DNA of 56,004 bases from Oscillatoriales cyanobacterium. GTDB taxonomy: Bacteria > Cyanobacteriota > Cyanobacteriia > CACIAM-69d. Position numbers and translations under genes: made by a program. The stretch's first letter is position 1. Every line of letters begins with the position of its first letter. The notes beneath the pieces are model-generated. The model had not been told where the DNA came from. It ran no database searches and saw only the letters and a program-made list of their open reading frames with translations. Positions 1 through 56,004 of the stretch are shown in pieces. The stretch spans positions 1 through 56,004 of the forward strand of contig RDXB01000036.1 in assembly GCA_004292515.1 (NCBI GenBank). The letters are read 5' to 3'.

Positions 1-2
1 AG

Positions 3-1232
3 GATTTTGAGGGAGACCAAAAAATCTTGGCCTGTGCGGAAACGTTCCACCATTGGGTGGCGATCGAAGCCTTTGAACAAGCTGCTTCATTCATTTACAT
101 CACCATTCCTGAGCTAGGTCGAGAGCGACTGAACAACTATCTGCGCGATAGGGGACATTCTGATTATCTGCTCAACTGTCTAGAGCAGCTTGCAGATCAT
201 CTACCATTGGCAATGGAAGCGCGTCGAGTCGGCTCAATTGGAGTTTGCTACTACTACAGGGGTGACTACGAACAAGCCATTCAGTACTTGTAGAAAACCC
301 ATGCTTTGTATGACGTTCTATCCACAGAGATGAATGATTGTCTTGCAGCAGATCATGATGCTCAAACTCAGGATCAAGACTATCGAAATGATGCTTGGTC
401 TTGGATGATGTGGGCATATATCTACTGCGGTAATCTGCTAGATGCTGAAGTTTGCTTCAAGAAAATTGAGCATTTCTGTGATGACGATTATGAGAAAGAA
501 GCTGAGTTACACGCTCATGGTGCTTTGATTTGGCTGCGAATGATTGAACGGAATTACTCAGAAATTGATCGACTTCCTGAGCGACTTGCATGGGTTGATT
601 CCATTCCCGAGGCAGGACTAAAATCAAAAGCTTCTGGCTCCTTCAATCCTCTGCGGATTATTCTTTCTCTAAAATCTAGTTTCTCTCTTGTCAAAGTAGC
701 GAAGCAACTGGAAGGAGATTTTGAAAGTGATCAATCTCACCAAGTTGATCAAGTTTTTGAGGAAATCCAGATCCAGAAAAAAGGGTATCAAGATTGCTTG
801 AACACCTACAGTTCTGCTATCATGACAGCCGCAACTTTTCACTTGTGCTGTCACTGGGGAGATTTTGAGCAAGCCAGCTTAGAATTGACTGAGATTCAGT
901 CAGCCGCAACAACTATCAAGAGTGCCACTTTGGATTTTCTGGCTCTGAAATCGCGCGGTGTTTTGGCTTACTATCGGTCAGATTTTGCCGAAGCACTCAT
1001 GGTTTTCTCGAAATGTGTTGAAGTGGCAACGGCTGGACAACTGAAAGTCTATGCTCCCCTGGCTCACTATTACCTAGCCAAGACTCATCAGGCGCTTTTT
1101 AACCAGACCCAGAGCAACTACCATTTCCAAGAGGCGATCGACTGGCTCACCAAAATGGGTGCAACTCGCCGGATTGAGCAAGTACAACGGGCGATGCAAG
1201 ATCCGGTTCAGGGGCTAGACATGATTTGGTAG
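3..1232 (+). pseudogene. TPR-like repeat protein, 5' end outside window, interrupted by in-frame TAG
   Basis: The reading frame is open from base 3, so the gene starts left of the window. It is broken by TAG at 291-293 and continues in the same frame to 1232, about 410 codons in view. The text runs smoothly across the stop: a helix ending AIQYL is followed by KTHALYDVL, the usual spacing of a TPR helix pair, so a single CAG-to-TAG change explains it. The product is helical, with repeated A-x-Y-Y-x-x-x-F/Y-x-x-A patterns (for example YYRGDYEQAI and YYRSDFAEAL) typical of TPR tails of cyanobacterial NB-ARC/STAND ATPases; no ATPase part is in view. The region is visibly lower in GC and poorer in GATCGC motifs than its neighbours, which suggests acquired DNA. 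The downstream half could still be made by reinitiation. Its exact function is unknown. Confidence 0.7.
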
Positions 1233-1260
1233 CGTTGGGCTGGGTTGCAATAGACGGCTC

Positions 1261-2916
1261 CTAATTCTCTGGTTTGGGTTGGCGACTGACGCGATCGAGC
1301 CAAATTTGTGCCTGTTGATCTAGCGGTGGCAGGTAGGGATAGATCGAGCCGGTTTGGAACAGCTGATCGAGTCGGTAGCCTGCCTGGGTGAGCTGTTGCC
1401 GCAGGGTGTCGTTGGGCCGAAATAGGATTAGGTCGCGATCGGCCGGTATGGTTGGCATCGTGCCGGGCCGCAGGAATTGCACCATGGTTTCCGGCGGCAA
1501 CTGATAGCTCAGGGAAAACACGCGCGGCATCGCATCCTGAGCCGCAATCCAGGGGGCTGGCTGCACCGCGATCGCCTGGGCCACTGCCCCGATCGCGTAG
1601 CTGCCCTGTTTGCTCCACCAGGTGGGCGACTGGGCGATCGTGAGGCTTGATCCCACGGAACCCAACAGCACCAACAGCAGCGCCCCCACCCCGATCCAGG
1701 GCCTAGGCGACTGGCCGGGGTTGAGCCGGAGCGATCGGGCCAAAGATCCCGCCACCATCACCTGCAACCCTAGGTAACAAGGCCCCAAGTAGCGGATGAT
1801 CGCCGATCGAAATCCCCCTTGACTCAAATCCAGCAACACCAACATGGCCCCTTGCGATCCCATCAGCCCCAGCAGCAGCGATCGGGCCAGGGGTGATTCC
1901 CGCGTGATGAGATTCCAGCCGCTGACCGCCACCAGCACCGCCACTAGGGCGATCGACCCTTGGGCCGCGATCGGATTCGCCAAAATTTGTCCCGTTGGTT
2001 CCCCATCAATGAACGGGCGCGCCAAATTTAGCCACCAGTTTTGGAGCAGCACACCGAAGGCTACGGGCTGGGCCGTAAAGCCATTGGTGCGGGAAATGGT
2101 GGCCAGGTTTTGCAAGGTGGCGATCGCCCAGGGCAAAAACGCCAGCCCCGCCGCGCCACTGCTGATCCATAAACCCAGCCAAGCCGATCGCCCCGCCCGC
2201 GATCGCCACAGCCACCAAAGGGCCGCCAAGCCATAGCCCCCCGTCACCACCACCGAAAACAGATGGGTATAGAGCAGCAGGGTCAGGCCGATCGCCCACA
2301 GGGCCCAATCGCGCGGCCGATTTCGTTGTAGGGCGCGGGCCAACAGCCAACCGGCCAGGGCCAGCAACCCCGACCACAACCCGTATTCCCGCACCTCTTG
2401 GGCATAGAGCAAATTAAAGGGCGACAATGCCGCGATCGCCGCCGCGATCCAGCCAGCCAAGCTGCTGCCAAACAGTTGGGCGGCCAAGGCCCCGGCCGCC
2501 GGAATGGCCAACAAACTCAGCAGGGCCGTTAATAAACGCCGCAACCCAACGGTGTTGGGCAGGCCCAGCCCGCCCGCGAGTTCTTCCCACCAACGGGCCA
2601 ACAGGTAGTAGAGCGGCGGATGTTGCGGATCGTCTTGGGCGAGCGATCGCACCGTGTCGATCACCGATCGAGCCGGGTTCGGTTGCTGAAATTGGGCTTG
2701 CAGCTCGACCACGGTGCGGGGCTGATTGTCATACAGCCGATCGGTCACTTCCGCGAGGGTGTAGCCCGCCACCCGAAAGGAGCTAAACACCTCATCGCCC
2801 CAATAGACCTGCCGATCGAGGTGGCCAAACCGCAGCACAACGCCCAAGCCGATCGCCAAGGCCAGCGCCCACCGCAGCCAGGGTTGCCGGCCGCTCCACC
2901 CAACCCGATCGCCCAT
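1261..2916 (-). CDS. GT39/ArnT-like membrane glycosyltransferase
   Basis: This 551-residue polytopic membrane protein belongs to the GT-C superfamily (PMT/ArnT-like, GT39/GT83), whose members transfer sugars from polyprenyl-phosphate donors outside the cytoplasmic membrane. After a basic N-terminus and the first membrane segment (about residues 13-30) comes RFGHLDRQVYWGDEVFS; the acidic WGDE in the first loop is the place of the catalytic/metal-binding acid in the family. Roughly ten to twelve hydrophobic segments follow, and the C-terminal 90 residues are soluble. The acceptor and donor cannot be predicted. The ATG lies two bases after the TAG of the upstream gene on the same strand, so the two are almost certainly cotranscribed and translationally coupled. 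The family call is firm; the substrate is open. Confidence 0.82.
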   Translation of the reverse strand: MGDRVGWSGRQPWLRWALALAIGLGVVLRFGHLDRQVYWGDEVFSSFRVAGYTLAEVTDRLYDNQPRTVVELQAQFQQPNPARSVIDTVRSLAQDDPQHPPLYYLLARWWEELAGGLGLPNTVGLRRLLTALLSLLAIPAAGALAAQLFGSSLAGWIAAAIAALSPFNLLYAQEVREYGLWSGLLALAGWLLARALQRNRPRDWALWAIGLTLLLYTHLFSVVVTGGYGLAALWWLWRSRAGRSAWLGLWISSGAAGLAFLPWAIATLQNLATISRTNGFTAQPVAFGVLLQNWWLNLARPFIDGEPTGQILANPIAAQGSIALVAVLVAVSGWNLITRESPLARSLLLGLMGSQGAMLVLLDLSQGGFRSAIIRYLGPCYLGLQVMVAGSLARSLRLNPGQSPRPWIGVGALLLVLLGSVGSSLTIAQSPTWWSKQGSYAIGAVAQAIAVQPAPWIAAQDAMPRVFSLSYQLPPETMVQFLRPGTMPTIPADRDLILFRPNDTLRQQLTQAGYRLDQLFQTGSIYPYLPPLDQQAQIWLDRVSRQPKPEN

Positions 2917-2918
2917 GC

Positions 2919-3521
2919 CTACAGACCCACGCGGACGATCGCCCGGACGATCGCCGCCCGTTGCTCAGGGTCGTAGCCCCACTTGTCCAAAAAGTCCGCA
3001 AGGGGGCCGGTTTGCTCGGTGGCGGCCTGATGCAGTTGGCTCAGATAGTCGCGCACGGGCTGCGGCCCCAGGTTGGATTGGGCCAACCGTTGCAACATCC
3101 GGGCCGATCGCTGGTTGGTTTGGCGCGATCGCTCGGCCATGGTTGCATCCCCCGCGCGATCATGGGTCACTTCCATGGCCGCCGACATGGCCAAGTTTTT
3201 GATCATCAGCTCCAACACCGTGTCCGGCGACTGGGCCAAGCCCGCTACCAAGTCCGTTGAGGGTCGATCGGCGGCCGACCCATCCCCCGTGAGATATGCC
3301 ACAAAAAATCCCCTTGCGCCTGCGATGGTGGCGACCAATGGTGCAACTGCTGCCGCGAATTGTTGGTCACTCAGTTCACCCCGTTCTAGGCGATCGAGCC
3401 AATCTTGGGTCAGGGCGATCGCCCCTTCAAAGGTGACCGGCTGCGGCAGAGGCTCTGGCCAAGACTCCGCGTTTAGCGCTGGCTGTGGTTGCGCGATCGA
3501 TTCATGGGCCCCATTACTCAC
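2919..3521 (-). CDS. Conserved cyanobacterial protein of unknown function
   Basis: A 200-residue soluble protein, mostly helical, without signal peptide or membrane segment. I do not recognise a named domain. Visible features are an acidic N-terminal third with TQDWLDRLERGELSD, a central block (SPDTVLELMIKNLAMSAAMEVTH) and a helical C-terminus with several Arg/Gln-rich helices ending in RAIVRVGL. It precedes the GT39-type gene with a two-base gap, so it is the first gene of that two-gene operon and may assist or regulate the membrane glycosyltransferase. The coding assignment rests on length, HIP1-type codon texture and the tight coupling. Function is inferred from neighbourhood only. Confidence 0.65.
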   Translation of the reverse strand: MSNGAHESIAQPQPALNAESWPEPLPQPVTFEGAIALTQDWLDRLERGELSDQQFAAAVAPLVATIAGARGFFVAYLTGDGSAADRPSTDLVAGLAQSPDTVLELMIKNLAMSAAMEVTHDRAGDATMAERSRQTNQRSARMLQRLAQSNLGPQPVRDYLSQLHQAATEQTGPLADFLDKWGYDPEQRAAIVRAIVRVGL

Positions 3522-3625
3522 CAGTTGTCACCTTCCCGTCGTGGGTTCAGAACCGTTCCTAGAATAGACGGTGGACTGACTGCCAGGACGATTTGCCGTC
3601 ATGGTTAATCAACAGGATTGAGCCA

Positions 3626-4024
3626 ATGTTCGATCATCTCTCACTAGGTGTGACTGACTTTGCAGCGAGCGTGGCATTTTATGATGCGGTGCTCGATCCC
3701 TTGGGGGTGCGACGTTGGTTTGTCATGGATCAGGCGGCGGTGGCGGCCTACCAAGATGCGGGTGGTGAGTCGTTCTGGCTGTATGGCAACAGCACGCTGC
3801 AAATTCCGCTGATTATGATTGAGCCGACCGATCGGTTTCATGTGGCCTTTCGGGCCGTCAATCGCCTCGCGGTCAATCGGTTTTATCAGGCGGCGATCGC
3901 CCAGGGTGGCCAAGATGCGGGAATGCCGGGCTTGCGGCCCCAATATCACCCGCACTACTATGCCGCCTACGTGTTAGACCCCGATGGCTACAAAATTGAG
4001 GCGGTTTGCCACCAACCGGGCTAG
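3626..4024 (+). CDS. VOC (glyoxalase/bleomycin-resistance fold) family protein
   Basis: This 132-residue single VOC domain starts MFDHLSLGVTDFAASVAFYD, the classic first beta-alpha unit with the metal-ligand His at position 3. It ends with DPDGYKIEAVCH, where the last beta strand offers the Glu ligand. VOC proteins include glyoxalase I, dioxygenases and antibiotic-binding proteins, and small proteins of this subtype in bacteria mostly lack an assigned substrate. A TTG 33 bases upstream would add 11 residues not belonging to the fold, so I chose the ATG at 3626. It is divergent from the operon to its left and 48 bases ahead of the YdcF-like gene, so it may share a transcript with it. Confidence 0.8.
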   Translation: MFDHLSLGVTDFAASVAFYDAVLDPLGVRRWFVMDQAAVAAYQDAGGESFWLYGNSTLQIPLIMIEPTDRFHVAFRAVNRLAVNRFYQAAIAQGGQDAGMPGLRPQYHPHYYAAYVLDPDGYKIEAVCHQPG

Positions 4025-4072
4025 TGCAGCAGCCCGCCGATATCCTGTCGATCGACGACCCATCCCACACCG

Positions 4073-4894
4073 ATGTTTTTGTTTTTGTCCAAGCTGATTC
4101 CGCTGTTTTTCTATCCCTTGGGTCTGGCCTGCCTGTTGCTGGTGGCGGCCCTGGGGTTGTTGGCCCTGCGGCGGTTGCGCTGGGCCATGGTGACGATCGC
4201 CCTGGCCTTGGTGGTGTTGTGGACAGCGGCCAACGGTTGGGTGGCCGTGGCGATCGCCCGATCGCTCGAATCCCAAGCCCTGGTGCTCCAGGCCAAGACC
4301 GGCGGCTCGGCCACAGAACTGCCCACGGCCGATGCGATCGTCGTCTTGGGTGGTGGGATTAAATCCACAGAGCCGCCGCGCCCTTGGCTGGACTTGGCCG
4401 ATGAGGGCGATCGCACGCTCTATGGTGTGAAGCTCTACCGCGATCGCCAGGCCCCCAAACTGATCTTTAGTGGCGGACGGATTGAGTGGCGCGGCGGAGG
4501 CAGCAAGTCCGAGGCCGCCGAAATGGTCGAACTGGCTGGGGCGATGGGCGTACCCAACGAAGATATGCTGCGTGATGACACCTCCCTGAACACCCGCGAG
4601 AACGCCGTGAACGTGAAAGCGATCATGGATCGGGAGCGGATCAACCGGATTTTGCTGGTCACGTCGGCGATGCATATGCCCCGATCGCTGGCCATTTTCC
4701 AAAAGCTGGGAATTCAGGCGATCGCCGCCCCGACAGATTTTTTGTTCAGCGATCGCGACGCAGCCGATCGTCAACGCTCCATCCAGGCGATCGCCCTTAA
4801 TTTGCTGCCCGACGCGGATAATCTGCGCGTCACCACCCGAGCCATCAAAGAATATGTGGGCATTTTGGCCTATTGGCTGCGTGGGTGGCTGTAG
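4073..4894 (+). CDS. YdcF/SanA/ElyC-like DUF218 membrane protein
   Basis: This 273-residue protein has two N-terminal membrane segments (about residues 8-28 and 38-58) followed by a DUF218 domain. Family landmarks in order are DAIVVLGGGI, LIFSGGR, NTRENAVN and LLVTSAMHMPRS. In enterobacteria the relatives ElyC and SanA affect envelope integrity and use of undecaprenyl-phosphate at low temperature or under vancomycin stress, so an envelope role is likely here. The ATG lies downstream of the VOC gene on the same strand. Membership of the family is clear; a specific biochemical activity is not established for it. Confidence 0.85.
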   Translation: MFLFLSKLIPLFFYPLGLACLLLVAALGLLALRRLRWAMVTIALALVVLWTAANGWVAVAIARSLESQALVLQAKTGGSATELPTADAIVVLGGGIKSTEPPRPWLDLADEGDRTLYGVKLYRDRQAPKLIFSGGRIEWRGGGSKSEAAEMVELAGAMGVPNEDMLRDDTSLNTRENAVNVKAIMDRERINRILLVTSAMHMPRSLAIFQKLGIQAIAAPTDFLFSDRDAADRQRSIQAIALNLLPDADNLRVTTRAIKEYVGILAYWLRGWL

Positions 4895-5156
4895 GGTGGT
4901 GGGGGCGATCGGGAATAGACAATCAGGCGATCGCCGATGCCTGGGCCACCCCTCATTCACGGCTCACAACGCCGCAAGGGGGGAATTGGCAGCGATCGCC
5001 ATCGCCACAGTCAAGAAATGTAAAGTACACTCAGGGGACTCTCGGCCCAGTGTCCGCAGGATAGGCAAGATTTAGCCCCCATCCATCCTTGACTCTGTGC
5101 CCTGAGAGACAATAAGTAAATATACGGATTTAAAGAACGAGAGGATCACCCTCCCT

Positions 5157-5432
5157 ATGGAACCTTGGATCACCCTATCCGATCGCGAATTGCAAATTGT
5201 GGAATTGGTGGCTTCGGGGCTAACCAATCAAGAAATTGCCGAAAAACTGGAAATCAGCAAACGAACTGTTGATAATCACATCAGTAATATTTTGACGAAA
5301 ACCAAAACTGACAATCGCGTTTCTTTGGTGCGTTGGGCCTTGCAATGGGGCAAAGTTTGCTTAGACCAAGTCAATTGCTGCACGCTACCCCGCTTGACAT
5401 CCGTAGAAAGCGATTCAGACCCAATGCCGTAA
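5157..5432 (+). CDS. pedR: Small LuxR-type HTH regulator, PedR family
   Basis: The 91-residue protein is a stand-alone LuxR-type HTH (residues 7-62: LSDRELQIVELVASGLTNQE, then a recognition helix around SKRTVDNHISNIL) with no receiver domain. This is the architecture of PedR (Synechocystis Ssl0564), which senses photosynthetic electron transport through thioredoxin-dependent cysteine redox chemistry and controls light-responsive genes. The C-terminal tail keeps a cysteine cluster, Cys68, Cys74 and Cys75, in CLDQVNCCTLP, fitting redox control. Upstream sequence carries GAGAGGATC close to the start as a plausible ribosome-binding region. The orthology is from recalled family features, so the symbol is likely rather than certain. 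Confidence 0.78.
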   Translation: MEPWITLSDRELQIVELVASGLTNQEIAEKLEISKRTVDNHISNILTKTKTDNRVSLVRWALQWGKVCLDQVNCCTLPRLTSVESDSDPMP

Positions 5433-5475
5433 ATCTCCAATGCCGTAAATCGACTTATTGCATGAGTCGCTATTG

Positions 5476-5516
5476 CATGGGTCGCTATTGCATGAGTAAT
5501 TCAATAGCGACCCATG
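5476..5516. terminator. 15-bp perfect inverted repeat between convergent genes
   Basis: CATGGGTCGCTATTG at 5476-5490 is the exact reverse complement of 5502-5516, with an 11-nt loop. It sits between the 3' ends of pedR (+) and the glycosyltransferase gene (-), so it could end transcription from both sides. There is no clear U-tract. The left arm is also part of a short tandem series (the CGCTATTGCATG motif recurs just upstream). Confidence 0.6.
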
Positions 5517-5519
5517 AAC

Positions 5520-6638
5520 TTAGGTGAGCAATCCCTTGCGCCAACGGGAAAATACCACGCGCGATCGCTTCAACCCCAAGCGCACCCAAGCCCAAATGCT
5601 CGGTAAATCAGGATACTTGCGGACGAAAAACCACAGGGCCGCACCATTGAGCCAAATCCCCTGCCGATCGAAGAATGCTGCCAATTCTGAACCAGTCGGG
5701 GTGGCGGCGAGGCTGGGTGATAGTTCTAGGGTGGCAGGCAGGCGATCGGGTTCAAAGTGGCGATCGTAGCGTGCATTGGCCCAAGCTGGTTCGCCGCCTT
5801 GGTTGTAGGTTTTGGCTTCGGCATGGCCAAAACCAACGTTGTAGGTCAATGAAGCCCTGGGCACTAAGTGTAATTTGCCCTGGGCGAGGGCGGCCAAGGT
5901 GGTGCTGATCACCCAATCGGTCTTGTGATTTTTCTCTAACCAAAATTGATTGATGGCGGTCATTTTGGTTTGAGCGGCGATCGGGATTTTGTAGAATGCG
6001 CCAAAGGGATTGAACTGGGGAGATTGATGCACCAAATCGATCGCCTGCCATCGATCAGCCCAAACAGCCCAACCGCAGCTGAACACCCGCTGGGACACCA
6101 CAAAATCGGCCTGAATGGTCGTTTGAATTTCCCGATAAAACGCTTCGGGGAAATTGGAATAGGCACTAATCGAAAAAATCTCGGGGCGATCGCGGTAGGC
6201 TGCCAACAGCCGACTCATGCAATCAAAAAAGTTGGGATTGGGCACAATATCATCTTCGAGATACACCAGGGAATCGTGTTGGCTCAGAACCTCCGTTAGC
6301 CCCGTGATGATGTTGCGATCGCAGCCCAAATTTTGCGATCGCGTGATGAATTTCACCGCCACGCGATCGCCCGTCCCCTCCGCAAATTGTCGCAGCAGCG
6401 CCATGCAGGTTTCGATCGGCAACTCATCGGCCACCGATCGCGCCCCATCCACCAGTGCAATGATCTGGGTGGGTAGCTGCGATTGTTGTTTTAGCCCCTC
6501 CAGCACCTGCACCAGCAAATCTGGCCGCGTGAATACCGGCAACACCAAGGGCGGCAAAGGATCAGGTAGGGGAATCTCAGCGATCGAGCGGGGCAAGGGC
6601 CGGGACAAGGAGTGGGGCAAATCAGATGGGTGGGGCAT
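5520..6638 (-). CDS. Glycosyltransferase, GT2/GNT-I-like GT-A fold
   Basis: About 372 residues. After a proline-rich leader comes PLVLPVFTRPDLLVQVLEGL, the first strand of a nucleotide-sugar-binding GT-A fold. LVYLEDDIVPNPNFF follows, whose EDD is the metal-binding DxD-type motif, and then the acceptor-side region SCGWAVWADRW. The arrangement (LEDDI, then FSISAYSN) resembles GNT-I-like glycosyltransferases that also occur in bacterial polysaccharide clusters. The frame is open upstream to a GTG at 6824, but the extra 62 residues look non-conserved and low in structure, so I prefer the ATG at 6638; this start is uncertain. The gene stands alone. Donor and acceptor are unknown. Confidence 0.75.
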   Translation of the reverse strand: MPHPSDLPHSLSRPLPRSIAEIPLPDPLPPLVLPVFTRPDLLVQVLEGLKQQSQLPTQIIALVDGARSVADELPIETCMALLRQFAEGTGDRVAVKFITRSQNLGCDRNIITGLTEVLSQHDSLVYLEDDIVPNPNFFDCMSRLLAAYRDRPEIFSISAYSNFPEAFYREIQTTIQADFVVSQRVFSCGWAVWADRWQAIDLVHQSPQFNPFGAFYKIPIAAQTKMTAINQFWLEKNHKTDWVISTTLAALAQGKLHLVPRASLTYNVGFGHAEAKTYNQGGEPAWANARYDRHFEPDRLPATLELSPSLAATPTGSELAAFFDRQGIWLNGAALWFFVRKYPDLPSIWAWVRLGLKRSRVVFSRWRKGLLT

Positions 6639-6891
6639 AGACCGGGATTGATGATCAGCTTCAGCTTTCACCACTATCGGCAATCGCCCCGTCAGCTCGG
6701 GATTGGTCTTGGACAATTGCGACTCACCCAAGCTGCCCACCCAAAAAGGAGCCGATCGCGCGATCGACTCCCAACAGACAGTGAGGACAGAAAAACCATT
6801 GGGCGATCGGGCGGCTGGTTTCACCCAGGCTGGTTTCGTTCAAGCTGGTTTTACCTAGACAGCCGATCGCCCCGAGTGACCGCCCCAAGGT

Positions 6892-8565
6892 CTAGAAGTT
6901 AAACTCAGTGCGGACAACACCCAAGATCGCCGTGTTGTTGTCGTTGCCTGTATCGGCATTGAACACCGCAATCACACCCGGCGTGACCGAAATAAAGTCA
7001 TTTACCGCCCAGCGATAGAGGGCTTCCACATGAATCGGCGTTTCGTCATCGTCTTCTACGCCATCCGCACTAATGACCGTCGGCGGTTGACCCACCAGCA
7101 ACGAAGCTAGGTTGCCCTCTTTACCCAAGTCGGGGAAGACAAAGCCCACCGCCCAGTTCAACACATCAATGCTGTCATTGCTTTGGGCATCTTCCGCTTT
7201 CGTGTAGCCCACCCAGCTATTGATGCCAAACTTCGGCGAGAACAGATAGTGCGCCTGCAAGCCCACGCTGTTGCTGATGGCGGAGTTGTCGCCAAAGGGG
7301 TTGATCGTTCTAGATGTGCCAGTGCCGCCCAGGATCGCGAGATCCTCGTCAGCATACTGATAGTCATCATTGGAATAGTAGCTGTGGGCAAAGAACAGGC
7401 TAGCCCCAAAGCGACTGTCACTGCTCTTATAGTTGAGGCTAGCGCTGGCGCTGTAGCTACCACTAAAGAGGCCGCTGCCATCTCCCGGATCGGCCGCATT
7501 GCCAGCCATGTAGGCCGCACCAATCGACCAGTTATCGTTGGGACTCCAAACCAACCCCAGCCCAGCATCGGCCGGCTGGCGCAACACGGGCGGCCGATCG
7601 CCAAACCGTGACAGGGCCCCAGACCCATCGCCGTAGAGGAAGGGGTTGTTGGTTGCGTGGATATCGTCGAGATCCAAGCCCGTTGTGCCCACCAGGGCTT
7701 CTAGTTTTTCCCCGATCGGGAAGCGATAGCCCAAATAGGTCAAACCAATTTGGTTGCTGTTGCCGTCACCGTAGCTGAGGGAACCCAAGCCCGTCACATC
7801 GTTCAGCGGGTTTTGGACGTTGTTGGCTTCCAAACGGGTGGTCAGCGCATCTTTGCCGGTGAAGCTGGTGTTAAAAATCAACCGCACCCGACTGCTGAGG
7901 GTGACATTTTCAGCATTGCTATCGCTGTCATCTCCCGTCAGCGTCCCTCCTTGCAAACCCATGATCACGTTGCCCGTGAGGGTAGTGGTGGTCGAAAATT
8001 GGGTTTTTTCCAGGTAGGAAATTCGGCCTTCTAGGGTGTCTACCCGACCGCGCAGGGCTGCCAACTCGGTTTTGAACATATCCTGCAATTTCTTCAGGAC
8101 TTCCAAATCGGCTTTAGTGGCGTAGTCGGCCACGTTGGTGATCAGCAATTCTTGGATGCGATCGAGGCAGGCATTCAACCCAGCCGCGAACTCATAGCGG
8201 GTCATGGCCCGGTTGCCCTTGTAGGTGCCGTCGGGATAACCGGCGATGCAACCGTAGCGCTCCACCAATGATTGCAGGGCTTGGAAGGCCCAATCAGTGG
8301 GTTGCACGTCCGAAAGCTGCGATACCGAGGTGACTTGGTCGGTGCTGCTGGCCCGGCGGCCGCGACCTTCTCGGCCATATTGGTTGAGGTCGTCAATCAG
8401 CTCGCTGGTGGTGCTGAGATTTGCATGATCGACATGATCAATCGCGCTGGGCGAGTCGGGATCAATGGACTGAGCTAGGGCAGGGGCTGCGGGCAAGGCT
8501 GCCAATAGGGCCATGGTGGCGATCGAACTGAGCTGCGATCGCGATAACCAATGCAAATGAGACAT
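6892..8565 (-). CDS. SLH-domain outer-membrane porin (SomA/iron-uptake porin type)
   Basis: The 557-residue precursor has a Sec signal peptide (cleavage after ALAQ, about residue 32). An SLH domain follows at about 80-140 (VQPTDWAFQALQSLVERYGC then GYPDGTYKGNRAMTRYEFA), then a short coiled coil (LKKLQDMFKTELAALRGRVD). An OprB-type 16-strand barrel ends in F (EFNF), the outer-membrane insertion signal. This is the architecture of cyanobacterial SomA/SomB and Slr1841-like porins: the SLH domain grips peptidoglycan-linked polysaccharide and the barrel passes small solutes or inorganic ions including iron. Such proteins are major envelope proteins. A long upstream region (8566-9167) separates it from the next gene and presumably carries its promoter. 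Confidence 0.92.
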   Translation of the reverse strand: MSHLHWLSRSQLSSIATMALLAALPAAPALAQSIDPDSPSAIDHVDHANLSTTSELIDDLNQYGREGRGRRASSTDQVTSVSQLSDVQPTDWAFQALQSLVERYGCIAGYPDGTYKGNRAMTRYEFAAGLNACLDRIQELLITNVADYATKADLEVLKKLQDMFKTELAALRGRVDTLEGRISYLEKTQFSTTTTLTGNVIMGLQGGTLTGDDSDSNAENVTLSSRVRLIFNTSFTGKDALTTRLEANNVQNPLNDVTGLGSLSYGDGNSNQIGLTYLGYRFPIGEKLEALVGTTGLDLDDIHATNNPFLYGDGSGALSRFGDRPPVLRQPADAGLGLVWSPNDNWSIGAAYMAGNAADPGDGSGLFSGSYSASASLNYKSSDSRFGASLFFAHSYYSNDDYQYADEDLAILGGTGTSRTINPFGDNSAISNSVGLQAHYLFSPKFGINSWVGYTKAEDAQSNDSIDVLNWAVGFVFPDLGKEGNLASLLVGQPPTVISADGVEDDDETPIHVEALYRWAVNDFISVTPGVIAVFNADTGNDNNTAILGVVRTEFNF

Positions 8566-9167
8566 CTTGCTAAAACCTCACACGAAAGACATCACACCAC
8601 TGCGAGATTGATCAGACGGCCAACAACCAACACAAGCCGGCTGCAACCTAGGGGATCGCCGCCTTGCTGGGGGTCGCCAACCGCACGCCGAATGATTGAC
8701 CACAAATCAGAAAGATAATGACTCTCAATCTGCTTTGTGAAGGAATGATTAAGCGTCGATGAATCCGCTTCAAGCGACATTCTAGCGAATCGCCCCCCAA
8801 ATCACCGATAATTTTTATAGGGATTTATTGACGATCTCTCTCAATATAGTCTCAATTCGGTCTCGATCTGCAATCTCGATCCCAGCCCGATCCAGATTTG
8901 ATCCCAGCCCGATCCGGACTTGATCCAAGCCCGATCCAGAATTTGCAAAAAGCGGCTACGGAGGCGGCAGGGGGCAACATCAGGGACTGGCAATGCTGCG
9001 CGCACCCCAGTCAGCGCTCAGAAACGCGGCGTGATCGCCCTTGGTGCAACCCTACGGCGATCGAAATTTCTCGCCATCTCGCCGGTCGATTGAGTTAATC
9101 TAAAGACATGCGACTCTGAGCGATCCCTCAACAGTCGATCGAACCCCCGTCAAGGAGCCTTCGATTA
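8566..9167. promoter_or_regulatory. 602-bp divergent intergenic region between porin and 46-aa gene
   Basis: No gene is seen here. It must hold the promoters of the porin gene (-) and the small gene at 9168 (+). An AT-rich stretch near 8805-8850 is the most promoter-like part. It also holds the 22-bp tandem repeat at 8878-8944. No operator could be assigned by eye. Confidence 0.5.
8878..8944. repeat. Three tandem copies of a 22-bp unit
   Basis: Units of the form GATCCCAGCCCGATCCAGAT plus two further bases begin at 8878, 8900 and 8922, the last with one inserted base. They differ at a few positions. The repeat is built from GATCC and lies in the divergent intergenic region upstream of the porin, so it could be either a slippage product or an array of binding sites. 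Confidence 0.8.
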
Positions 9168-9308
9168 ATGGACTATATCGAAAAGGTGCTGGAAAAGCTT
9201 AAACAATGGGCACAAAAAGTCATTGAAGCCTTGCTGGGCCCCCAAAGCCAGCCCGAGGCTGAGCCAATTCCAGTGCCGGTAGACGACCGAGCCTACCGTC
9301 GTCGCTAG
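9168..9308 (+). CDS. 46-residue small protein, amphipathic helix plus proline-rich tail
   Basis: An ATG at 9168 is preceded at good distance by AAGGAG (9152-9157), one of the best ribosome-binding sites in the window, and the frame closes at TAG 9306-9308. The product begins MDYIEKVLEKLKQWAQKVIE, a strongly amphipathic Lys/Glu helix with Trp. A Pro/Glu-rich linker (PEAEPIPVPVDD) and a basic end (YRRR) follow. A rho-independent-like hairpin follows at 9355-9379, giving a complete small transcription unit. The family looks familiar from other cyanobacteria as a small hypothetical protein, but I cannot name a function. A membrane-surface or complex-associated role is a guess from the helix. Confidence 0.8.
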   Translation: MDYIEKVLEKLKQWAQKVIEALLGPQSQPEAEPIPVPVDDRAYRRR

Positions 9309-9354
9309 GTCTGTTGTCACCAGCGCAGGTCACATTCGATATGAAGGTTTACAG

Positions 9355-9379
9355 AACAAGGGGCCTAGTGCCCCTTGTT
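9355..9379 (+). terminator. Hairpin terminator after the 46-aa gene
   Basis: AACAAGGGGC (9355-9364) pairs perfectly with GCCCCTTGTT (9370-9379) around a 5-nt loop and runs into TTATG. It lies 47 bases after the stop codon. Its arm resembles the central palindrome of the repeat elements described elsewhere in the window. Confidence 0.75.
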
Positions 9380-9443
9380 TATGCTCGTTTATGACATTGG
9401 GCTAGTTTCAATTACTCGTTAAGACATCACTAAGACATCGCTC

Positions 9444-9887
9444 GTGAAAATTTTAATTTTGCACGGTCCCAATCTGAATCTGTTGGGGCAGCGAGAGCCG
9501 AGTGTTTATGGAACCCTCACGCTGTCGGAAATTAACGAGCGGCTAGAGGCGGATGCGGCAGAGCTGCAAGTGGCGATCGAATGCCGCCAGTCCAACCATG
9601 AAGGCACGCTGATCGACTGGATGCATGAAGCGATGGGGCAGTTTGATGGGCTGGTGATCAACCCCGGCGGCTACACCCACACCAGCGTGGCGATGCGGGA
9701 TGCGATCGCGGGGACGGCCCTGCCCACGGTGGAAGTACACCTGAGCAATATTCACAAGCGCGAGGCCTTTCGCCACCATTCCTACATTGCCCCCGTGGCG
9801 ATCGGGCAAATCTCGGGTTTTGGCCCCGAGAGCTATCGCCTGGGGTTGCGGGCTTTGGTGACGCATTTGAGCGTTGCTTCCCGCTGA
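9444..9887 (+). CDS. aroQ: 3-dehydroquinate dehydratase, type II
   Basis: The 147-residue type II dehydroquinase catalyses 3-dehydroquinate to 3-dehydroshikimate in the shikimate pathway, cytosolic and dodecameric in the family. The signature [17 protein letters not shown] is at the N-terminus with the active-site Tyr just after it (VYG). The catalytic flexible loop, the substrate-binding [11 protein letters not shown] and the late VEVHLSN with its catalytic His are all present. Length matches the family. The start is GTG at 9444, supported because [10 protein letters not shown] is the normal N-terminus. No other aro gene is adjacent. Confidence 0.97.
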
Positions 9888-10089
9888 TGCTGGTTTTAGG
9901 TTGTTAGCTTCAGGGACGATCGTCATTCCCCAGGAGCAAGCCAAAACGGTTGATTTTCCTTAACCCCATCATCAGCCCCATCACCAACCCCATCATCGTG
10001 ACAAAGGGCTAAAGCTCTTTGCTCCCTACGAGATCGGCAGGCTGCAATCAGGGTTTCAGCGGATTGGACGATCCACTGCTAGGCAATTG
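9888..10089. other. Short intergenic region with degenerate repeat core
   Basis: It lies between convergent aroQ and the GGDEF gene. It contains a C-rich run of four ATCA-containing units and then ACAAAGGGCTAAAGCTCTTTG, a decayed version of the palindrome found in the other repeat elements here, followed by AATCAGGGTTTCAG, also found at the right side of those elements. It probably represents an old, eroded copy. The palindrome could serve as a terminator for either gene. Confidence 0.4.
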
Positions 10090-13000
10090 CTAGGCAATTT
10101 CCACGCGATCGCGCCCCTTCAACTTGGCACAATGGAGGGCGGCATCAGCGGCCTGCAAGATGTCATTGCTGGTTGTGCCGCACTGGGGAAAGACTGCAAC
10201 GCCCACCGATGCTGTGATGGATTGCAGATGTTGGCCGTTGTGGTTGAATCCCAAACGTGTGATGGTCTTGCGGATTAACTCGGCCTTGAGTCGTGTTTCT
10301 TCTAGTGAAAGCTCAGGAAAAATAACTGCAAATTCTTCGCCACCATAGCGACAAATGACCCCAGAATTCTGGAGTTGATCTTGTAATGCTTGGGCAACTT
10401 GTTTTAGTACAAAGTCCCCTGCATCGTGACCATAGTTGTCATTGATGGATCGGAAGCGATCGAGATCCAACATCACAACTCCAATCTTGCCCTGATTGCG
10501 ATTGGCACGGGCAATTTCGCGGGTGAGCACCTCTCCGAGATGACAACGGTTAAAGAGTCCTGTTAGCGCATCATGGGTACTTTGGTTTTGGAGCGTTTCG
10601 CGCAGCTTAAGATTCGCGATCGCCAATGCAATTTGCTCAGAAACTGTTTGGGCAAGCTGTTGTTTATTTTCGGGTAAACAATCCGAGTTCTGAGTGCTCA
10701 AGTGGAGTAGACCCAGGGTTTCACCTTGAGCAATCATGGGGATACATAAGGTGGCTCCGATCGCTGCATTCAAGTGGCTATGCTGGCAGCGCAAACCCGG
10801 TCGATGGGGGCCCACCCAGTGGAGACGACCGCGCCGCAGTCCCCAGCAGGCATGGGAGTGGAATTCGAGATCCGAGTGTAACTCAGTGCCCCACGTCACG
10901 GCATTTTCGATCGCGTTGTGTGAATCAGCACTTAAAAAAAGACCACCCGAACAGTTAGGAAACAAGGGTTCTAACAAGCTGGCAATTGTTTTACAGGCTT
11001 CATCGAGGCTCAGGCAAGCTTGCAGGAAATCACTGATTTCGCTGAGATCGAGCATATCCTGATGACGCTGCTTGAGATCAATTAAACGATCTTCAAGCTG
11101 TTGATTAAGCTGCTGGAGTTCAATCTTCGATTGCTTGATTGGAGTCATGTCCCGAAATGTGATCGCAAAGCCATCCCCAAGCTTGACTGCGATTGTTTCA
11201 AACCACCGATCAACACCATCTGGGTTGTAGTAAAACTCGCCCTGGTAAGGACTGTTGGATTCTACAACGTCCACACAAATTGCAAATAGATCTTGCTCTT
11301 GATTACTAAACAGCTTAAATAACAGATTTTGATCCGTGAGATGCTCAATCGATCGCCCAATAATCTGACTAGCAGCCGGGTTGCTGATGAATCCTTCAAA
11401 GTTAGTAATTTTACCCTGTCTATTGCGAATTGATCGGAAGGCCATAATGCCGTCTAGGGAGCTGTTGAGAACACTCCGCAACTGCATTTGCGAGTCCCTG
11501 AGTGCCTTTTGCATCGTGACGGTCTCAGTCAAATTCAAATGACTGCCCACCATCCGAATCACCTGTCCTGACTCATCCTTGAGGTGAATTGCCCGAGAGA
11601 GAACATGGACGATCGAGCCATCTTTATGTCGGAAGCGCTGCATGGCTTCAAAGCGATCGATGAGGCCGCTGTTGTAGTCCCGAACTAACTGCAACGCCGC
11701 AGTGGCATCTTCTTCCAAAATGACCGATTGCCACATATCCAGGCTGTTGGGCAGCTCATGATCGGCATAACCCAACATGGCTTTCCATTGGGGCGAGAAA
11801 TAAACTTCCTCCGTGATCCAATCCCAATCCCATACTCCCTCTGAGGATGCTTGAATGACAAGTTCTAACTGTTGTTTAGCAGACTCCAAAGCCAACTCAG
11901 CACGCTTGCGATCGCTAATATCACGAACCATCACAAGCACATGATTTGCTTGAAAGGGAACAATTCGCGCTTCCTCATAGTAAGTGATTCCATTCTCAAC
12001 AAATTCATACTCTTGCTGCTGAATTGAATTGGTTGCTAAAGCCAGTTGAGACAGTTGAATTCGCTCTTGTGCGATCGGTTCGGGCATGATATCCGTCACC
12101 ATAGAACCACTAATCTCTTGCTGTAGATCACCATTAGGGTATAGGCAATGAACTGTACCTTCATTCATCACTTCAAGCTGCAGTCCGTCATAGCGCATCC
12201 GCACCAAAAAATCAGGAATTGCGGCAATCAGTGCGCGATTGGTAGCCTCACTTTGCCGGAGAATCTCCTCAGATTCCTTGCGGCTCGTAATGTTTAAATG
12301 ACAACCAACAATTCGGAGAGGCTTACCCACTGAATCCCACTCAATCACTTGAGCAGAACATTGCACCCAAACAGTCGAGCCATCTTTATGACAATAACGA
12401 ACTTCATCGCAGTAGGGGATCGCGCCATGACTTGTGATATGGAGATTTAGCCTTTCAAGCGCTCCTGATAAATCCTCTGGAAAGATGAGCGATTGCCAAG
12501 TAGTGGCATCATTGGGCAGCTCGTCATCCTGATAGCCAAACATTTGTTTATAAATCGGACTCATATATGCCCGATCATGGGCAATATCCCAGTCCCAATA
12601 GCCTGCTTCTAGAATTTCTAACAGCTTTTCAAATAGCTTTAACTCGCGCTCCACTTGCTCTGCTCTATACAGGCTCCTTTCGGCATTCTTCTGGATGCTG
12701 ATATCTTGTGCAACGTAATAGAATCGGGGTCGCTGGTTTTCAGAAATACCTAGAAAGTTGACCGTAACCAACAGCCAAGGAGCCTGATCGTTGATCAAAT
12801 GTTCATATTCAAAAGATACAGGCTGTCCAGTTGTTTGACTCAATAAATAGTGCTCGATCCACTGTTGTAAGTAGTGAGCAGGAACACCGATCGCACTAGC
12901 CCAATGACCTGAGAATTCTTCCTCACGAGTTCCAAAAAACTGTAAGGTAGCAGGGTTTTGCGTCAGGTGAAAAATATCATTGTTTGCCACTTCGACAACG

Positions 13001-14103
13001 CCCATCATCAAGGGGGAAGCTTCATAGAAGATTTTGAGGGTTGCTGCCTGCTCCATCACTTGATTCTCAACAGCAAGGCGATCGCCAATTCCCCGCAAAA
13101 TTCCACAGCACTTGGTAATGTTTCCTTGGGCATCAAAAATTGGCGAAATGGTGATCTCTACATCCACCTCAGTCCCATTTTTGTGTAGCCGTCTAGTTGG
13201 GTAGTTTTGAAGATCATTTCCTTGGAGAGTATTGGTCAAGATAAGGCTAATTTCTTGAGGCCGGCTCAACGGCTCCAAAACAGAAATAGACTGACCAAGA
13301 ATCTCCGATGCGGTATAGCCCAACAAGGTTTCGGCCGCTCGATTCCAACTAATAATGCAGCCTTCTTTAGAAACACCAATCATGGCATCGCCAGCATTTT
13401 CAACGATTTCAGCCAATTGCTGTAAGGTCTGATTTGCTTGCTCTAGCTGAATGGTTCGCTCAACGACCTGCTGCTCAAGGCTGGCTTTGCTGGCTCGGAG
13501 TTCTTCAATTAAGGTTGCTTGATGCAAACCGATGCCAACTTGCACAGCCAAATGCTGAAGTCCCTCAATTTCAACCTCTTCCCAAACTCTAGGTGCTTGG
13601 CAATGATGGGCAATGAGCAATCCCCATAGTTGACTGCCATTGAGAATGGGTACAGTGAGGGTTGAGCGGACTTGAAGCCCTTGCAAAAAACTGCGATAGC
13701 AGGGTGTGATGTGGGCTATTTCAATATCTGAAGTGGCAGAGTACCAATCCTCTTGAATCTTGCTGAGGTCGCAGGATGCAAAGCATTTGTCTTGGATGAT
13801 TCGATCGCGTAGAGACCAACAAGGATCATTGATCGCTTCCACCACAACCCTGCCAGCATCATCGCCAACCTCGGGTGGGTTTAGGTGATAGAGCAGCACG
13901 CGATCGCATTGCAAGAGCTGCTGAACTTCATCCGCCGTAGTTTGCAGAATGGTTTCTAGGTCAATCTCTTGCCGAATCCGCAAAGCCACCATCGCAATTA
14001 GCCGATCCCAAACTAATCGGTGCTGATGGTGATGACATGAGCTTCCAGGTTCAAGCGCTTCTGCTAACGGGCAACTATACAATGCATTTTCTCTGGGATC
14101 CAT
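10090..14103 (-). CDS. GAF-(PAS)5-GAF-GGDEF sensor diguanylate cyclase, possible cyanobacteriochrome
   Basis: The 1337-residue cytosolic protein has, in order: GAF (about 30-200), a coiled coil, PAS (225-345), PAS (355-475), PAS (490-610), PAS (620-735), PAS/PAC (745-865), a further PAS-like unit (875-990), a second GAF (1025-1170, with ACWGLRRGR) and a GGDEF domain (1180-1337). The GGDEF signature reads GGEEF at about 1254-1258, so diguanylate cyclase activity (2 GTP to c-di-GMP) is likely. The RxxD inhibitory site upstream is missing (QNSG there), so product inhibition is not expected. GAF1 has Asp105-Lys-Cys107-Phe, matching a DXCF motif, and Cys135 followed by Tyr in the position of the bilin-attachment Cys. 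It also has VRSTLTVPI and LWGLLIAHH, as in cyanobacteriochromes. Light sensing is an inference. The gene stands alone. Confidence 0.88.
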   Translation of the reverse strand: MDPRENALYSCPLAEALEPGSSCHHHQHRLVWDRLIAMVALRIRQEIDLETILQTTADEVQQLLQCDRVLLYHLNPPEVGDDAGRVVVEAINDPCWSLRDRIIQDKCFASCDLSKIQEDWYSATSDIEIAHITPCYRSFLQGLQVRSTLTVPILNGSQLWGLLIAHHCQAPRVWEEVEIEGLQHLAVQVGIGLHQATLIEELRASKASLEQQVVERTIQLEQANQTLQQLAEIVENAGDAMIGVSKEGCIISWNRAAETLLGYTASEILGQSISVLEPLSRPQEISLILTNTLQGNDLQNYPTRRLHKNGTEVDVEITISPIFDAQGNITKCCGILRGIGDRLAVENQVMEQAATLKIFYEASPLMMGVVEVANNDIFHLTQNPATLQFFGTREEEFSGHWASAIGVPAHYLQQWIEHYLLSQTTGQPVSFEYEHLINDQAPWLLVTVNFLGISENQRPRFYYVAQDISIQKNAERSLYRAEQVERELKLFEKLLEILEAGYWDWDIAHDRAYMSPIYKQMFGYQDDELPNDATTWQSLIFPEDLSGALERLNLHITSHGAIPYCDEVRYCHKDGSTVWVQCSAQVIEWDSVGKPLRIVGCHLNITSRKESEEILRQSEATNRALIAAIPDFLVRMRYDGLQLEVMNEGTVHCLYPNGDLQQEISGSMVTDIMPEPIAQERIQLSQLALATNSIQQQEYEFVENGITYYEEARIVPFQANHVLVMVRDISDRKRAELALESAKQQLELVIQASSEGVWDWDWITEEVYFSPQWKAMLGYADHELPNSLDMWQSVILEEDATAALQLVRDYNSGLIDRFEAMQRFRHKDGSIVHVLSRAIHLKDESGQVIRMVGSHLNLTETVTMQKALRDSQMQLRSVLNSSLDGIMAFRSIRNRQGKITNFEGFISNPAASQIIGRSIEHLTDQNLLFKLFSNQEQDLFAICVDVVESNSPYQGEFYYNPDGVDRWFETIAVKLGDGFAITFRDMTPIKQSKIELQQLNQQLEDRLIDLKQRHQDMLDLSEISDFLQACLSLDEACKTIASLLEPLFPNCSGGLFLSADSHNAIENAVTWGTELHSDLEFHSHACWGLRRGRLHWVGPHRPGLRCQHSHLNAAIGATLCIPMIAQGETLGLLHLSTQNSDCLPENKQQLAQTVSEQIALAIANLKLRETLQNQSTHDALTGLFNRCHLGEVLTREIARANRNQGKIGVVMLDLDRFRSINDNYGHDAGDFVLKQVAQALQDQLQNSGVICRYGGEEFAVIFPELSLEETRLKAELIRKTITRLGFNHNGQHLQSITASVGVAVFPQCGTTSNDILQAADAALHCAKLKGRDRVEIA

Positions 14104-14715
14104 AGGACTGACCTATTCATTCAAAAATGAACCGGATTCAAATGTTCTATTAATAGTTTTAGACCCAATATACGAGTATTTAACTTTGACCAACCCCACT
14201 GTTAAGCATTACAGGAAGTCAAAAGACAAAGTTCATCTGTTCCTAGGAAGATGTCTGAAAAGTCGAAATTGATACTCCATATGCCCCAGCGATATATGCC
14301 CCAGCGATATATGCCCCAGCGATCGACGCAGGCAAGGGGCTTGAGCATCCTGCTTCCACAACCAATAGTGCTTGGTTCATGCCAAAAGAGACGTTCTAGA
14401 CATCCTCTAACTGATTTTTTGCAAACGCCCTTTCAAAGCTTTACCTGGCGTGAATTTTGGACAGTGTTCACCCATAAACTCAGTGTCACGCTCCACTGCC
14501 CACCCACAGATCCCAGACGAATACCAAATATCCACCCGCGAGTGGCCACCCGTACCCCAGACCAGGCTAGCACCGCTTCCAGGGTGAGTCTTCCATCTGT
14601 TCAGATTGCCCTCAAAATTCAGCAAGTTGCGACTTTAGCAACATCAAAGTTGTAAAATAGCGCCTCAAGACCGGCCTCAACGGTTGATAGAGTCGAACCC
14701 TTAGGTACATTGCCC
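14104..14715. other. 612-bp intergenic region upstream of the transketolase-like gene
   Basis: This region divides the divergent GGDEF and transketolase-like genes and contains the miniature element at 14247-14407. Bases 14408-14715 show no gene. A TTGTAAAATAG stretch near 14649-14660 is a candidate -10 region for the downstream gene, about 50 bases before its start. Confidence 0.4.
14247..14407. mobile_element. Miniature element, type 1 ends (copy A, expanded)
   Basis: This 161-bp copy of the type 1 element starts GAAGATGTCTGAAAAG, and its right end is diverged (ACGTTCTAGACATCCTC). It is flanked by TAG on the left and TAA on the right, consistent with a TNA target. It differs from the two 131-bp copies by exactly 30 bases, because a 15-bp unit (ATATGCCCCAGCGAT) is present three times instead of once. 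Its central palindrome is decayed (AAGGGGCTTGAGCATCCTG). It encodes no protein. Confidence 0.8.
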
Positions 14716-16923
14716 ATGACCGCCACAACCCCCGCGCCCGTGACCCTGCCCGCTTTTTGCGAGGGCATTCAATACTTTGGTGAACCGAGACCGGAATTCG
14801 CGACCCTCGGTGTAACACCAGCAGTCAACGCGGAGACGGGGGCGATCGCCAATTCCAGCGACTTAGCTGCCGTGTTCCAAGCCCTGCTGGTCGCCGATGC
14901 CCTGCGCTATTTGACCCTACAAGTGACTGCCAGCAAGGAATCGGGTCACCCCGGTGGCTATGCCAGCGCGGCCGATGTGATGGCGGCGCTGACCATGTTG
15001 GGCTACAAGAACTTCACCACCGAAGTGGGCCACCATGCGCCCGGCTTTTACTCGCAGGTGTTCTTGGATCGATCGCTCGAAGCGATGGGCATCACGACGG
15101 TGCAGCAACTGCGCGATCGATTCCGCGAAACCCACGGACTGCTCGGCCACCTGTCGGGGCAAATCCCTGGTCTGCTGGCCCCCGCCGGCCCCCTCGGCCA
15201 GGGTCAGCACTTCGCCATGGCCGGAGCCAAGCTGTTTCCCGGCACGCTCTTCCCCGTGACGATCGGGGACGGTGGCCTGGGCGAACCCTACATCATGAGC
15301 AGCTTTGGCCACTTCAACACCGCTTATCCGCAGGCCACCAACTTCCTGCCGATCTTGGTTTGGAACGGCTACAGCCAAGAGCACCACAGCATGGTCTCCA
15401 CCAAATCCAATGCCGCCATGGAAGCCTATTGGCGCGGCAATGGCTTTGAAGAGGTGATTTTGGTGGATGCCAAGGCCTTTGATGATGCCGATCAACCGGG
15501 CGATTACGTTGATAGCACTCAGTTCTCCTTTGCCCAACGCATGGCCTTCACCCAAGCGATTCTGGAAGCCACCGACCAGGCGGCCAAGCTGGCCCTGGGC
15601 GGCAAGCTGACGGTGCTGATCGTCAAGCAACTGAAGGGCGCGGGTGTTCACAAGCGCGGCGCACAATCTCACAACCTCTACCCCGGTGACAACCTAGAAC
15701 GGGATTACATTGTGGCGGCCCTGAAGGAACGGGCCCTGTCGCCGGAAGCCTGGCAACTGGTGCGCACCAACTGCGAGCGATCGGGCGGTGGCCCCGGCGC
15801 ACAGGTGGCCGTCACCGAAAGCGTCCGACCCCTGGCGGATTTGGGCAAGCTCAACCTGGTGGAATTTCCCGCTGGCGAGAAGAAAGTTTCGACCACGGCC
15901 ATGGGCGATCTCGTCGTCCAAGTGGGCAAAGCCGATCCCGATTTCATCGTCACCAACGCCGACGGGAACGCCGCCTCGGGGATCAACAACATCAACGTGG
16001 GGCTGAAAATCGTCCACCCGACCACCGACGCGACCTACTTCCAACAACCCGATGGTCAGGTTTACGAACCCCTGAACGAAGATGCCTGCGCCGGTTTGGC
16101 GGTGGGTCAAGCGCTGTTTGGGGCGCGATCGCTCTGGTGTTCCTACGAGTCGTTCGCGATCAATGGTCTACCGATTTGGCAAACCGTCACCCAAGCCATG
16201 GCCGAACTGCGCCGCCCCGCCCCTGCCACGGTCTGCCTGTTCACGGCGGGCGCGCTGGAGCAAGGCCGCAACGGCTGGACGCACCAACGCCCAGAAATCG
16301 AAAACTACTTCGCGGCGATGATGCGCAACGGCAACATCTTCCCGCTGTTCCCCTGCGATGCGAACAGCACCCAGGTTTGCTACGACTGGGCGCTGGCTCA
16401 GGTGAACAAGGGGATCACGATTACGGTCAGCAAGTCGCCGCTGCCGATCGTCTCGACCTTTGAGCAAACGCGCCAAGCCTTGCGGGATGGCGGTTTTGTG
16501 CTGCAAGAAACGCCCGGTGAAAAAACCGTGGTCTTGGCGGTGATTGGCGACATGACCCTGACTCCGGCGATCGCAGCGGCGGAACAACTGGCGGCCCAGG
16601 GCATCGGCTCGCGGATCGTGTCGGTAATCAGCCCCCGTCGCCTGTACCGATCGACCGATGTGGCGGTGGAAATGTGCTCAGAACCCGATGCGCACTTTGT
16701 AGATGACGCAACGTTCGATCGGCTGTTCGGTGGTGATGCGTTGTTGGGTGTGACCGGCGGCACGAGCGCCATGCTGGAGCCGATCGTCCTCCGCAGCACG
16801 GCCCCGCGCGATGTGTTCGCCTGGAAACGCGGCGAAACGACGGCTACCGCTGGCCAACTGATGGGCCTCAACGGTCTGACGGCGGAAAACCTGGTGAAAC
16901 GGGCGATCGCGCTGCTGGGCTAG
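14716..16923 (+). CDS. ThDP-dependent transketolase/phosphoketolase-like enzyme
   Basis: This 735-residue enzyme is of the transketolase superfamily. The N-terminal ThDP domain has the helix SKESGHPGGYASAADVM, GPLGQG, and the ThDP/metal motif GDGGLGEP continuing to WNGYS. A pyrimidine-binding domain (about 430-590) and a C-terminal transketolase domain (about 590-735) follow. Sequences of this class are variously labelled phosphoketolase, transketolase or xylulose-5-phosphate epimerase in cyanobacteria. It is shorter than standard phosphoketolases (about 790-800 residues), so the exact reaction on xylulose-5-phosphate is not settled. ATG 14716 is preferred over TTG 14710. A hairpin follows at 16972-17005. 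Its last 113 coding bases (16796-16908) are repeated, diverged, at 17781-17893. Confidence 0.85.
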   Translation: MTATTPAPVTLPAFCEGIQYFGEPRPEFATLGVTPAVNAETGAIANSSDLAAVFQALLVADALRYLTLQVTASKESGHPGGYASAADVMAALTMLGYKNFTTEVGHHAPGFYSQVFLDRSLEAMGITTVQQLRDRFRETHGLLGHLSGQIPGLLAPAGPLGQGQHFAMAGAKLFPGTLFPVTIGDGGLGEPYIMSSFGHFNTAYPQATNFLPILVWNGYSQEHHSMVSTKSNAAMEAYWRGNGFEEVILVDAKAFDDADQPGDYVDSTQFSFAQRMAFTQAILEATDQAAKLALGGKLTVLIVKQLKGAGVHKRGAQSHNLYPGDNLERDYIVAALKERALSPEAWQLVRTNCERSGGGPGAQVAVTESVRPLADLGKLNLVEFPAGEKKVSTTAMGDLVVQVGKADPDFIVTNADGNAASGINNINVGLKIVHPTTDATYFQQPDGQVYEPLNEDACAGLAVGQALFGARSLWCSYESFAINGLPIWQTVTQAMAELRRPAPATVCLFTAGALEQGRNGWTHQRPEIENYFAAMMRNGNIFPLFPCDANSTQVCYDWALAQVNKGITITVSKSPLPIVSTFEQTRQALRDGGFVLQETPGEKTVVLAVIGDMTLTPAIAAAEQLAAQGIGSRIVSVISPRRLYRSTDVAVEMCSEPDAHFVDDATFDRLFGGDALLGVTGGTSAMLEPIVLRSTAPRDVFAWKRGETTATAGQLMGLNGLTAENLVKRAIALLG

Positions 16924-16971
16924 GGCTGTGACGCTTCCAGGGCGATCGTTGCAGTAAAAGTCCTATAGATG

Positions 16972-17005
16972 GGGGTATTATCTCGCAACTGCGGGGTAAT
17001 ACCCC
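16972..17005 (+). terminator. Hairpin after the transketolase-like gene
   Basis: GGGGTATTA (16972-16980) and TAATACCCC (16997-17005) pair perfectly around a 16-nt loop, followed by TTATA. It lies 48 bases after the stop codon and before mglB, which suggests mglB has its own promoter in 17006-17154. Confidence 0.6.
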
Positions 17006-17154
17006 TTATACCGAAGCTAGACTGCAACTGCTTAATAACACTCTGCTGAAGGAGTTATCCTGCACTTGCGGTCTAATACATAGTTGGGCTGCTTGAGGGC
17101 GCAAAAGAATAGAATATGTGGCTGAGTCGAGCCAATAACACTGGAGAAAGAACA

Positions 17155-17637
17155 ATGGTCAACCCGCAGATGGTCATGTACGAAGAGGAGTTCAATCAGA
17201 TCCAGAACGTCGTGGATCGCCTAGTCAAGGACGCGAACGCCAAAGTTGGCTTCATTGTCGACAAGAATGGCCAGCTCATCGCTGCCGGTGGCGACGTGGA
17301 CAACCTGGACACCACCTCTCTGGCTTCGCTGACCGCCGGCAATATCGCAGCGACCGGCGGCATGGCGAAGCTGCTCAAGGAAAACGAGTTCGCCACCCAG
17401 TTCCACGAAGGCGAGAGGGCGAATATCCACATGCAGCTCGTGGGCAACCGAGTAATCCTGGTCATCATCTTCGATTTGAAGTCGTCGCTTGGGCTCGTCC
17501 GCCTCCGGGTGCGCAAGGCGAGCGAAGAACTGAACCACATCTTCGAGGCACTGCTGCGAAAAGTTCAGGAGCCGGGCACAGACTCACCATTCGCCGAGAT
17601 CACCGATGAGGATATCGACAATTTATTCAATGACTGA
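17155..17637 (+). CDS. mglB: MglB, roadblock/LC7 GTPase-activating protein (orphan)
   Basis: This 160-residue roadblock/LC7 protein is very like myxobacterial MglB: MVMYEEEF near the N-terminus, DANAKVGFIVDKNGQLIAA, TTSLASLTAGNIAATGGMAK, the FHEG turn, SLGLVRLRVRKAS and an acidic tail SPFAEITDEDIDNLF. In Myxococcus, MglB dimers stimulate GTP hydrolysis by the Ras-like GTPase MglA at the lagging cell pole to set motility polarity. No MglA is nearby. A strong GGAGAAAG precedes the ATG at 17155 (a longer start at 17116 is less likely). The gene prefers AAG for Lys, lacks GCGATCGC motifs and sits between two diverged copies of the neighbouring gene's 3' end, all signs of transfer. Its partner GTPase must be sought elsewhere in the genome. 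Confidence 0.88.
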   Translation: MVNPQMVMYEEEFNQIQNVVDRLVKDANAKVGFIVDKNGQLIAAGGDVDNLDTTSLASLTAGNIAATGGMAKLLKENEFATQFHEGERANIHMQLVGNRVILVIIFDLKSSLGLVRLRVRKASEELNHIFEALLRKVQEPGTDSPFAEITDEDIDNLFND

Positions 17638-17780
17638 TCGACGGTCGACTCCGAGGCTGGGGCGTTTCGGTCATCCGTCCGAGCGAATCGCCGAACACTG
17701 CGGTGAACCGGATGCTGATGCCGCGTCAGCTTGAAACTACATTCCAGGTCGTAACCAGCGGCATTAGTGCCGGTTACCTT

Positions 17781-17893
17781 GCACGGCCCCGCGCGATGTG
17801 TTTGCCTGGAAGCGCGGCGAAACGACGGCGATCGCTGGCCAACTGATGGGCCTGAACGGTCTGACGGCTGAGAACCTGGTGAAACGGGCGATC
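17781..17893 (+). pseudogene. Duplicated 3' fragment of the transketolase-like gene
   Basis: These 113 bases align without gaps to 16796-16908 inside the intact gene, with about eight differences. Most differences are at third codon positions (GTGTTC/GTGTTT, AAA/AAG, CTC/CTG, GCG/GCT, GAA/GAG). The fragment has neither the start nor the true stop. Because the changes look selected at the protein level, the fragment probably came from, or once was, a functional related gene rather than a recent copying error. Together with the intact copy it flanks mglB as a direct repeat. Confidence 0.88.
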
Positions 17894-17958
17894 ATCTGCC
17901 CCTGGAGGTTGTCAAAACCATCTTGACGGCTTTATGCCACAATTGGCATATTGGGAAT

Positions 17959-18321
17959 ATGAACCCACCTCTAAAGCCCGTTGAATGGGTTGGCAGTGCC
18001 CTAGAAGATGTCAAAGCCTTCCCGGAAGATGTACGGCTAGTTGTTGGCTATGCTCTCTATCTAGCCCAGTGTGGTGAAAAACATCCTTCAGCAAAACCAT
18101 TGAAAGGGTTTAAAGGTGCGGGTGTTTTAGAAGTTGTTGATGACTTTGATGGTGATACCTATCGAGCAATCTATACGATTCGGTTAGCCGGAGTGGTATA
18201 CGTCCTACATGCCTTTCAGAAAAAATCAAAGCATGGGATTGCAACACCTCAACAAGAGATCAAGTTAATCGAAAAGAGACTACAACGCGCCAAAGAACAT
18301 TATTTAAATCACTATCAGTAG
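17959..18321 (+). CDS. HigB-type toxin (phage Gp49-like, RelE superfamily)
   Basis: This 120-residue protein has the Gp49/HigB arrangement: WVGSALEDVKAFPEDVRLVVGYAL, then KPLKGFKGAGVLEVV, then YRAIYTIRLAGVVYVLHAFQKKSKHGI and a basic helix. The strand VVYVLHAFQKKSK is the hallmark of this ribosome-dependent mRNA interferase family. It is followed 21 bases later by an XRE antitoxin, giving the toxin-first order of higBA modules. An in-frame ATG 36 bases upstream is possible, but MNPPLKPVEW fits the family better. It lies just downstream of the duplicated gene fragment, in the accessory pocket with mglB. Confidence 0.85.
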   Translation: MNPPLKPVEWVGSALEDVKAFPEDVRLVVGYALYLAQCGEKHPSAKPLKGFKGAGVLEVVDDFDGDTYRAIYTIRLAGVVYVLHAFQKKSKHGIATPQQEIKLIEKRLQRAKEHYLNHYQ

Positions 18322-18342
18322 TCCTTGAGAGAGGAAAGTATC

Positions 18343-18819
18343 ATGTCAAAAGTAGAGATCCAATCAGGTAGTGGAAATGTTTTTGCAGACTTGAATCTTG
18401 AGAATCCAACTGAATTATTAGTCAAAGCAGAATTAGCACGTCAAATTCAACATCTCATTGAGCATCAACAGATGACTCAGGCGATCGCGGCTGAAATTTT
18501 AGGTATTGATCAACCCAAAGTCTCAGCCCTCATGAATGGCAAGTTGTCAGGATTTTCTATTCCTCGACTCTTCCGTTTTCTAAACGCACTGGGCCAGGAT
18601 GTGGAGATCATCGTGAGGGAAAAGCCGCTGGCTCATGCCAAGGCTTCAACATCCGTCCGCACGATGCGCCGCCGATCATTGGCCTCAGCACGGCTCCGCG
18701 CAATATGGGAACGCAACCAAGCAGCGGCTGTCCCTCGACAATTGCGACAATTAAGCGAGAACAATGACAGAACAAGCGATCGTGATTCAGCAACAGAATC
18801 TGTGATTCAGGGACTCTAA
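18343..18819 (+). CDS. HigA-type XRE antitoxin with unusual C-terminal extension
   Basis: A helix-turn-helix XRE domain occupies about residues 28-90 ([16 protein letters not shown], then [20 protein letters not shown]). This is the family that neutralises Gp49-like toxins and represses its own operon. GAGAGGAAAG is placed well before the ATG at 18343. Usual antitoxins of this kind end near 95-105 residues; this one runs to 158 with a basic, low-structure tail ([19 protein letters not shown]) that looks like readthrough into non-coding sequence. The tail overlaps by four bases the 3' end of the convergent acetyltransferase gene. Confidence 0.82.
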
Positions 18820-19397
18820 CTGTTGCGCGGATTCTCTGTGCAATGCCGAATGATTTTGGCAGGGACACCGCCCACAATGTAGCCATCGGGCACATCTTTG
18901 GTGACTACCGCACCGGAAGCAACCACCACGCTATCGCCGATCGCTACGCCGGGGTTGATAATCGCCCCGCCGCCGATCCAAACGTTATTGCCGATCGCGA
19001 TCGACCTACCAAATTCCTGACCTGATCGCCGCAAGTCTGGGTCAGTTGGGTGAGTTGCCGTCAGCAGACTCACTCGGGGGCCAATCAGGCAATCATCACC
19101 AATACTGACTTCGCAAACATCAAGAATAATTAGATCAAAATTGGCGTAAAAATTCTTGCCTAAATGGATGTTATAGCCATAGTCACATTTAAAGTTTGGC
19201 TCGATGTAAACATCCTCTACAACGCTTCCCAGTAATTCTTGGAGGATGCGTAGTCTCAGATCAAGTTCGTCTTCTGTAGCGGCGTTGTAGCGGCGACAAA
19301 GCTTGCGAGCCTTGAACCGTTCTTGCAGCAGAGATGGATCGAGCGCTCGATATAATTCACCAGCCAACATTTTGCTTTTTTCAGAGCGATCGCCCAT
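18816..19397 (-). CDS. Maltose/galactoside-type sugar O-acetyltransferase
   Basis: The 193-residue acetyl-CoA-dependent O-acetyltransferase has a left-handed beta-helix fold. The N-terminal Mac domain ([18 protein letters not shown]) is followed by hexapeptide repeats such as [17 protein letters not shown], which carries the catalytic His, and [32 protein letters not shown]. Architecture and length match Maa/LacA/NodL relatives; the physiological acceptor is unknown. It is convergent with higA, overlapping its extended 3' end, and is followed upstream by the channel gene in the same orientation. Confidence 0.9.
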
Positions 19398-19462
19398 TGA
19401 ATTGACCTGCGATAGAGCTAACCCGATCGCATTCCAATTTAGCGCAGGTCTTCAGGGATGGT

Positions 19463-20293
19463 TTAGAGATCGGCAATGTCGTCAGCAGAACTGGGCAGCG
19501 ACGCACCACAGCGCCGACAATAGCTAGCATCAGGATCGTGAAAAATTAACCCGCAGCGATCGCAAGCATTGCGGATTTTGTCGTTAGTATTCACGAAGCT
19601 TTTGATTAGATCACTAATTTGCCAGGGAATCACCGCAATTCCCGACAAAATCATCAGCACTGTCACCAATTTTCCCGCCTTAGAAACCGGCGTAATGTCG
19701 CCATAGCCCACCGTTGTCATCGTCACCACAGCAAAGTAGAAGGCATCTAGAAAGTTCTCGATCACCTCAGAATTTTTGGGATGTTCGACTTGGTAAATCA
19801 GCCCTGAGTAGATGAAGACGATCGAAAACAGGGTGAACAAAATGCGGGTGATGATTAGCCGATCGTCTGCGGCCAGCCACTGGGGAATATAGCGGCGATC
19901 GAGAAATCGCACTAAGCGCAACACCCGAAACCAGCGCAACAACCGCAAAAATCGTACATCCCAAACCCCCAACAGTAGCGGGGCAATTGCGATCGCATCA
20001 ATCACCGAATAAAGACTAAAAATGTAGCGAAGTTTTTGCTCTGCACACCAGAAGCGCACCGCATATTCCACTGCAAAAACAGCAGCGAGGGCACGATTAC
20101 CTAGGGTGAGCCATGCGCGCAAATCATCATTAATCGGAAAGGTTTCAATAACGAAGGTAACTGCTGACAATAAAATCGAAACAGCAATAATTCCATTAAC
20201 CCAGCGACTGGCCGGAGTTTCTAACCCATCGAGGATGACCGAAGCGCGTTGTTGGAGTGAGCTTAGGTGCGAGGGTGACTCGATCGCCGTCAT
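19463..20293 (-). CDS. Voltage-gated-like potassium channel with C-terminal zinc ribbon
   Basis: This 276-residue ion channel has six membrane segments. S4 is arginine-rich (FLRLLRWFRVLRLVRFL, about residues 114-130), and the pore carries the K+ selectivity filter TMTTVGYGD between S5 and S6. It resembles SynK-type channels of cyanobacteria, which occur in plasma and thylakoid membranes. The C-terminus adds CDRCGLIFHDPDASYCRRCG, two CxxC pairs forming a zinc-ribbon-like module that could couple gating to metal or redox state. It is monocistronic as far as can be seen, 65 bases upstream of the acetyltransferase gene in the same orientation. Confidence 0.9.
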   Translation of the reverse strand: MTAIESPSHLSSLQQRASVILDGLETPASRWVNGIIAVSILLSAVTFVIETFPINDDLRAWLTLGNRALAAVFAVEYAVRFWCAEQKLRYIFSLYSVIDAIAIAPLLLGVWDVRFLRLLRWFRVLRLVRFLDRRYIPQWLAADDRLIITRILFTLFSIVFIYSGLIYQVEHPKNSEVIENFLDAFYFAVVTMTTVGYGDITPVSKAGKLVTVLMILSGIAVIPWQISDLIKSFVNTNDKIRNACDRCGLIFHDPDASYCRRCGASLPSSADDIADL

Positions 20294-20427
20294 AGGCTTA
20301 GGCTGCGGTAGCTGGGAAACGACTCAGAATCGATTAGCATGGTTGTGCTCTGGGTCAGGCCTGACCAGAGTGCTGCCGGGATAAATAGCAGTTGCCAGCC
20401 GATCGTGACCTATGAAAATTAACCCCT

Positions 20428-21105
20428 ATGAAAATTAACCTCGATTCACAGGATCAAGAGATTCGTATCGAGATCGTGCCGCTGATTGATGTCATTTTTT
20501 GTATTTTGACGTTTTTCATCTTGGCGGCGATCGGCTTGACTCGCCAGCAGGCGATCGGGGTGGACTTGCCCCAAGCCAGCACCGGGCAAACCCAAATGCG
20601 CAAGCTGGCCATGGTGACACTCAGCCCCAGCGGACAGTTGTATTTTCAACAGTCACCCGTCACCAAGGACATGTTGATCGTACAGCTCCAAGCGTTTAAG
20701 CAAGCCCAGCCGGACGGCATGATTGTGCTTTATGCCTCCCAGTCCGCTTTTTACAGCAATGTGGTGGCGGTGCTGGATTTGTTGCGATCGGTTGGGGGCG
20801 ATCGCGTGGCCCTGGCAACCTTGCCGAGCGGTGCCAACCCAGCCCAGGACTCGCCCGATCAGTTCAACCCCTTGGATTCAGGGAGTGGCTTTCCCAGTAA
20901 TAGTTTGCCTAATAACGGTCTGCCCAATAACGGTCTGCCCAATAACAGCTTCCCCAGTAATGGCTTTCCAGGCAGCGATCCCGGCGGTGGCGTAAACCCT
21001 GGCCTGGGTAATCCTGGCACAGGCAACCCCAATCAGCCCTACCAAATTCCCGGCCAAGCCCCAGCACCCAACTCATCGGGCGATCGCGCTCCGGCTGTTC
21101 CCTAA
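20428..21105 (+). CDS. ExbD/TolR-family biopolymer transport protein with repeat tail
   Basis: An ExbD domain (residues 1-130) has one membrane helix (IDVIFCILTFFILAAIGL). It carries the conserved Asp of the proton path (PLIDVIF), followed by the periplasmic domain that ends around LLRSVGGDRVALAT. ExbD works with ExbB to energise TonB-dependent uptake. No exbB or tonB lies nearby. The last 95 residues are low complexity, with N-N-G-L-P repeats coded by a 15-bp DNA repeat (about 20903-20960), then Gly/Pro/Asn-rich sequence. The stop codon TAA (21103-21105) is also the left target duplication of a miniature element, so the current 3' end abuts the insertion. An almost identical start sequence is duplicated 15 bases upstream but in another frame. 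Confidence 0.85.
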   Translation: MKINLDSQDQEIRIEIVPLIDVIFCILTFFILAAIGLTRQQAIGVDLPQASTGQTQMRKLAMVTLSPSGQLYFQQSPVTKDMLIVQLQAFKQAQPDGMIVLYASQSAFYSNVVAVLDLLRSVGGDRVALATLPSGANPAQDSPDQFNPLDSGSGFPSNSLPNNGLPNNGLPNNSFPSNGFPGSDPGGGVNPGLGNPGTGNPNQPYQIPGQAPAPNSSGDRAPAVP

Positions 21106-21236
21106 GAGGATGTCTGAAAAGCCAAAGTTGATACTCTGTATGCCCCATCGATCGACGGAGACAAGGGGCTTAAGCCCCTTGCTGCCACGACTATTGGCAC
21201 TTGGCAAGTGCTTCAAGACACTTTTCAGACATCCTC
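21106..21236. mobile_element. Miniature element, type 1 ends (copy B, intact)
   Basis: 131 bp with perfect terminal inverted repeats GAGGATGTCTGAAAAG / CTTTTCAGACATCCTC, flanked by TAA on both sides (21103-21105 and 21237-21239). The centre is the 20-bp palindrome CAAGGGGCTTAAGCCCCTTG at 21162-21181. It encodes no protein, so it would depend on a transposase in trans. The 3-bp TNA duplication is what IS1031-like members of the IS5 family make. Confidence 0.9.
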
Positions 21237-21484
21237 TAAGCTGTTCCCTGCAATGCCCTGATGGGTCGATCCTGCTGGGGGCAGCGGGCCAATGCCCGAT
21301 TGACTCTGAAGTGATCAATCCGAAAATTGGTATGATTTTCCCTGCCATTTTTTCTGACAACCGTTAAAAATTTGCGCCATCGATCGTGACGGATCAATGA
21401 CCCAGATTATGGGTTGCCAGCTTCGCTCAATGCGGCTGCTTGTTCGGCCATGTTCGCGACCCATTGCCCCTCACCGTTAGTTTC

Positions 21485-22132
21485 ATGTCTGCCAATTCTG
21501 CCTCGTTTGATCGTGCGATTCCGGTTGATCAAATTGCCTATAACGAACAGGGACTCGTCCCTGCCATTGCCCAAGACTATCTAGATGGCACGGTGTTGAT
21601 GATGGCTTGGATGAATGCCGAGTCACTTCAAAAAACCCTCGAAAGTGGCGAAGCTTGGTACTGGAGCCGATCGCGCCAAGAACTGTGGCACAAAGGAGCA
21701 ACTTCCGGGCATATTCAAAAGCTGAAAAGCATCCGCTACGACTGCGACAGCGATGCAATTTTGATGAGTATTGAACAGGTGGGTGATATTGCCTGCCATA
21801 CGGGCGAGCGGAGTTGTTTCCATCAAATGGATGGGGCAGTTTCAGCCCCACCGGCTGATACCTTGTCACAGGTTTTTCAGACGATCGAACATCGCAAGCA
21901 CTTTCCAAAACCGGAATCCTATACCTGCAAGCTATTTGAGGGCGGCGATAACAAGATCCTCAAGAAAATTGGCGAGGAATCCGCTGAAGTGGTGATGGCT
22001 TGCAAAGACAACAGCCCCGAAGATATTGCCTCCGAAGTTGCTGATTTGCTCTATCACACCCTAGTGGCCATGTCCTATCACGGGGTTGATGTGAAAGCCG
22101 TCTATCGCAAGTTGCAAGAGCGTCGGGGATAA
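21485..22132 (+). CDS. hisIE: Bifunctional phosphoribosyl-AMP cyclohydrolase / phosphoribosyl-ATP pyrophosphatase
   Basis: The 215-residue histidine biosynthesis enzyme covers steps 2 and 3. HisI (residues about 10-115) shows [36 protein letters not shown] and the zinc/metal region [14 protein letters not shown]...[10 protein letters not shown]. HisE (about 120-212) shows the metal-binding helix [15 protein letters not shown] and the [14 protein letters not shown] helix. ATG at 21485 gives the normal N-terminus; an upstream in-frame start at 21440 would add 15 unlikely residues. The upstream 248 bases after the repeat element hold its promoter and no gene. It is 42 bases ahead of the epimerase gene and may be cotranscribed with it. 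Confidence 0.96.
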
Positions 22133-22174
22133 GCTCTTTCCAGAATCAGCCGTTTATTTGAATTACAAGCAACT

Positions 22175-23017
22175 ATGGACGATCAAACGAGTCACGCAGT
22201 CACAATTTTGGGCTGTGGTTATGTGGGCAAAGCTGTGGCGTGCCAATGGCGATCGGCTGGCCTAACAGTCACGGCCACCACCACAACGCCCGATCGCCTG
22301 GCCGAGCTGGCTGACTTGTGCGATCGTCCCCTGTGCTTGCGGGCCAATGATCCCACGGCCCTGAAAGCTGCCTTGGTTGGCCAATCTGTCTTGCTGGTGT
22401 CGTTGGCTCCCCGACGCAGCGGCATCTATCGGGAAACCTATCTGGAATCGGCCCAAACTTTGGCGGCAGTTTTGCCGACCTTGCCCGATCTGCGGCAGGT
22501 GATTTACACCGGCAGCTACAGCGTCTATGGCGACTACGGGGGCAAGTGGATCGACGAAACAGCCCCCACCAATCCCTCCGCTGAAAACAGCCAAATTCTG
22601 TTAGAAACTGAGCAATATTTGCAATCAGTGGCGCGTCCTGACCTGGCGGTTTGCATTTTCCGATTGGGTGGAATTTGTGGCCCGGGGCGAGAGATTGCCG
22701 ATATTTTCCGATCGGCTAGCGGCGGCACGCGGCCCGGCACCGGTCAAGATTGGAGCAATTGGATTCACCTGGATGACATTGTGGGGGCGATCGATTTTGC
22801 GCGCGATCGCAGCCTTGATGGGCTGTATAACTTGGTGCACGATCGCCCCATGATGCAAAAAGAATTGCTTGACCAAGCCTTTCAGGTGCGCGGCTGGGCT
22901 GGCGTGACCTGGAATCCTAATGAGTCTGCCAATCGATCGTTTAATGCGCGGGTTTCCAATCAAAAACTCAGGGACGCAGGCTATCAATTTCGCTACGATT
23001 CGCCACCCTTCAACTAG
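22175..23017 (+). CDS. NAD(P)-dependent epimerase/SDR-family oxidoreductase
   Basis: The 280-residue Rossmann protein has the nucleotide-binding ILGCGYVGKAVACQW near the N-terminus and GSYSVYGDYGGKWIDET, the Ser/Tyr region of extended SDRs. FRLGGICGPGREI then comes from the substrate domain. It belongs to the YeeF/WcaG-like group of atypical extended SDRs whose substrates are mostly unknown. Following hisIE by 42 bases it may share its transcript. Its TAG stop (23015-23017) lies inside the CTAG duplication that begins the next repeat element. Confidence 0.82.
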   Translation: MDDQTSHAVTILGCGYVGKAVACQWRSAGLTVTATTTTPDRLAELADLCDRPLCLRANDPTALKAALVGQSVLLVSLAPRRSGIYRETYLESAQTLAAVLPTLPDLRQVIYTGSYSVYGDYGGKWIDETAPTNPSAENSQILLETEQYLQSVARPDLAVCIFRLGGICGPGREIADIFRSASGGTRPGTGQDWSNWIHLDDIVGAIDFARDRSLDGLYNLVHDRPMMQKELLDQAFQVRGWAGVTWNPNESANRSFNARVSNQKLRDAGYQFRYDSPPFN

Positions 23018-23161
23018 TAGCGCGTCAAGCTTATTTTGATAGGTTAAATCAAATGACTGTTGCCATCCCCAAATCGTTAAACAGCAAGGGGCTTAAGCCC
23101 CTTGTTACGACGACTAACTTCGCGACTTTGACCCAGTAAATTAAAGCAGCCGTGCTACTAG
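23014..23161. mobile_element. Miniature element, type 3 ends
   Basis: A 148-bp segment bounded by CTAG on both sides (23014-23017 and 23158-23161), with imperfect inverted ends (TAGCGCGTCAAGCTT against the complement of the right side, TAGCACGGCTGCTTTAAT). The same 20-bp palindrome CAAGGGGCTTAAGCCCCTTG as in the other elements lies at 23085-23104, followed by TTACGACGA. A 4-bp CTAG duplication fits a YTAR-type IS5-group transposase. It overlaps the stop codon of the epimerase gene. Confidence 0.7.
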
Positions 23162-23183
23162 GTTGATGACGCATGAAATGTAG

Positions 23184-23204
23184 GGGCAGGTTCAAAACCT
23201 GCCC
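23184..23204. terminator. GGGCAGGTT palindrome
   Basis: GGGCAGGTT (23184-23192) pairs perfectly with AACCTGCCC (23196-23204) around CAA, between the convergent epimerase and methyltransferase genes. Very similar GGCAGGTT-AACCTGCC palindromes are common between cyanobacterial genes. It could terminate either transcript. Confidence 0.55.
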
Positions 23205-23242
23205 TCCCAGAATTGATCGTTAAATTGACTAGAGTTTGGTCA

Positions 23243-23932
23243 CTATTGGTCGAGATCGCCCGCGATCGCCCCAGTCGATCGCCGGGCCATCACCGCATAA
23301 AACGGATCGCCGCCCCCCAAACCCATCATCTGCAAAAAGCCCGGTAGCGACGATCGCTCAATCACATATTGGGGCTTTTCAAAGCCAGGAACGTTGTTGA
23401 CATGGATGCTGTTGAAATATTCACAGACCAGTTCCACGCGATCGGTTTCTGATCGATCGCGCCAAGCTGCGATCGCCTTTTGATAAAACATTCGATTGGA
23501 AAAACTGAAAATGGCAATGCCCCCGGGTTTTAGGATGCGGTGAATTTCGCTGAAAATTGCTTCGGGATATTGCAAATACTGCACCGAAACCGTGTTCAGC
23601 ACTGCATCAAAATACTGATCGGTAAACGGCAATTCCAAATCAGTATTCAAATTTTGGGTAATGTAGCGATCGAGCCGCGAGTTTTGCTCCAGCTCGGCCG
23701 CATTCATCCCATGACCAACCACCTCTGCAAATTCCAGATCCGGCGGCAGATGGGAAATCCAACTGCTCATCAAATCCAGAATTTTGGTGTTGGGTTGCAG
23801 CAGGGTTTGGTAAAGCTGGGTTAGACGATCGATAAACCCTTCATCCACGTGGGTCACGAGACGCGGATCACGATAGAACAGGCGATCGTTGGTGTTATCG
23901 AGTTTGGTGCGATCTTCGGGGCGCAGCAGCAT
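23243..23932 (-). CDS. SAM-dependent class I methyltransferase
   Basis: The 229-residue protein starts MLLRPEDRTKLDN, with motif I region TKILDLMSSWISHLP, VVGHGMNAAEL, then FDAVLNTVSVQYLQYPEAIF (motif II/post-II) and RILKPGGIAIFSFSN (motif III). These are hallmarks of small-molecule SAM methyltransferases of the UbiE/type 11 style. Motif I lacks the usual E/DxGxGxG, which is noted but is common in this cyanobacterial subgroup. The reading frame continues 69 codons upstream through copy C of the miniature element, so the true start is the ATG at 23932. Substrate unknown. Confidence 0.82.
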   Translation of the reverse strand: MLLRPEDRTKLDNTNDRLFYRDPRLVTHVDEGFIDRLTQLYQTLLQPNTKILDLMSSWISHLPPDLEFAEVVGHGMNAAELEQNSRLDRYITQNLNTDLELPFTDQYFDAVLNTVSVQYLQYPEAIFSEIHRILKPGGIAIFSFSNRMFYQKAIAAWRDRSETDRVELVCEYFNSIHVNNVPGFEKPQYVIERSSLPGFLQMMGLGGGDPFYAVMARRSTGAIAGDLDQ

Positions 23933-24023
23933 GGTCAAGGGAGCGGGTCGCGTAAAAAATCGGTGGGGAATGGTGGGCGATCGAACGGTTGAGCTTGACT
24001 TCAGGCAAAAACGATATCCCTCA

Positions 24024-24154
24024 GAGGATGCCTGAAAAGCCAAAATCGATATTCTGCACGCCCCATTGATCGACGAAGATAAGGGGCTTAAGCCCCTTGC
24101 TCCCACGACTATTGGTGCATTGCCCGTGCCAAAAGACACTTTTCAGATATCCTC
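24024..24154. mobile_element. Miniature element, type 1 ends (copy C)
   Basis: 131 bp, the same length as copy B, with ends GAGGATGCCTGAAAAG and CTTTTCAGATATCCTC, flanked by TCA on both sides (24021-24023 and 24155-24157). Central palindrome AAGGGGCTTAAGCCCCTT at 24081-24098. It lies 91 bases upstream of the methyltransferase start, so it may affect that promoter. Confidence 0.9.
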
Positions 24155-24355
24155 TCAGCCGCCCGTTAGCCTAGCCGTACTGTAGCGAAAACGGCCCCAA
24201 GAGCGGTTGGTCACCCAATCATCACCCCACGCTCCAATCATCACCCTGCGATCTGGATAATTTGGCTGGATAATCTGACCCAGACCCTCGATCCTGATGC
24301 ACTTGCGCGAGAAGCCCCAAGTTAGGATGAAGCGAGTGGCGGTACGTTATGGGCT

Positions 24356-26509
24356 ATGGCACTTTCGCGGCGGGATTTTCTGGAGCGATCGGGGGCGGCG
24401 CTGGTGGGTTGGGGACTAGCGGAGGCGATCGCGCTTCAGCAGGCCACGCGACTGTTGGCCGAGCCGGCCGGCCGTCGCCAAGCCCTCCTGGTGGGCATCA
24501 ATGCTTATTCATCGGCCTGTGTGGATGGGGCAAACCAGAATGCAGCGTTGACCGGTTGTCTAAATGATGTGGCCTTGTTGCGCGACTTGTTGGTCGATCG
24601 CCTGGGCTTTGCAGCGGCAGATGTGCATGTGCTGACCGACACAGCCGCCACCCGATCGCAATGGCAAGCCGCCCTTCAAGAGTTGGCGGACACCACCCGC
24701 GCCAGTGATGGGCTGTGGTTGCACTTCAGTGGCTATGGCGGCCAGTTGGCCAGCGACGGCACGGCCTTGCTGGTTCCCGTGGATGGGGAGTTGGTGGCGG
24801 CGGCGGCCCAACCGATTCGGGATTGGGCTGAACCCACCCTTCAGGCCTGGCTGCGGGCCTTGCCGACGGAGCGGGCGATCGGCACGATCGATGCGGGGAT
24901 TGCGCCGATCGCCCCGGGTTGGTTGCCCCAGCGCAGTCGCCCCCAGGCCACGCTGGGCTGTCTGGATCCTGAGGAAGTCCTTTGGCAACAAGCCCTGCGC
25001 AAAACGGCCCGATCGCGCGGCTCTGGGGGGCTGTGGTTGCGGGCCACAACACCCGATCGCCAGGCCCTGGAACTGTCCCAAGCAGGCTTCACTGCCGGAG
25101 CCTGGACTTATCTACTCGCGCAGCACCTGTGGAATGGCTTGCCCCCAAAAACCCTGTGGTTTGAGCTGGCCCAAGTGGCGGCGGCGGTCGAATCCCAAGT
25201 GGGCAAGCAACAACAGCCCATAGGGGAACGCCTGATCAGGTCGGCGATCGATATGCCACGGGGGTTTGATTGGTTGACGATCGCCCAACCCGCAGCCTGT
25301 GGCTCGATTGTGGCGATCGACCCACAAGCCAATACCTGGGATGTGGCCCTGGCCGGGTTGCCAGCTATTGTTCTGGAATCGGTGGCGGCTGGGTCTATTC
25401 TCGAAACGACTCTTGAACCAAATCTCGAACCAACTCTCAAGCCAACTCTCGAAACGACAGACGCAGATTTACCCCAGTTGGCGCGCGTGGTGTCGAGTCA
25501 TGGTTGGCGGGCGATCGCGCAACCCCTCAGCCCTGACGAGTTGGCGTGGGTGATCCCCGGACAAGGCCTGCGAGAACGGTGGCGCACCATTCCCCGCAAC
25601 CTGTCCTTGACGGTGGCGCTTGATCCCACCTTTGAGCGGATTGAGCGGATCGATGCCACCAGCGCCTTTGATGCGATCCCCAACATGACGGTCTTGGCTG
25701 CGGGCACCAAGGCGATCGATGTGTGGTTTGGGCGATCGGGCAGTGCGCGTCGGGACAACAAAGCCACAGACCCCAATGCGGCTAGCGGTGGCTATAGGCT
25801 GTTTTCAGCGGGTCAGAGTTGGCGATCGAGTGCTGGGGGCGAAGGCGGTGAGGCTCTGAAAGGTGAGGCTCTGAAAACAGTGGTGCAGCGATCGATTCCG
25901 CAGCTACAAGCCGCCCTGGCCCGCAAGCTGCTTCGCGCCACCGTCAATCGGGCTGCTGGGTTTCCCTTGCGCTTGTCGCTGGCGGCAGCCGACGCGCCCG
26001 ATCGCCCGATCGCCCAAATCAGCACCCCAACAGCCATTGCCAGCCCGGTCGTAGCTCCCGTGGCGATCGGCACGCCCACCCTACCCGCTAGCGGTCGGCC
26101 CTGTCTCACCCTAGAAAATACGGGCGATCAGCCCCTGTCATTGCTGGTCTTGCAGCTCGATCCCACGGGACACCTGTGGGCCGATACGGCTGCCGATCGA
26201 CGCTGGCTACAGCCCAACGATCGCCAGTCCCTCAGTTGGGCCAGTCCCGGCGGCCGCGGCATGGGCGCAATTTGGGTGGTGGCCAGTTGGGAGCCGCTCG
26301 ATCGGGTGCGATCGGTGCTGCCCGTGCCCGAGGAGGGCGATGGATGGTTGCCTCTGAGCCAGCCACTCTCGATCGCCCGCATGTTGCTCGACGAGCTTCA
26401 CCAACTCAGCAACCTCAGCACAGATCCAGCTCGCCCCACCGCCCCCGACCTCTACGCGCTCCATTGCGGCCGGTGGGCCACCCTGGAGCTAGCCTTTCGG
26501 TGGGTCTAG
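24356..26509 (+). CDS. Caspase-fold (orthocaspase-like) protein with inactivated dyad
   Basis: The 717-residue exported protein carries a twin-arginine signal (SRRDFLERSGAALVGWGLAE) and then a p20-like caspase fold: RQALLVGINAY, LTGCLNDVALLRDLL, LHFSGYGGQ and GTIDAGIAP. In active metacaspases and orthocaspases the last two read SGHG and DaCHSG; here the catalytic His is Tyr127 and the catalytic Cys is Gly181. So it should not cleave peptides and is a pseudo-peptidase, probably binding a ligand or partner. The region 330-370 has a Leu-Glu-Pro-Thr repeat (coded by a 12-bp DNA repeat near 25405-25455). The C-terminal 180 residues contain a DUF4384-like beta domain (CLTLENTGDQPLSLLVLQLD). It is monocistronic. 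Confidence 0.83.
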   Translation: MALSRRDFLERSGAALVGWGLAEAIALQQATRLLAEPAGRRQALLVGINAYSSACVDGANQNAALTGCLNDVALLRDLLVDRLGFAAADVHVLTDTAATRSQWQAALQELADTTRASDGLWLHFSGYGGQLASDGTALLVPVDGELVAAAAQPIRDWAEPTLQAWLRALPTERAIGTIDAGIAPIAPGWLPQRSRPQATLGCLDPEEVLWQQALRKTARSRGSGGLWLRATTPDRQALELSQAGFTAGAWTYLLAQHLWNGLPPKTLWFELAQVAAAVESQVGKQQQPIGERLIRSAIDMPRGFDWLTIAQPAACGSIVAIDPQANTWDVALAGLPAIVLESVAAGSILETTLEPNLEPTLKPTLETTDADLPQLARVVSSHGWRAIAQPLSPDELAWVIPGQGLRERWRTIPRNLSLTVALDPTFERIERIDATSAFDAIPNMTVLAAGTKAIDVWFGRSGSARRDNKATDPNAASGGYRLFSAGQSWRSSAGGEGGEALKGEALKTVVQRSIPQLQAALARKLLRATVNRAAGFPLRLSLAAADAPDRPIAQISTPTAIASPVVAPVAIGTPTLPASGRPCLTLENTGDQPLSLLVLQLDPTGHLWADTAADRRWLQPNDRQSLSWASPGGRGMGAIWVVASWEPLDRVRSVLPVPEEGDGWLPLSQPLSIARMLLDELHQLSNLSTDPARPTAPDLYALHCGRWATLELAFRWV

Positions 26510-26561
26510 GGTCTGTCGTTAAACCCCCCCCGCGATCGCGATCCACCACCATCGAATTACA

Positions 26562-26603
26562 TAGTCACTATTACGTGGTCGCTATTAAGTGGTCACTATT
26601 GAT
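26562..26603. repeat. Three tandem 14-bp units
   Basis: TAGTCACTATTACG, TGGTCGCTATTAAG and TGGTCACTATTGAT follow each other exactly between the convergent caspase-like and cyclase genes. The core GGTCGCTATT also occurs in the palindrome at 5476-5516. Confidence 0.75.
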
Positions 26604-26689
26604 CCAGTTGTGCCACTACAGCCCTTCAGAGTTGCTGTTTTCTCAAGCAGCGCGATCGGCACATTCTCCAGCAGCGCGATCGCCCCTAG

Positions 26690-28201
26690 TTATTTTTCTG
26701 CAAAAGCCCACACACCCGTCCAATGATTGGGCAGGCCCCGGGCCGTCAAAATCTCTAACCGTTCAAGATAAAGCTTGGCTGTTTTGTCATTGGGATTAAT
26801 GGCCAACACACTATTGAAACAGTCCCAACTAGCCGCTAAATTACCGCTAGCATAGTGATTCCAACCCAGTTCAAAATCGGCTTGTGATCGCTCCTTTAGC
26901 TCGCACTCTTCTGCCGGTGCTGCGTCCAAGACTTCATAAATCCGAATGGCTTCATTGCGTCCCTTCACGATCGCACAATCAAGGAACCTAAGCCGATAGG
27001 GTGCACTGTGATCTAAAGACAGTTTGGCCGCTTCTGAAATCAAGAGCGACACCCCATAAAACTTGGTCAGCCCTTCTAGGCGAGCCGTTAGGTTAATCGA
27101 ATCAGAAAGGGCATCTCCCTGCATCCGGTTGGCTTCACCAATCATGCCCACCATGATCCGCCCCATGTGAATCCCTAAGCCAATTTGAATGGGTTTAGCT
27201 CCACGATTCATCAGCTCTTGATTGAAATCATGGACGCGATCGAGCTGGGCCAAAGCCGAGGCGATCGCATCATCAGCCCCCTCGGGAAACACTGCCATCA
27301 CCCCATCGCCAATAAACTTCACCACCAAACCATAGTGGTTGCGAATTTCGGGACTCACCCAGCGCAAATAATCATTGACAAAATCAAAGGTTTCCTTAGG
27401 GGTCATCTGCTCTGATCGCGTGGTAAACGATCGAATATCGCTGAACATCACCGCCATATTTTTGCTGACGTGATCGCCCAGTTCCACTTCGGTGATGCTT
27501 TTTTTGCGTAGAAATTGCAGATATTCATGGGGCACAAATCGCCCATAGGCATCCAACAAGGCTGCGAGTTGAGCATTGGCATCCACCAATTCTTGCTCAC
27601 GGGATTTGACCGTTTCCACCATGCTCGAAAACACCCGCGCCAACTTACCCAACTCATCCAAACGCTCAATGACGGGAGTGAGTTGATCGGATTGAAACCG
27701 ATTCTGCTCAACGGCAGCGGCGGCGGAGGTGACTTTGTTGACTTGCTCGATGTAAATCGCTTGGCGGCGGTTTTCTTCCCGCAGTTGGGCTTCGGCTTCC
27801 AGGCGTTTTTTTTGGTTGATGTAGGCTTTGGAGTGGTAGCGAATTCGGGCCACCAATTCCACGCGATCGGGCAGCTTCACCAAATAATCATTAGCTCCTA
27901 GCTCAAAGGCCTGGGCTTTGATCACAGGTTCTTCCTTAGAAGACAACACAATCAGCGGAATATTTTGGGTTTCTGCATTGACCGCCCGAAAAAACTTCAC
28001 CAGCAGCAATCCATCCATCCCCGGCATCATCAAATCTTGCAGGATGGCGGTGGGCTGGCAGTCTCGCGCCATCTTTAAGGCCTGGGTGGGATCGGTGCAG
28101 TAGTGGAAGGTGATGTCTGGCTCTGGCGCAAGCATCCGCCGCACAGCCTCGCAGATGGTGGCCTGGTCGTCGATCAACAAAACGGTAATCGGTTCGGTCA
28201 T
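26690..28201 (-). CDS. Response regulator fused to class III nucleotide cyclase and TPR tail
   Basis: This 503-residue protein has a receiver domain (residues 5-125; phospho-acceptor Asp in LQDLMMPGMDG, Lys in LSSKEEP) and a coiled-coil/HAMP-like linker (130-225). A class III adenylate/guanylate cyclase domain follows (about 245-420) and then a short TPR-like end (ADFELGWNHYASGNLAASWD). Metal-binding Asp residues are present in MFSDIRSF and FIGDGVMAVF, and the base/transition-state residues in the SDSINLTARLEG segment are kept, so activity is expected. Lys before FIGDG favours ATP, but I would not exclude GTP. It follows cheB by 34 bases on the same strand and is probably its operon partner. 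Confidence 0.9.
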   Translation of the reverse strand: MTEPITVLLIDDQATICEAVRRMLAPEPDITFHYCTDPTQALKMARDCQPTAILQDLMMPGMDGLLLVKFFRAVNAETQNIPLIVLSSKEEPVIKAQAFELGANDYLVKLPDRVELVARIRYHSKAYINQKKRLEAEAQLREENRRQAIYIEQVNKVTSAAAAVEQNRFQSDQLTPVIERLDELGKLARVFSSMVETVKSREQELVDANAQLAALLDAYGRFVPHEYLQFLRKKSITEVELGDHVSKNMAVMFSDIRSFTTRSEQMTPKETFDFVNDYLRWVSPEIRNHYGLVVKFIGDGVMAVFPEGADDAIASALAQLDRVHDFNQELMNRGAKPIQIGLGIHMGRIMVGMIGEANRMQGDALSDSINLTARLEGLTKFYGVSLLISEAAKLSLDHSAPYRLRFLDCAIVKGRNEAIRIYEVLDAAPAEECELKERSQADFELGWNHYASGNLAASWDCFNSVLAINPNDKTAKLYLERLEILTARGLPNHWTGVWAFAEK

Positions 28202-28235
28202 AGTTGGCTGCGGGGATGGGCGATGGTTCGCTGAG

Positions 28236-29267
28236 TTAACGCAGTTGACTTAATAATGCAGGGGCGATCGCGCCAATCGGCAAAACTTGTCGAGCCGCTC
28301 CAAGTTCGGCGGCGGCCTTGGGCATGCCATAGACCACACAGGTGGCCTGATCCTGGGCGATGGTGTGCCAACCGCGATCGCGTAGGGTTTTTAGGCCCTG
28401 CGCGCCATCGCGGCCCATGCCGGTGAGCACGATCGCCTGACCCGGTTGGGGCCAATGGGTGGCCAGGCTTTCAAACAACACATCCACCGAGGGGCGGTAG
28501 GGATAGTGGCGGGGTTCGGCGGTGTAGGAAAGCCGCAAGTTGGCGTTGATCACGAGGTGGTCGTTGGTGCCCGCCAGCAATACTTTGCCCACCTGCAACC
28601 GACTACCGGGCTGGGCGATCGCCACAGGCAGCGGCGTGCGATCGTTGAGCCAATCGGCCATGCCCTGGGCAAACTGTTCATCCACATGTTGGGCAATGAC
28701 GATCGCTGCGCGCAAGGTGGCCGGTAATGCGGCCAAGATCTCCGCCAAGGCTGCCGGGCCCCCCGTGGACGATCCGATCGCGATTAAGGGTGGAGCCGCG
28801 CCCAGGCTAGGCACTTCCAGCGATCGCACCCGCTCTGGAGCCGGTTCCGCCGATCGCCCCCGACCGCTGTTTTTGCCCAGTAGTTTGGCGATCGTCGCCA
28901 CTTTGCTCGTCAAGGCTTGGCCGCTGCTCGGATCACCGTCCACCCCCACCATAGGCGTGTTGACCGCATCGAGGGCTCCATAGCTCATGGCTTGGAAGAC
29001 TTGGGCCGCATTGCCTTCCACCGTGGCCGTCACCACCAGAATGGCGCAGGGCGACTGGGCCATAATCCGCCGGGTGGCTTCCACGCCATCCATGACCGGC
29101 ATGATCAAATCCATCAAGATCAAGTCCGGCGGATCGATCGCGCATTGACGCACCGCTTCGGCTCCGTCGTAGGCAATCCAAGCCACGTCATAACTCGGCA
29201 CGGCCGCAATCACCCGACGGAGGGTTTCCGCTGCCATCCGTACATCGTTCACAATTGCGATTCGCAT
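28236..29267 (-). CDS. cheB: Chemotaxis protein-glutamate methylesterase CheB
   Basis: The 343-residue protein has a receiver domain (1-120; phospho-Asp53 in LMDLIMP) and a C-terminal methylesterase domain with Ser166/167 in IAIGSSTGGP, His194 in AQHV and an Asp in MGRDGAQG. It removes methyl groups from, or deamidates, chemoreceptor glutamates/glutamines. There is no cheR, cheA or receptor gene in view, so it may serve a distant chemotaxis/phototaxis array. The frame is open upstream to 29528, but MRIAIVNDVR at 29267 is the normal receiver N-terminus. It is transcribed together with the downstream response-regulator cyclase. Confidence 0.93.
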   Translation of the reverse strand: MRIAIVNDVRMAAETLRRVIAAVPSYDVAWIAYDGAEAVRQCAIDPPDLILMDLIMPVMDGVEATRRIMAQSPCAILVVTATVEGNAAQVFQAMSYGALDAVNTPMVGVDGDPSSGQALTSKVATIAKLLGKNSGRGRSAEPAPERVRSLEVPSLGAAPPLIAIGSSTGGPAALAEILAALPATLRAAIVIAQHVDEQFAQGMADWLNDRTPLPVAIAQPGSRLQVGKVLLAGTNDHLVINANLRLSYTAEPRHYPYRPSVDVLFESLATHWPQPGQAIVLTGMGRDGAQGLKTLRDRGWHTIAQDQATCVVYGMPKAAAELGAARQVLPIGAIAPALLSQLR

Positions 29268-29448
29268 CTTTTCGCAGCCTTGTTTAGCGCTTGTTTGGCG
29301 CTTGGTTATTGCCCTGCCCGACAGAATAGCGCGCTCCGTTCCGATCCGCTGCCCACAAGGGGATTGCCCCTGTACTCTAGAAAGATCCGCATCAACCAAT
29401 TGCCGATGTTTTGATTGGGATTGGTTCTGAGTTTTGGAATGGTTGCCC

Positions 29449-29952
29449 ATGATTGCTAGCGAGTTGTCTGCCCTGCAAGCCGCGATCGCCCGTGACCCCG
29501 ATCGGTGGCGGCCCTTGGTCTTTACCAATGGTTGCTTTGATCTGCTCCATGCGGGTCATGTGCGCTACTTGGCGGCGGCGCGGGCCCTGGGGCGATCGCT
29601 CGTGGTTGGTCTCAACAGCGATCGCTCCGTGGCGGGGATCAAGCCGCCGGCCCCCGGCTTTCCGCCCCGGCCGATCGTCCCTGAAGATCAGCGGGCAGAA
29701 GTTTTGCTGGCTTTGAAATCTGTAGACGCGGTGACGATTTTTGATGATCCCACCGCCACGGCGCTGATCACGGCGCTGCAACCCGATATTTACGTTAAGG
29801 GCGGCGACTACCAAATCGACACCCTGCCGGAAGCGCCCGCCGTGGTGGCCGGTGGTGGCCGGATTGAGTTGGTCTCGATCGAAGTGCCCAGCAGCACCAG
29901 CGGCTTGGTGCAACGGATTTTGGCCGCGCGCCCCCTGGAGTCGGCCCCATGA
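29449..29952 (+). CDS. rfaE2: Heptose-1-phosphate adenylyltransferase-like nucleotidyltransferase
   Basis: This 167-residue cytidylyltransferase-fold protein matches the C-terminal half of HldE. FTNGCFDLLHAGHVRYL contains the HxGH (His34-Ala-Gly-His37) nucleotide-binding motif, then GLNSDRSVAGIK, RAEVLLALKSVDAV, PDIYVKGGDY and PSSTSGLVQRI. RfaE2 makes ADP-D-glycero-D-manno-heptose from heptose-1-phosphate and ATP. The HldE kinase half is absent, as in organisms with separate genes. Because some cyanobacterial LPS lacks heptose, another sugar substrate is possible. Start ATG 29449 is chosen over TTG 29434. Its stop overlaps the xseA start as ATGA, so the two are coupled. Confidence 0.87.
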   Translation: MIASELSALQAAIARDPDRWRPLVFTNGCFDLLHAGHVRYLAAARALGRSLVVGLNSDRSVAGIKPPAPGFPPRPIVPEDQRAEVLLALKSVDAVTIFDDPTATALITALQPDIYVKGGDYQIDTLPEAPAVVAGGGRIELVSIEVPSSTSGLVQRILAARPLESAP

Positions 29953-31220
29953 GCGCGATCGACGGTCAGTTCCCAGACTTGCCCAGCCTGAGCAGCGCCA
30001 CCGATCCCTGGCCCGTGGCCCTGCTGAACCAATGGCTGAAGGATTGGGTGGAATCGCAGCCGGCCTTACATCGGGTCTGGACGATCGGCGAGGTTTCCAG
30101 CGCCAAACAGTTTCCCAGTGGTCTCTACTTCACCCTGGCTGACCCGGAATCAGAGGCGGCGATCGGCTGTGTGGTGTGGCGCGGCCAGGCCGATCGCCTG
30201 GCCACCAGGCCGCAACCGGGTCAGCAAGTAACGGTGCTGGGGGAATTGCAGGTTTGGGCCAAGCGGGGCGAGGTGAAGTTGGTGGTGTGGCAGGTGTTGC
30301 CGGCCGGGGAGGGCTTGCAGGCCCTGCGGCTCCAGCAATTGCGCGATCGCCTGGCTGCCGATGGTTTGTTTGATCCTGCGCGTCGCCGTTCCCTGCCCGA
30401 TCGCCCCCAAATGATCGCCGTAGTTACCTCGCCCCGAGCCGCCGCTTGGGGGGATATTCAACGCACGCTCTTGCAGCGATCGCCCGGGTTGCAGGTGCTG
30501 TTGTCGCCGGCCTTGGTACAGGGTGATCAGGCTCCCGCCAGCTTGATCGAGGCGATCGACCGGGTAGTGACCGATGGGCGAGCGGAGGTGCTGATTGTGT
30601 CGCGGGGCGGCGGAGCCACCGAAGATTTGTCCTGCTTCAACGATGAGCAACTGGTGCGTTGCTTGGCCGATTGCCCAATTCCCACGATTACCGGCATTGG
30701 CCACCAGCGCGATGAATCCCTTTGTGACTTGGTGGCCGACTGGTGCGCCCACACGCCCACGGCAGCGGCCGAGCGAGCCGCGCCCAGCTTGGCGGACTTG
30801 CAGGGGATGGTGGCCGATCGCACCCTGGCTTTGAAACTAGCGATGGATCGCTACTTAGGCGATCGGGCAGACCAGATCGCAACGTTGCGCCAACGCCTCG
30901 GCCACCAACGCCCTGATCGGCAACTGCAACGGGCCACCGATCGCCAGGCCAGTTTGCAGCAGCGCTTGCTCCAGGCGATCGGCTACCGACTCGATCGCGA
31001 ACAGCAACGCCAAACGGCCTTGGCCCAAACCCTGCGATCGCTCAACCCGGCCCAGGTGTTGCAGCGGGGCTATGCCCTGGCCCGCGATGCCGATGGGGCG
31101 ATCGTTCGCCGGGTCGATCAGCTCAAACCGGGCGATCGGCTCACGCTGCAACTAGCGGAAGGTGCGGTACAGGTACAAGTGCAATTTCAAGTCCAAGTTC
31201 CCGAGGCCGGGCAGAATTGA
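29949..31220 (+). CDS. xseA: Exodeoxyribonuclease VII large subunit
   Basis: The 423-residue large subunit of the single-strand DNA exonuclease VII is used in DNA repair. An N-terminal OB-fold nucleic acid domain (VWTIGEVSSAKQFPSGLYFTL) is followed by the catalytic core: IAVVTSPRAAAWGDI, LIVSRGGGATEDLSCFND and GIGHQRDESLCDLVAD (the GxGHExD-like active-site motif). The C-terminal helical arm holds coiled-coil repeats and ends LNPAQVLQRGYALARD. The start overlaps the preceding gene by ATGA. The small subunit xseB, often next door, is not seen here; the following gene is an SLH lipoprotein. Confidence 0.95.
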   Translation: MSAIDGQFPDLPSLSSATDPWPVALLNQWLKDWVESQPALHRVWTIGEVSSAKQFPSGLYFTLADPESEAAIGCVVWRGQADRLATRPQPGQQVTVLGELQVWAKRGEVKLVVWQVLPAGEGLQALRLQQLRDRLAADGLFDPARRRSLPDRPQMIAVVTSPRAAAWGDIQRTLLQRSPGLQVLLSPALVQGDQAPASLIEAIDRVVTDGRAEVLIVSRGGGATEDLSCFNDEQLVRCLADCPIPTITGIGHQRDESLCDLVADWCAHTPTAAAERAAPSLADLQGMVADRTLALKLAMDRYLGDRADQIATLRQRLGHQRPDRQLQRATDRQASLQQRLLQAIGYRLDREQQRQTALAQTLRSLNPAQVLQRGYALARDADGAIVRRVDQLKPGDRLTLQLAEGAVQVQVQFQVQVPEAGQN

Positions 31221-31327
31221 GCACCCCAATGCTGCCAACCTGAGATCGGGTTCGATACCGTAGGATCAAGGCCATCAGGCCGGCCGAGATGTTGCTGAAC
31301 CCTTGCTGAGTTGCCCGATTGCCTCCC

Positions 31328-32305
31328 ATGTTGAACTTGCCTATCCCGTCATCCTTGCCCGCCCGTTCTTGCCGAGGCAATCGCGCCCGATCGCTGGGAA
31401 GCTGCTTGCTGCTGGTCTTGGCCTTGACGGGTTGTGCCAATGGGGATGCCACTTCAGCCCTAGAGCGATCGCTGGCTCCCGATCCACAATTGCAAACCAG
31501 CCCCAGCGCTAGCCCCAGTGCGATCGCCAGCTCTTCCCCAAGTCCAATCACCAGTGCCAGCCCGCTTGCTAGCCCAACCCCCAGCCCGATCGCAACCCCC
31601 AGCCCGATCGCAACCCCCAGCCCGATCGCCTCAACCATCCCCAGCGAGTTACAACCCTACTGGCAAGACTGGACAACCCTGGGCAGCCTAAGCGAACTGA
31701 ACGCGCCTGATCGCCCCGTGACCCGCCGGCAATTTGCCCGCTGGCTGGTGCAAGCCAACAATCAACTGTTTGCCAATCGCCCGGCCTGGCAGGTGCGATC
31801 GGCCACCGCCAGCAGCCCCCCTGCCTTTGCCGATGTGCCCGCCAGCGATCCCGACTTCGCCACCATCCAAGGCCTTGCCGAAGCGGGGATCATTCCCAGC
31901 AGCCTCACAGGCAACACCACCGCCAAGGCCTTTGCCCCCAGCGCGCCCCTAACCCGCGAGATCCTGGTGCTGTGGAAAGTGCCGCTGGATTTGCGCCAAC
32001 CCCTGGCCCCCGCCACGGTGGAAACGGTGCAAAAGGCCTGGGGATTTGTGGACTCGACCAAGGTGGATGCCCAGGCCCTGCGGGCGATCGCTGCCGATCG
32101 CACCAATGGCGAACTCTCCAACATTCGGCGGGTGTTTGGCTTCACCACCCTACTGCAACCCAAAAAGCCCGTGACCCAGGCGGAGGCGGCGGCGGCCCTC
32201 TGGTACTTTGGCCCCGAAGGTCAGGGAATCACGGCTAAGGACTTGTTGAACCCAACGGCCCAGCCCTCGCCCACGGTCAGCAAGTCCCCGATCGGCAACC
32301 GTTGA
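31328..32305 (+). CDS. SLH-domain lipoprotein
   Basis: The 325-residue exported protein has a signal peptide ending in LALTGC, a lipobox, so it is likely lipid-anchored. A 60-residue Ser/Pro-rich linker follows, with a repeated SPIATP unit (coded by an 18-bp DNA repeat, about 31585-31635). Two S-layer-homology-like repeats come next (PVTRRQFARWLVQANN; AFADVPASDPDFATIQGLAE; APLTREILVLW; PVTQAEAAAALWYF). SLH repeats bind peptidoglycan-linked polysaccharide, so the protein probably bridges membrane and wall. ATG 31328 is preferred over TTG 31319. It follows xseA by about 107 bases. Function is structural by inference. Confidence 0.83.
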   Translation: MLNLPIPSSLPARSCRGNRARSLGSCLLLVLALTGCANGDATSALERSLAPDPQLQTSPSASPSAIASSSPSPITSASPLASPTPSPIATPSPIATPSPIASTIPSELQPYWQDWTTLGSLSELNAPDRPVTRRQFARWLVQANNQLFANRPAWQVRSATASSPPAFADVPASDPDFATIQGLAEAGIIPSSLTGNTTAKAFAPSAPLTREILVLWKVPLDLRQPLAPATVETVQKAWGFVDSTKVDAQALRAIAADRTNGELSNIRRVFGFTTLLQPKKPVTQAEAAAALWYFGPEGQGITAKDLLNPTAQPSPTVSKSPIGNR

Positions 32306-32318
32306 TCCCCATTGAGTG

Positions 32319-32467
32319 TTAGGGCGTGTCATCAAATGAGCTTGATTGGGGCTGAAACAACCCATTTTCCTAGCCCAACCGCCCTAGGCAATTGGCCCAA
32401 GCCCCTTGCCCCTCACGATCAGGTAACGCCAGAATCAGGGTTTTAGGGATTTGATGACAGCCCCTAA
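32319..32467. mobile_element. Miniature element, type 2 ends (copy D)
   Basis: A 149-bp element with imperfect inverted ends: TTAGGGCGTGTCATCAAAT on the left, and the complement of the right end TTAGGGGCTGTCATCAAAT. Only the right half of the usual central palindrome is left (AAGCCCCTTG). It begins 14 bases after the SLH gene's stop codon. Confidence 0.75.
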
Positions 32468-33084
32468 TCCTCATCAAGGTCGATCAAAACACTGTCGATC
32501 AAAGGCAAATGTCAGCTTGGGATCACTGGAAATCACTTGGGATCACTTGAAATTGCTTGGGATCACGAGGATTATCCACAGATCCAGTCCCCCCTTGGCA
32601 AGGAGAGAGCGCAGGGATCAGAGTCCGTCGGGCTAATCTTGCAGGCGTTGATTCAGACCCGCCCGCCCGCCGTAGTGAGATCACCAGCCTAAGAAGCTGG
32701 GCTGCAAGTTCGTGTTGAGGAGCGAGTCAGTTGGATCGAGCGTTGCGAAACCCAACAGGATGAGTGCAAACTTGGTTGGCGTTAGATTTCACTCTTCAAC
32801 CCAACTTGCTGATTCAGCTTTTGATTCTTGAATTTCAAGCCAATGATTTCAAGCCAATAATTTAATTTAGCAAGCCGGTTAGGTTGAGCTTTGCGAAACT
32901 CAACAAGATCAATGTAAATTTGGTTAGTTTTAAGCTTCATGCCGCAACCCAAGCTGTTAGCTACTACCGATACAGTTAGCCAGTAAATTAACGAGTAAAT
33001 TAACAAGGGCAGCAAAGACTGTCATTTGCTACCATCTATTGGAATTAGCATTACCATTGCGCTTGTCTTGGAGAAGACCACATC
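32468..33084. promoter_or_regulatory. 617-bp region upstream of petF
   Basis: No gene is supported here; a short minus-strand frame at 32782-33015 lies over repeats and is rejected. It contains the direct repeats at 32730-32959 and an AT-rich segment 32960-33070 that should contain the petF promoter. GGAGAAG at 33070-33076 is a good ribosome-binding site for petF. Confidence 0.5.
32730..32959. repeat. Two direct repeats of about 82 bp
   Basis: Copies at 32730-32811 and 32878-32959 match at roughly three quarters of positions; both contain the GTTGCGAAACCCAACA-type palindromic motif common between cyanobacterial genes. The spacer 32821-32870 (ATTCTTGAATTTCAAGCCAA and following) recurs near 46760-46790. 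Confidence 0.7.
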
Positions 33085-33381
33085 ATGGGCAAAACTTACA
33101 AGGTGACACTCGTTACTGAGGGTGTAGAAACAGTCATTAACGTTGATGACGATGTATTTATTCTGGATGCAGCCGAAGACCACGGAATTGATCTTCCCTA
33201 CTCCTGTCGCGCGGGTGCTTGTTCCACTTGTGCTGCGAGAATAACCTCAGGGAAAGTTGACCAAAGTGAGCAATGTTTTCTGGATGATGATCAAATGCGC
33301 AGTGGCTATATCTTGACCTGCGTCGCATATCCGCGATCAGATGTTACGGTTGTCACCCACCAGGAAGAAGAGCTGTACTAA
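33085..33381 (+). CDS. petF: [2Fe-2S] ferredoxin, plant type
   Basis: The 98-residue photosynthetic ferredoxin accepts electrons from photosystem I and feeds FNR, nitrite reductase, thioredoxin reductase and others. Cluster ligands Cys41, Cys46, Cys49 (in [10 protein letters not shown]) and Cys79 (ILTCVAYP) are all present, and the C-terminal EEELY is typical of PetF. A ribosome-binding GGAGAAG precedes the ATG. It is a single-gene unit ending before the shared hairpin at 33533-33568 and faces psaD, its functional partner at PSI, from the other strand. Confidence 0.96.
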
Positions 33382-33532
33382 CAGGATTCCTCGGGTGTGC
33401 TATGCCATCGCTAGCGAACCCCTTGGTGTCGGTCATCCCGGCAAGCGATTTGAGGGGTCTTGATCACACAGGTTAGTCATTTCCTGCTGGTCATTTCCTA
33501 TTCCTTAACAAGACCAGAGAAGAGCAAACAAA

Positions 33533-33568
33533 AACGAGTCACCAACAAGAGATTGCGGGTGACTCGTT
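33533..33568. terminator. Bidirectional terminator between petF and psaD
   Basis: AACGAGTCACC (33533-33543) and GGTGACTCGTT (33558-33568) form a perfect 11-bp stem. On the minus strand the stem is followed by TTTGTTTGC, a good U-tract for psaD; on the plus strand by CTTTA. It therefore serves the two convergent genes. Confidence 0.85.
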
Positions 33569-33581
33569 CTTTAGAAATGAA

Positions 33582-33622
33582 TGCGCTTTCATTGCGCTTC
33601 AATAGCGCTTTAGTAGCGCTTC
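33582..33622. repeat. Degenerate GCGCTT tandem repeat
   Basis: Four units of 10-11 bp with the core GCGCTT (ATGCGCTTTC, ATTGCGCTTC, AATAGCGCTT, TAGTAGCGCT) run between the shared terminator and the psaD stop. Confidence 0.7.
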
Positions 33623-33688
33623 AACGGTTGGACTCAAGATAGCGATCGGCTAGATTCCAATTGATATCCTGCGTCACAAACCACGAAC

Positions 33689-34141
33689 TTAGACTTCGTA
33701 GGTTTGCTTGCCGCTGAATTTGACCGTAGCGGGTTGGGGGTTTTCGCCAATCCGACGATCTTTCTTGCCATTGTGGTCGCGGCCGGCGTTCACCTTTTCG
33801 GGGAACACGCCATCGGCGGGGTGGATGTACTCCTGTTCGCCGTTCGGATAAATCCGATAAACCTTGTAATCTTCAATTTTCGGCTTGAACTTCGAGCGCA
33901 GTTGCTTGCCAAGGGCAATGCATTGCTCTTTCCGAGCCAAGAACAACAGGTTTTCACCTGCATTCATGACCGCAGCGCCACCGGTGGGCATTTCAAAAAC
34001 TTGTTCTTTGGTACTGGTCCAGGTAATGGCGTATTTCTCTTCGACGTTAGCCTTCGAGAGCAAGCCGCCCGTGCTGCCGCCAAATTTTGGCGTTTGGCCA
34101 GTGAGGCCGCTGCTGGTTTCAGGTGTAGGATTTTCGGACAT
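33689..34141 (-). CDS. psaD: Photosystem I reaction centre subunit II (PsaD)
   Basis: The 150-residue stromal-side PSI subunit docks ferredoxin and stabilises PsaC. The conserved core is complete: [50 protein letters not shown] and the basic end [24 protein letters not shown]. Length is slightly over the usual 139-144 because of a short Ser/Thr-rich N-terminus and a C-terminal GKQTYEV. It is monocistronic, convergent with petF and sharing its terminator. A palindrome about 90 bases upstream may be an operator. Confidence 0.97.
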
Positions 34142-34231
34142 CGCTTTTTTGTCTCGCTAGTCTCTAAAAAGTCTTGCGAATTTACGGGAAATCCTAGCAC
34201 TGGCTTTGTCTTGAGCCATACCTTTGGGGCC

Positions 34232-34248
34232 AGAACTGTTACAGTTCT
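34232..34248. promoter_or_regulatory. Palindrome upstream of psaD
   Basis: AGAACTG-TTA-CAGTTCT is a perfect 7-bp inverted repeat with a 3-bp centre, 91-107 bases upstream of the psaD start. It contains GTTACAG, similar to one half of the HLR1 site (TTACA core) that RpaB uses in PSI promoters, but a second half-site at the right spacing was not seen. The call is tentative. Confidence 0.35.
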
Positions 34249-34419
34249 TTATTTCCGGTGAGAGTGGATAAGATGCTTGACTGCTAAGGCTCTGGGGCAC
34301 TAAGGGGACGATCGCCCACCGCTATGCTGGGGGGATGAACCGTCCTAACGCGCGATCGCAAAGGGCTTGTCTAGGGCGATCGACAAACGGCCGAATTCGG
34401 TGGAGACGCAAGGGAACCG

Positions 34420-35142
34420 ATGCAGATTTTGATTGTGGAGGATGAAGCAGAAATTGCGGAACTCCTGCGGTTGACGCTCGATCGCGAGGGGTTTACCTGC
34501 GGGGTTTGTCACGATGGACTGGAGGCGATCGAACAGTTCTACCGTCTGCAACCGGATTTGGTGATTTTGGATTGGATGCTGCCGGGGATTGACGGTCTAG
34601 AAGTCTGTGCGCGCATTCGCCAAAAACCCGGTGATAAAGATCCCTATATTTTGATGCTGACGGCGCGGGGTGAGGAGTTCGATCGCGTGGTGGGTTTGTC
34701 CACAGGAGCTGATGATTATGTGGTCAAGCCCTTTAGTCCACGCGAGATGGTGGCGCGGGTGCGGGCGCTGTTGCGGCGGAGTTTGCGTCAGGGTGGCGCG
34801 GGCAGTGGGGGCGATCGCGATGCCAGCCCCACCTATGCCACCCAGCATTTCAGTCTGGATAGCGATCGCCGGGTAGCCCGTCGCCAGTTTGAGGCCCAAG
34901 GGTCAGAAGAGCTGGATTTAACCACCCTGGAGTTCAATTTGCTGGCCACCTTTTTGAGCTATCCGGGGCGGGTTTGGAGCCGCAGCCAACTGATCGATCG
35001 CCTCTGGGGCGATGACTTTTTTGGGGATGAGCGGGTGGTGGATACCCATGTGGCACGGCTGCGGAAGAAAATCGAGCCGGATCCGAGCAATCCGCAGTTT
35101 TTGAAAACCGTGATCGGCGCGGGCTACAAGTTTGAAGATTAG
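34420..35142 (+). CDS. OmpR/PhoB-family response regulator
   Basis: The 240-residue protein has a receiver domain (1-115; acidic pair Glu7/Asp8, phospho-Asp in VILDWMLPG, Lys in DDYVVKPFSP) and a C-terminal winged-helix DNA-binding domain (about 150-238; LTTLEFNLLATFLSYPGRVW, then VVDTHVARLRKKIEPDP and IGAGYKF). A Gly/Ser/Asp linker joins them. It lacks a neighbouring histidine kinase, so its signal is not indicated. The motif set does not single out RpaA, RpaB, NblR or SphR, so no symbol is given. The TAG stop (35140-35142) coincides with the left end of a repeat element. Confidence 0.92.
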   Translation: MQILIVEDEAEIAELLRLTLDREGFTCGVCHDGLEAIEQFYRLQPDLVILDWMLPGIDGLEVCARIRQKPGDKDPYILMLTARGEEFDRVVGLSTGADDYVVKPFSPREMVARVRALLRRSLRQGGAGSGGDRDASPTYATQHFSLDSDRRVARRQFEAQGSEELDLTTLEFNLLATFLSYPGRVWSRSQLIDRLWGDDFFGDERVVDTHVARLRKKIEPDPSNPQFLKTVIGAGYKFED

Positions 35143-35303
35143 GGCTGGTCGTCATTTCTCGATGTGAGGCTGATGAGGCTGAAACGGCTGATGTTCCGTG
35201 CCCCAATCGTCGTAACAAGGGGCTTAAGCCCCTTGTCCCCTAAGAGATCGCGATGATCGCGACGGTGGAATAAGGGGTTTGGATGATGTGATGACACGCC
35301 CGA
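35139..35303. mobile_element. Miniature element, type 2 ends (copy E)
   Basis: About 165 bp from TTAGGGCTGGTCGTCATTTC to GATGTGATGACACGCCCGAG; the ends are inverted but diverged. Intact palindrome CAAGGGGCTTAAGCCCCTTG at 35216-35235, preceded by AATCGTCGTAA. It fills almost all the space between the convergent response-regulator and unknown genes. Confidence 0.65.
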
Positions 35304-35316
35304 GCCTAGGGCTAGA

Positions 35317-36336
35317 TCAACGGGGAAACTGTCGGGACAATCGCTTGACCCGATCGGACACGGGCCAGCGCCACACGTCTTCAAACAGCCAAGCCAAATC
35401 CCGTTGGGTGGTCTGGCACAGGGCAATGATCCAGTTATCCACGGCTGCTTGGGTGCTGCGGGCATCGGGGCGATCGCGCACAGCGGCCCACAAGCGACGG
35501 GCAAAATCCGGATCATTAGGACTGTAGCGATCGCGAATTTCTAACAGCATGGCGGCCCACAGTTCCGGTGCGCCAATGCAAATTCGTTGCTCGGCGCAGA
35601 GGCGGTTGGCAGGGGCTTGACCCGATCGCAGGGTGTTCTGCCAAGTCAGGGTGCGATCGGCTTGATATCGCCACAAGAGTGATCGCAAATCTTGGCGGTA
35701 AATTTCAAAGGGCGTACCGTAAACCGATCCCGGCGTAATGTTCAACACATCTAGGGCTTCTAGGCGCATAAAGGCGGCGAAGCCTGTGCGGACAGTTTTA
35801 TTAGAATCTGGCTCCTGATAATCCAGCTTTTGGGTATAGGTCTTGAGCCAAAAATTGCGACCCAATTCATAAATCGGAAGGGTCTCAATTTCGCCAGTTT
35901 TTTGATAGGTTTCGTAGAGAACTTTGAAATAATCAATTTTTAGTTCGATGCCGGTGCTGCCAATGTAGCCACAGCCGCCGCCGCAGGTTTTGGCAACAAC
36001 GGCTAGGATGCCCCGGCGATCGCGCGTGGTGGCTGGATAGGGTGTGGGTTGGCCCGCCACGGCCTGCTCATAAAATTCATAGGCCCGATCGACCACGGCC
36101 AAAATCGGGTCGAGGCGCGATCGCTGCCAATCCCCATCGGGCAACAACCACACCAAATGTTCGCTTGGGTAAGGGTGCAACCGCAATTCCACGCGATCGA
36201 ACGTCGTGTAGGGAATCGGTTCTGGCAAGGGACTTTGGGCACTGACAGATCGCCCCAAACTGACTGCCAAGACCAGCCCCAAGCACCCAAATTTCAACCC
36301 GTCTCTAAACAGCGTCCAAGCGGCGAATCCAGCCAT
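35317..36336 (-). CDS. Secreted protein of unknown function
   Basis: The 339-residue protein has an N-terminal signal peptide (FRDGLKFGCLGLVLAVSLG, cleavage after VSAQ). I recognise no named domain. Visible features are a cysteine/glycine patch (KTCGGGCGYIGSTGIEL), a segment IYELGRNFWLKTY that sits where gluzincin-type peptidases carry HELGH but lacks both His residues, and paired cysteines RLCAEQRICIG. The last third is Trp/Arg rich (DLAWLFEDVWRWPVSDRV). It may be a degenerate or unusual peptidase-fold protein; this is conjecture. The start at 36336 overlaps the 3' end of the oxygenase gene by 32 bases, so the two are probably translated from one mRNA. Confidence 0.68.
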   Translation of the reverse strand: MAGFAAWTLFRDGLKFGCLGLVLAVSLGRSVSAQSPLPEPIPYTTFDRVELRLHPYPSEHLVWLLPDGDWQRSRLDPILAVVDRAYEFYEQAVAGQPTPYPATTRDRRGILAVVAKTCGGGCGYIGSTGIELKIDYFKVLYETYQKTGEIETLPIYELGRNFWLKTYTQKLDYQEPDSNKTVRTGFAAFMRLEALDVLNITPGSVYGTPFEIYRQDLRSLLWRYQADRTLTWQNTLRSGQAPANRLCAEQRICIGAPELWAAMLLEIRDRYSPNDPDFARRLWAAVRDRPDARSTQAAVDNWIIALCQTTQRDLAWLFEDVWRWPVSDRVKRLSRQFPR

Positions 36337-37210
36337 TGAGTGTAAAGCGACTATCGGCAAATTGCTGGGAGGGACAGCGCACGGGCAGCACTTCATGCTT
36401 GCAGCGACTATCAAAAAAGACGATCCGATTGTTGAGTGGCTCCACTATGTGGGAGCGATCAGACTCCGTTACCATGGAGCCATTCAGATCGGTTTCATAG
36501 AGCCGCAATTCTCCCCCCGAAAACTGCTTGGGTTCCTGATAGAAATAGTAGACATAGGTTAAGACCCGCGTGATTGTTTCCGGGCTGCCAGAATCGTTGT
36601 GGATTTTGTAGAAACAGCCATCGTTGTGGGCCGTTAGTTGCATTTCCACTTGACCCGGCGTGAACCGAGGTACTCTCAGTTGCTCCACCACAACCGGCAT
36701 GATCGCCAAAATTCGCTGGCGCAGCAGTTCGTAAAGATCGGGATAGAGGGTGGCGTACAAAATACTCGATCGCCGATAGTCCGCCGCATTGGTCGTGGTT
36801 TTCGATCCCACAAACTGGTCTGCCCGGGTGAGGGCCACCTGCAATGCTGCTTGGTGCTCTTCGGGACTCAAAAACTGGTCGATTTGGTAGACCTGGGGAA
36901 TCAGCAGCGGGGCCAAGGGTGCAGGCTGGGGGAGATGGGCCGGCCGATCTCCCCGAATCACCGTGGCCGATCGCGCCTGGAGTTCCGCCACCTGGGTTGC
37001 AGCCGGTGCGGGCAGTTGCACCAACGGCATCTTGTGGGTCAGCTCCAACACCCGCAAGGCCAAGCTGGCGCGATCGCTCAAGGGCAGCTCCGGCGAGCCT
37101 AGGGCTTCGCTGAGAGTAGCCACGGCCCGATCGAGCAGGTCGATCGTGCCTTCGGCCAAGGGTGCGAGACCGGCAACGGAGTTGCCCCAATCATCATCAA
37201 CGCGATTCAC
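36305..37210 (-). CDS. 2-oxoglutarate/Fe(II)-dependent oxygenase (prolyl-4-hydroxylase-like)
   Basis: This 301-residue protein has an N-terminal helical region (1-100) and a double-stranded beta-helix oxygenase domain (105-300). Iron ligands are visible as HND (FYKIHNDSGSPE) and a distal His in FDSRCKHEVLPV. The 2-oxoglutarate-binding Arg is in DSRFTLNGWIRR, and FSGGELRLYE is the usual intervening strand. Related enzymes hydroxylate prolines in proteins or small molecules; the substrate is unknown. It lies upstream of the secreted unknown gene, with overlapping ends, which makes that protein a possible partner or substrate. Confidence 0.86.
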   Translation of the reverse strand: MNRVDDDWGNSVAGLAPLAEGTIDLLDRAVATLSEALGSPELPLSDRASLALRVLELTHKMPLVQLPAPAATQVAELQARSATVIRGDRPAHLPQPAPLAPLLIPQVYQIDQFLSPEEHQAALQVALTRADQFVGSKTTTNAADYRRSSILYATLYPDLYELLRQRILAIMPVVVEQLRVPRFTPGQVEMQLTAHNDGCFYKIHNDSGSPETITRVLTYVYYFYQEPKQFSGGELRLYETDLNGSMVTESDRSHIVEPLNNRIVFFDSRCKHEVLPVRCPSQQFADSRFTLNGWIRRLDAV

Positions 37211-37294
37211 AGGAGTAGGCCGAGAAACAACCAGAACGGCTCGCCCAAACCGGCAAGCTGTTTCTGTCTTATCACGCGGCTGAGGGGAGTGGCA

Positions 37295-37942
37295 TTAGGT
37301 CGAGGGCAGCGATCGCAACCGTTCATCCAAGTAGCCGCGATCGGCCAGGCTGTGGAACAGGGGCCCCCGATCGCTCATCTCCACCACGTTCAGCCCCGCC
37401 ACGGGCAGGGAGAAGCGATCGCGGTAGCGTCCCACATCAATGCCCATCAACACACACAGCAAAATCCGAATCGTCGCCTTGTGGGACACCAACAACACCG
37501 AGCCGTTTGGATGCCGCCGCTCCACTTCGTCCAACACCAACGACGCCCGCCGGGCAATATCCACGCCCCGCTCGCCGCCCGTTGGCGCATTCCAAGCCGG
37601 ATCGGTCAGCCAGCGCACATAGTCATCGTGATAGATCCGATCGACCTCGCGCGGGTGTAACCCTTCCCATTTGCCATAGGCAATTTCTCGCAGACCGTCC
37701 CGTAACTGCATCGGCAATCCCGTCGCTTCACAGAGGGGCTTGGCCGTTTGAATCGCTCGCCGCAAGGGACTCGTATAAATGGCTGTCCACTCGATCGCAG
37801 TGCCGTAAGTGACCGCAAATTTCTCGGCCATTTCATGTCCTTCTGGGGTCAAACCCGGATCGTTTTCGGGCGTTCCACAATAGCCTCCTGAAGCGCTATA
37901 GGCCGTTTGAGCGTGGCGAAGAAAAAACAGTTTGAGAGCCAT
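37295..37942 (-). CDS. Histidine phosphatase family protein (phosphoglycerate-mutase-like)
   Basis: The 215-residue branch-1 histidine phosphatase has FLRHAQTAYSASGGY with catalytic His near residue 10, TSPLRRAIQTA with a phosphate-binding Arg, REIAYGKWEG with the catalytic acid, and LLVSHKATIRILL with the second His. The set matches CobC/GpmB-like phosphatases, which act on a range of phosphate esters rather than as true mutases. It is separated by 84 bases from the oxygenase gene on the same strand. Confidence 0.9.
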   Translation of the reverse strand: MALKLFFLRHAQTAYSASGGYCGTPENDPGLTPEGHEMAEKFAVTYGTAIEWTAIYTSPLRRAIQTAKPLCEATGLPMQLRDGLREIAYGKWEGLHPREVDRIYHDDYVRWLTDPAWNAPTGGERGVDIARRASLVLDEVERRHPNGSVLLVSHKATIRILLCVLMGIDVGRYRDRFSLPVAGLNVVEMSDRGPLFHSLADRGYLDERLRSLPST

Positions 37943-38071
37943 GAGCAGTGTTGTCAGAGGCGCAGCAGGCGATCGCCTCGATCCTACGACTGAATCGCCA
38001 CGAAATCGAGCGATCGAAACTAGCGTCCTCGCTCTGCAGACCCGATTTCGCGAGCCTGTATCGCACGGCTA

Positions 38072-39289
38072 TCAGTCCCGATCCAACGGTAGCGGTAGCG
38101 CACTGAACTGACGATAAAACGCCACAAAGGCGTCGGCTGGCAAGGGACGACTGATTAAATACCCTTGCATTAAATAGCACTGATGCTCATATAAAAATTG
38201 CAGCTCTGATTGCTGTTCTACCCCTTCTGCCACCACGGAAAATCCCAGTTGTTCGGCCATCCGAATAATGGCGATGGTAATCGCGGCATTTTTGGCATTG
38301 GTGTGGATATTTTCAACAAAACAACGGTCAATCTTCAAAACATCAAACGAAAAATGTTGGAGATAGCCCAATGACGCATATCCCGTTCCAAAGTCATCGA
38401 TCGCAATGGAAACCCCCAATTGCTTGAGGGCTTTGAATTGCGTCAAGGTATGTTCCACATCCTCAACCAAGCAGCTTTCCGTCAACTCCAGCGTTAAGCG
38501 ACTGGGATCAACCTGAAGCTCCTCTAAAATTTGTTTTAGCCAAAGCACAAGTTGATGATCTTGAAGTTGGCGACTGGAAATATTAATTGAGATTTCTAGG
38601 GGTGGCAAGCCCGCCGCTTCCCACTGCTGAAGCTGTTGGCAGGCCTGTTGCAAAATCCACTCTCCCAGAGGAATGATGCTGCCAGTCGCTTCGGCAATCG
38701 GAACAAATTCAGCCGGAGAAATCATGCCCCGCTGGGGCGAGTTCCATCGCACCAGGGCTTCAACGCCCACAATTTGACCGGTTTTAAGATTGACCTGAGG
38801 CTGGTAAACCAGTTGAAATTCGTTGTTTGCTAAGGCGCTCAGAATATGATGATGTTCATCTGGTAGTAAGCGATCGCGATCGTGAGTCAGCTTTTGAATT
38901 CGATGCTGCAATATTTCCAGCACCCCAAAGAGTTCGATCGGGTCGAGGACTTGCGAGAGGTTGGTGTCCGTCAAAATTCCTTTGAGCTCCCCCTCATAGT
39001 CAATCACCACAATCCGGCGAACTTGATAGTCTTTCATGAGCTGTTGAGCCATTGCCAACGAATCATCAGGATGCACAAAAATCAGGGGATGACTCATCAC
39101 CTCTTGATCCCTGATCGATCGCATCGGGATTTCCAGTTGTTGGATTTGGACAATATCCCGTTCCGTCAAAATACCAACGGGTTTTTGTACGGCTCCATCG
39201 GAACTGACAATCACCACACAGCTAATTCGGTGCTTCGCCATCAGTCCTGCCACGTCAAAAACTGATGTTTCAGGTTGTGTCACCACCAT
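38072..39289 (-). CDS. CBS pair-EAL c-di-GMP phosphodiesterase, downstream part of a split gene
   Basis: The 405-residue product has two CBS domains (1-120; [20 protein letters not shown] and [18 protein letters not shown]) and an EAL domain (about 145-395). EAL motifs are intact: [52 protein letters not shown] and QGYLISRPL. It should therefore hydrolyse c-di-GMP to pGpG. Its ATG follows immediately, in the same frame, the TAG that ends the upstream CBS gene, and the protein text aligns across that TAG as one CBS repeat. The original gene was therefore a CBS4-EAL protein of about 560 residues. A GAGGTG lies about 12 bases before the ATG, so reinitiation is possible. Confidence 0.88.
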
Positions 39290-39751
39290 CTAACAGGTCA
39301 TCACCTCTTGCACCTCACGGAAGCGCAAAAAGTAGCCTAAATGCAAACTTTCTCGCAGGATTGACATGGTCACCAAGCCCAACACTTGTTGTTGACGATC
39401 AACAATGGGCAAATGACGAATCTGAGATCGCCGCATCAGGCTATACACCGAAAAAATATCCGTGAACCGTTCTTGATCCAAGGTAATGACGGGATAGGTC
39501 ATCACCTCTCGAATGGCCGTTTCTGGCCCGGTTGCATCGGACAGCGCTAGGCGAACAATATCGCGCTCGGTCAAAATCCCAATCACGGATGATTGATCTT
39601 GAACCAAAACACAGGTATGGGTGATGGATTTTTCATGTCCTGCCACTAACGAAATGGCTTGTTTCAAGGGTGCATCAGGTGGCAAAACCAGTGGGGGCTC
39701 GAGAGCAAGTGATGTATCCGTGAGATAGTCAACTTTGAACGAAAATGACAT
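39290..39751 (-). CDS. CBS-domain protein, upstream part of a split CBS4-EAL gene
   Basis: The 153-residue product holds one CBS pair: [38 protein letters not shown] and LMRRSQIRHLPIVDRQQQVLGLVT, a module that usually binds adenine nucleotides. It ends FREVQEVMTC at TAG 39290-39292, exactly where a further CBS repeat would begin (EVMT is the usual start), and the next codon in frame is the ATG of the EAL gene. A CAG-to-TAG change would account for the split. The ATG at 39751 has GGAG 11 bases before it; an earlier ATG at 39763 is less well placed. Confidence 0.82.
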   Translation of the reverse strand: MSFSFKVDYLTDTSLALEPPLVLPPDAPLKQAISLVAGHEKSITHTCVLVQDQSSVIGILTERDIVRLALSDATGPETAIREVMTYPVITLDQERFTDIFSVYSLMRRSQIRHLPIVDRQQQVLGLVTMSILRESLHLGYFLRFREVQEVMTC

Positions 39752-40357
39752 GAAAAATTGCACTCCAGGGTATGGTTCTGGATCCGCTAATATTGCTCAC
39801 AGCCCTGCCCAATCATGATCCAGAAGACCTTGAGCGCAACAATCGATTCTAAAGATCGATTCGTTTATTGGCTTGTTTGAGCCATGTCTAGTATCCGCAC
39901 CACGTCTAGTGATGACAATAGTTATATGTTACTGAATTATTCTTCAAAATCGACACCCATGTGAACTGCTGTTCGGAATTCAATTTTGCATTTCCCAGAC
40001 ATAGTTTGATCCAGCGATCGCGCAAACTATTGTCATTTGTGAAAATTTCGCAGAATGACTGCCAAAAAGAGGACTAATGAAGACCATTTCACTGCCAGGT
40101 TCAGTGAATCATTCGATGTTCCTCAGCATGCCCGGAAATCCCTAAGCGTCGATCAGGGATAGCGATCGATTACTGCAGATATCGGTTGGTCACGGATTCG
40201 GATGCTTGGTTTCTGTCCCATCCATCGCCCCAACAGAGTGCTAGCTGCCGCAAGAATCATGCGCGCACAAGCCCCCTAGTCCCTAAAATGAATAGGCATT
40301 TTGGGATGGGCTCCTGAGCATCCCGTCATTCTGAATCGTCATCACCGCCCCACCGCC
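39752..40357. promoter_or_regulatory. 606-bp divergent region between the CBS gene and lysS
   Basis: No gene is seen. It must carry the promoters of the CBS-EAL unit (-) and lysS (+). CAATCGATTCTAAAGATCGATTCG near 39840-39863 is a local near-palindrome, and 39900-39960 is AT-rich. No T-box, riboswitch or tRNA-like fold for lysS regulation was recognised. Confidence 0.4.
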
Positions 40358-41971
40358 ATGAGTTTCTGGGCAGATAAAATCGCCGCCGACGCACAAGGTC
40401 CACAGATCGTTAACGACTCCAAAACGCCATCCGGGCGCGTTCACGTCGGCTCTTTGCGAGGAGTCGTGATTCACGACACGATCTACCGCGCGCTCAAACA
40501 GGCCGGCAAACCCGTGAAATTCATTTACGGCGTGGATGACTACGACGCACTCGACACCGTGCCGCGCTACTTGGATCGCGCCCAATTCGAGCGCTATTTG
40601 GGTTGGCCCCTCTGCAATGTGCCCTCACCGGACGACACCGCGCCGGGCGATCGCGCCAGTGACTATGCCAAATATTTCATGGGCGAGTTTCTGGATGTGT
40701 TCGAGTATTTGGGGGTGCGCCCCGAAATTTATTACCTGCGGGATTTGTATCGATCGGGTCGGCTGAATCCGGCGATCGATCGCTTCCTGCAAAATGCTCA
40801 TTTGGTGCGCGAAGCCTATAAAGAAGTCAGCAAGGCCGATCGCCCCAGCAACTGGTATCCCTTCCAGGTGATTTGCGAGCATTGCGGCAAAATTGCCACC
40901 ACCCAAGTTACCGACTATCAAGATGGCAAGGTGTTCTACACCTGCGATCCCAACGCCACGGACTACACCCAAGGCTGCGGCCATTCCGGCTGGGTGTCGC
41001 CCTTTGATGGCAATGGCAAACTGCCTTGGAAAGTGGAGTGGGTAGCCAAGTGGGAATTGCTGGGTGTGACGATCGAGCTAGCCGGCAAAGACCACTCCCA
41101 AAAAGGTGGATCGCGCGATGTGGCCAATGCGATTTCCCGTAAGGTTTTGGGTCAGCAACCGCCCTTCCATTCGCCCTACGAATTCATTTTGGTCAATGGC
41201 ACGAAAATGAGTTCTTCCAAGGGGATCGGCTCCAGCGCCCGCGAAATCGCGGATTTGTTGCCGCCCCAGTTGCTGCGCTTCTTGATGTTGCGCACGCCAC
41301 CCCGCACGGCCATTAACTTTGCGCCGAACTACGAAAGCATCACGCGCGTGTTTCGCGATTACGACAACTTGATCGACAAATATCGTCGGGAAACGATCGC
41401 CAATGGAGGCAACCCACCGGAGCTGAATGAAGACTGGATGGCGCTGTTTTATGCTCAGTTAGACGGAGAGATTCAGCCCTATCAACCCTTTGAATTGAGC
41501 ACGACCATTTCCCTGTTGCAAGTGCCCCATTTGGACGTGGAACAGGAAGTTGCCGATCGGGCGACCGAACCAATGACGGACTATGACTGGCAAATCGCCC
41601 GCGAACGGATTACGGCTGCCCAAAAGTGGCTGAATGACTACGCGGATGAAGAAGAAAAGTTGGTGTTGTATTTGGATACGATTCCCGATCGCGCCAATCA
41701 ACTGTCGCCGGAGCAAACCAATTATGTCGAAGCGCTGCTAAAATCCCTGGCCACGGTTGAGGGTTGGGATGGCGAATCCCTGCAAACAACCCTGTTTGCC
41801 ACGGCGCGGGAGTTGGATTTAAAAATGCCGGTGGCGTTTTCGGCCATCTACTTCGCCTTTTTGAATAAGGAGCGGGGGCCAAAAGCGGGGCCGCTGCTGT
41901 CTTATCTGGATCGGCAAATGGTGCTCGATCGCCTACAAGCGGTGTTGGAGCTAAATCGCACACCCGTCTAA
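40358..41971 (+). CDS. lysS: Class I lysyl-tRNA synthetase
   Basis: This 537-residue aminoacyl-tRNA synthetase has the class I fold: KTPSGRVHVGSLRG contains the HIGH-type signature (HVGS), and KMSSSKG is the KMSKS loop. A zinc-knuckle-like insertion (CEHCGKIATT ... CGHSGWVSPF) is present. FIYGVDDYDALD is a hallmark of class I LysRS, typical of archaea and a minority of bacteria. It charges tRNA-Lys with lysine. ATG 40358 gives the usual MSFWADKIA start; the frame continues 19 codons further upstream without support. It stands alone. Most cyanobacteria are expected to use the unrelated class II enzyme, so its presence is notable. Confidence 0.93.
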   Translation: MSFWADKIAADAQGPQIVNDSKTPSGRVHVGSLRGVVIHDTIYRALKQAGKPVKFIYGVDDYDALDTVPRYLDRAQFERYLGWPLCNVPSPDDTAPGDRASDYAKYFMGEFLDVFEYLGVRPEIYYLRDLYRSGRLNPAIDRFLQNAHLVREAYKEVSKADRPSNWYPFQVICEHCGKIATTQVTDYQDGKVFYTCDPNATDYTQGCGHSGWVSPFDGNGKLPWKVEWVAKWELLGVTIELAGKDHSQKGGSRDVANAISRKVLGQQPPFHSPYEFILVNGTKMSSSKGIGSSAREIADLLPPQLLRFLMLRTPPRTAINFAPNYESITRVFRDYDNLIDKYRRETIANGGNPPELNEDWMALFYAQLDGEIQPYQPFELSTTISLLQVPHLDVEQEVADRATEPMTDYDWQIARERITAAQKWLNDYADEEEKLVLYLDTIPDRANQLSPEQTNYVEALLKSLATVEGWDGESLQTTLFATARELDLKMPVAFSAIYFAFLNKERGPKAGPLLSYLDRQMVLDRLQAVLELNRTPV

Positions 41972-42010
41972 CTGAAGTTGGGCTGCCCAGCTCGATGCCA
42001 AATGGCGGAC

Positions 42011-42297
42011 GGCTGGTGGCAAATCGCCTGAAACCCTGCTTGCACCATCACGAGATCGTCGGGGGCAAGGGGCCTAAGGCCTGTCATCAATTAGCCTGAA
42101 ACCCTGATGCTGCTGTTAACAGATCGTGGGGTAGCAAGGGGCTTAAGCCCCTTGTTACGACGATTGAGGCGCAGGAAATCGACGGTTTCAGACTCACTCC
42201 GAGAAATGATGAAAGCCCCTAAGTCCCTTGTCTAGTGTGGCTGGGGCATGGGAAATCAACCGCTTTGGGTTGGTGCTCGGAAATGGCGATCGCGCCC
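42011..42297. mobile_element. Nested pair of type 2 miniature elements
   Basis: The inner element (42078-42218, 141 bp; GGCCTGTCATCAATTA to AAATGATGAAAGCC) has CAAGGGGCTTAAGCCCCTTG at 42135-42154 and is flanked by CCTAAG on both sides (42073-42078 and 42218-42223). Around it lies an older copy of the same family. Its left part is 42011-42077 (GGCTGGTGGCAAATCGCCTG and following) and its right part runs from 42219 to about 42297. The insertion split the older copy's own central palindrome, whose halves read CAAGGGGCCTAAG and CCTAAGTCCCTTG. Confidence 0.78.
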
Positions 42298-42470
42298 AAA
42301 CCCAGGTTGTCGAGCGACCTGTCAATCGCCCAATGAATCGCCTGATCAACACTTCGATCAGCACCCCGATCAGCACCTCGATCAGCAGCGATCGGGAAAG
42401 TTCGGTCGGCAACGCATAATAGAGGTCGTTCCGGGCCCGATTCTTTCTGCTGTTTCGTTGCTGGCGTTCC

Positions 42471-43232
42471 ATGCTCGATCGTTTTTCCCCTGTTTCCCTG
42501 GTGCCGTCTGCCGTTGGCTCTCAGGCTCGCTCATCCTCGACTGGCCTGCGGTTGCTAGGGTTGGCGATCGGCTTGGTGCTAGCCAGTTGCAGCGGCTCGG
42601 CCGTCGAAACCACCAGCCAGCCCTCAGCCCAAGCCGGGGCGTTGCCGTTGCCTAACGTGCCGCCTGCGGCGATGCTGCCTAGCCCCAGTCCCAGCCCCAG
42701 TGATGTGAAATCATTGCTGAAGACTTGGCCGCGCTATGAATCGCCCCAGGCGGGTTTTGCGGTGGCTTTTCCCGCCAAGCCCCAAGAGGAAACCAGCCGC
42801 GTGCCGACGGAAGTGGGGCCGGCGGAGGTGATTTTGCTGCGCTACCAGGATCGGGCGGCCAAGCGCTTTTATCTATTTGCCCACAACCGGTTTCCGGTGC
42901 CTGCGGGCGCTGGGTTAAATGTCGATCGCGCCTTGGATGCCAGTCGAGACAGCATCGCGAAGGGCATTGCTGCCAAAGTCGCATCCGAAAAGCCCCTCCA
43001 GCAAAGTGGCTACCGCGGCCGGGACTTGGAAATGGTGCGATCGGGCGGGTTTGCAGCTCGGGTGCGGATCTTCTATGCCAATGGCATTTGGTATCGGGCG
43101 ATCGTGGCCGCTGAAGATGGCAACCTGCAAGCGCCCCAAGTTCGGGCTTTTTTCGAGTCAATTCAACTGATGTCACCCGGCGAAGCTCGTAAGAGCAATC
43201 CAGCCCCCCCGCAGCCGTCGCCCCGTCCCTAA
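42471..43232 (+). CDS. Lipoprotein of unknown function
   Basis: The 253-residue protein has a lipoprotein signal (RLLGLAIGLVLASCSG, Cys about residue 40). A Pro/Ser/Gln-rich linker follows (to about 75), then a compact domain of about 160 residues beginning WPRYESPQAGFAVAFPAKP. This pattern (a short beta domain starting YxSPxxGFxVxFPxxPxE) recurs in unnamed cyanobacterial envelope proteins of the PsbP-like or DUF1795-like kind; I cannot assign a function. The C-terminus is Pro-rich. A short tandem repeat of GATCAGCACC units lies about 90 bases upstream. Confidence 0.75.
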   Translation: MLDRFSPVSLVPSAVGSQARSSSTGLRLLGLAIGLVLASCSGSAVETTSQPSAQAGALPLPNVPPAAMLPSPSPSPSDVKSLLKTWPRYESPQAGFAVAFPAKPQEETSRVPTEVGPAEVILLRYQDRAAKRFYLFAHNRFPVPAGAGLNVDRALDASRDSIAKGIAAKVASEKPLQQSGYRGRDLEMVRSGGFAARVRIFYANGIWYRAIVAAEDGNLQAPQVRAFFESIQLMSPGEARKSNPAPPQPSPRP

Positions 43233-43408
43233 GCGCGATCGCTTGTGGCCACAGCCGTCGATGGGACTAGAGACCGATGCCAAAATGGGAGCGAACCGAG
43301 CGATCGCGCTGCCGTCCAATCCTGCCGTTGTTCGGGATCAACCATCACTCTCGATCGCCGATGTTGGGCATCCTCTCCCTGCAATGAACTGTGTATGAAG
43401 CACGCCGT

Positions 43409-45142
43409 ATGAAGCACGCCAGTTGGACAGCTCCGCAACGGTCTCGACGCGATCGCCTTGCCTGCTTAATTGCCCGCCCGATCGCTCCCGCCATCGCCTT
43501 GATCACGATCGGGGTGATGGGTGCTTGGATTGAGGGTTCAGGTTGGGAGCCAGCGATCGCCCAAACCCCTCAACGGGCCGAACCCGCGATTGCCCCCCCG
43601 TCGTCTGCACCCAACAGTGCCAGCCCCCAGGCCAAGCCCGCCGCCAAACCCAACCCTGGCAATTGGCAGCGCACGCTGATTTTGTGGGGAGCCGTCGGGG
43701 TGGGGGGCTTGGGGGCCTTGGGGGGGGTGATGTGGCTGTTGCGCCAGTCCCTCAATGCGGATCATTTGGACTGGGATCGGGCGGAGTCGATCGATCCTGA
43801 CTTAAGCGATCCCGGTTTGGGCGATCTCGGTTTGGGCGACCCTGGCTTGGGCGATCCTGGCTTGGGCGACCCTGGCTTGGCTAATCCTGTGAACCATCAG
43901 CACCATCAGCCAGTTGCGACCTCACCAGCCCCGATCGGGGAGCCACCAGCCCCAGCAGCAGTCTCCGCCCCCCAACCAGCCAGCTCCCCTGCCCCCAAGC
44001 CAGCAACTCGGCGCTTTCCTTGGCAATCATCTGCCCCGCCCCAAACGGAGCCTGCGGAGCCAGACTCGATCGCCCCGCCACCCGCCGCAGCCACCGCGCC
44101 ACCGGCCCCGCCACCCACCACCTCCCTGGCCTCGGTTGCCTTGCCCAGTCCGGCGGCCCTATCGCCCACCCGGATCATGCAACCCAGTGCGATCGAGCGG
44201 GCCATCCAGAATTTACAGAGTGACCAGGCGGCCGATCGGCGCAAGGCCATTTGGGAGTTGGGGCAGCGGGGAGACTCCCGGGCCCTGCGGCCCTTGATGG
44301 AGGTGCTGCTGAATGGTGACTCGAAGCAGCGTAGTTTGGCGATCGCAGCCCTGTCAGCCATCAGCTCGCGCGTGCTGGAACCCACTCTGGAAGCCATGAG
44401 CCTGGCCCTGCGCGACAGCAACCCCGATGTGCGCACCAACGCGATTCGTGATTTATCCCAGGTGTATGAGCAAGTGACGCGCCTGAGCCAAATGATGGGC
44501 ATGGCGGCGCGCGATTCCGATCGCCAGGTGCAGGAAACCGCTGCTTGGGCCCTGGGTAAGCTGGAGCAAATTCGCGTGATCGCCGAAACGGTGCAAAGCG
44601 GCCAACCCCTGCCCACTCACCAAACCGAGCGCGACGGACTGGCAGAGGGGCTGGCACTTTTAGAGAACAATCGCCCTGTGGAAGCAGCTCCCTTGCTGGA
44701 GTCTGCCATTCGCCACAAGCCAAGCGATGCAGATGCACACCTGGCCTTGGCCCAAGCCCTCGAGGCCCGGGGAGCGATCGCCCAGGCATTTTATGAAACC
44801 CTGACCGCGCGCGATCTCTATGCTTACCAAGGTCGGCTGGATGCAGCTCAGGCGATCGAACAGGCCTGGCGCGATCGCGGCCTCGATCCCGATCGGGCGG
44901 CCTACCACGTTGCCCTGGCCAATCAGCTCATGCAAGAAGCCCAGTGGGAGCAAGCCCAGCAAGAGTTGGATCTGGCCCTGACGAACAATCCCCACCAACC
45001 AGATGCCCATTTGTCCCTGGCTAGGTTGCACCGGGCCCAGCACCGATCGATTGAGGCGCTGGCCCATCTTCAGCAGGCCCGCGATCTCTACATTGCGATG
45101 GGCGATCGAGTCGCGGCCGATCGCTTGCAATCCCTGCTCTAG
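43409..45142 (+). CDS. HEAT-repeat plus TPR-repeat membrane protein
   Basis: About 577 residues. An N-terminal signal/membrane segment (LACLIARPIAPAIALITIGV) and a second one (LILWGAVGVGGLGALGGVMWLL) are followed by tandem GDPGL pentapeptides, coded by a 15-bp DNA repeat (about 43805-43880). A long Pro/Ala linker leads to a HEAT-repeat block (ADRRKAIWELGQRGDSRALRPLMEVL and three related units). TPR-like repeats complete the protein (NRPVEAAPLLESAIRHKPSDADAHLALAQALEARG; WEQAQQELDLALTNNPHQPDAHLSLARLHRAQ). This is a protein-protein interaction scaffold anchored in the membrane; its partners are unknown. GTG 43391 is an alternative start; the sequence GTATGAAGCACGCC is duplicated there. Confidence 0.82.
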   Translation: MKHASWTAPQRSRRDRLACLIARPIAPAIALITIGVMGAWIEGSGWEPAIAQTPQRAEPAIAPPSSAPNSASPQAKPAAKPNPGNWQRTLILWGAVGVGGLGALGGVMWLLRQSLNADHLDWDRAESIDPDLSDPGLGDLGLGDPGLGDPGLGDPGLANPVNHQHHQPVATSPAPIGEPPAPAAVSAPQPASSPAPKPATRRFPWQSSAPPQTEPAEPDSIAPPPAAATAPPAPPPTTSLASVALPSPAALSPTRIMQPSAIERAIQNLQSDQAADRRKAIWELGQRGDSRALRPLMEVLLNGDSKQRSLAIAALSAISSRVLEPTLEAMSLALRDSNPDVRTNAIRDLSQVYEQVTRLSQMMGMAARDSDRQVQETAAWALGKLEQIRVIAETVQSGQPLPTHQTERDGLAEGLALLENNRPVEAAPLLESAIRHKPSDADAHLALAQALEARGAIAQAFYETLTARDLYAYQGRLDAAQAIEQAWRDRGLDPDRAAYHVALANQLMQEAQWEQAQQELDLALTNNPHQPDAHLSLARLHRAQHRSIEALAHLQQARDLYIAMGDRVAADRLQSLL

Positions 45143-45220
45143 GCCGATTTACCCAACGGCCCGACGGCCCAACGGCCGAGGCACGTTGCGGCAATCGGGA
45201 CGATCGATTTTTCTGGTTGC

Positions 45221-46309
45221 TCAGGGTTGTGCTGCAACCACCACGGCTGGTTCGAGCAGGCGAATCGACCCGTAATCCGCGTCAATTTCCACGATCGCCC
45301 CCACCGGCAGGGTCAGCTTATCGGGAATATGGCCGATCGCCATGCCTTGCCAACTGGGAATCTTCAGCGGCCGAATCCAATCATCGATCGCCCGCTCCAG
45401 CGACAGGCTCTCATCGTCTGTCGTTGACCCCTCACAGCGCGTGCATTGGGCAAAAATAAACCCCGCCAAGCGATCCAAAATGCCCGCCAGCTTGAGTTGA
45501 GACAACAAGCGATCGACACGGTAAATCCCTTCTTCGACCTCTTCGATCGCCAAAATCACTCCATCCCAATCGGGCAGATAGCGAGACCCAATCGCCGCCG
45601 TCAACACCGACAGATTCGCCACCACCAACGGCCCCCGCACCCGTCCTGAGTGAATAGTTCGATGGGCCATGTTCGGTGGATTGAGCAGCAGCGCCGCTTG
45701 GCCCGCCACCAGCACCCGTTGCCACGCTTGGGTAGAAAAGGCATTCCAGCTCGAAGCGATCACCGGCCCGTGAAACGTTACCAAGCCCGATCGCACCCAG
45801 TAGGCCAGCAGCAGCGTGGTGATATCGCTAAACCCCAGCAGAATTTTGGGGTTCGATCGCGCCAAGTCCCAGTCCAAAAAGGGCAAAAGACGCGCGCAAC
45901 CCCACCCACCCCGCGCACAGATGATGCCCGCCACCTCAGGGTTGGCAAAGGCCGCGTTGAGATCCGCCGCCCGATCGCGATCACGCCCGGCCAAGTAGCC
46001 ATCACGATTGAAAATATGCCGTCCCAACACCACCTGAAAACCCTGACGTTGCAGCCATTCGCGCCCCTCTTTCAGGTCTGCCACAGTCACAGGGCCCGCC
46101 GGGGCGACCAAGGCGATCGTGTCGCCTCGCTTCAGGGCCCGGGGTCGCAACAATAACGGCAGGGGATCTGCAATTAGACCCGTGGGGCGCGATCGGGATC
46201 GACCAACTGCCCGGGCCACCGAGGGCCAGCCAGCCGCGATCGCCATTGCCCCCAACCCCTGCCAGCCATACCGCAAACAAGACCGGCGCGATCGCTTGAC
46301 TCCTGCCAT
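45221..46309 (-). CDS. ldcA: LD-carboxypeptidase (peptidase S66)
   Basis: The 362-residue S66 serine peptidase releases the terminal D-Ala from L,D-tetrapeptides during peptidoglycan recycling. Motifs: GDTIALVAPAGPV, ICARGGWGCARLL, nucleophile Ser in LLGFSDITTLL, Glu in IEEVEEGIYRVDR, and the C-terminal His in IGHIPDKLTLPVGA. An N-terminal twin-arginine-like signal (SRRSCLRYGWQGLGAMAIAAG) suggests export; many homologues are cytosolic, so this form acts outside. An in-frame start eight codons upstream exists. It is monocistronic. Confidence 0.88.
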   Translation of the reverse strand: MAGVKRSRRSCLRYGWQGLGAMAIAAGWPSVARAVGRSRSRPTGLIADPLPLLLRPRALKRGDTIALVAPAGPVTVADLKEGREWLQRQGFQVVLGRHIFNRDGYLAGRDRDRAADLNAAFANPEVAGIICARGGWGCARLLPFLDWDLARSNPKILLGFSDITTLLLAYWVRSGLVTFHGPVIASSWNAFSTQAWQRVLVAGQAALLLNPPNMAHRTIHSGRVRGPLVVANLSVLTAAIGSRYLPDWDGVILAIEEVEEGIYRVDRLLSQLKLAGILDRLAGFIFAQCTRCEGSTTDDESLSLERAIDDWIRPLKIPSWQGMAIGHIPDKLTLPVGAIVEIDADYGSIRLLEPAVVVAAQP

Positions 46310-46333
46310 GGACTCGGCCTCCCAAGGCTCCAC

Positions 46334-46941
46334 GAATGAACCTCACCTAGCCTACCGAATCTCAGGGAAGTAAGATCACCGCGATCGCACCAACGGTTCG
46401 AGCAGGTGCAGGTTTCGATTGAGAATCCAGGCAATTGAATGGTGATATCCATTTCGATCACTGCTTTGATCACTGCTCGATTTCTTGAGGCGACAACCAA
46501 CCTGGAACACCCACAGCCTTTACCTCTCTTAATAAGCAGCCTGTAGGGTAGGCAATGCCCACCGACTAACAGCTTCATCGCATCTGCGATCTGATGTACC
46601 AATCATTTGAGATGAAGGCTGCATCTACCTATCTATCTCCAGTAGCGCAACTAGATTAATACACTGTTTTGCTAGTCAGTAGTAGTGCAACCAGACAAAT
46701 AGACTGGGCAGTTTGCCAGTAACCGAAAAACTGTTCTAACTCACACAGATTTGACCTTTAATTCTTGAATTTTTAAGCCAATGATTTAATCAGGTTTTGC
46801 GACTAGATTGCTTGTCGCGTCAACCCACGAAATTGGGATTCGGAATCGGGTGGGCAGAACAGAAATGATTTTGAGAATCTATATCAGCAATGATAGGATC
46901 AATTCTCAACTACCACGCATCTCAATATCAATCGCTGTTCT
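46334..46941. promoter_or_regulatory. 608-bp divergent region with repeats upstream of futA
   Basis: No gene is seen. It contains GTAGGGTAGGCAATGCCCACC (46543-46563), a common cyanobacterial palindromic repeat, two imperfect direct repeats (46641-46677 and 46681-46720, AGTAGCGCAACTAGATTAAT against AGTAGTGCAACCAGACAAAT), and a stretch shared with 32821-32870. An inverted repeat TTGAGAAT ... ATTCTCAA (46871-46909) lies just before futA. Confidence 0.6.
46871..46909. promoter_or_regulatory. Inverted repeat near the futA start, possible metal-regulator site
   Basis: TTGAGAAT (46871-46878) and ATTCTCAA (46902-46909) are perfect inverted repeats around 23 bases that include AATGATAGG, reminiscent of part of a Fur box. 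It ends 32 bases before the futA start. As futA-type genes are iron-repressed by Fur in cyanobacteria, an operator role is plausible but not shown. Confidence 0.35.
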
Positions 46942-48036
46942 ATGAAGCGCATTACTCGCCGATTTTTTTTAGCAGCCAGTTCTGCTGCGGCCGTCACTGC
47001 GATCAGTTGTCAGCCAAAATCGGGCACGGGCAATGGCTCCAGTGGTCAACCGGCTGCGGGCGAGGTTTTGCGCCTTTATTCTGGTCGGCACTATGACAGC
47101 GACAAAGCAATCTATGAAGCTTTTACTGACAAAACGGGCATCAAAATCGAATACATCGAGGATGAAGCCGACAAGCTAATCGAGCGCATCAAAGCAGAGG
47201 GCACTAATAGCCCAGCCGACCTCTTGTTAACTGTGGATGCCGGACGGTTGTGGCGTGCCGATGCGGAGGGACTTTTTCAACCCGTGACTGATCGCCAAGC
47301 TCCGGCACTTTATGCGGCTGTGCCAGCAAACCTGCGCCACCCCCAGGGACACTGGTTTGCCCTGTCGAAGCGTGCGCGGGTGGTGATGTACAACAAAAAC
47401 AAGGTGAAGCTCTCAGAACTGAGTACCTATGAAGATCTGGCCAATGCCAAATGGCGCAATCAAATTTTGGTGCGCAGTTCCAGCAACATCTACAACTTGT
47501 CCTTGGGGGGCGAGCTGATTGCGGTGCATGGTGAGGCCAAAACAGAAGAGTGGGCAAGGGGCTTGGTGGCCAACTTTGCCCGGCCTCCAGAAGGGAATGA
47601 CACGGCTCAAATCATGGCTTGTGCAGCGGGCATTGGCTCGATCGCCCTTGCAAATACTTACTACCTGGTGCGCTTGGCGAAGTCGGCTAAACCAGAAGAG
47701 CGGGCAGCCTTTGAAAAAATTGGTGTGTTTTTCCCCAATCAGCAGGGCCAAGGGCCAGACGGCCGCGGATCCCACGTCAACATCAGTGGAATTGGCTTAA
47801 TTAAAACCTCGCGCAATTCACGGGCGGCGATCGCCTTTATGGAGTATTTGGTCAGTCCGGAAGCACAAGCCATTTTTGCTAAGGGTAATAGCGAATATCC
47901 GGTGCTGAAGGGGGCTGCATTAGACCCGGCGCTCGCGGCGTTAGGTCAGTTCAAGGAATCGACGGTGAGCGCGGATGCGTTTGGTCGCAATAATGCGATC
48001 GCCCTGAAGCTGTTCGATCGCGCCGGTTGGAAGTAA
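46942..48036 (+). CDS. futA: Iron(III) ABC transporter substrate-binding protein, FutA type
   Basis: This 364-residue periplasmic binding protein delivers ferric iron to a FutBC-type ABC importer. The N-terminus has a twin-arginine motif ([14 protein letters not shown]) and a lipobox-like ISC, so it may be a Tat-exported lipoprotein. The domain begins [20 protein letters not shown]. Tyr residues of the FbpA/FutA iron site are visible in ANTYYLVR, and [28 protein letters not shown] is the typical C-terminal lobe. No permease or ATPase gene is adjacent, as is common for futA in cyanobacteria. A terminator-like hairpin follows at 48145. Confidence 0.92.
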
Positions 48037-48144
48037 GTCCCCGTGCGATTGGCCCATGGGGATCGGCGAGGGAGCAGGCTGGGGCTGGGATCACCCATCC
48101 ATCAGAATTAGGCGCGTTGCAGACCATTGAAAGCCATTGATTAA

Positions 48145-48171
48145 CCCCCTAGTTCCTGGTCAACTAGGGGG
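48145..48171. terminator. Hairpin between convergent futA and grx genes
   Basis: CCCCCTAGTT (48145-48154) pairs perfectly with AACTAGGGGG (48162-48171) around a 7-nt loop. There is no U-tract on either side. It is placed about 110 bases after futA and 53 bases past the end of the glutaredoxin gene. Confidence 0.65.
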
Positions 48172-48224
48172 GATCTGGCTGGCCTCAACGACCTGAACTC
48201 AAATTGCCAATCAATTGACCGTGT

Positions 48225-48482
48225 TTAAGCCAGCAGTGCATCTAGCTTGCCTTGGCGATCGAGATCGTGAAGATCATCACAGCCGCCAACATGCGCATCA
48301 TCGATAAAAATTTGCGGCACTGATCGACGGCCATTAGCGCGCTCCGCCATTTTCGATCGCCCCACTTCATCGCCATCCAACACGTACTCGGTGTACTGCA
48401 CACCTTTGCTGTCGAGTAACCGCTTGGCGCGAATGCAAAAGGGGCAAGTCGTCCACAGATAGATTTCGACGTTGGCAGCCAT
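48225..48482 (-). CDS. grxC: Glutaredoxin (GrxC type)
   Basis: An 85-residue dithiol glutaredoxin with active site CPFC (IYLWTTCPFCIRAKRLL), the cis-Pro region RRSVPQIFID and the glutathione-binding GGCDDLHDL. It reduces protein disulfides and mixed disulfides with glutathione. The frame is open for 52 codons further upstream, but MAANVEIYLW is the family's normal start. It is on the same strand as ppc but separated from it by a strong terminator, so it should have its own promoter. Confidence 0.94.
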   Translation of the reverse strand: MAANVEIYLWTTCPFCIRAKRLLDSKGVQYTEYVLDGDEVGRSKMAERANGRRSVPQIFIDDAHVGGCDDLHDLDRQGKLDALLA

Positions 48483-48596
48483 AGATTCAAGTTCGAGATT
48501 GGGACTCGATCGCGGGTGAGTAGATTGATTGCAGGGGTTGTAAAGAATTGTAAGCGTTTTCTGCCCAAAACTCAGGGAGTGTGCATCGAGCAGATC

Positions 48597-48629
48597 AAAA
48601 AACAGGGAGCGGCAAGGCGCGGCTCCCTG
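48597..48629 (-). terminator. Rho-independent terminator downstream of ppc
   Basis: On the minus strand CAGGGAGC and GCTCCCTG (plus-strand positions 48622-48629 and 48603-48610) form an 8-bp stem around an 11-nt GC-rich loop, followed by six T residues. This is a standard intrinsic terminator about 43 bases after the ppc stop. Confidence 0.85.
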
Positions 48630-48671
48630 CGCTGGCATTGTTGATCTGCCTGTGAACGGCCCGTGACGTGA

Positions 48672-51600
48672 TCAGCCCGTGTTCCGCATCCCGGCGGCAA
48701 TGCCGTTGATGGTCAGCAAAGCGCCCCGCAACAGCTCGCTCCGGCTGTAGCGCGATCGCGCCATGCCGGTGGCCGTTTGTTGCTTGTGTTGGCGCAACCG
48801 CTTCAGCAAGGAGGCTTGCAAGAAACCCAAGGGGACGATCGTGCCGTTGCGCAACTGGACCGATCGTTGCAAGGCCGGGTCGCCATCCAACAGGCGATCG
48901 TGCCCCGTAATTTTCAGCACCAAATCCCGCGTGGTCAGGTACTCATGGGAAATTTGCTCAAACAACACCTCAAACCGTTCCCGATTGCCGGGTTGGGTTA
49001 GCTCATTGGTGTAGTGGCGGGCGATTTGCAGATCCACCTTTGCCAGGGTCATTTCCACCTTCGAGATCGCCATCTTGAAAAACGGCCATTTGAAGTAGAA
49101 ATATTGCAGCAGCTTCAGGTGTTCTTCGGGTTCGCGATCGACAAAATCTTGCAGCGCCGTACCCACCCCATACCAAGCGGGCAGCAAGAACCGGCTTTGG
49201 GTCCAGCTAAAGACCCAGGGAATAGCCCGCAGGCTGCTGAGGTCTTTTTTGCCCCCTCGGCGGGCCGGACGGGAGGAAATTTGCAGTTGGCTGATTTCCT
49301 CGATCGGGGTGACTTCGTGGAAAAAGTCGATGAAATCCGGTTGTTCGTAGATCAGCGATCGATAGTGCTCACGAGATCGGGCTGACAGCTCCTCCACAAT
49401 TTCATTCCAGGCTCCAATGTCATCAAAGCCCGTTCCCAACAAGCTCGACTGAATCGTGGCCGCCGCCACCTTTTCCAGGTTGTAAAGCGCCAACTCCGGC
49501 AGTGAGTATTTAGAAGCCAGCACTTCCCCTTGCTCGGTGATTTTGATCCGGCCTTGGATGCTGCGACCCGGCTGGGCCAAGATCGCTTCGTAGGCAGGGC
49601 CGCCGCCCCGACCCACAGACCCGCCGCGCCCGTGGAAAATCTTCAGGGCCACCGCATGGCGATCGGCTACCTCTTGCAGGGCCTTTTGGGCCTTGTGGAT
49701 TTCCCAGTTGCTGCTGAGGAATCCCGAGTCTTTGTTGCTGTCGGAGTAGCCCAGCATCACCTCTTGCAGGTTGGTGGTGGGAGTGTGGGGACGCATGGTT
49801 TCAAAGGTTGCACCAGCTTCGCCCGCTTCTGCTGCGGCTTCCAAGGTGGCATCAAGGCGATCGTATCCACCCGCCAGCAGCGCCCGATAGAGCCGCAGGT
49901 TAAACAAGCCCTCCATCACGGCCGGGGCGCATTTCAAGTCCTCAACCGTTTCAAAGAGTGGCACCACCCGCAGCGTGCCGGAACCGGTGGCAGGATCATA
50001 GAGACCCGCTTCCTTCGCCAGCAGCAACACTTCCAGCAGGTCGCTGGCGTTGTGGCTCATGCTGATGATGTAGGTTTGGCACACGCCGGGGCCAAACTCG
50101 TGTTGCAGTTGGCGCACAATCCGCAGGGTTTCGATCGCCTCGCGGGTTTTGTCCGAAAAGGCCAACTCCGCCGGAATCAGCGGGCGACGGGTCGAGAGTT
50201 CCTGCACCAGCCAAGCCGTCCGCTCGGCCTCGTCCATCTCGCGGTAGGGCTTGGGCAGCAGTTGCAAATATTCGGTGATTTCATCGATCGCCGCCGAGTG
50301 GCGACCACTTTCCTGGCGAATATCCAAGTGGGCCAAGTTAAACCCAAAGATTTCGACCCGGCAGATCAAATCTTCCAAATCAGAACAAACTAGACCCGTT
50401 TGCTGCAAACTACGGCGAATCAGGTTCAGCTCCCCTAGGAATTCTGTGCCCGATCGATAGATGCTGGTCGGGTTGTTTTCAAGCATATCCGAGTGCAGCT
50501 CATCCCCTTCATAGAGACGGCGCGATCGGGCCAGGCTGTTAACCAACCGCTGCTCAATGTAAGCCAGTTTCAGGCGATAGGGTTCTTGGCGGAAGCGTAC
50601 GGCGTATTTTTCGTAAATATCGGGCAAGCGGGCCTGTTCTTGCTCCAAGGACTCCAGTAACTCCGGCAGTACGTCGCTCCAGTGCAACGACAGGCTCAAC
50701 AAGTTGCTGAGGCTCTTGACCGATTGCAGGTATTTTTTCAGGACTAGATTGCGCTGATAACAAGCCGTCTTCCAGGTTACTTCAGGCGTGACGGCGGGGT
50801 TGCCATCGCGATCGGAACCCACCCAAGATCCAAACCGGCAAAAATCAAATCGCGGCGGGGTCAAGCCTGGAAATGCTGACTTGAGGGCGCGATCGAACCG
50901 GTGATAGAGCTGTGGAATCACATCAAACAGCACTTCTTCAAAGTAGTGCAGCGCGTAGTCCACCTCATCCAACACCGTCGGCTTGAATTGGTGTAGCTCA
51001 TCGGTACGCCACCACAGCCGAATCTCTTCCGTCAGCTTTTGGCGCAGGGTGTTGGCTTCGATCGAATTGGTCAGACCCCGTTCGCGCAGATCTTCTTCCA
51101 CGCGATCCAGTTCTCGCAAAATCTTCACCAGTCGGCGTTGTTTATCGCGAATGGTGTGGCGCACAATTTCCGTCGGGTGCGCCGTAAAGACCAGTTGAAT
51201 ATCCAACTGATCAATCAATTTTTGAATTTGCCGAGGCGGAACATTGAGCTGTTGTAGATAGGGAAACAACCAATAAAAAGTGCCGCAATTGTCGAAGGAG
51301 TCTTCGGGTTTGGGGATGCTTTTTTCGAGGACTTTTGCTTCGATGCCGCCCTTCGACTCGGGATTATCAAAAGTCGATCGATCATTAAACAGTCGGGTCG
51401 AAATCGGCTGGCTACTGGCCGTTTCATACTGGCGCTGTTGATCGCGTTGCTCGTAATGCTGCTCAACAATATTAATCAGTTGAAAATAAAGGGCAAAGGC
51501 TCGCGCAGCTCGAATTGCTGAGTTGAGGTCAAGATTTTCGATCAGCTTCAGCACATCCGCTTCGCAAAAGTCCGCTGCTTGGCCATCGGGTGCGCAGAGG

Positions 51601-51794
51601 TCTAGCAAGCGATCGAGCAGTGACACCAACTCTTGACCGCATTCCTGCTGCAAAACCTGTCGCCACAGGTCTTCCATCACCTTGAGACGATGCCGCAAAA
51701 ACAAGTCTGATGCCGAAGCTGCGGCAACTTCTCGATCGAGCGAATGGATGGTCGAACTCATAGAGCGATCGGCTAGCCCGGTAAAGTTGGTCAT
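48672..51794 (-). CDS. ppc: Phosphoenolpyruvate carboxylase
   Basis: The 1040-residue enzyme makes oxaloacetate from PEP and bicarbonate, feeding the TCA branch and amino acids. Signatures are all present: [14 protein letters not shown] with the catalytic His, [43 protein letters not shown] and the C-terminal [10 protein letters not shown]. The plant N-terminal phosphorylation Ser motif is lacking, as in bacteria. ATG 51794 is given as the start, but a TATAAT lies only 9-14 bases upstream of it. The next ATG at 51761 (1029 residues) may therefore be the true start. A strong terminator follows the gene. Confidence 0.97.
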
Positions 51795-51803
51795 GCTCCC
51801 TAG

Positions 51804-51809
51804 ATTATA
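51804..51809 (-). promoter_or_regulatory. Consensus -10 box upstream of ppc
   Basis: On the minus strand the sequence reads TATAAT, with TAGGGAGC immediately before the ATG at 51794. A start of transcription about seven bases downstream would leave only a few leader bases for that ATG and about 35 for the ATG at 51761. No good -35 hexamer is seen. Confidence 0.45.
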
Positions 51810-52076
51810 GGAAGGCGAGGATCTAGGAACCCATCCCCACAACCCGAGCCTTGGCGGTCACAGCCGGTTTGCTCACGGTGCGGGGGTGGTGAATTTAGCA
51901 AGGAACGATGCGTTGATGAACCGAATGATCGATCCACCCTAAGCCCCTGCAACCCGGCCTGGGGTGATTTGCGATCGAGCATTAACCGAGATTGCACCCT
52001 CAGGTTGTGAGGCCGCAGGCGCGATTAACACTGGTACGGAGCTGCGATCGTAATTAGGCCCCGGTGGATTGTGCAT

Positions 52077-52598
52077 TTAAACGGCTCCCGAATCGGTATA
52101 GCCTTGTACGGTTTCCGGATTCTGGAGCCGAATTAGATCATTGGCCTGGCGTGTTTGGGTGGGATTCAGACTCTTAACGGCCAACAAGTATTGGTTGCGA
52201 TCGAGCCGATTGCGATAGGCCAGCACATCGCCACCGCTGCTGGTGAGACCCAGACCGCCACCCACCGTCACACTGCCCATTGCGCCACCGATCGCCCCCA
52301 ACAAGCCCCCCGCCACATGGTTGCCCACGGGACCAACCCATTCCGTAAAGGTTTGCAAGCCCGTAGCGAGGCTAAACCCCACCCCCGCTAGGAACCCAAA
52401 GGGCACTGTCCACAGGGCCATTAGCTTAATTTGGCGGCGCGCTTGTTGGCCCGGGTCGATGAACCCAAATTCATCGGCTGTTTTGTAGCCTTTACCGACA
52501 ATGGCCATTTGCTTGAGATCGAATCCTGCCGCCTCCAATGCCGTGTAAGCAGCTTCTACACCCATGCGATCGCTAAAGACGGCGATTAAATAGTTCAT
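52077..52598 (-). CDS. Glycine-rich membrane protein, stress-protein-like N-terminus
   Basis: This 173-residue protein has an N-terminal alpha/beta segment (NYLIAVFSDRMGVEAAYTALEAAGFDLKQMAIVGKG) like the general-stress 17M/YflT-type fold. Two hydrophobic Gly-rich segments follow (LWTVPFGFLAGVGFSLATGL and HVAGGLLGAIGGAMGSVTVGGGLGL) that form a glycine-zipper membrane hairpin. The C-terminal part ends QGYTDSGAV. Similar small proteins are widespread in cyanobacteria without a defined role. It is monocistronic, between ppc and the DUF928 gene. Confidence 0.75.
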   Translation of the reverse strand: MNYLIAVFSDRMGVEAAYTALEAAGFDLKQMAIVGKGYKTADEFGFIDPGQQARRQIKLMALWTVPFGFLAGVGFSLATGLQTFTEWVGPVGNHVAGGLLGAIGGAMGSVTVGGGLGLTSSGGDVLAYRNRLDRNQYLLAVKSLNPTQTRQANDLIRLQNPETVQGYTDSGAV

Positions 52599-52668
52599 AA
52601 ATAAAACAAGCTGTGTGACTGGCCTGGTAAAAGTTTAAGGGGGACTTGTACTCAGTCCATCCATGGTC

Positions 52669-52707
52669 AAAAAAATGGCGGGCGATCCAAACACTCAGAT
52701 CGCCCGC
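52669..52707 (-). terminator. Rho-independent terminator downstream of the DUF928 gene
   Basis: On the minus strand GCGGGCGAT and ATCGCCCGC (plus 52699-52707 and 52678-52686) form a perfect 9-bp stem with a 12-nt loop, then seven T residues. It is a textbook intrinsic terminator about 70 bases after the DUF928 gene. Confidence 0.9.
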
Positions 52708-52778
52708 AGCTAGGCTTGGGGGCCGCTATCTATCCAAATCTGTCCAGTTGAGCTAGTGAGAAAGCCCCAACTGTGCCC

Positions 52779-53567
52779 CTACTGTGCATCGGGCTGTGCA
52801 TCGGGCAGACCAGCCGCCACCAGGGATTGATCCAACCCTGCCGAGGCTGCCAACGTCTCCCAAGCCGCCGATCGCGCACCCGAGCGATCGGCTTCGATCA
52901 CACGATTCACCGCGTCATACCAGATGCCGGCCCGCGCGTAGGCCGTAGCCGCAGCTAAGGGATTGCTGGAGGCGACGGTTGGCACTGCATCTGAGTTGAC
53001 CCGCTGAATCCAACCGCTGGCAAAGGTGCTACGCGGAGCTTCACCGGCCACGCGATCGCAATCAACCGACAGATACCACTGATAGGACTGACCGATCGCC
53101 AAGGCCTGGCCCCGATCGCTCAAGGCAATCTTGACCAATCCACCCTCCTTAGGCAGGGCGATCGTTTGCTCATCTAGATCGGATTCCTGCGCATCGGTCA
53201 GGCGGAACCGAGCCGTTTCGCCCGCACCCGCCGGCACATACACCCACAGCGACGGATTTGCGCTCGCCGTCAGGGCCCCTTGCTCACCGGGCACTAGCGG
53301 CTTGATGGCCACCGCTGACGAGCCACAGGAGCCACGACGGCCCCCGCTCACCGTATTACGCAGCGTGCGATTACCCCGAGGGGCAAAGCCCGCTTCGCGG
53401 CTGGGCAATGGATTAAAGCTAACAATGTTGTCTTCGGAAGCTGAAGCCCCATCTAAGGAACCAGCGGACGGCGTGCCGGCCCAAGCCGAGACGCTGGCGA
53501 GTGCGACTACTCCCGCAGTCAGCACCGAAGGCAGAAACAGTTTGAGACCTGTGCGGTTAGGCACCAT
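52779..53567 (-). CDS. DUF928 secreted protein
   Basis: The 262-residue protein has a signal peptide (LKLFLPSVLTAGVVALASVSAWA). Its DUF928 domain starts near RGNRTLRNTVSGGRRGSC and includes LWVYVPAGAGETARFRL, YQWYLSVDCD and the C-terminal helical part AYARAGIWYDAVNRVIEA. DUF928 is largely confined to cyanobacteria and often occurs beside CHASE2 or caspase-like proteins. Its function is undefined. Start ATG 53567 is preferred to 53603 because it places the signal peptide normally. Confidence 0.85.
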   Translation of the reverse strand: MVPNRTGLKLFLPSVLTAGVVALASVSAWAGTPSAGSLDGASASEDNIVSFNPLPSREAGFAPRGNRTLRNTVSGGRRGSCGSSAVAIKPLVPGEQGALTASANPSLWVYVPAGAGETARFRLTDAQESDLDEQTIALPKEGGLVKIALSDRGQALAIGQSYQWYLSVDCDRVAGEAPRSTFASGWIQRVNSDAVPTVASSNPLAAATAYARAGIWYDAVNRVIEADRSGARSAAWETLAASAGLDQSLVAAGLPDAQPDAQ

Positions 53568-54112
53568 AGAACATGTACCCCCTATTGGGACTGACGCAAG
53601 CAAAAGCAGTAGCTTACTGCAAAGGCTGGATAGTGACTGTCCTAGCGTCTGCTGGTTTTCTGCCCCTGCGACCTCATTGAAGCTGAAGTCCTTCAGAAAA
53701 CAGTCCTAGAATGTTCCGCCTGTTACTTCGACCATCGTGCAGCAGCTCAGTGGTAAGGCTGGCATGGCGGTCTCAACTGGCGGATAACCCTAGCAAATCA
53801 AGCATTGCGTTTATCCAGCCGAAGTTGACCGATGCACCGCACGGCTTTAGTAACCCTAGAACTAGCTACTGCCGATTTCTGAACCGTCCACTAGTGTAGG
53901 GCAAGGGAGCAGTGGTCTGGGTGTCTTAGGTAACACCCGATCTGCCAAACACTGATGGCTATGATCAGCCTTCACTGAAACTTCAAGGAAACAGCCCCAA
54001 ATCCTGAAATATTTCAAAAATAATTTACATAAGCCAATAACCAATCCCTCGCAATCGGCTGATTGGTATCCAGCCCACGGGGTCAATAGTCCTCGCCCCG
54101 ACAGGTTACTGC
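53568..54112. other. Intergenic region of about 545 bp
   Basis: No convincing gene is found. AGCTCAGTGGTAAGG at about 53752 looks like a tRNA D-arm, but no T-arm or acceptor stem could be matched. 53995-54045 is AT-rich. It should hold the DUF928 promoter near 53590-53640. A small RNA cannot be excluded. Confidence 0.4.
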
Positions 54113-54238
54113 TGGCGATCGGCGATCGATGGCGATCAGTAATCGATGATCGGCGATCGATGGCGATCAGTAATCGATGATCGATGATCGGTGATCGGTG
54201 ATCGGCGATCGGTGATCGGCGATCGGTGGCGATCGATT
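54113..54238. repeat. GATCGGC/HIP1-like tandem repeat
   Basis: Two exact 31-bp units (54121-54151 and 54152-54182) are followed by about six copies of a 7-bp GATCGGT/GATCGGC unit, ending in GGCGATCGATTA. The last bases form the stop codon of the fasciclin gene. The array is built entirely from the GATCG core that is overrepresented across the window. Confidence 0.85.
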
Positions 54239-54686
54239 AACCCATCAAAATCACGCGATCGAGTACGTGAATGATTCCATTAGCGGCTTCGATGTCCGCA
54301 GCCACCACGGTGGCGTTTTTGACTTCAAAGGTCGTGCCCACACGCACCGGAATTGGCGCACCTTCTAGGGATTCGAGTTGGGTCATGCCAGCTAAGTCAG
54401 CCTGGGTGTATTTACCCGCCACCACGTGGTACTTCAAGATGCGGGCCAGTTGGGGCGGATTTTGCACCAGGGTTTGCACGGTTCCCGGCGGCAACTGCGC
54501 AAAGGCCGCATCATTGGGCGCAAACACCGTGAACGGCCCGGGACTCTTGAGGGCTTCGACTAAGCCAGCCACTTTGACCGCCGTGACGAGGGTTTCAAAA
54601 GCACCGGCTCCAACGGCAATATCAACGATATCGGGCTGGGGGGTCGAGTCGGTCGTGGTTGAGTCGGTCATGGTTGCTTCGGGCAT
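54237..54686 (-). CDS. Fasciclin (FAS1) domain protein
   Basis: A 149-residue single FAS1 domain: [40 protein letters not shown] (H1 box), [16 protein letters not shown] and [15 protein letters not shown] (H2 box). FAS1 modules mediate adhesion or, in cyanobacteria, occur in small secreted or surface proteins. No signal peptide is visible in this form, only a Thr/Ser-rich N-terminus; three candidate starts exist (TTG 54698, ATG 54686, ATG 54671). The stop codon lies at the edge of the GATCGG repeat array. Confidence 0.88.
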
Positions 54687-54834
54687 GGCTGGCTGCAAAA
54701 ACAGGGGATCGAGTCTGGCATCATCCTATCGCCGATCGTGGAACGGGACGCTGGCTGGGAATTTTGCAGTTTTAATCAGTCCGATTTAACGAGATGGGGA
54801 AGGTTGCAGCCGGGAGGCTGGCGATCGAAGCCGC

Positions 54835-56004
54835 TTAACGGGGCTGGGCGTTGACCAAGGGTTGCAGGCTGGGATCGTACAGCCGCCGGTAGTTCCAATG
54901 GTTGCCGAGTACGTTTTCAACATAGCCGCGTGTCTCGCTGAAGGGAATTTGCTCCACGAATCGATCGAGGTCGGCTGTGCCAAATTGCTTGATCCAGCGA
55001 TTGACGTTGCCCGGCCCGGCATTGTAGGCGGCTACGGCCAACAGGCTGTTGTCGTTATATTCCCGGTGGGTGTAGTCCAAGAACCAAGTGCCGAGCTTGA
55101 TGTTGTCGGCGGGGTTTTCCAGGCTGTAGTTTTTGAAGCCAATTTTGTCCGCGACCCACTGGCCCGTGGAGGGCAACACCTGCATCAAGCCGACGGCATT
55201 GGCGATCGAGCGGATCTCGCGCTCAAAGTGGGATTCCTGGCGAATCAGACCCAGCACCAGAGCTGGGTTCAGATTTTGGGCGATCGCGCCGGGTTCGATC
55301 GCTTCCCAGTAGGGTCGGGGGTAGAGCCGCCGCCAGTAGTGCAAATCGCGCCGGGCCGCTGCAAACCGCTCGCGATCGCCCGGTTCTTCCCGCCAGCGCA
55401 AGTTGGCCAGGGCAAACAATCCTGCCAGGTAATCCCCATTGGCAACGCGCAGGGCCCCATCGGTATATTGCTGATCAAAGCTGGGTTGGTTGCGATCGCT
55501 AAATTCCGTTTGCCAATAGGCGAAGGCGGCTTGGTCTTGGCCCAGTTGATAGAGCGCTTGCAAGGTGGGTGATCCAGCGGGCAAAGGCGCGCGCGGAGCC
55601 GGTAGGGTCAAGGCCGGCCGCGCCGATCGCACCGTGGTGAAGTTGCCGACCGGCAGCCCCAACTTGCCCCCCGATCGCCAGGCGTAGTAGGACTCGGGAT
55701 AGGTGCGGAAGGTTTGTTCATAGGCAGCTTTGGCGGCAGCGCGATCGCCGAGTTGCGTCGCCCACTGACCCGCCCAAAACCCGGCTCGGGGCGCATATTC
55801 ATGGTCAGGATTGTTATCCAACAAGCCGATCGCCCATTGCTGTGCCGATCGCCAATCCCGTTGCTCGGCGGCTTTTTCGGCCAGTTGCCAGCGCAGATCG
55901 CCGGCCGCATCGCTGCTGCCAAACTCCTTAAACAGGCGATCGCGCGGAGTGGCGGCCGGTTGATTTTGGGCCGTCAGGATGCGGACTTTTTCGAGGAGGG
56001 CGCG
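54835..56004 (-). CDS. Soluble lytic transglycosylase (Slt-like), N-terminus outside window
   Basis: The frame is open to the right edge, giving the last 389 residues. Superhelical TPR-like repeats (AKAAYEQTFRTYPESYYAWRSG; PTLQALYQLGQDQAAFAYWQ) precede a C-terminal SLT lysozyme-like domain. This shows LGLIRQESHFEREIRS with the catalytic Glu, AVGLMQVLPSTGQWVADKIG, NIKLGTWFLDY, AAYNAGPGNVNRWI and FSETRGYVENVL. The enzyme cleaves peptidoglycan glycan strands to 1,6-anhydro-muropeptides in the periplasm. It is probably an ortholog of the Slt70-like transglycosylases found across cyanobacteria. Confidence 0.93.
   Translation of the reverse strand, partial: RALLEKVRILTAQNQPAATPRDRLFKEFGSSDAAGDLRWQLAEKAAEQRDWRSAQQWAIGLLDNNPDHEYAPRAGFWAGQWATQLGDRAAAKAAYEQTFRTYPESYYAWRSGGKLGLPVGNFTTVRSARPALTLPAPRAPLPAGSPTLQALYQLGQDQAAFAYWQTEFSDRNQPSFDQQYTDGALRVANGDYLAGLFALANLRWREEPGDRERFAAARRDLHYWRRLYPRPYWEAIEPGAIAQNLNPALVLGLIRQESHFEREIRSIANAVGLMQVLPSTGQWVADKIGFKNYSLENPADNIKLGTWFLDYTHREYNDNSLLAVAAYNAGPGNVNRWIKQFGTADLDRFVEQIPFSETRGYVENVLGNHWNYRRLYDPSLQPLVNAQPR

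Follow-up and report, generated by a model that had tools for sequence, protein, structure and literature searches.

A Polyangiaceae-type mglB gene separated from mglA in a foreign-gene slot of a cyanobacterial genome

In Myxococcus, MglB is the GAP of the polarity GTPase MglA, and the genes encoding the two proteins are usually adjacent. How, then, did an mglB gene come to stand alone in the genome of a cyanobacterium, and can it still be of use there? The window analysed here is the whole 56,004-nt stretch, which corresponds to one entire contig (C56) of a 3.98 Mb draft genome in 111 contigs, with a completeness of 99.78% and a contamination estimate of 0.06%. The host, a cyanobacterium, gave eight phycobilisome matches, and its species is represented by this single draft genome. 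For comparison purposes, we used five members of the same family (G001 to G005, comprising two congeners and three further genomes), a class-wide sample of 390 Cyanobacteriia genomes with a match threshold of E < 1e-10, and, on the donor side, a protein tree of 81 sequences, the orphan mglB product among them. The features discussed below are listed in Table 1.

The reading frame of the orphan mglB is open and intact, and its 160-aa product belongs to the Roadblock/LC7 family, as indicated by its match to Robl_LC7 (Pfam PF03259, E 1.2e-16). An alternative in-frame ATG located upstream, at 17116, would give a product of 173 aa. In a PDB search, the solved M. xanthus MglB structure 6h5b aligned with residues 4-159 (E 5e-66), and each orphan residue is numbered one higher than its M. 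xanthus counterpart. The C-terminal acidic helix of M. xanthus MglB makes contact with MglA (PMC6785124); its aspartates D150-D152 correspond to D151, E152, and D153 in our protein, and D154 and F157 to D155 and F158. Likewise, R115 and K120, which belong to the polar targeting tract of the M. xanthus protein (PMC6876712), are retained as R116 and K121. The equivalent of K14 is Q15, and glutamine also occupies this position in most of the Polyangiales aligned. Judging from these residues, the MglA-binding parts look competent, and the protein is predicted to have kept the fold of a Roadblock dimer that could bind MglA; the AlphaFold model was of low confidence (pLDDT 52.7) and was set aside. 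The leader, TGGAGAAAGAAC-A-ATG, is similar to the TGGCGGAGGAAC-G-ATG of the Sorangium and Polyangium mglB genes, so the ribosome-binding site probably arrived together with the gene, and no promoter-like site was found upstream. An earlier note, made from the letters alone, had described a complete 160-residue MglB with strong Myxococcus-like motifs and its own ribosome-binding site, and all three points of that description hold.

Table 1. Features of the orphan mglB locus, with positions counted from the first letter of the window.
Feature	Position	Strand	Basis
Phosphoketolase/transketolase-like gene; its 3' end borders the insertion slot	14710..16923	+	ORF; weak XFP and transketolase Pfam matches; orthologues in G001, G002, and G004
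Left copy of a direct repeat (113 nt), formed by the 3' tail of the phosphoketolase/transketolase-like gene	16796..16908	+	Repeat comparison
Host intergenic element with hairpin (16972-17005)	16940..17097	+	Similar elements in relatives
Leader with ribosome-binding site, like the Sorangium/Polyangium mglB leader	17139..17154	+	Sequence comparison
Orphan mglB, 160 aa, Polyangiaceae type	17155..17637	+	ORF, Pfam, protein/DNA identity, tree, PDB alignment
Acidic C-terminal helix, codons 151-159 (D151 E152 D153 D155 F158)	17605..17631	+	Alignment; function from PMC6785124
Remnant of the mglB-mglA spacer; donor homology ends at the mglA start position	17638..17648	+	Sequence comparison
Right copy of the gene tail, 94% identical	17781..17893	+	Repeat comparison
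Gp49-like (RelE/HigB type) toxin of a toxin-antitoxin pair	17923..18321	+	Pfam Gp49, E 5e-20
HTH antitoxin of the toxin-antitoxin pair	18325..18819	+	Pfam HTH_37, E 5e-27

Regarding the origin of the gene, the closest relative in the species-genome collection was the MglB of Minicystis rosea (95% protein and 85% DNA identity), with protein identities of 94% to Sorangium, 93% to Polyangium, and 91-92% to Labilithrix. In the protein tree, the orphan MglB was placed within the Minicystis/Sorangium/Polyangium clade with a support of 95 for the grouping. No other match was obtained among the 390 Cyanobacteriia genomes, and in G001-G005 the Roadblock domain had no match at all. At the class level, a Roadblock match was present in 115 of 291 genomes, a count that includes the host, and the native cyanobacterial proteins that were translated and aligned, from about half of 25 loci, were approximately 23% identical or less to the orphan MglB. 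The possibility of a native, vertically inherited cyanobacterial Roadblock protein was discarded on these grounds, and a search of plasmids and viral contigs as possible carriers returned no relative. The identity to Minicystis, the clade support, and the absence from other cyanobacteria thus argue for horizontal acquisition. The gain proposed in the earlier note is strongly supported by nearest relatives among the Polyangiales at 92-95% and by absence from the two congeners and all other sampled Cyanobacteriia; an old cyanobacterial clade with syntenic mglB genes, which would have spoken against it, was looked for and not found. Based on these comparisons, a myxobacterial origin and the orphan state of the gene are very well supported.

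The partner gene was found neither beside mglB nor elsewhere. In the donor-type loci, mglA lies downstream of mglB in 78 of 80 cases, starting approximately 10-15 nt past the mglB stop in the closest relatives. The spacer that follows the orphan gene resembles that of Sorangium and Polyangium as far as the point at which mglA would begin; beyond it the similarity stops, and a search for an mglA remnant in 17649-17780 gave no match. In the host genome, the best hit to MglA (only E 0.027) was a Rup-type Ras-like GTPase, and no second mglB was found; the absence of mglA stated for this locus therefore extends from the contig to the whole genome. Queries from the Roc and Arf families brought up two small GTPases, on contigs C42 and C31, both taken as Rup type, along with large multi-domain proteins. 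Since the host has no MglA, the orphan MglB cannot perform its native GAP job. Adjacency is usual and not required, given that 421 of 749 MglB genes were coupled to mglA in the published survey (PMC4316618). The C31 GTPase adjoins a BON/OmpA protein, in keeping with the gene neighbourhood published for group 1 Rup GTPases (PMC4316618). This locus (L159 4106-8031; G000 contig C31) encodes the Rup-type GTPase beside a 974-aa protein with coiled-coil, BON, and OmpA parts, whose residues ~550-660 resemble a Roadblock/longin domain by eye, a likeness that Pfam did not confirm.

The surroundings of the orphan gene were compared with three loci in relatives (contig 16796-18819 against L102 2900-5891, L105 3300-6022, and L103 6042-8992). 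In G002, the order after the phosphoketolase/transketolase-like gene is AbiJ-type gene, copy of the gene tail, HNH endonuclease gene, and second tail copy, while in G004 a type II methylase and a restriction enzyme come next. In G001, a tail copy is situated beside a restriction-modification methylase on a different contig. The AbiJ and HNH endonuclease genes, the type II restriction-modification pair, and the toxin-antitoxin pair of the host together identify the slot 3' of this gene as a foreign-gene and defence hotspot. The orphan MglB itself had no match in the PADLOC-DB profiles, though the slot of the relatives carries defence genes. The two tail copies of the host differ at seven positions, six of them third codon positions, a pattern that ruled out local decay of a duplicated tail; judging from these differences, the right copy probably derives from the corresponding gene of a different lineage. 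No integrase was found between the tail copies, and a fixed recombination (att) site was rejected, as the start and end points vary among copies. The intergenic element that precedes mglB has a counterpart downstream of the same gene in G004 and, partly, in G002. A hairpin element of ~150 nt is dispersed in G004 (C7:29900, C9:592252, and C12:118111) and in G001, where one copy (L103 8687-8992) adjoins a methylase gene. The search of the host element against Rfam gave only a chance match below the threshold, corresponding to no Rfam family.

The base composition of the orphan mglB is partly shifted, with a GC3 of 0.78. The 14 closest relatives range from 0.86 to 0.98, while the neighbouring host gene has 0.76 and other host genes lie nearer 0.4-0.65. 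Changes specific to the orphan gene and pairwise dN/dS were counted in place of ancestral sequences or a nucleotide tree. Against six close relatives, 31 silent changes were unique to it, including 22 GC>AT and one AT>GC, and the lower GC3 and the GC>AT excess suggest that the gene has evolved for some time under a different base composition. Since some Polyangiales mglB genes have a low GC3 (0.47-0.71), an unsampled donor of lower GC could also account for these silent changes. At the protein level, approximately 7-8 changes were counted, with eight against Minicystis (V32G, S45G, K88R, I93M, V104I, S108L, K135R, A142T), and V32G, I93M, and V104I affect positions invariant in 80 relatives. 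The excess of silent over amino-acid changes suggests purifying selection, provided that the silent changes postdate the transfer; pairwise dN/dS against clade members was 0.025-0.043, with dS near saturation. The long tip of the protein tree (0.11, compared with a median of 0.024) and the changes at invariant positions could mean relaxed constraint. Lysine is mostly encoded by AAG (six codons, compared with two AAA), as described previously. The absence of HIP1, also described, was confirmed as an observation and dropped as evidence of foreign origin: at a density of 1.70 per kb, the chance of finding none in 480 nt is 0.44, so the absence is uninformative.

Considering these results, a lone mglB moved from a Polyangiaceae myxobacterium related to Minicystis, Sorangium, and Polyangium into the cyanobacterium, where it landed in the slot immediately 3' of the phosphoketolase/transketolase-like gene. 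The severance from mglA occurred at, or a few bases from, the mglA start. Expression is probably achieved via read-through from the upstream gene, and selection would, on balance, have kept the protein in the role of a dimeric adaptor of a non-canonical kind, with a partner from the host or an invader. Retention by selection, considered by itself, appears to us an evenly poised question, while the joint claim of myxobacterial origin, orphan state, intactness, and retention is moderately probable.

Among the other readings, the one closest to this proposal is that mglB is a neutral passenger, captured by chance in a busy slot, with neither partner nor function and with its decay yet to come. 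The lack of MglA in the host, the turnover of foreign genes at the slot, the absence of mglB from the congeners, the substitutions at otherwise invariant positions, and the lack of a promoter-like site upstream all agree with it. It is opposed by the ratio of silent to amino-acid changes in a frame free of stops and frameshifts, unless most of the silent changes arose in an unsampled lower-GC donor, and we therefore consider it a serious, if somewhat doubtful, explanation, with a slight preference for an orphan retained by selection. An assembly or contamination artefact, in which a piece of myxobacterial DNA was misjoined into the contig, is extremely unlikely. Other bacteria are often present in cyanobacterial cultures, and the case concerns one gene in one draft assembly, but host sequence is found within ~60 nt on the upstream side and ~140 nt on the downstream side, so that two chimeric joins in ~0.7 kb would be needed. 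Moreover, the contamination estimate is low, neither mglA nor a second mglB accompanies the gene in the genome, and its composition is partly shifted.

A host partner is unlikely to be one of the Rup-type GTPases, on C42 or C31, with MglB rewired to control polarity, pili, or another surface process. The host does carry these two small Ras/Roc-type GTPases, small GTPases are regulated by Roadblock proteins, and the genome encodes PATAN (DUF4388) proteins, whose genes sometimes lie close to mglA/mglB; additionally, it has been suggested that group 1 Rup proteins may rely on an unknown GAP for a catalytic residue (PMC4316618). However, MglA itself holds the catalytic Arg and Gln (PMC6876712), so MglB is not expected to supply a missing residue, and none of the Rup GTPases in the published survey was coupled to MglB (PMC4316618). 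The orphan gene is also not near either small GTPase gene, and the C31 GTPase, at least, has its own neighbour of a conserved type. The earlier note's proposals of rewiring to a host GTPase and of a role in polarity, gliding, or type IV pilus function thus found no positive evidence, the gene being situated in a defence hotspot and not beside motility genes. It is very unlikely that the 3' end of the phosphoketolase/transketolase-like gene captures small non-autonomous cassettes, mostly defence genes and each with a copy of the gene tail, and that MglB came in as one such cassette and, in the absence of MglA, took on a new role as a defence or stress protein built on the Roadblock domain.

When compared to known systems, the retained orphan shares with the MglB proteins of the coupled mglBA loci of Minicystis, Sorangium, and Polyangium an identity of 92-95%, the length, the Roadblock domain, the acidic helix, and a similar leader. 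It differs from them in having no mglA nearby or elsewhere, in its cyanobacterial host, in its lower GC3, and in V32G/I93M/V104I. The M. xanthus protein (PDB 6h5b, 6hjm, 6izw), the GAP of MglA, has in common with it the MglA-contact helix and the R115/K120 equivalents, in contrast to Q15 at the K14 equivalent and a host without MglA. Native cyanobacterial Roadblock proteins have the same Pfam domain but are shorter (~123-131 aa), and some are encoded beside MglA-like GTPases. Wuichet and Sogaard-Andersen reported 328 MglB genes away from mglA, some perhaps originating via duplication or horizontal transfer, and at the date of their survey (2014) none of the orphan MglB proteins had been studied by experiment (PMC4316618). 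Our gene is likewise not near mglA; here the donor family, the missing partner, and the slot are identifiable, and the whole genome is without MglA. The locus therefore represents a natural experiment, in which a nearly unchanged GAP from a known donor family resides in a genome without its GTPase, and it offers a clean test of whether a two-part switch can lose one half and have the other retained and put to new use. If the orphan mglB has been kept by selection, MglB must have an MglA-independent function.

The slot also marks a site of single foreign gene exchange, mainly of defence genes, in this cyanobacterial group. Two of the tail copies belong to different species and end at contig 17893 and at L102 5579; each breaks off at GGGCGATC, with AT as the next letters, and this end falls inside a HIP1 site. 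In its first 120 nt (14720-14840), the phosphoketolase/transketolase-like gene differs at 31 sites from both congeners, which are identical to each other there, and on this comparison the gene looks recombined.
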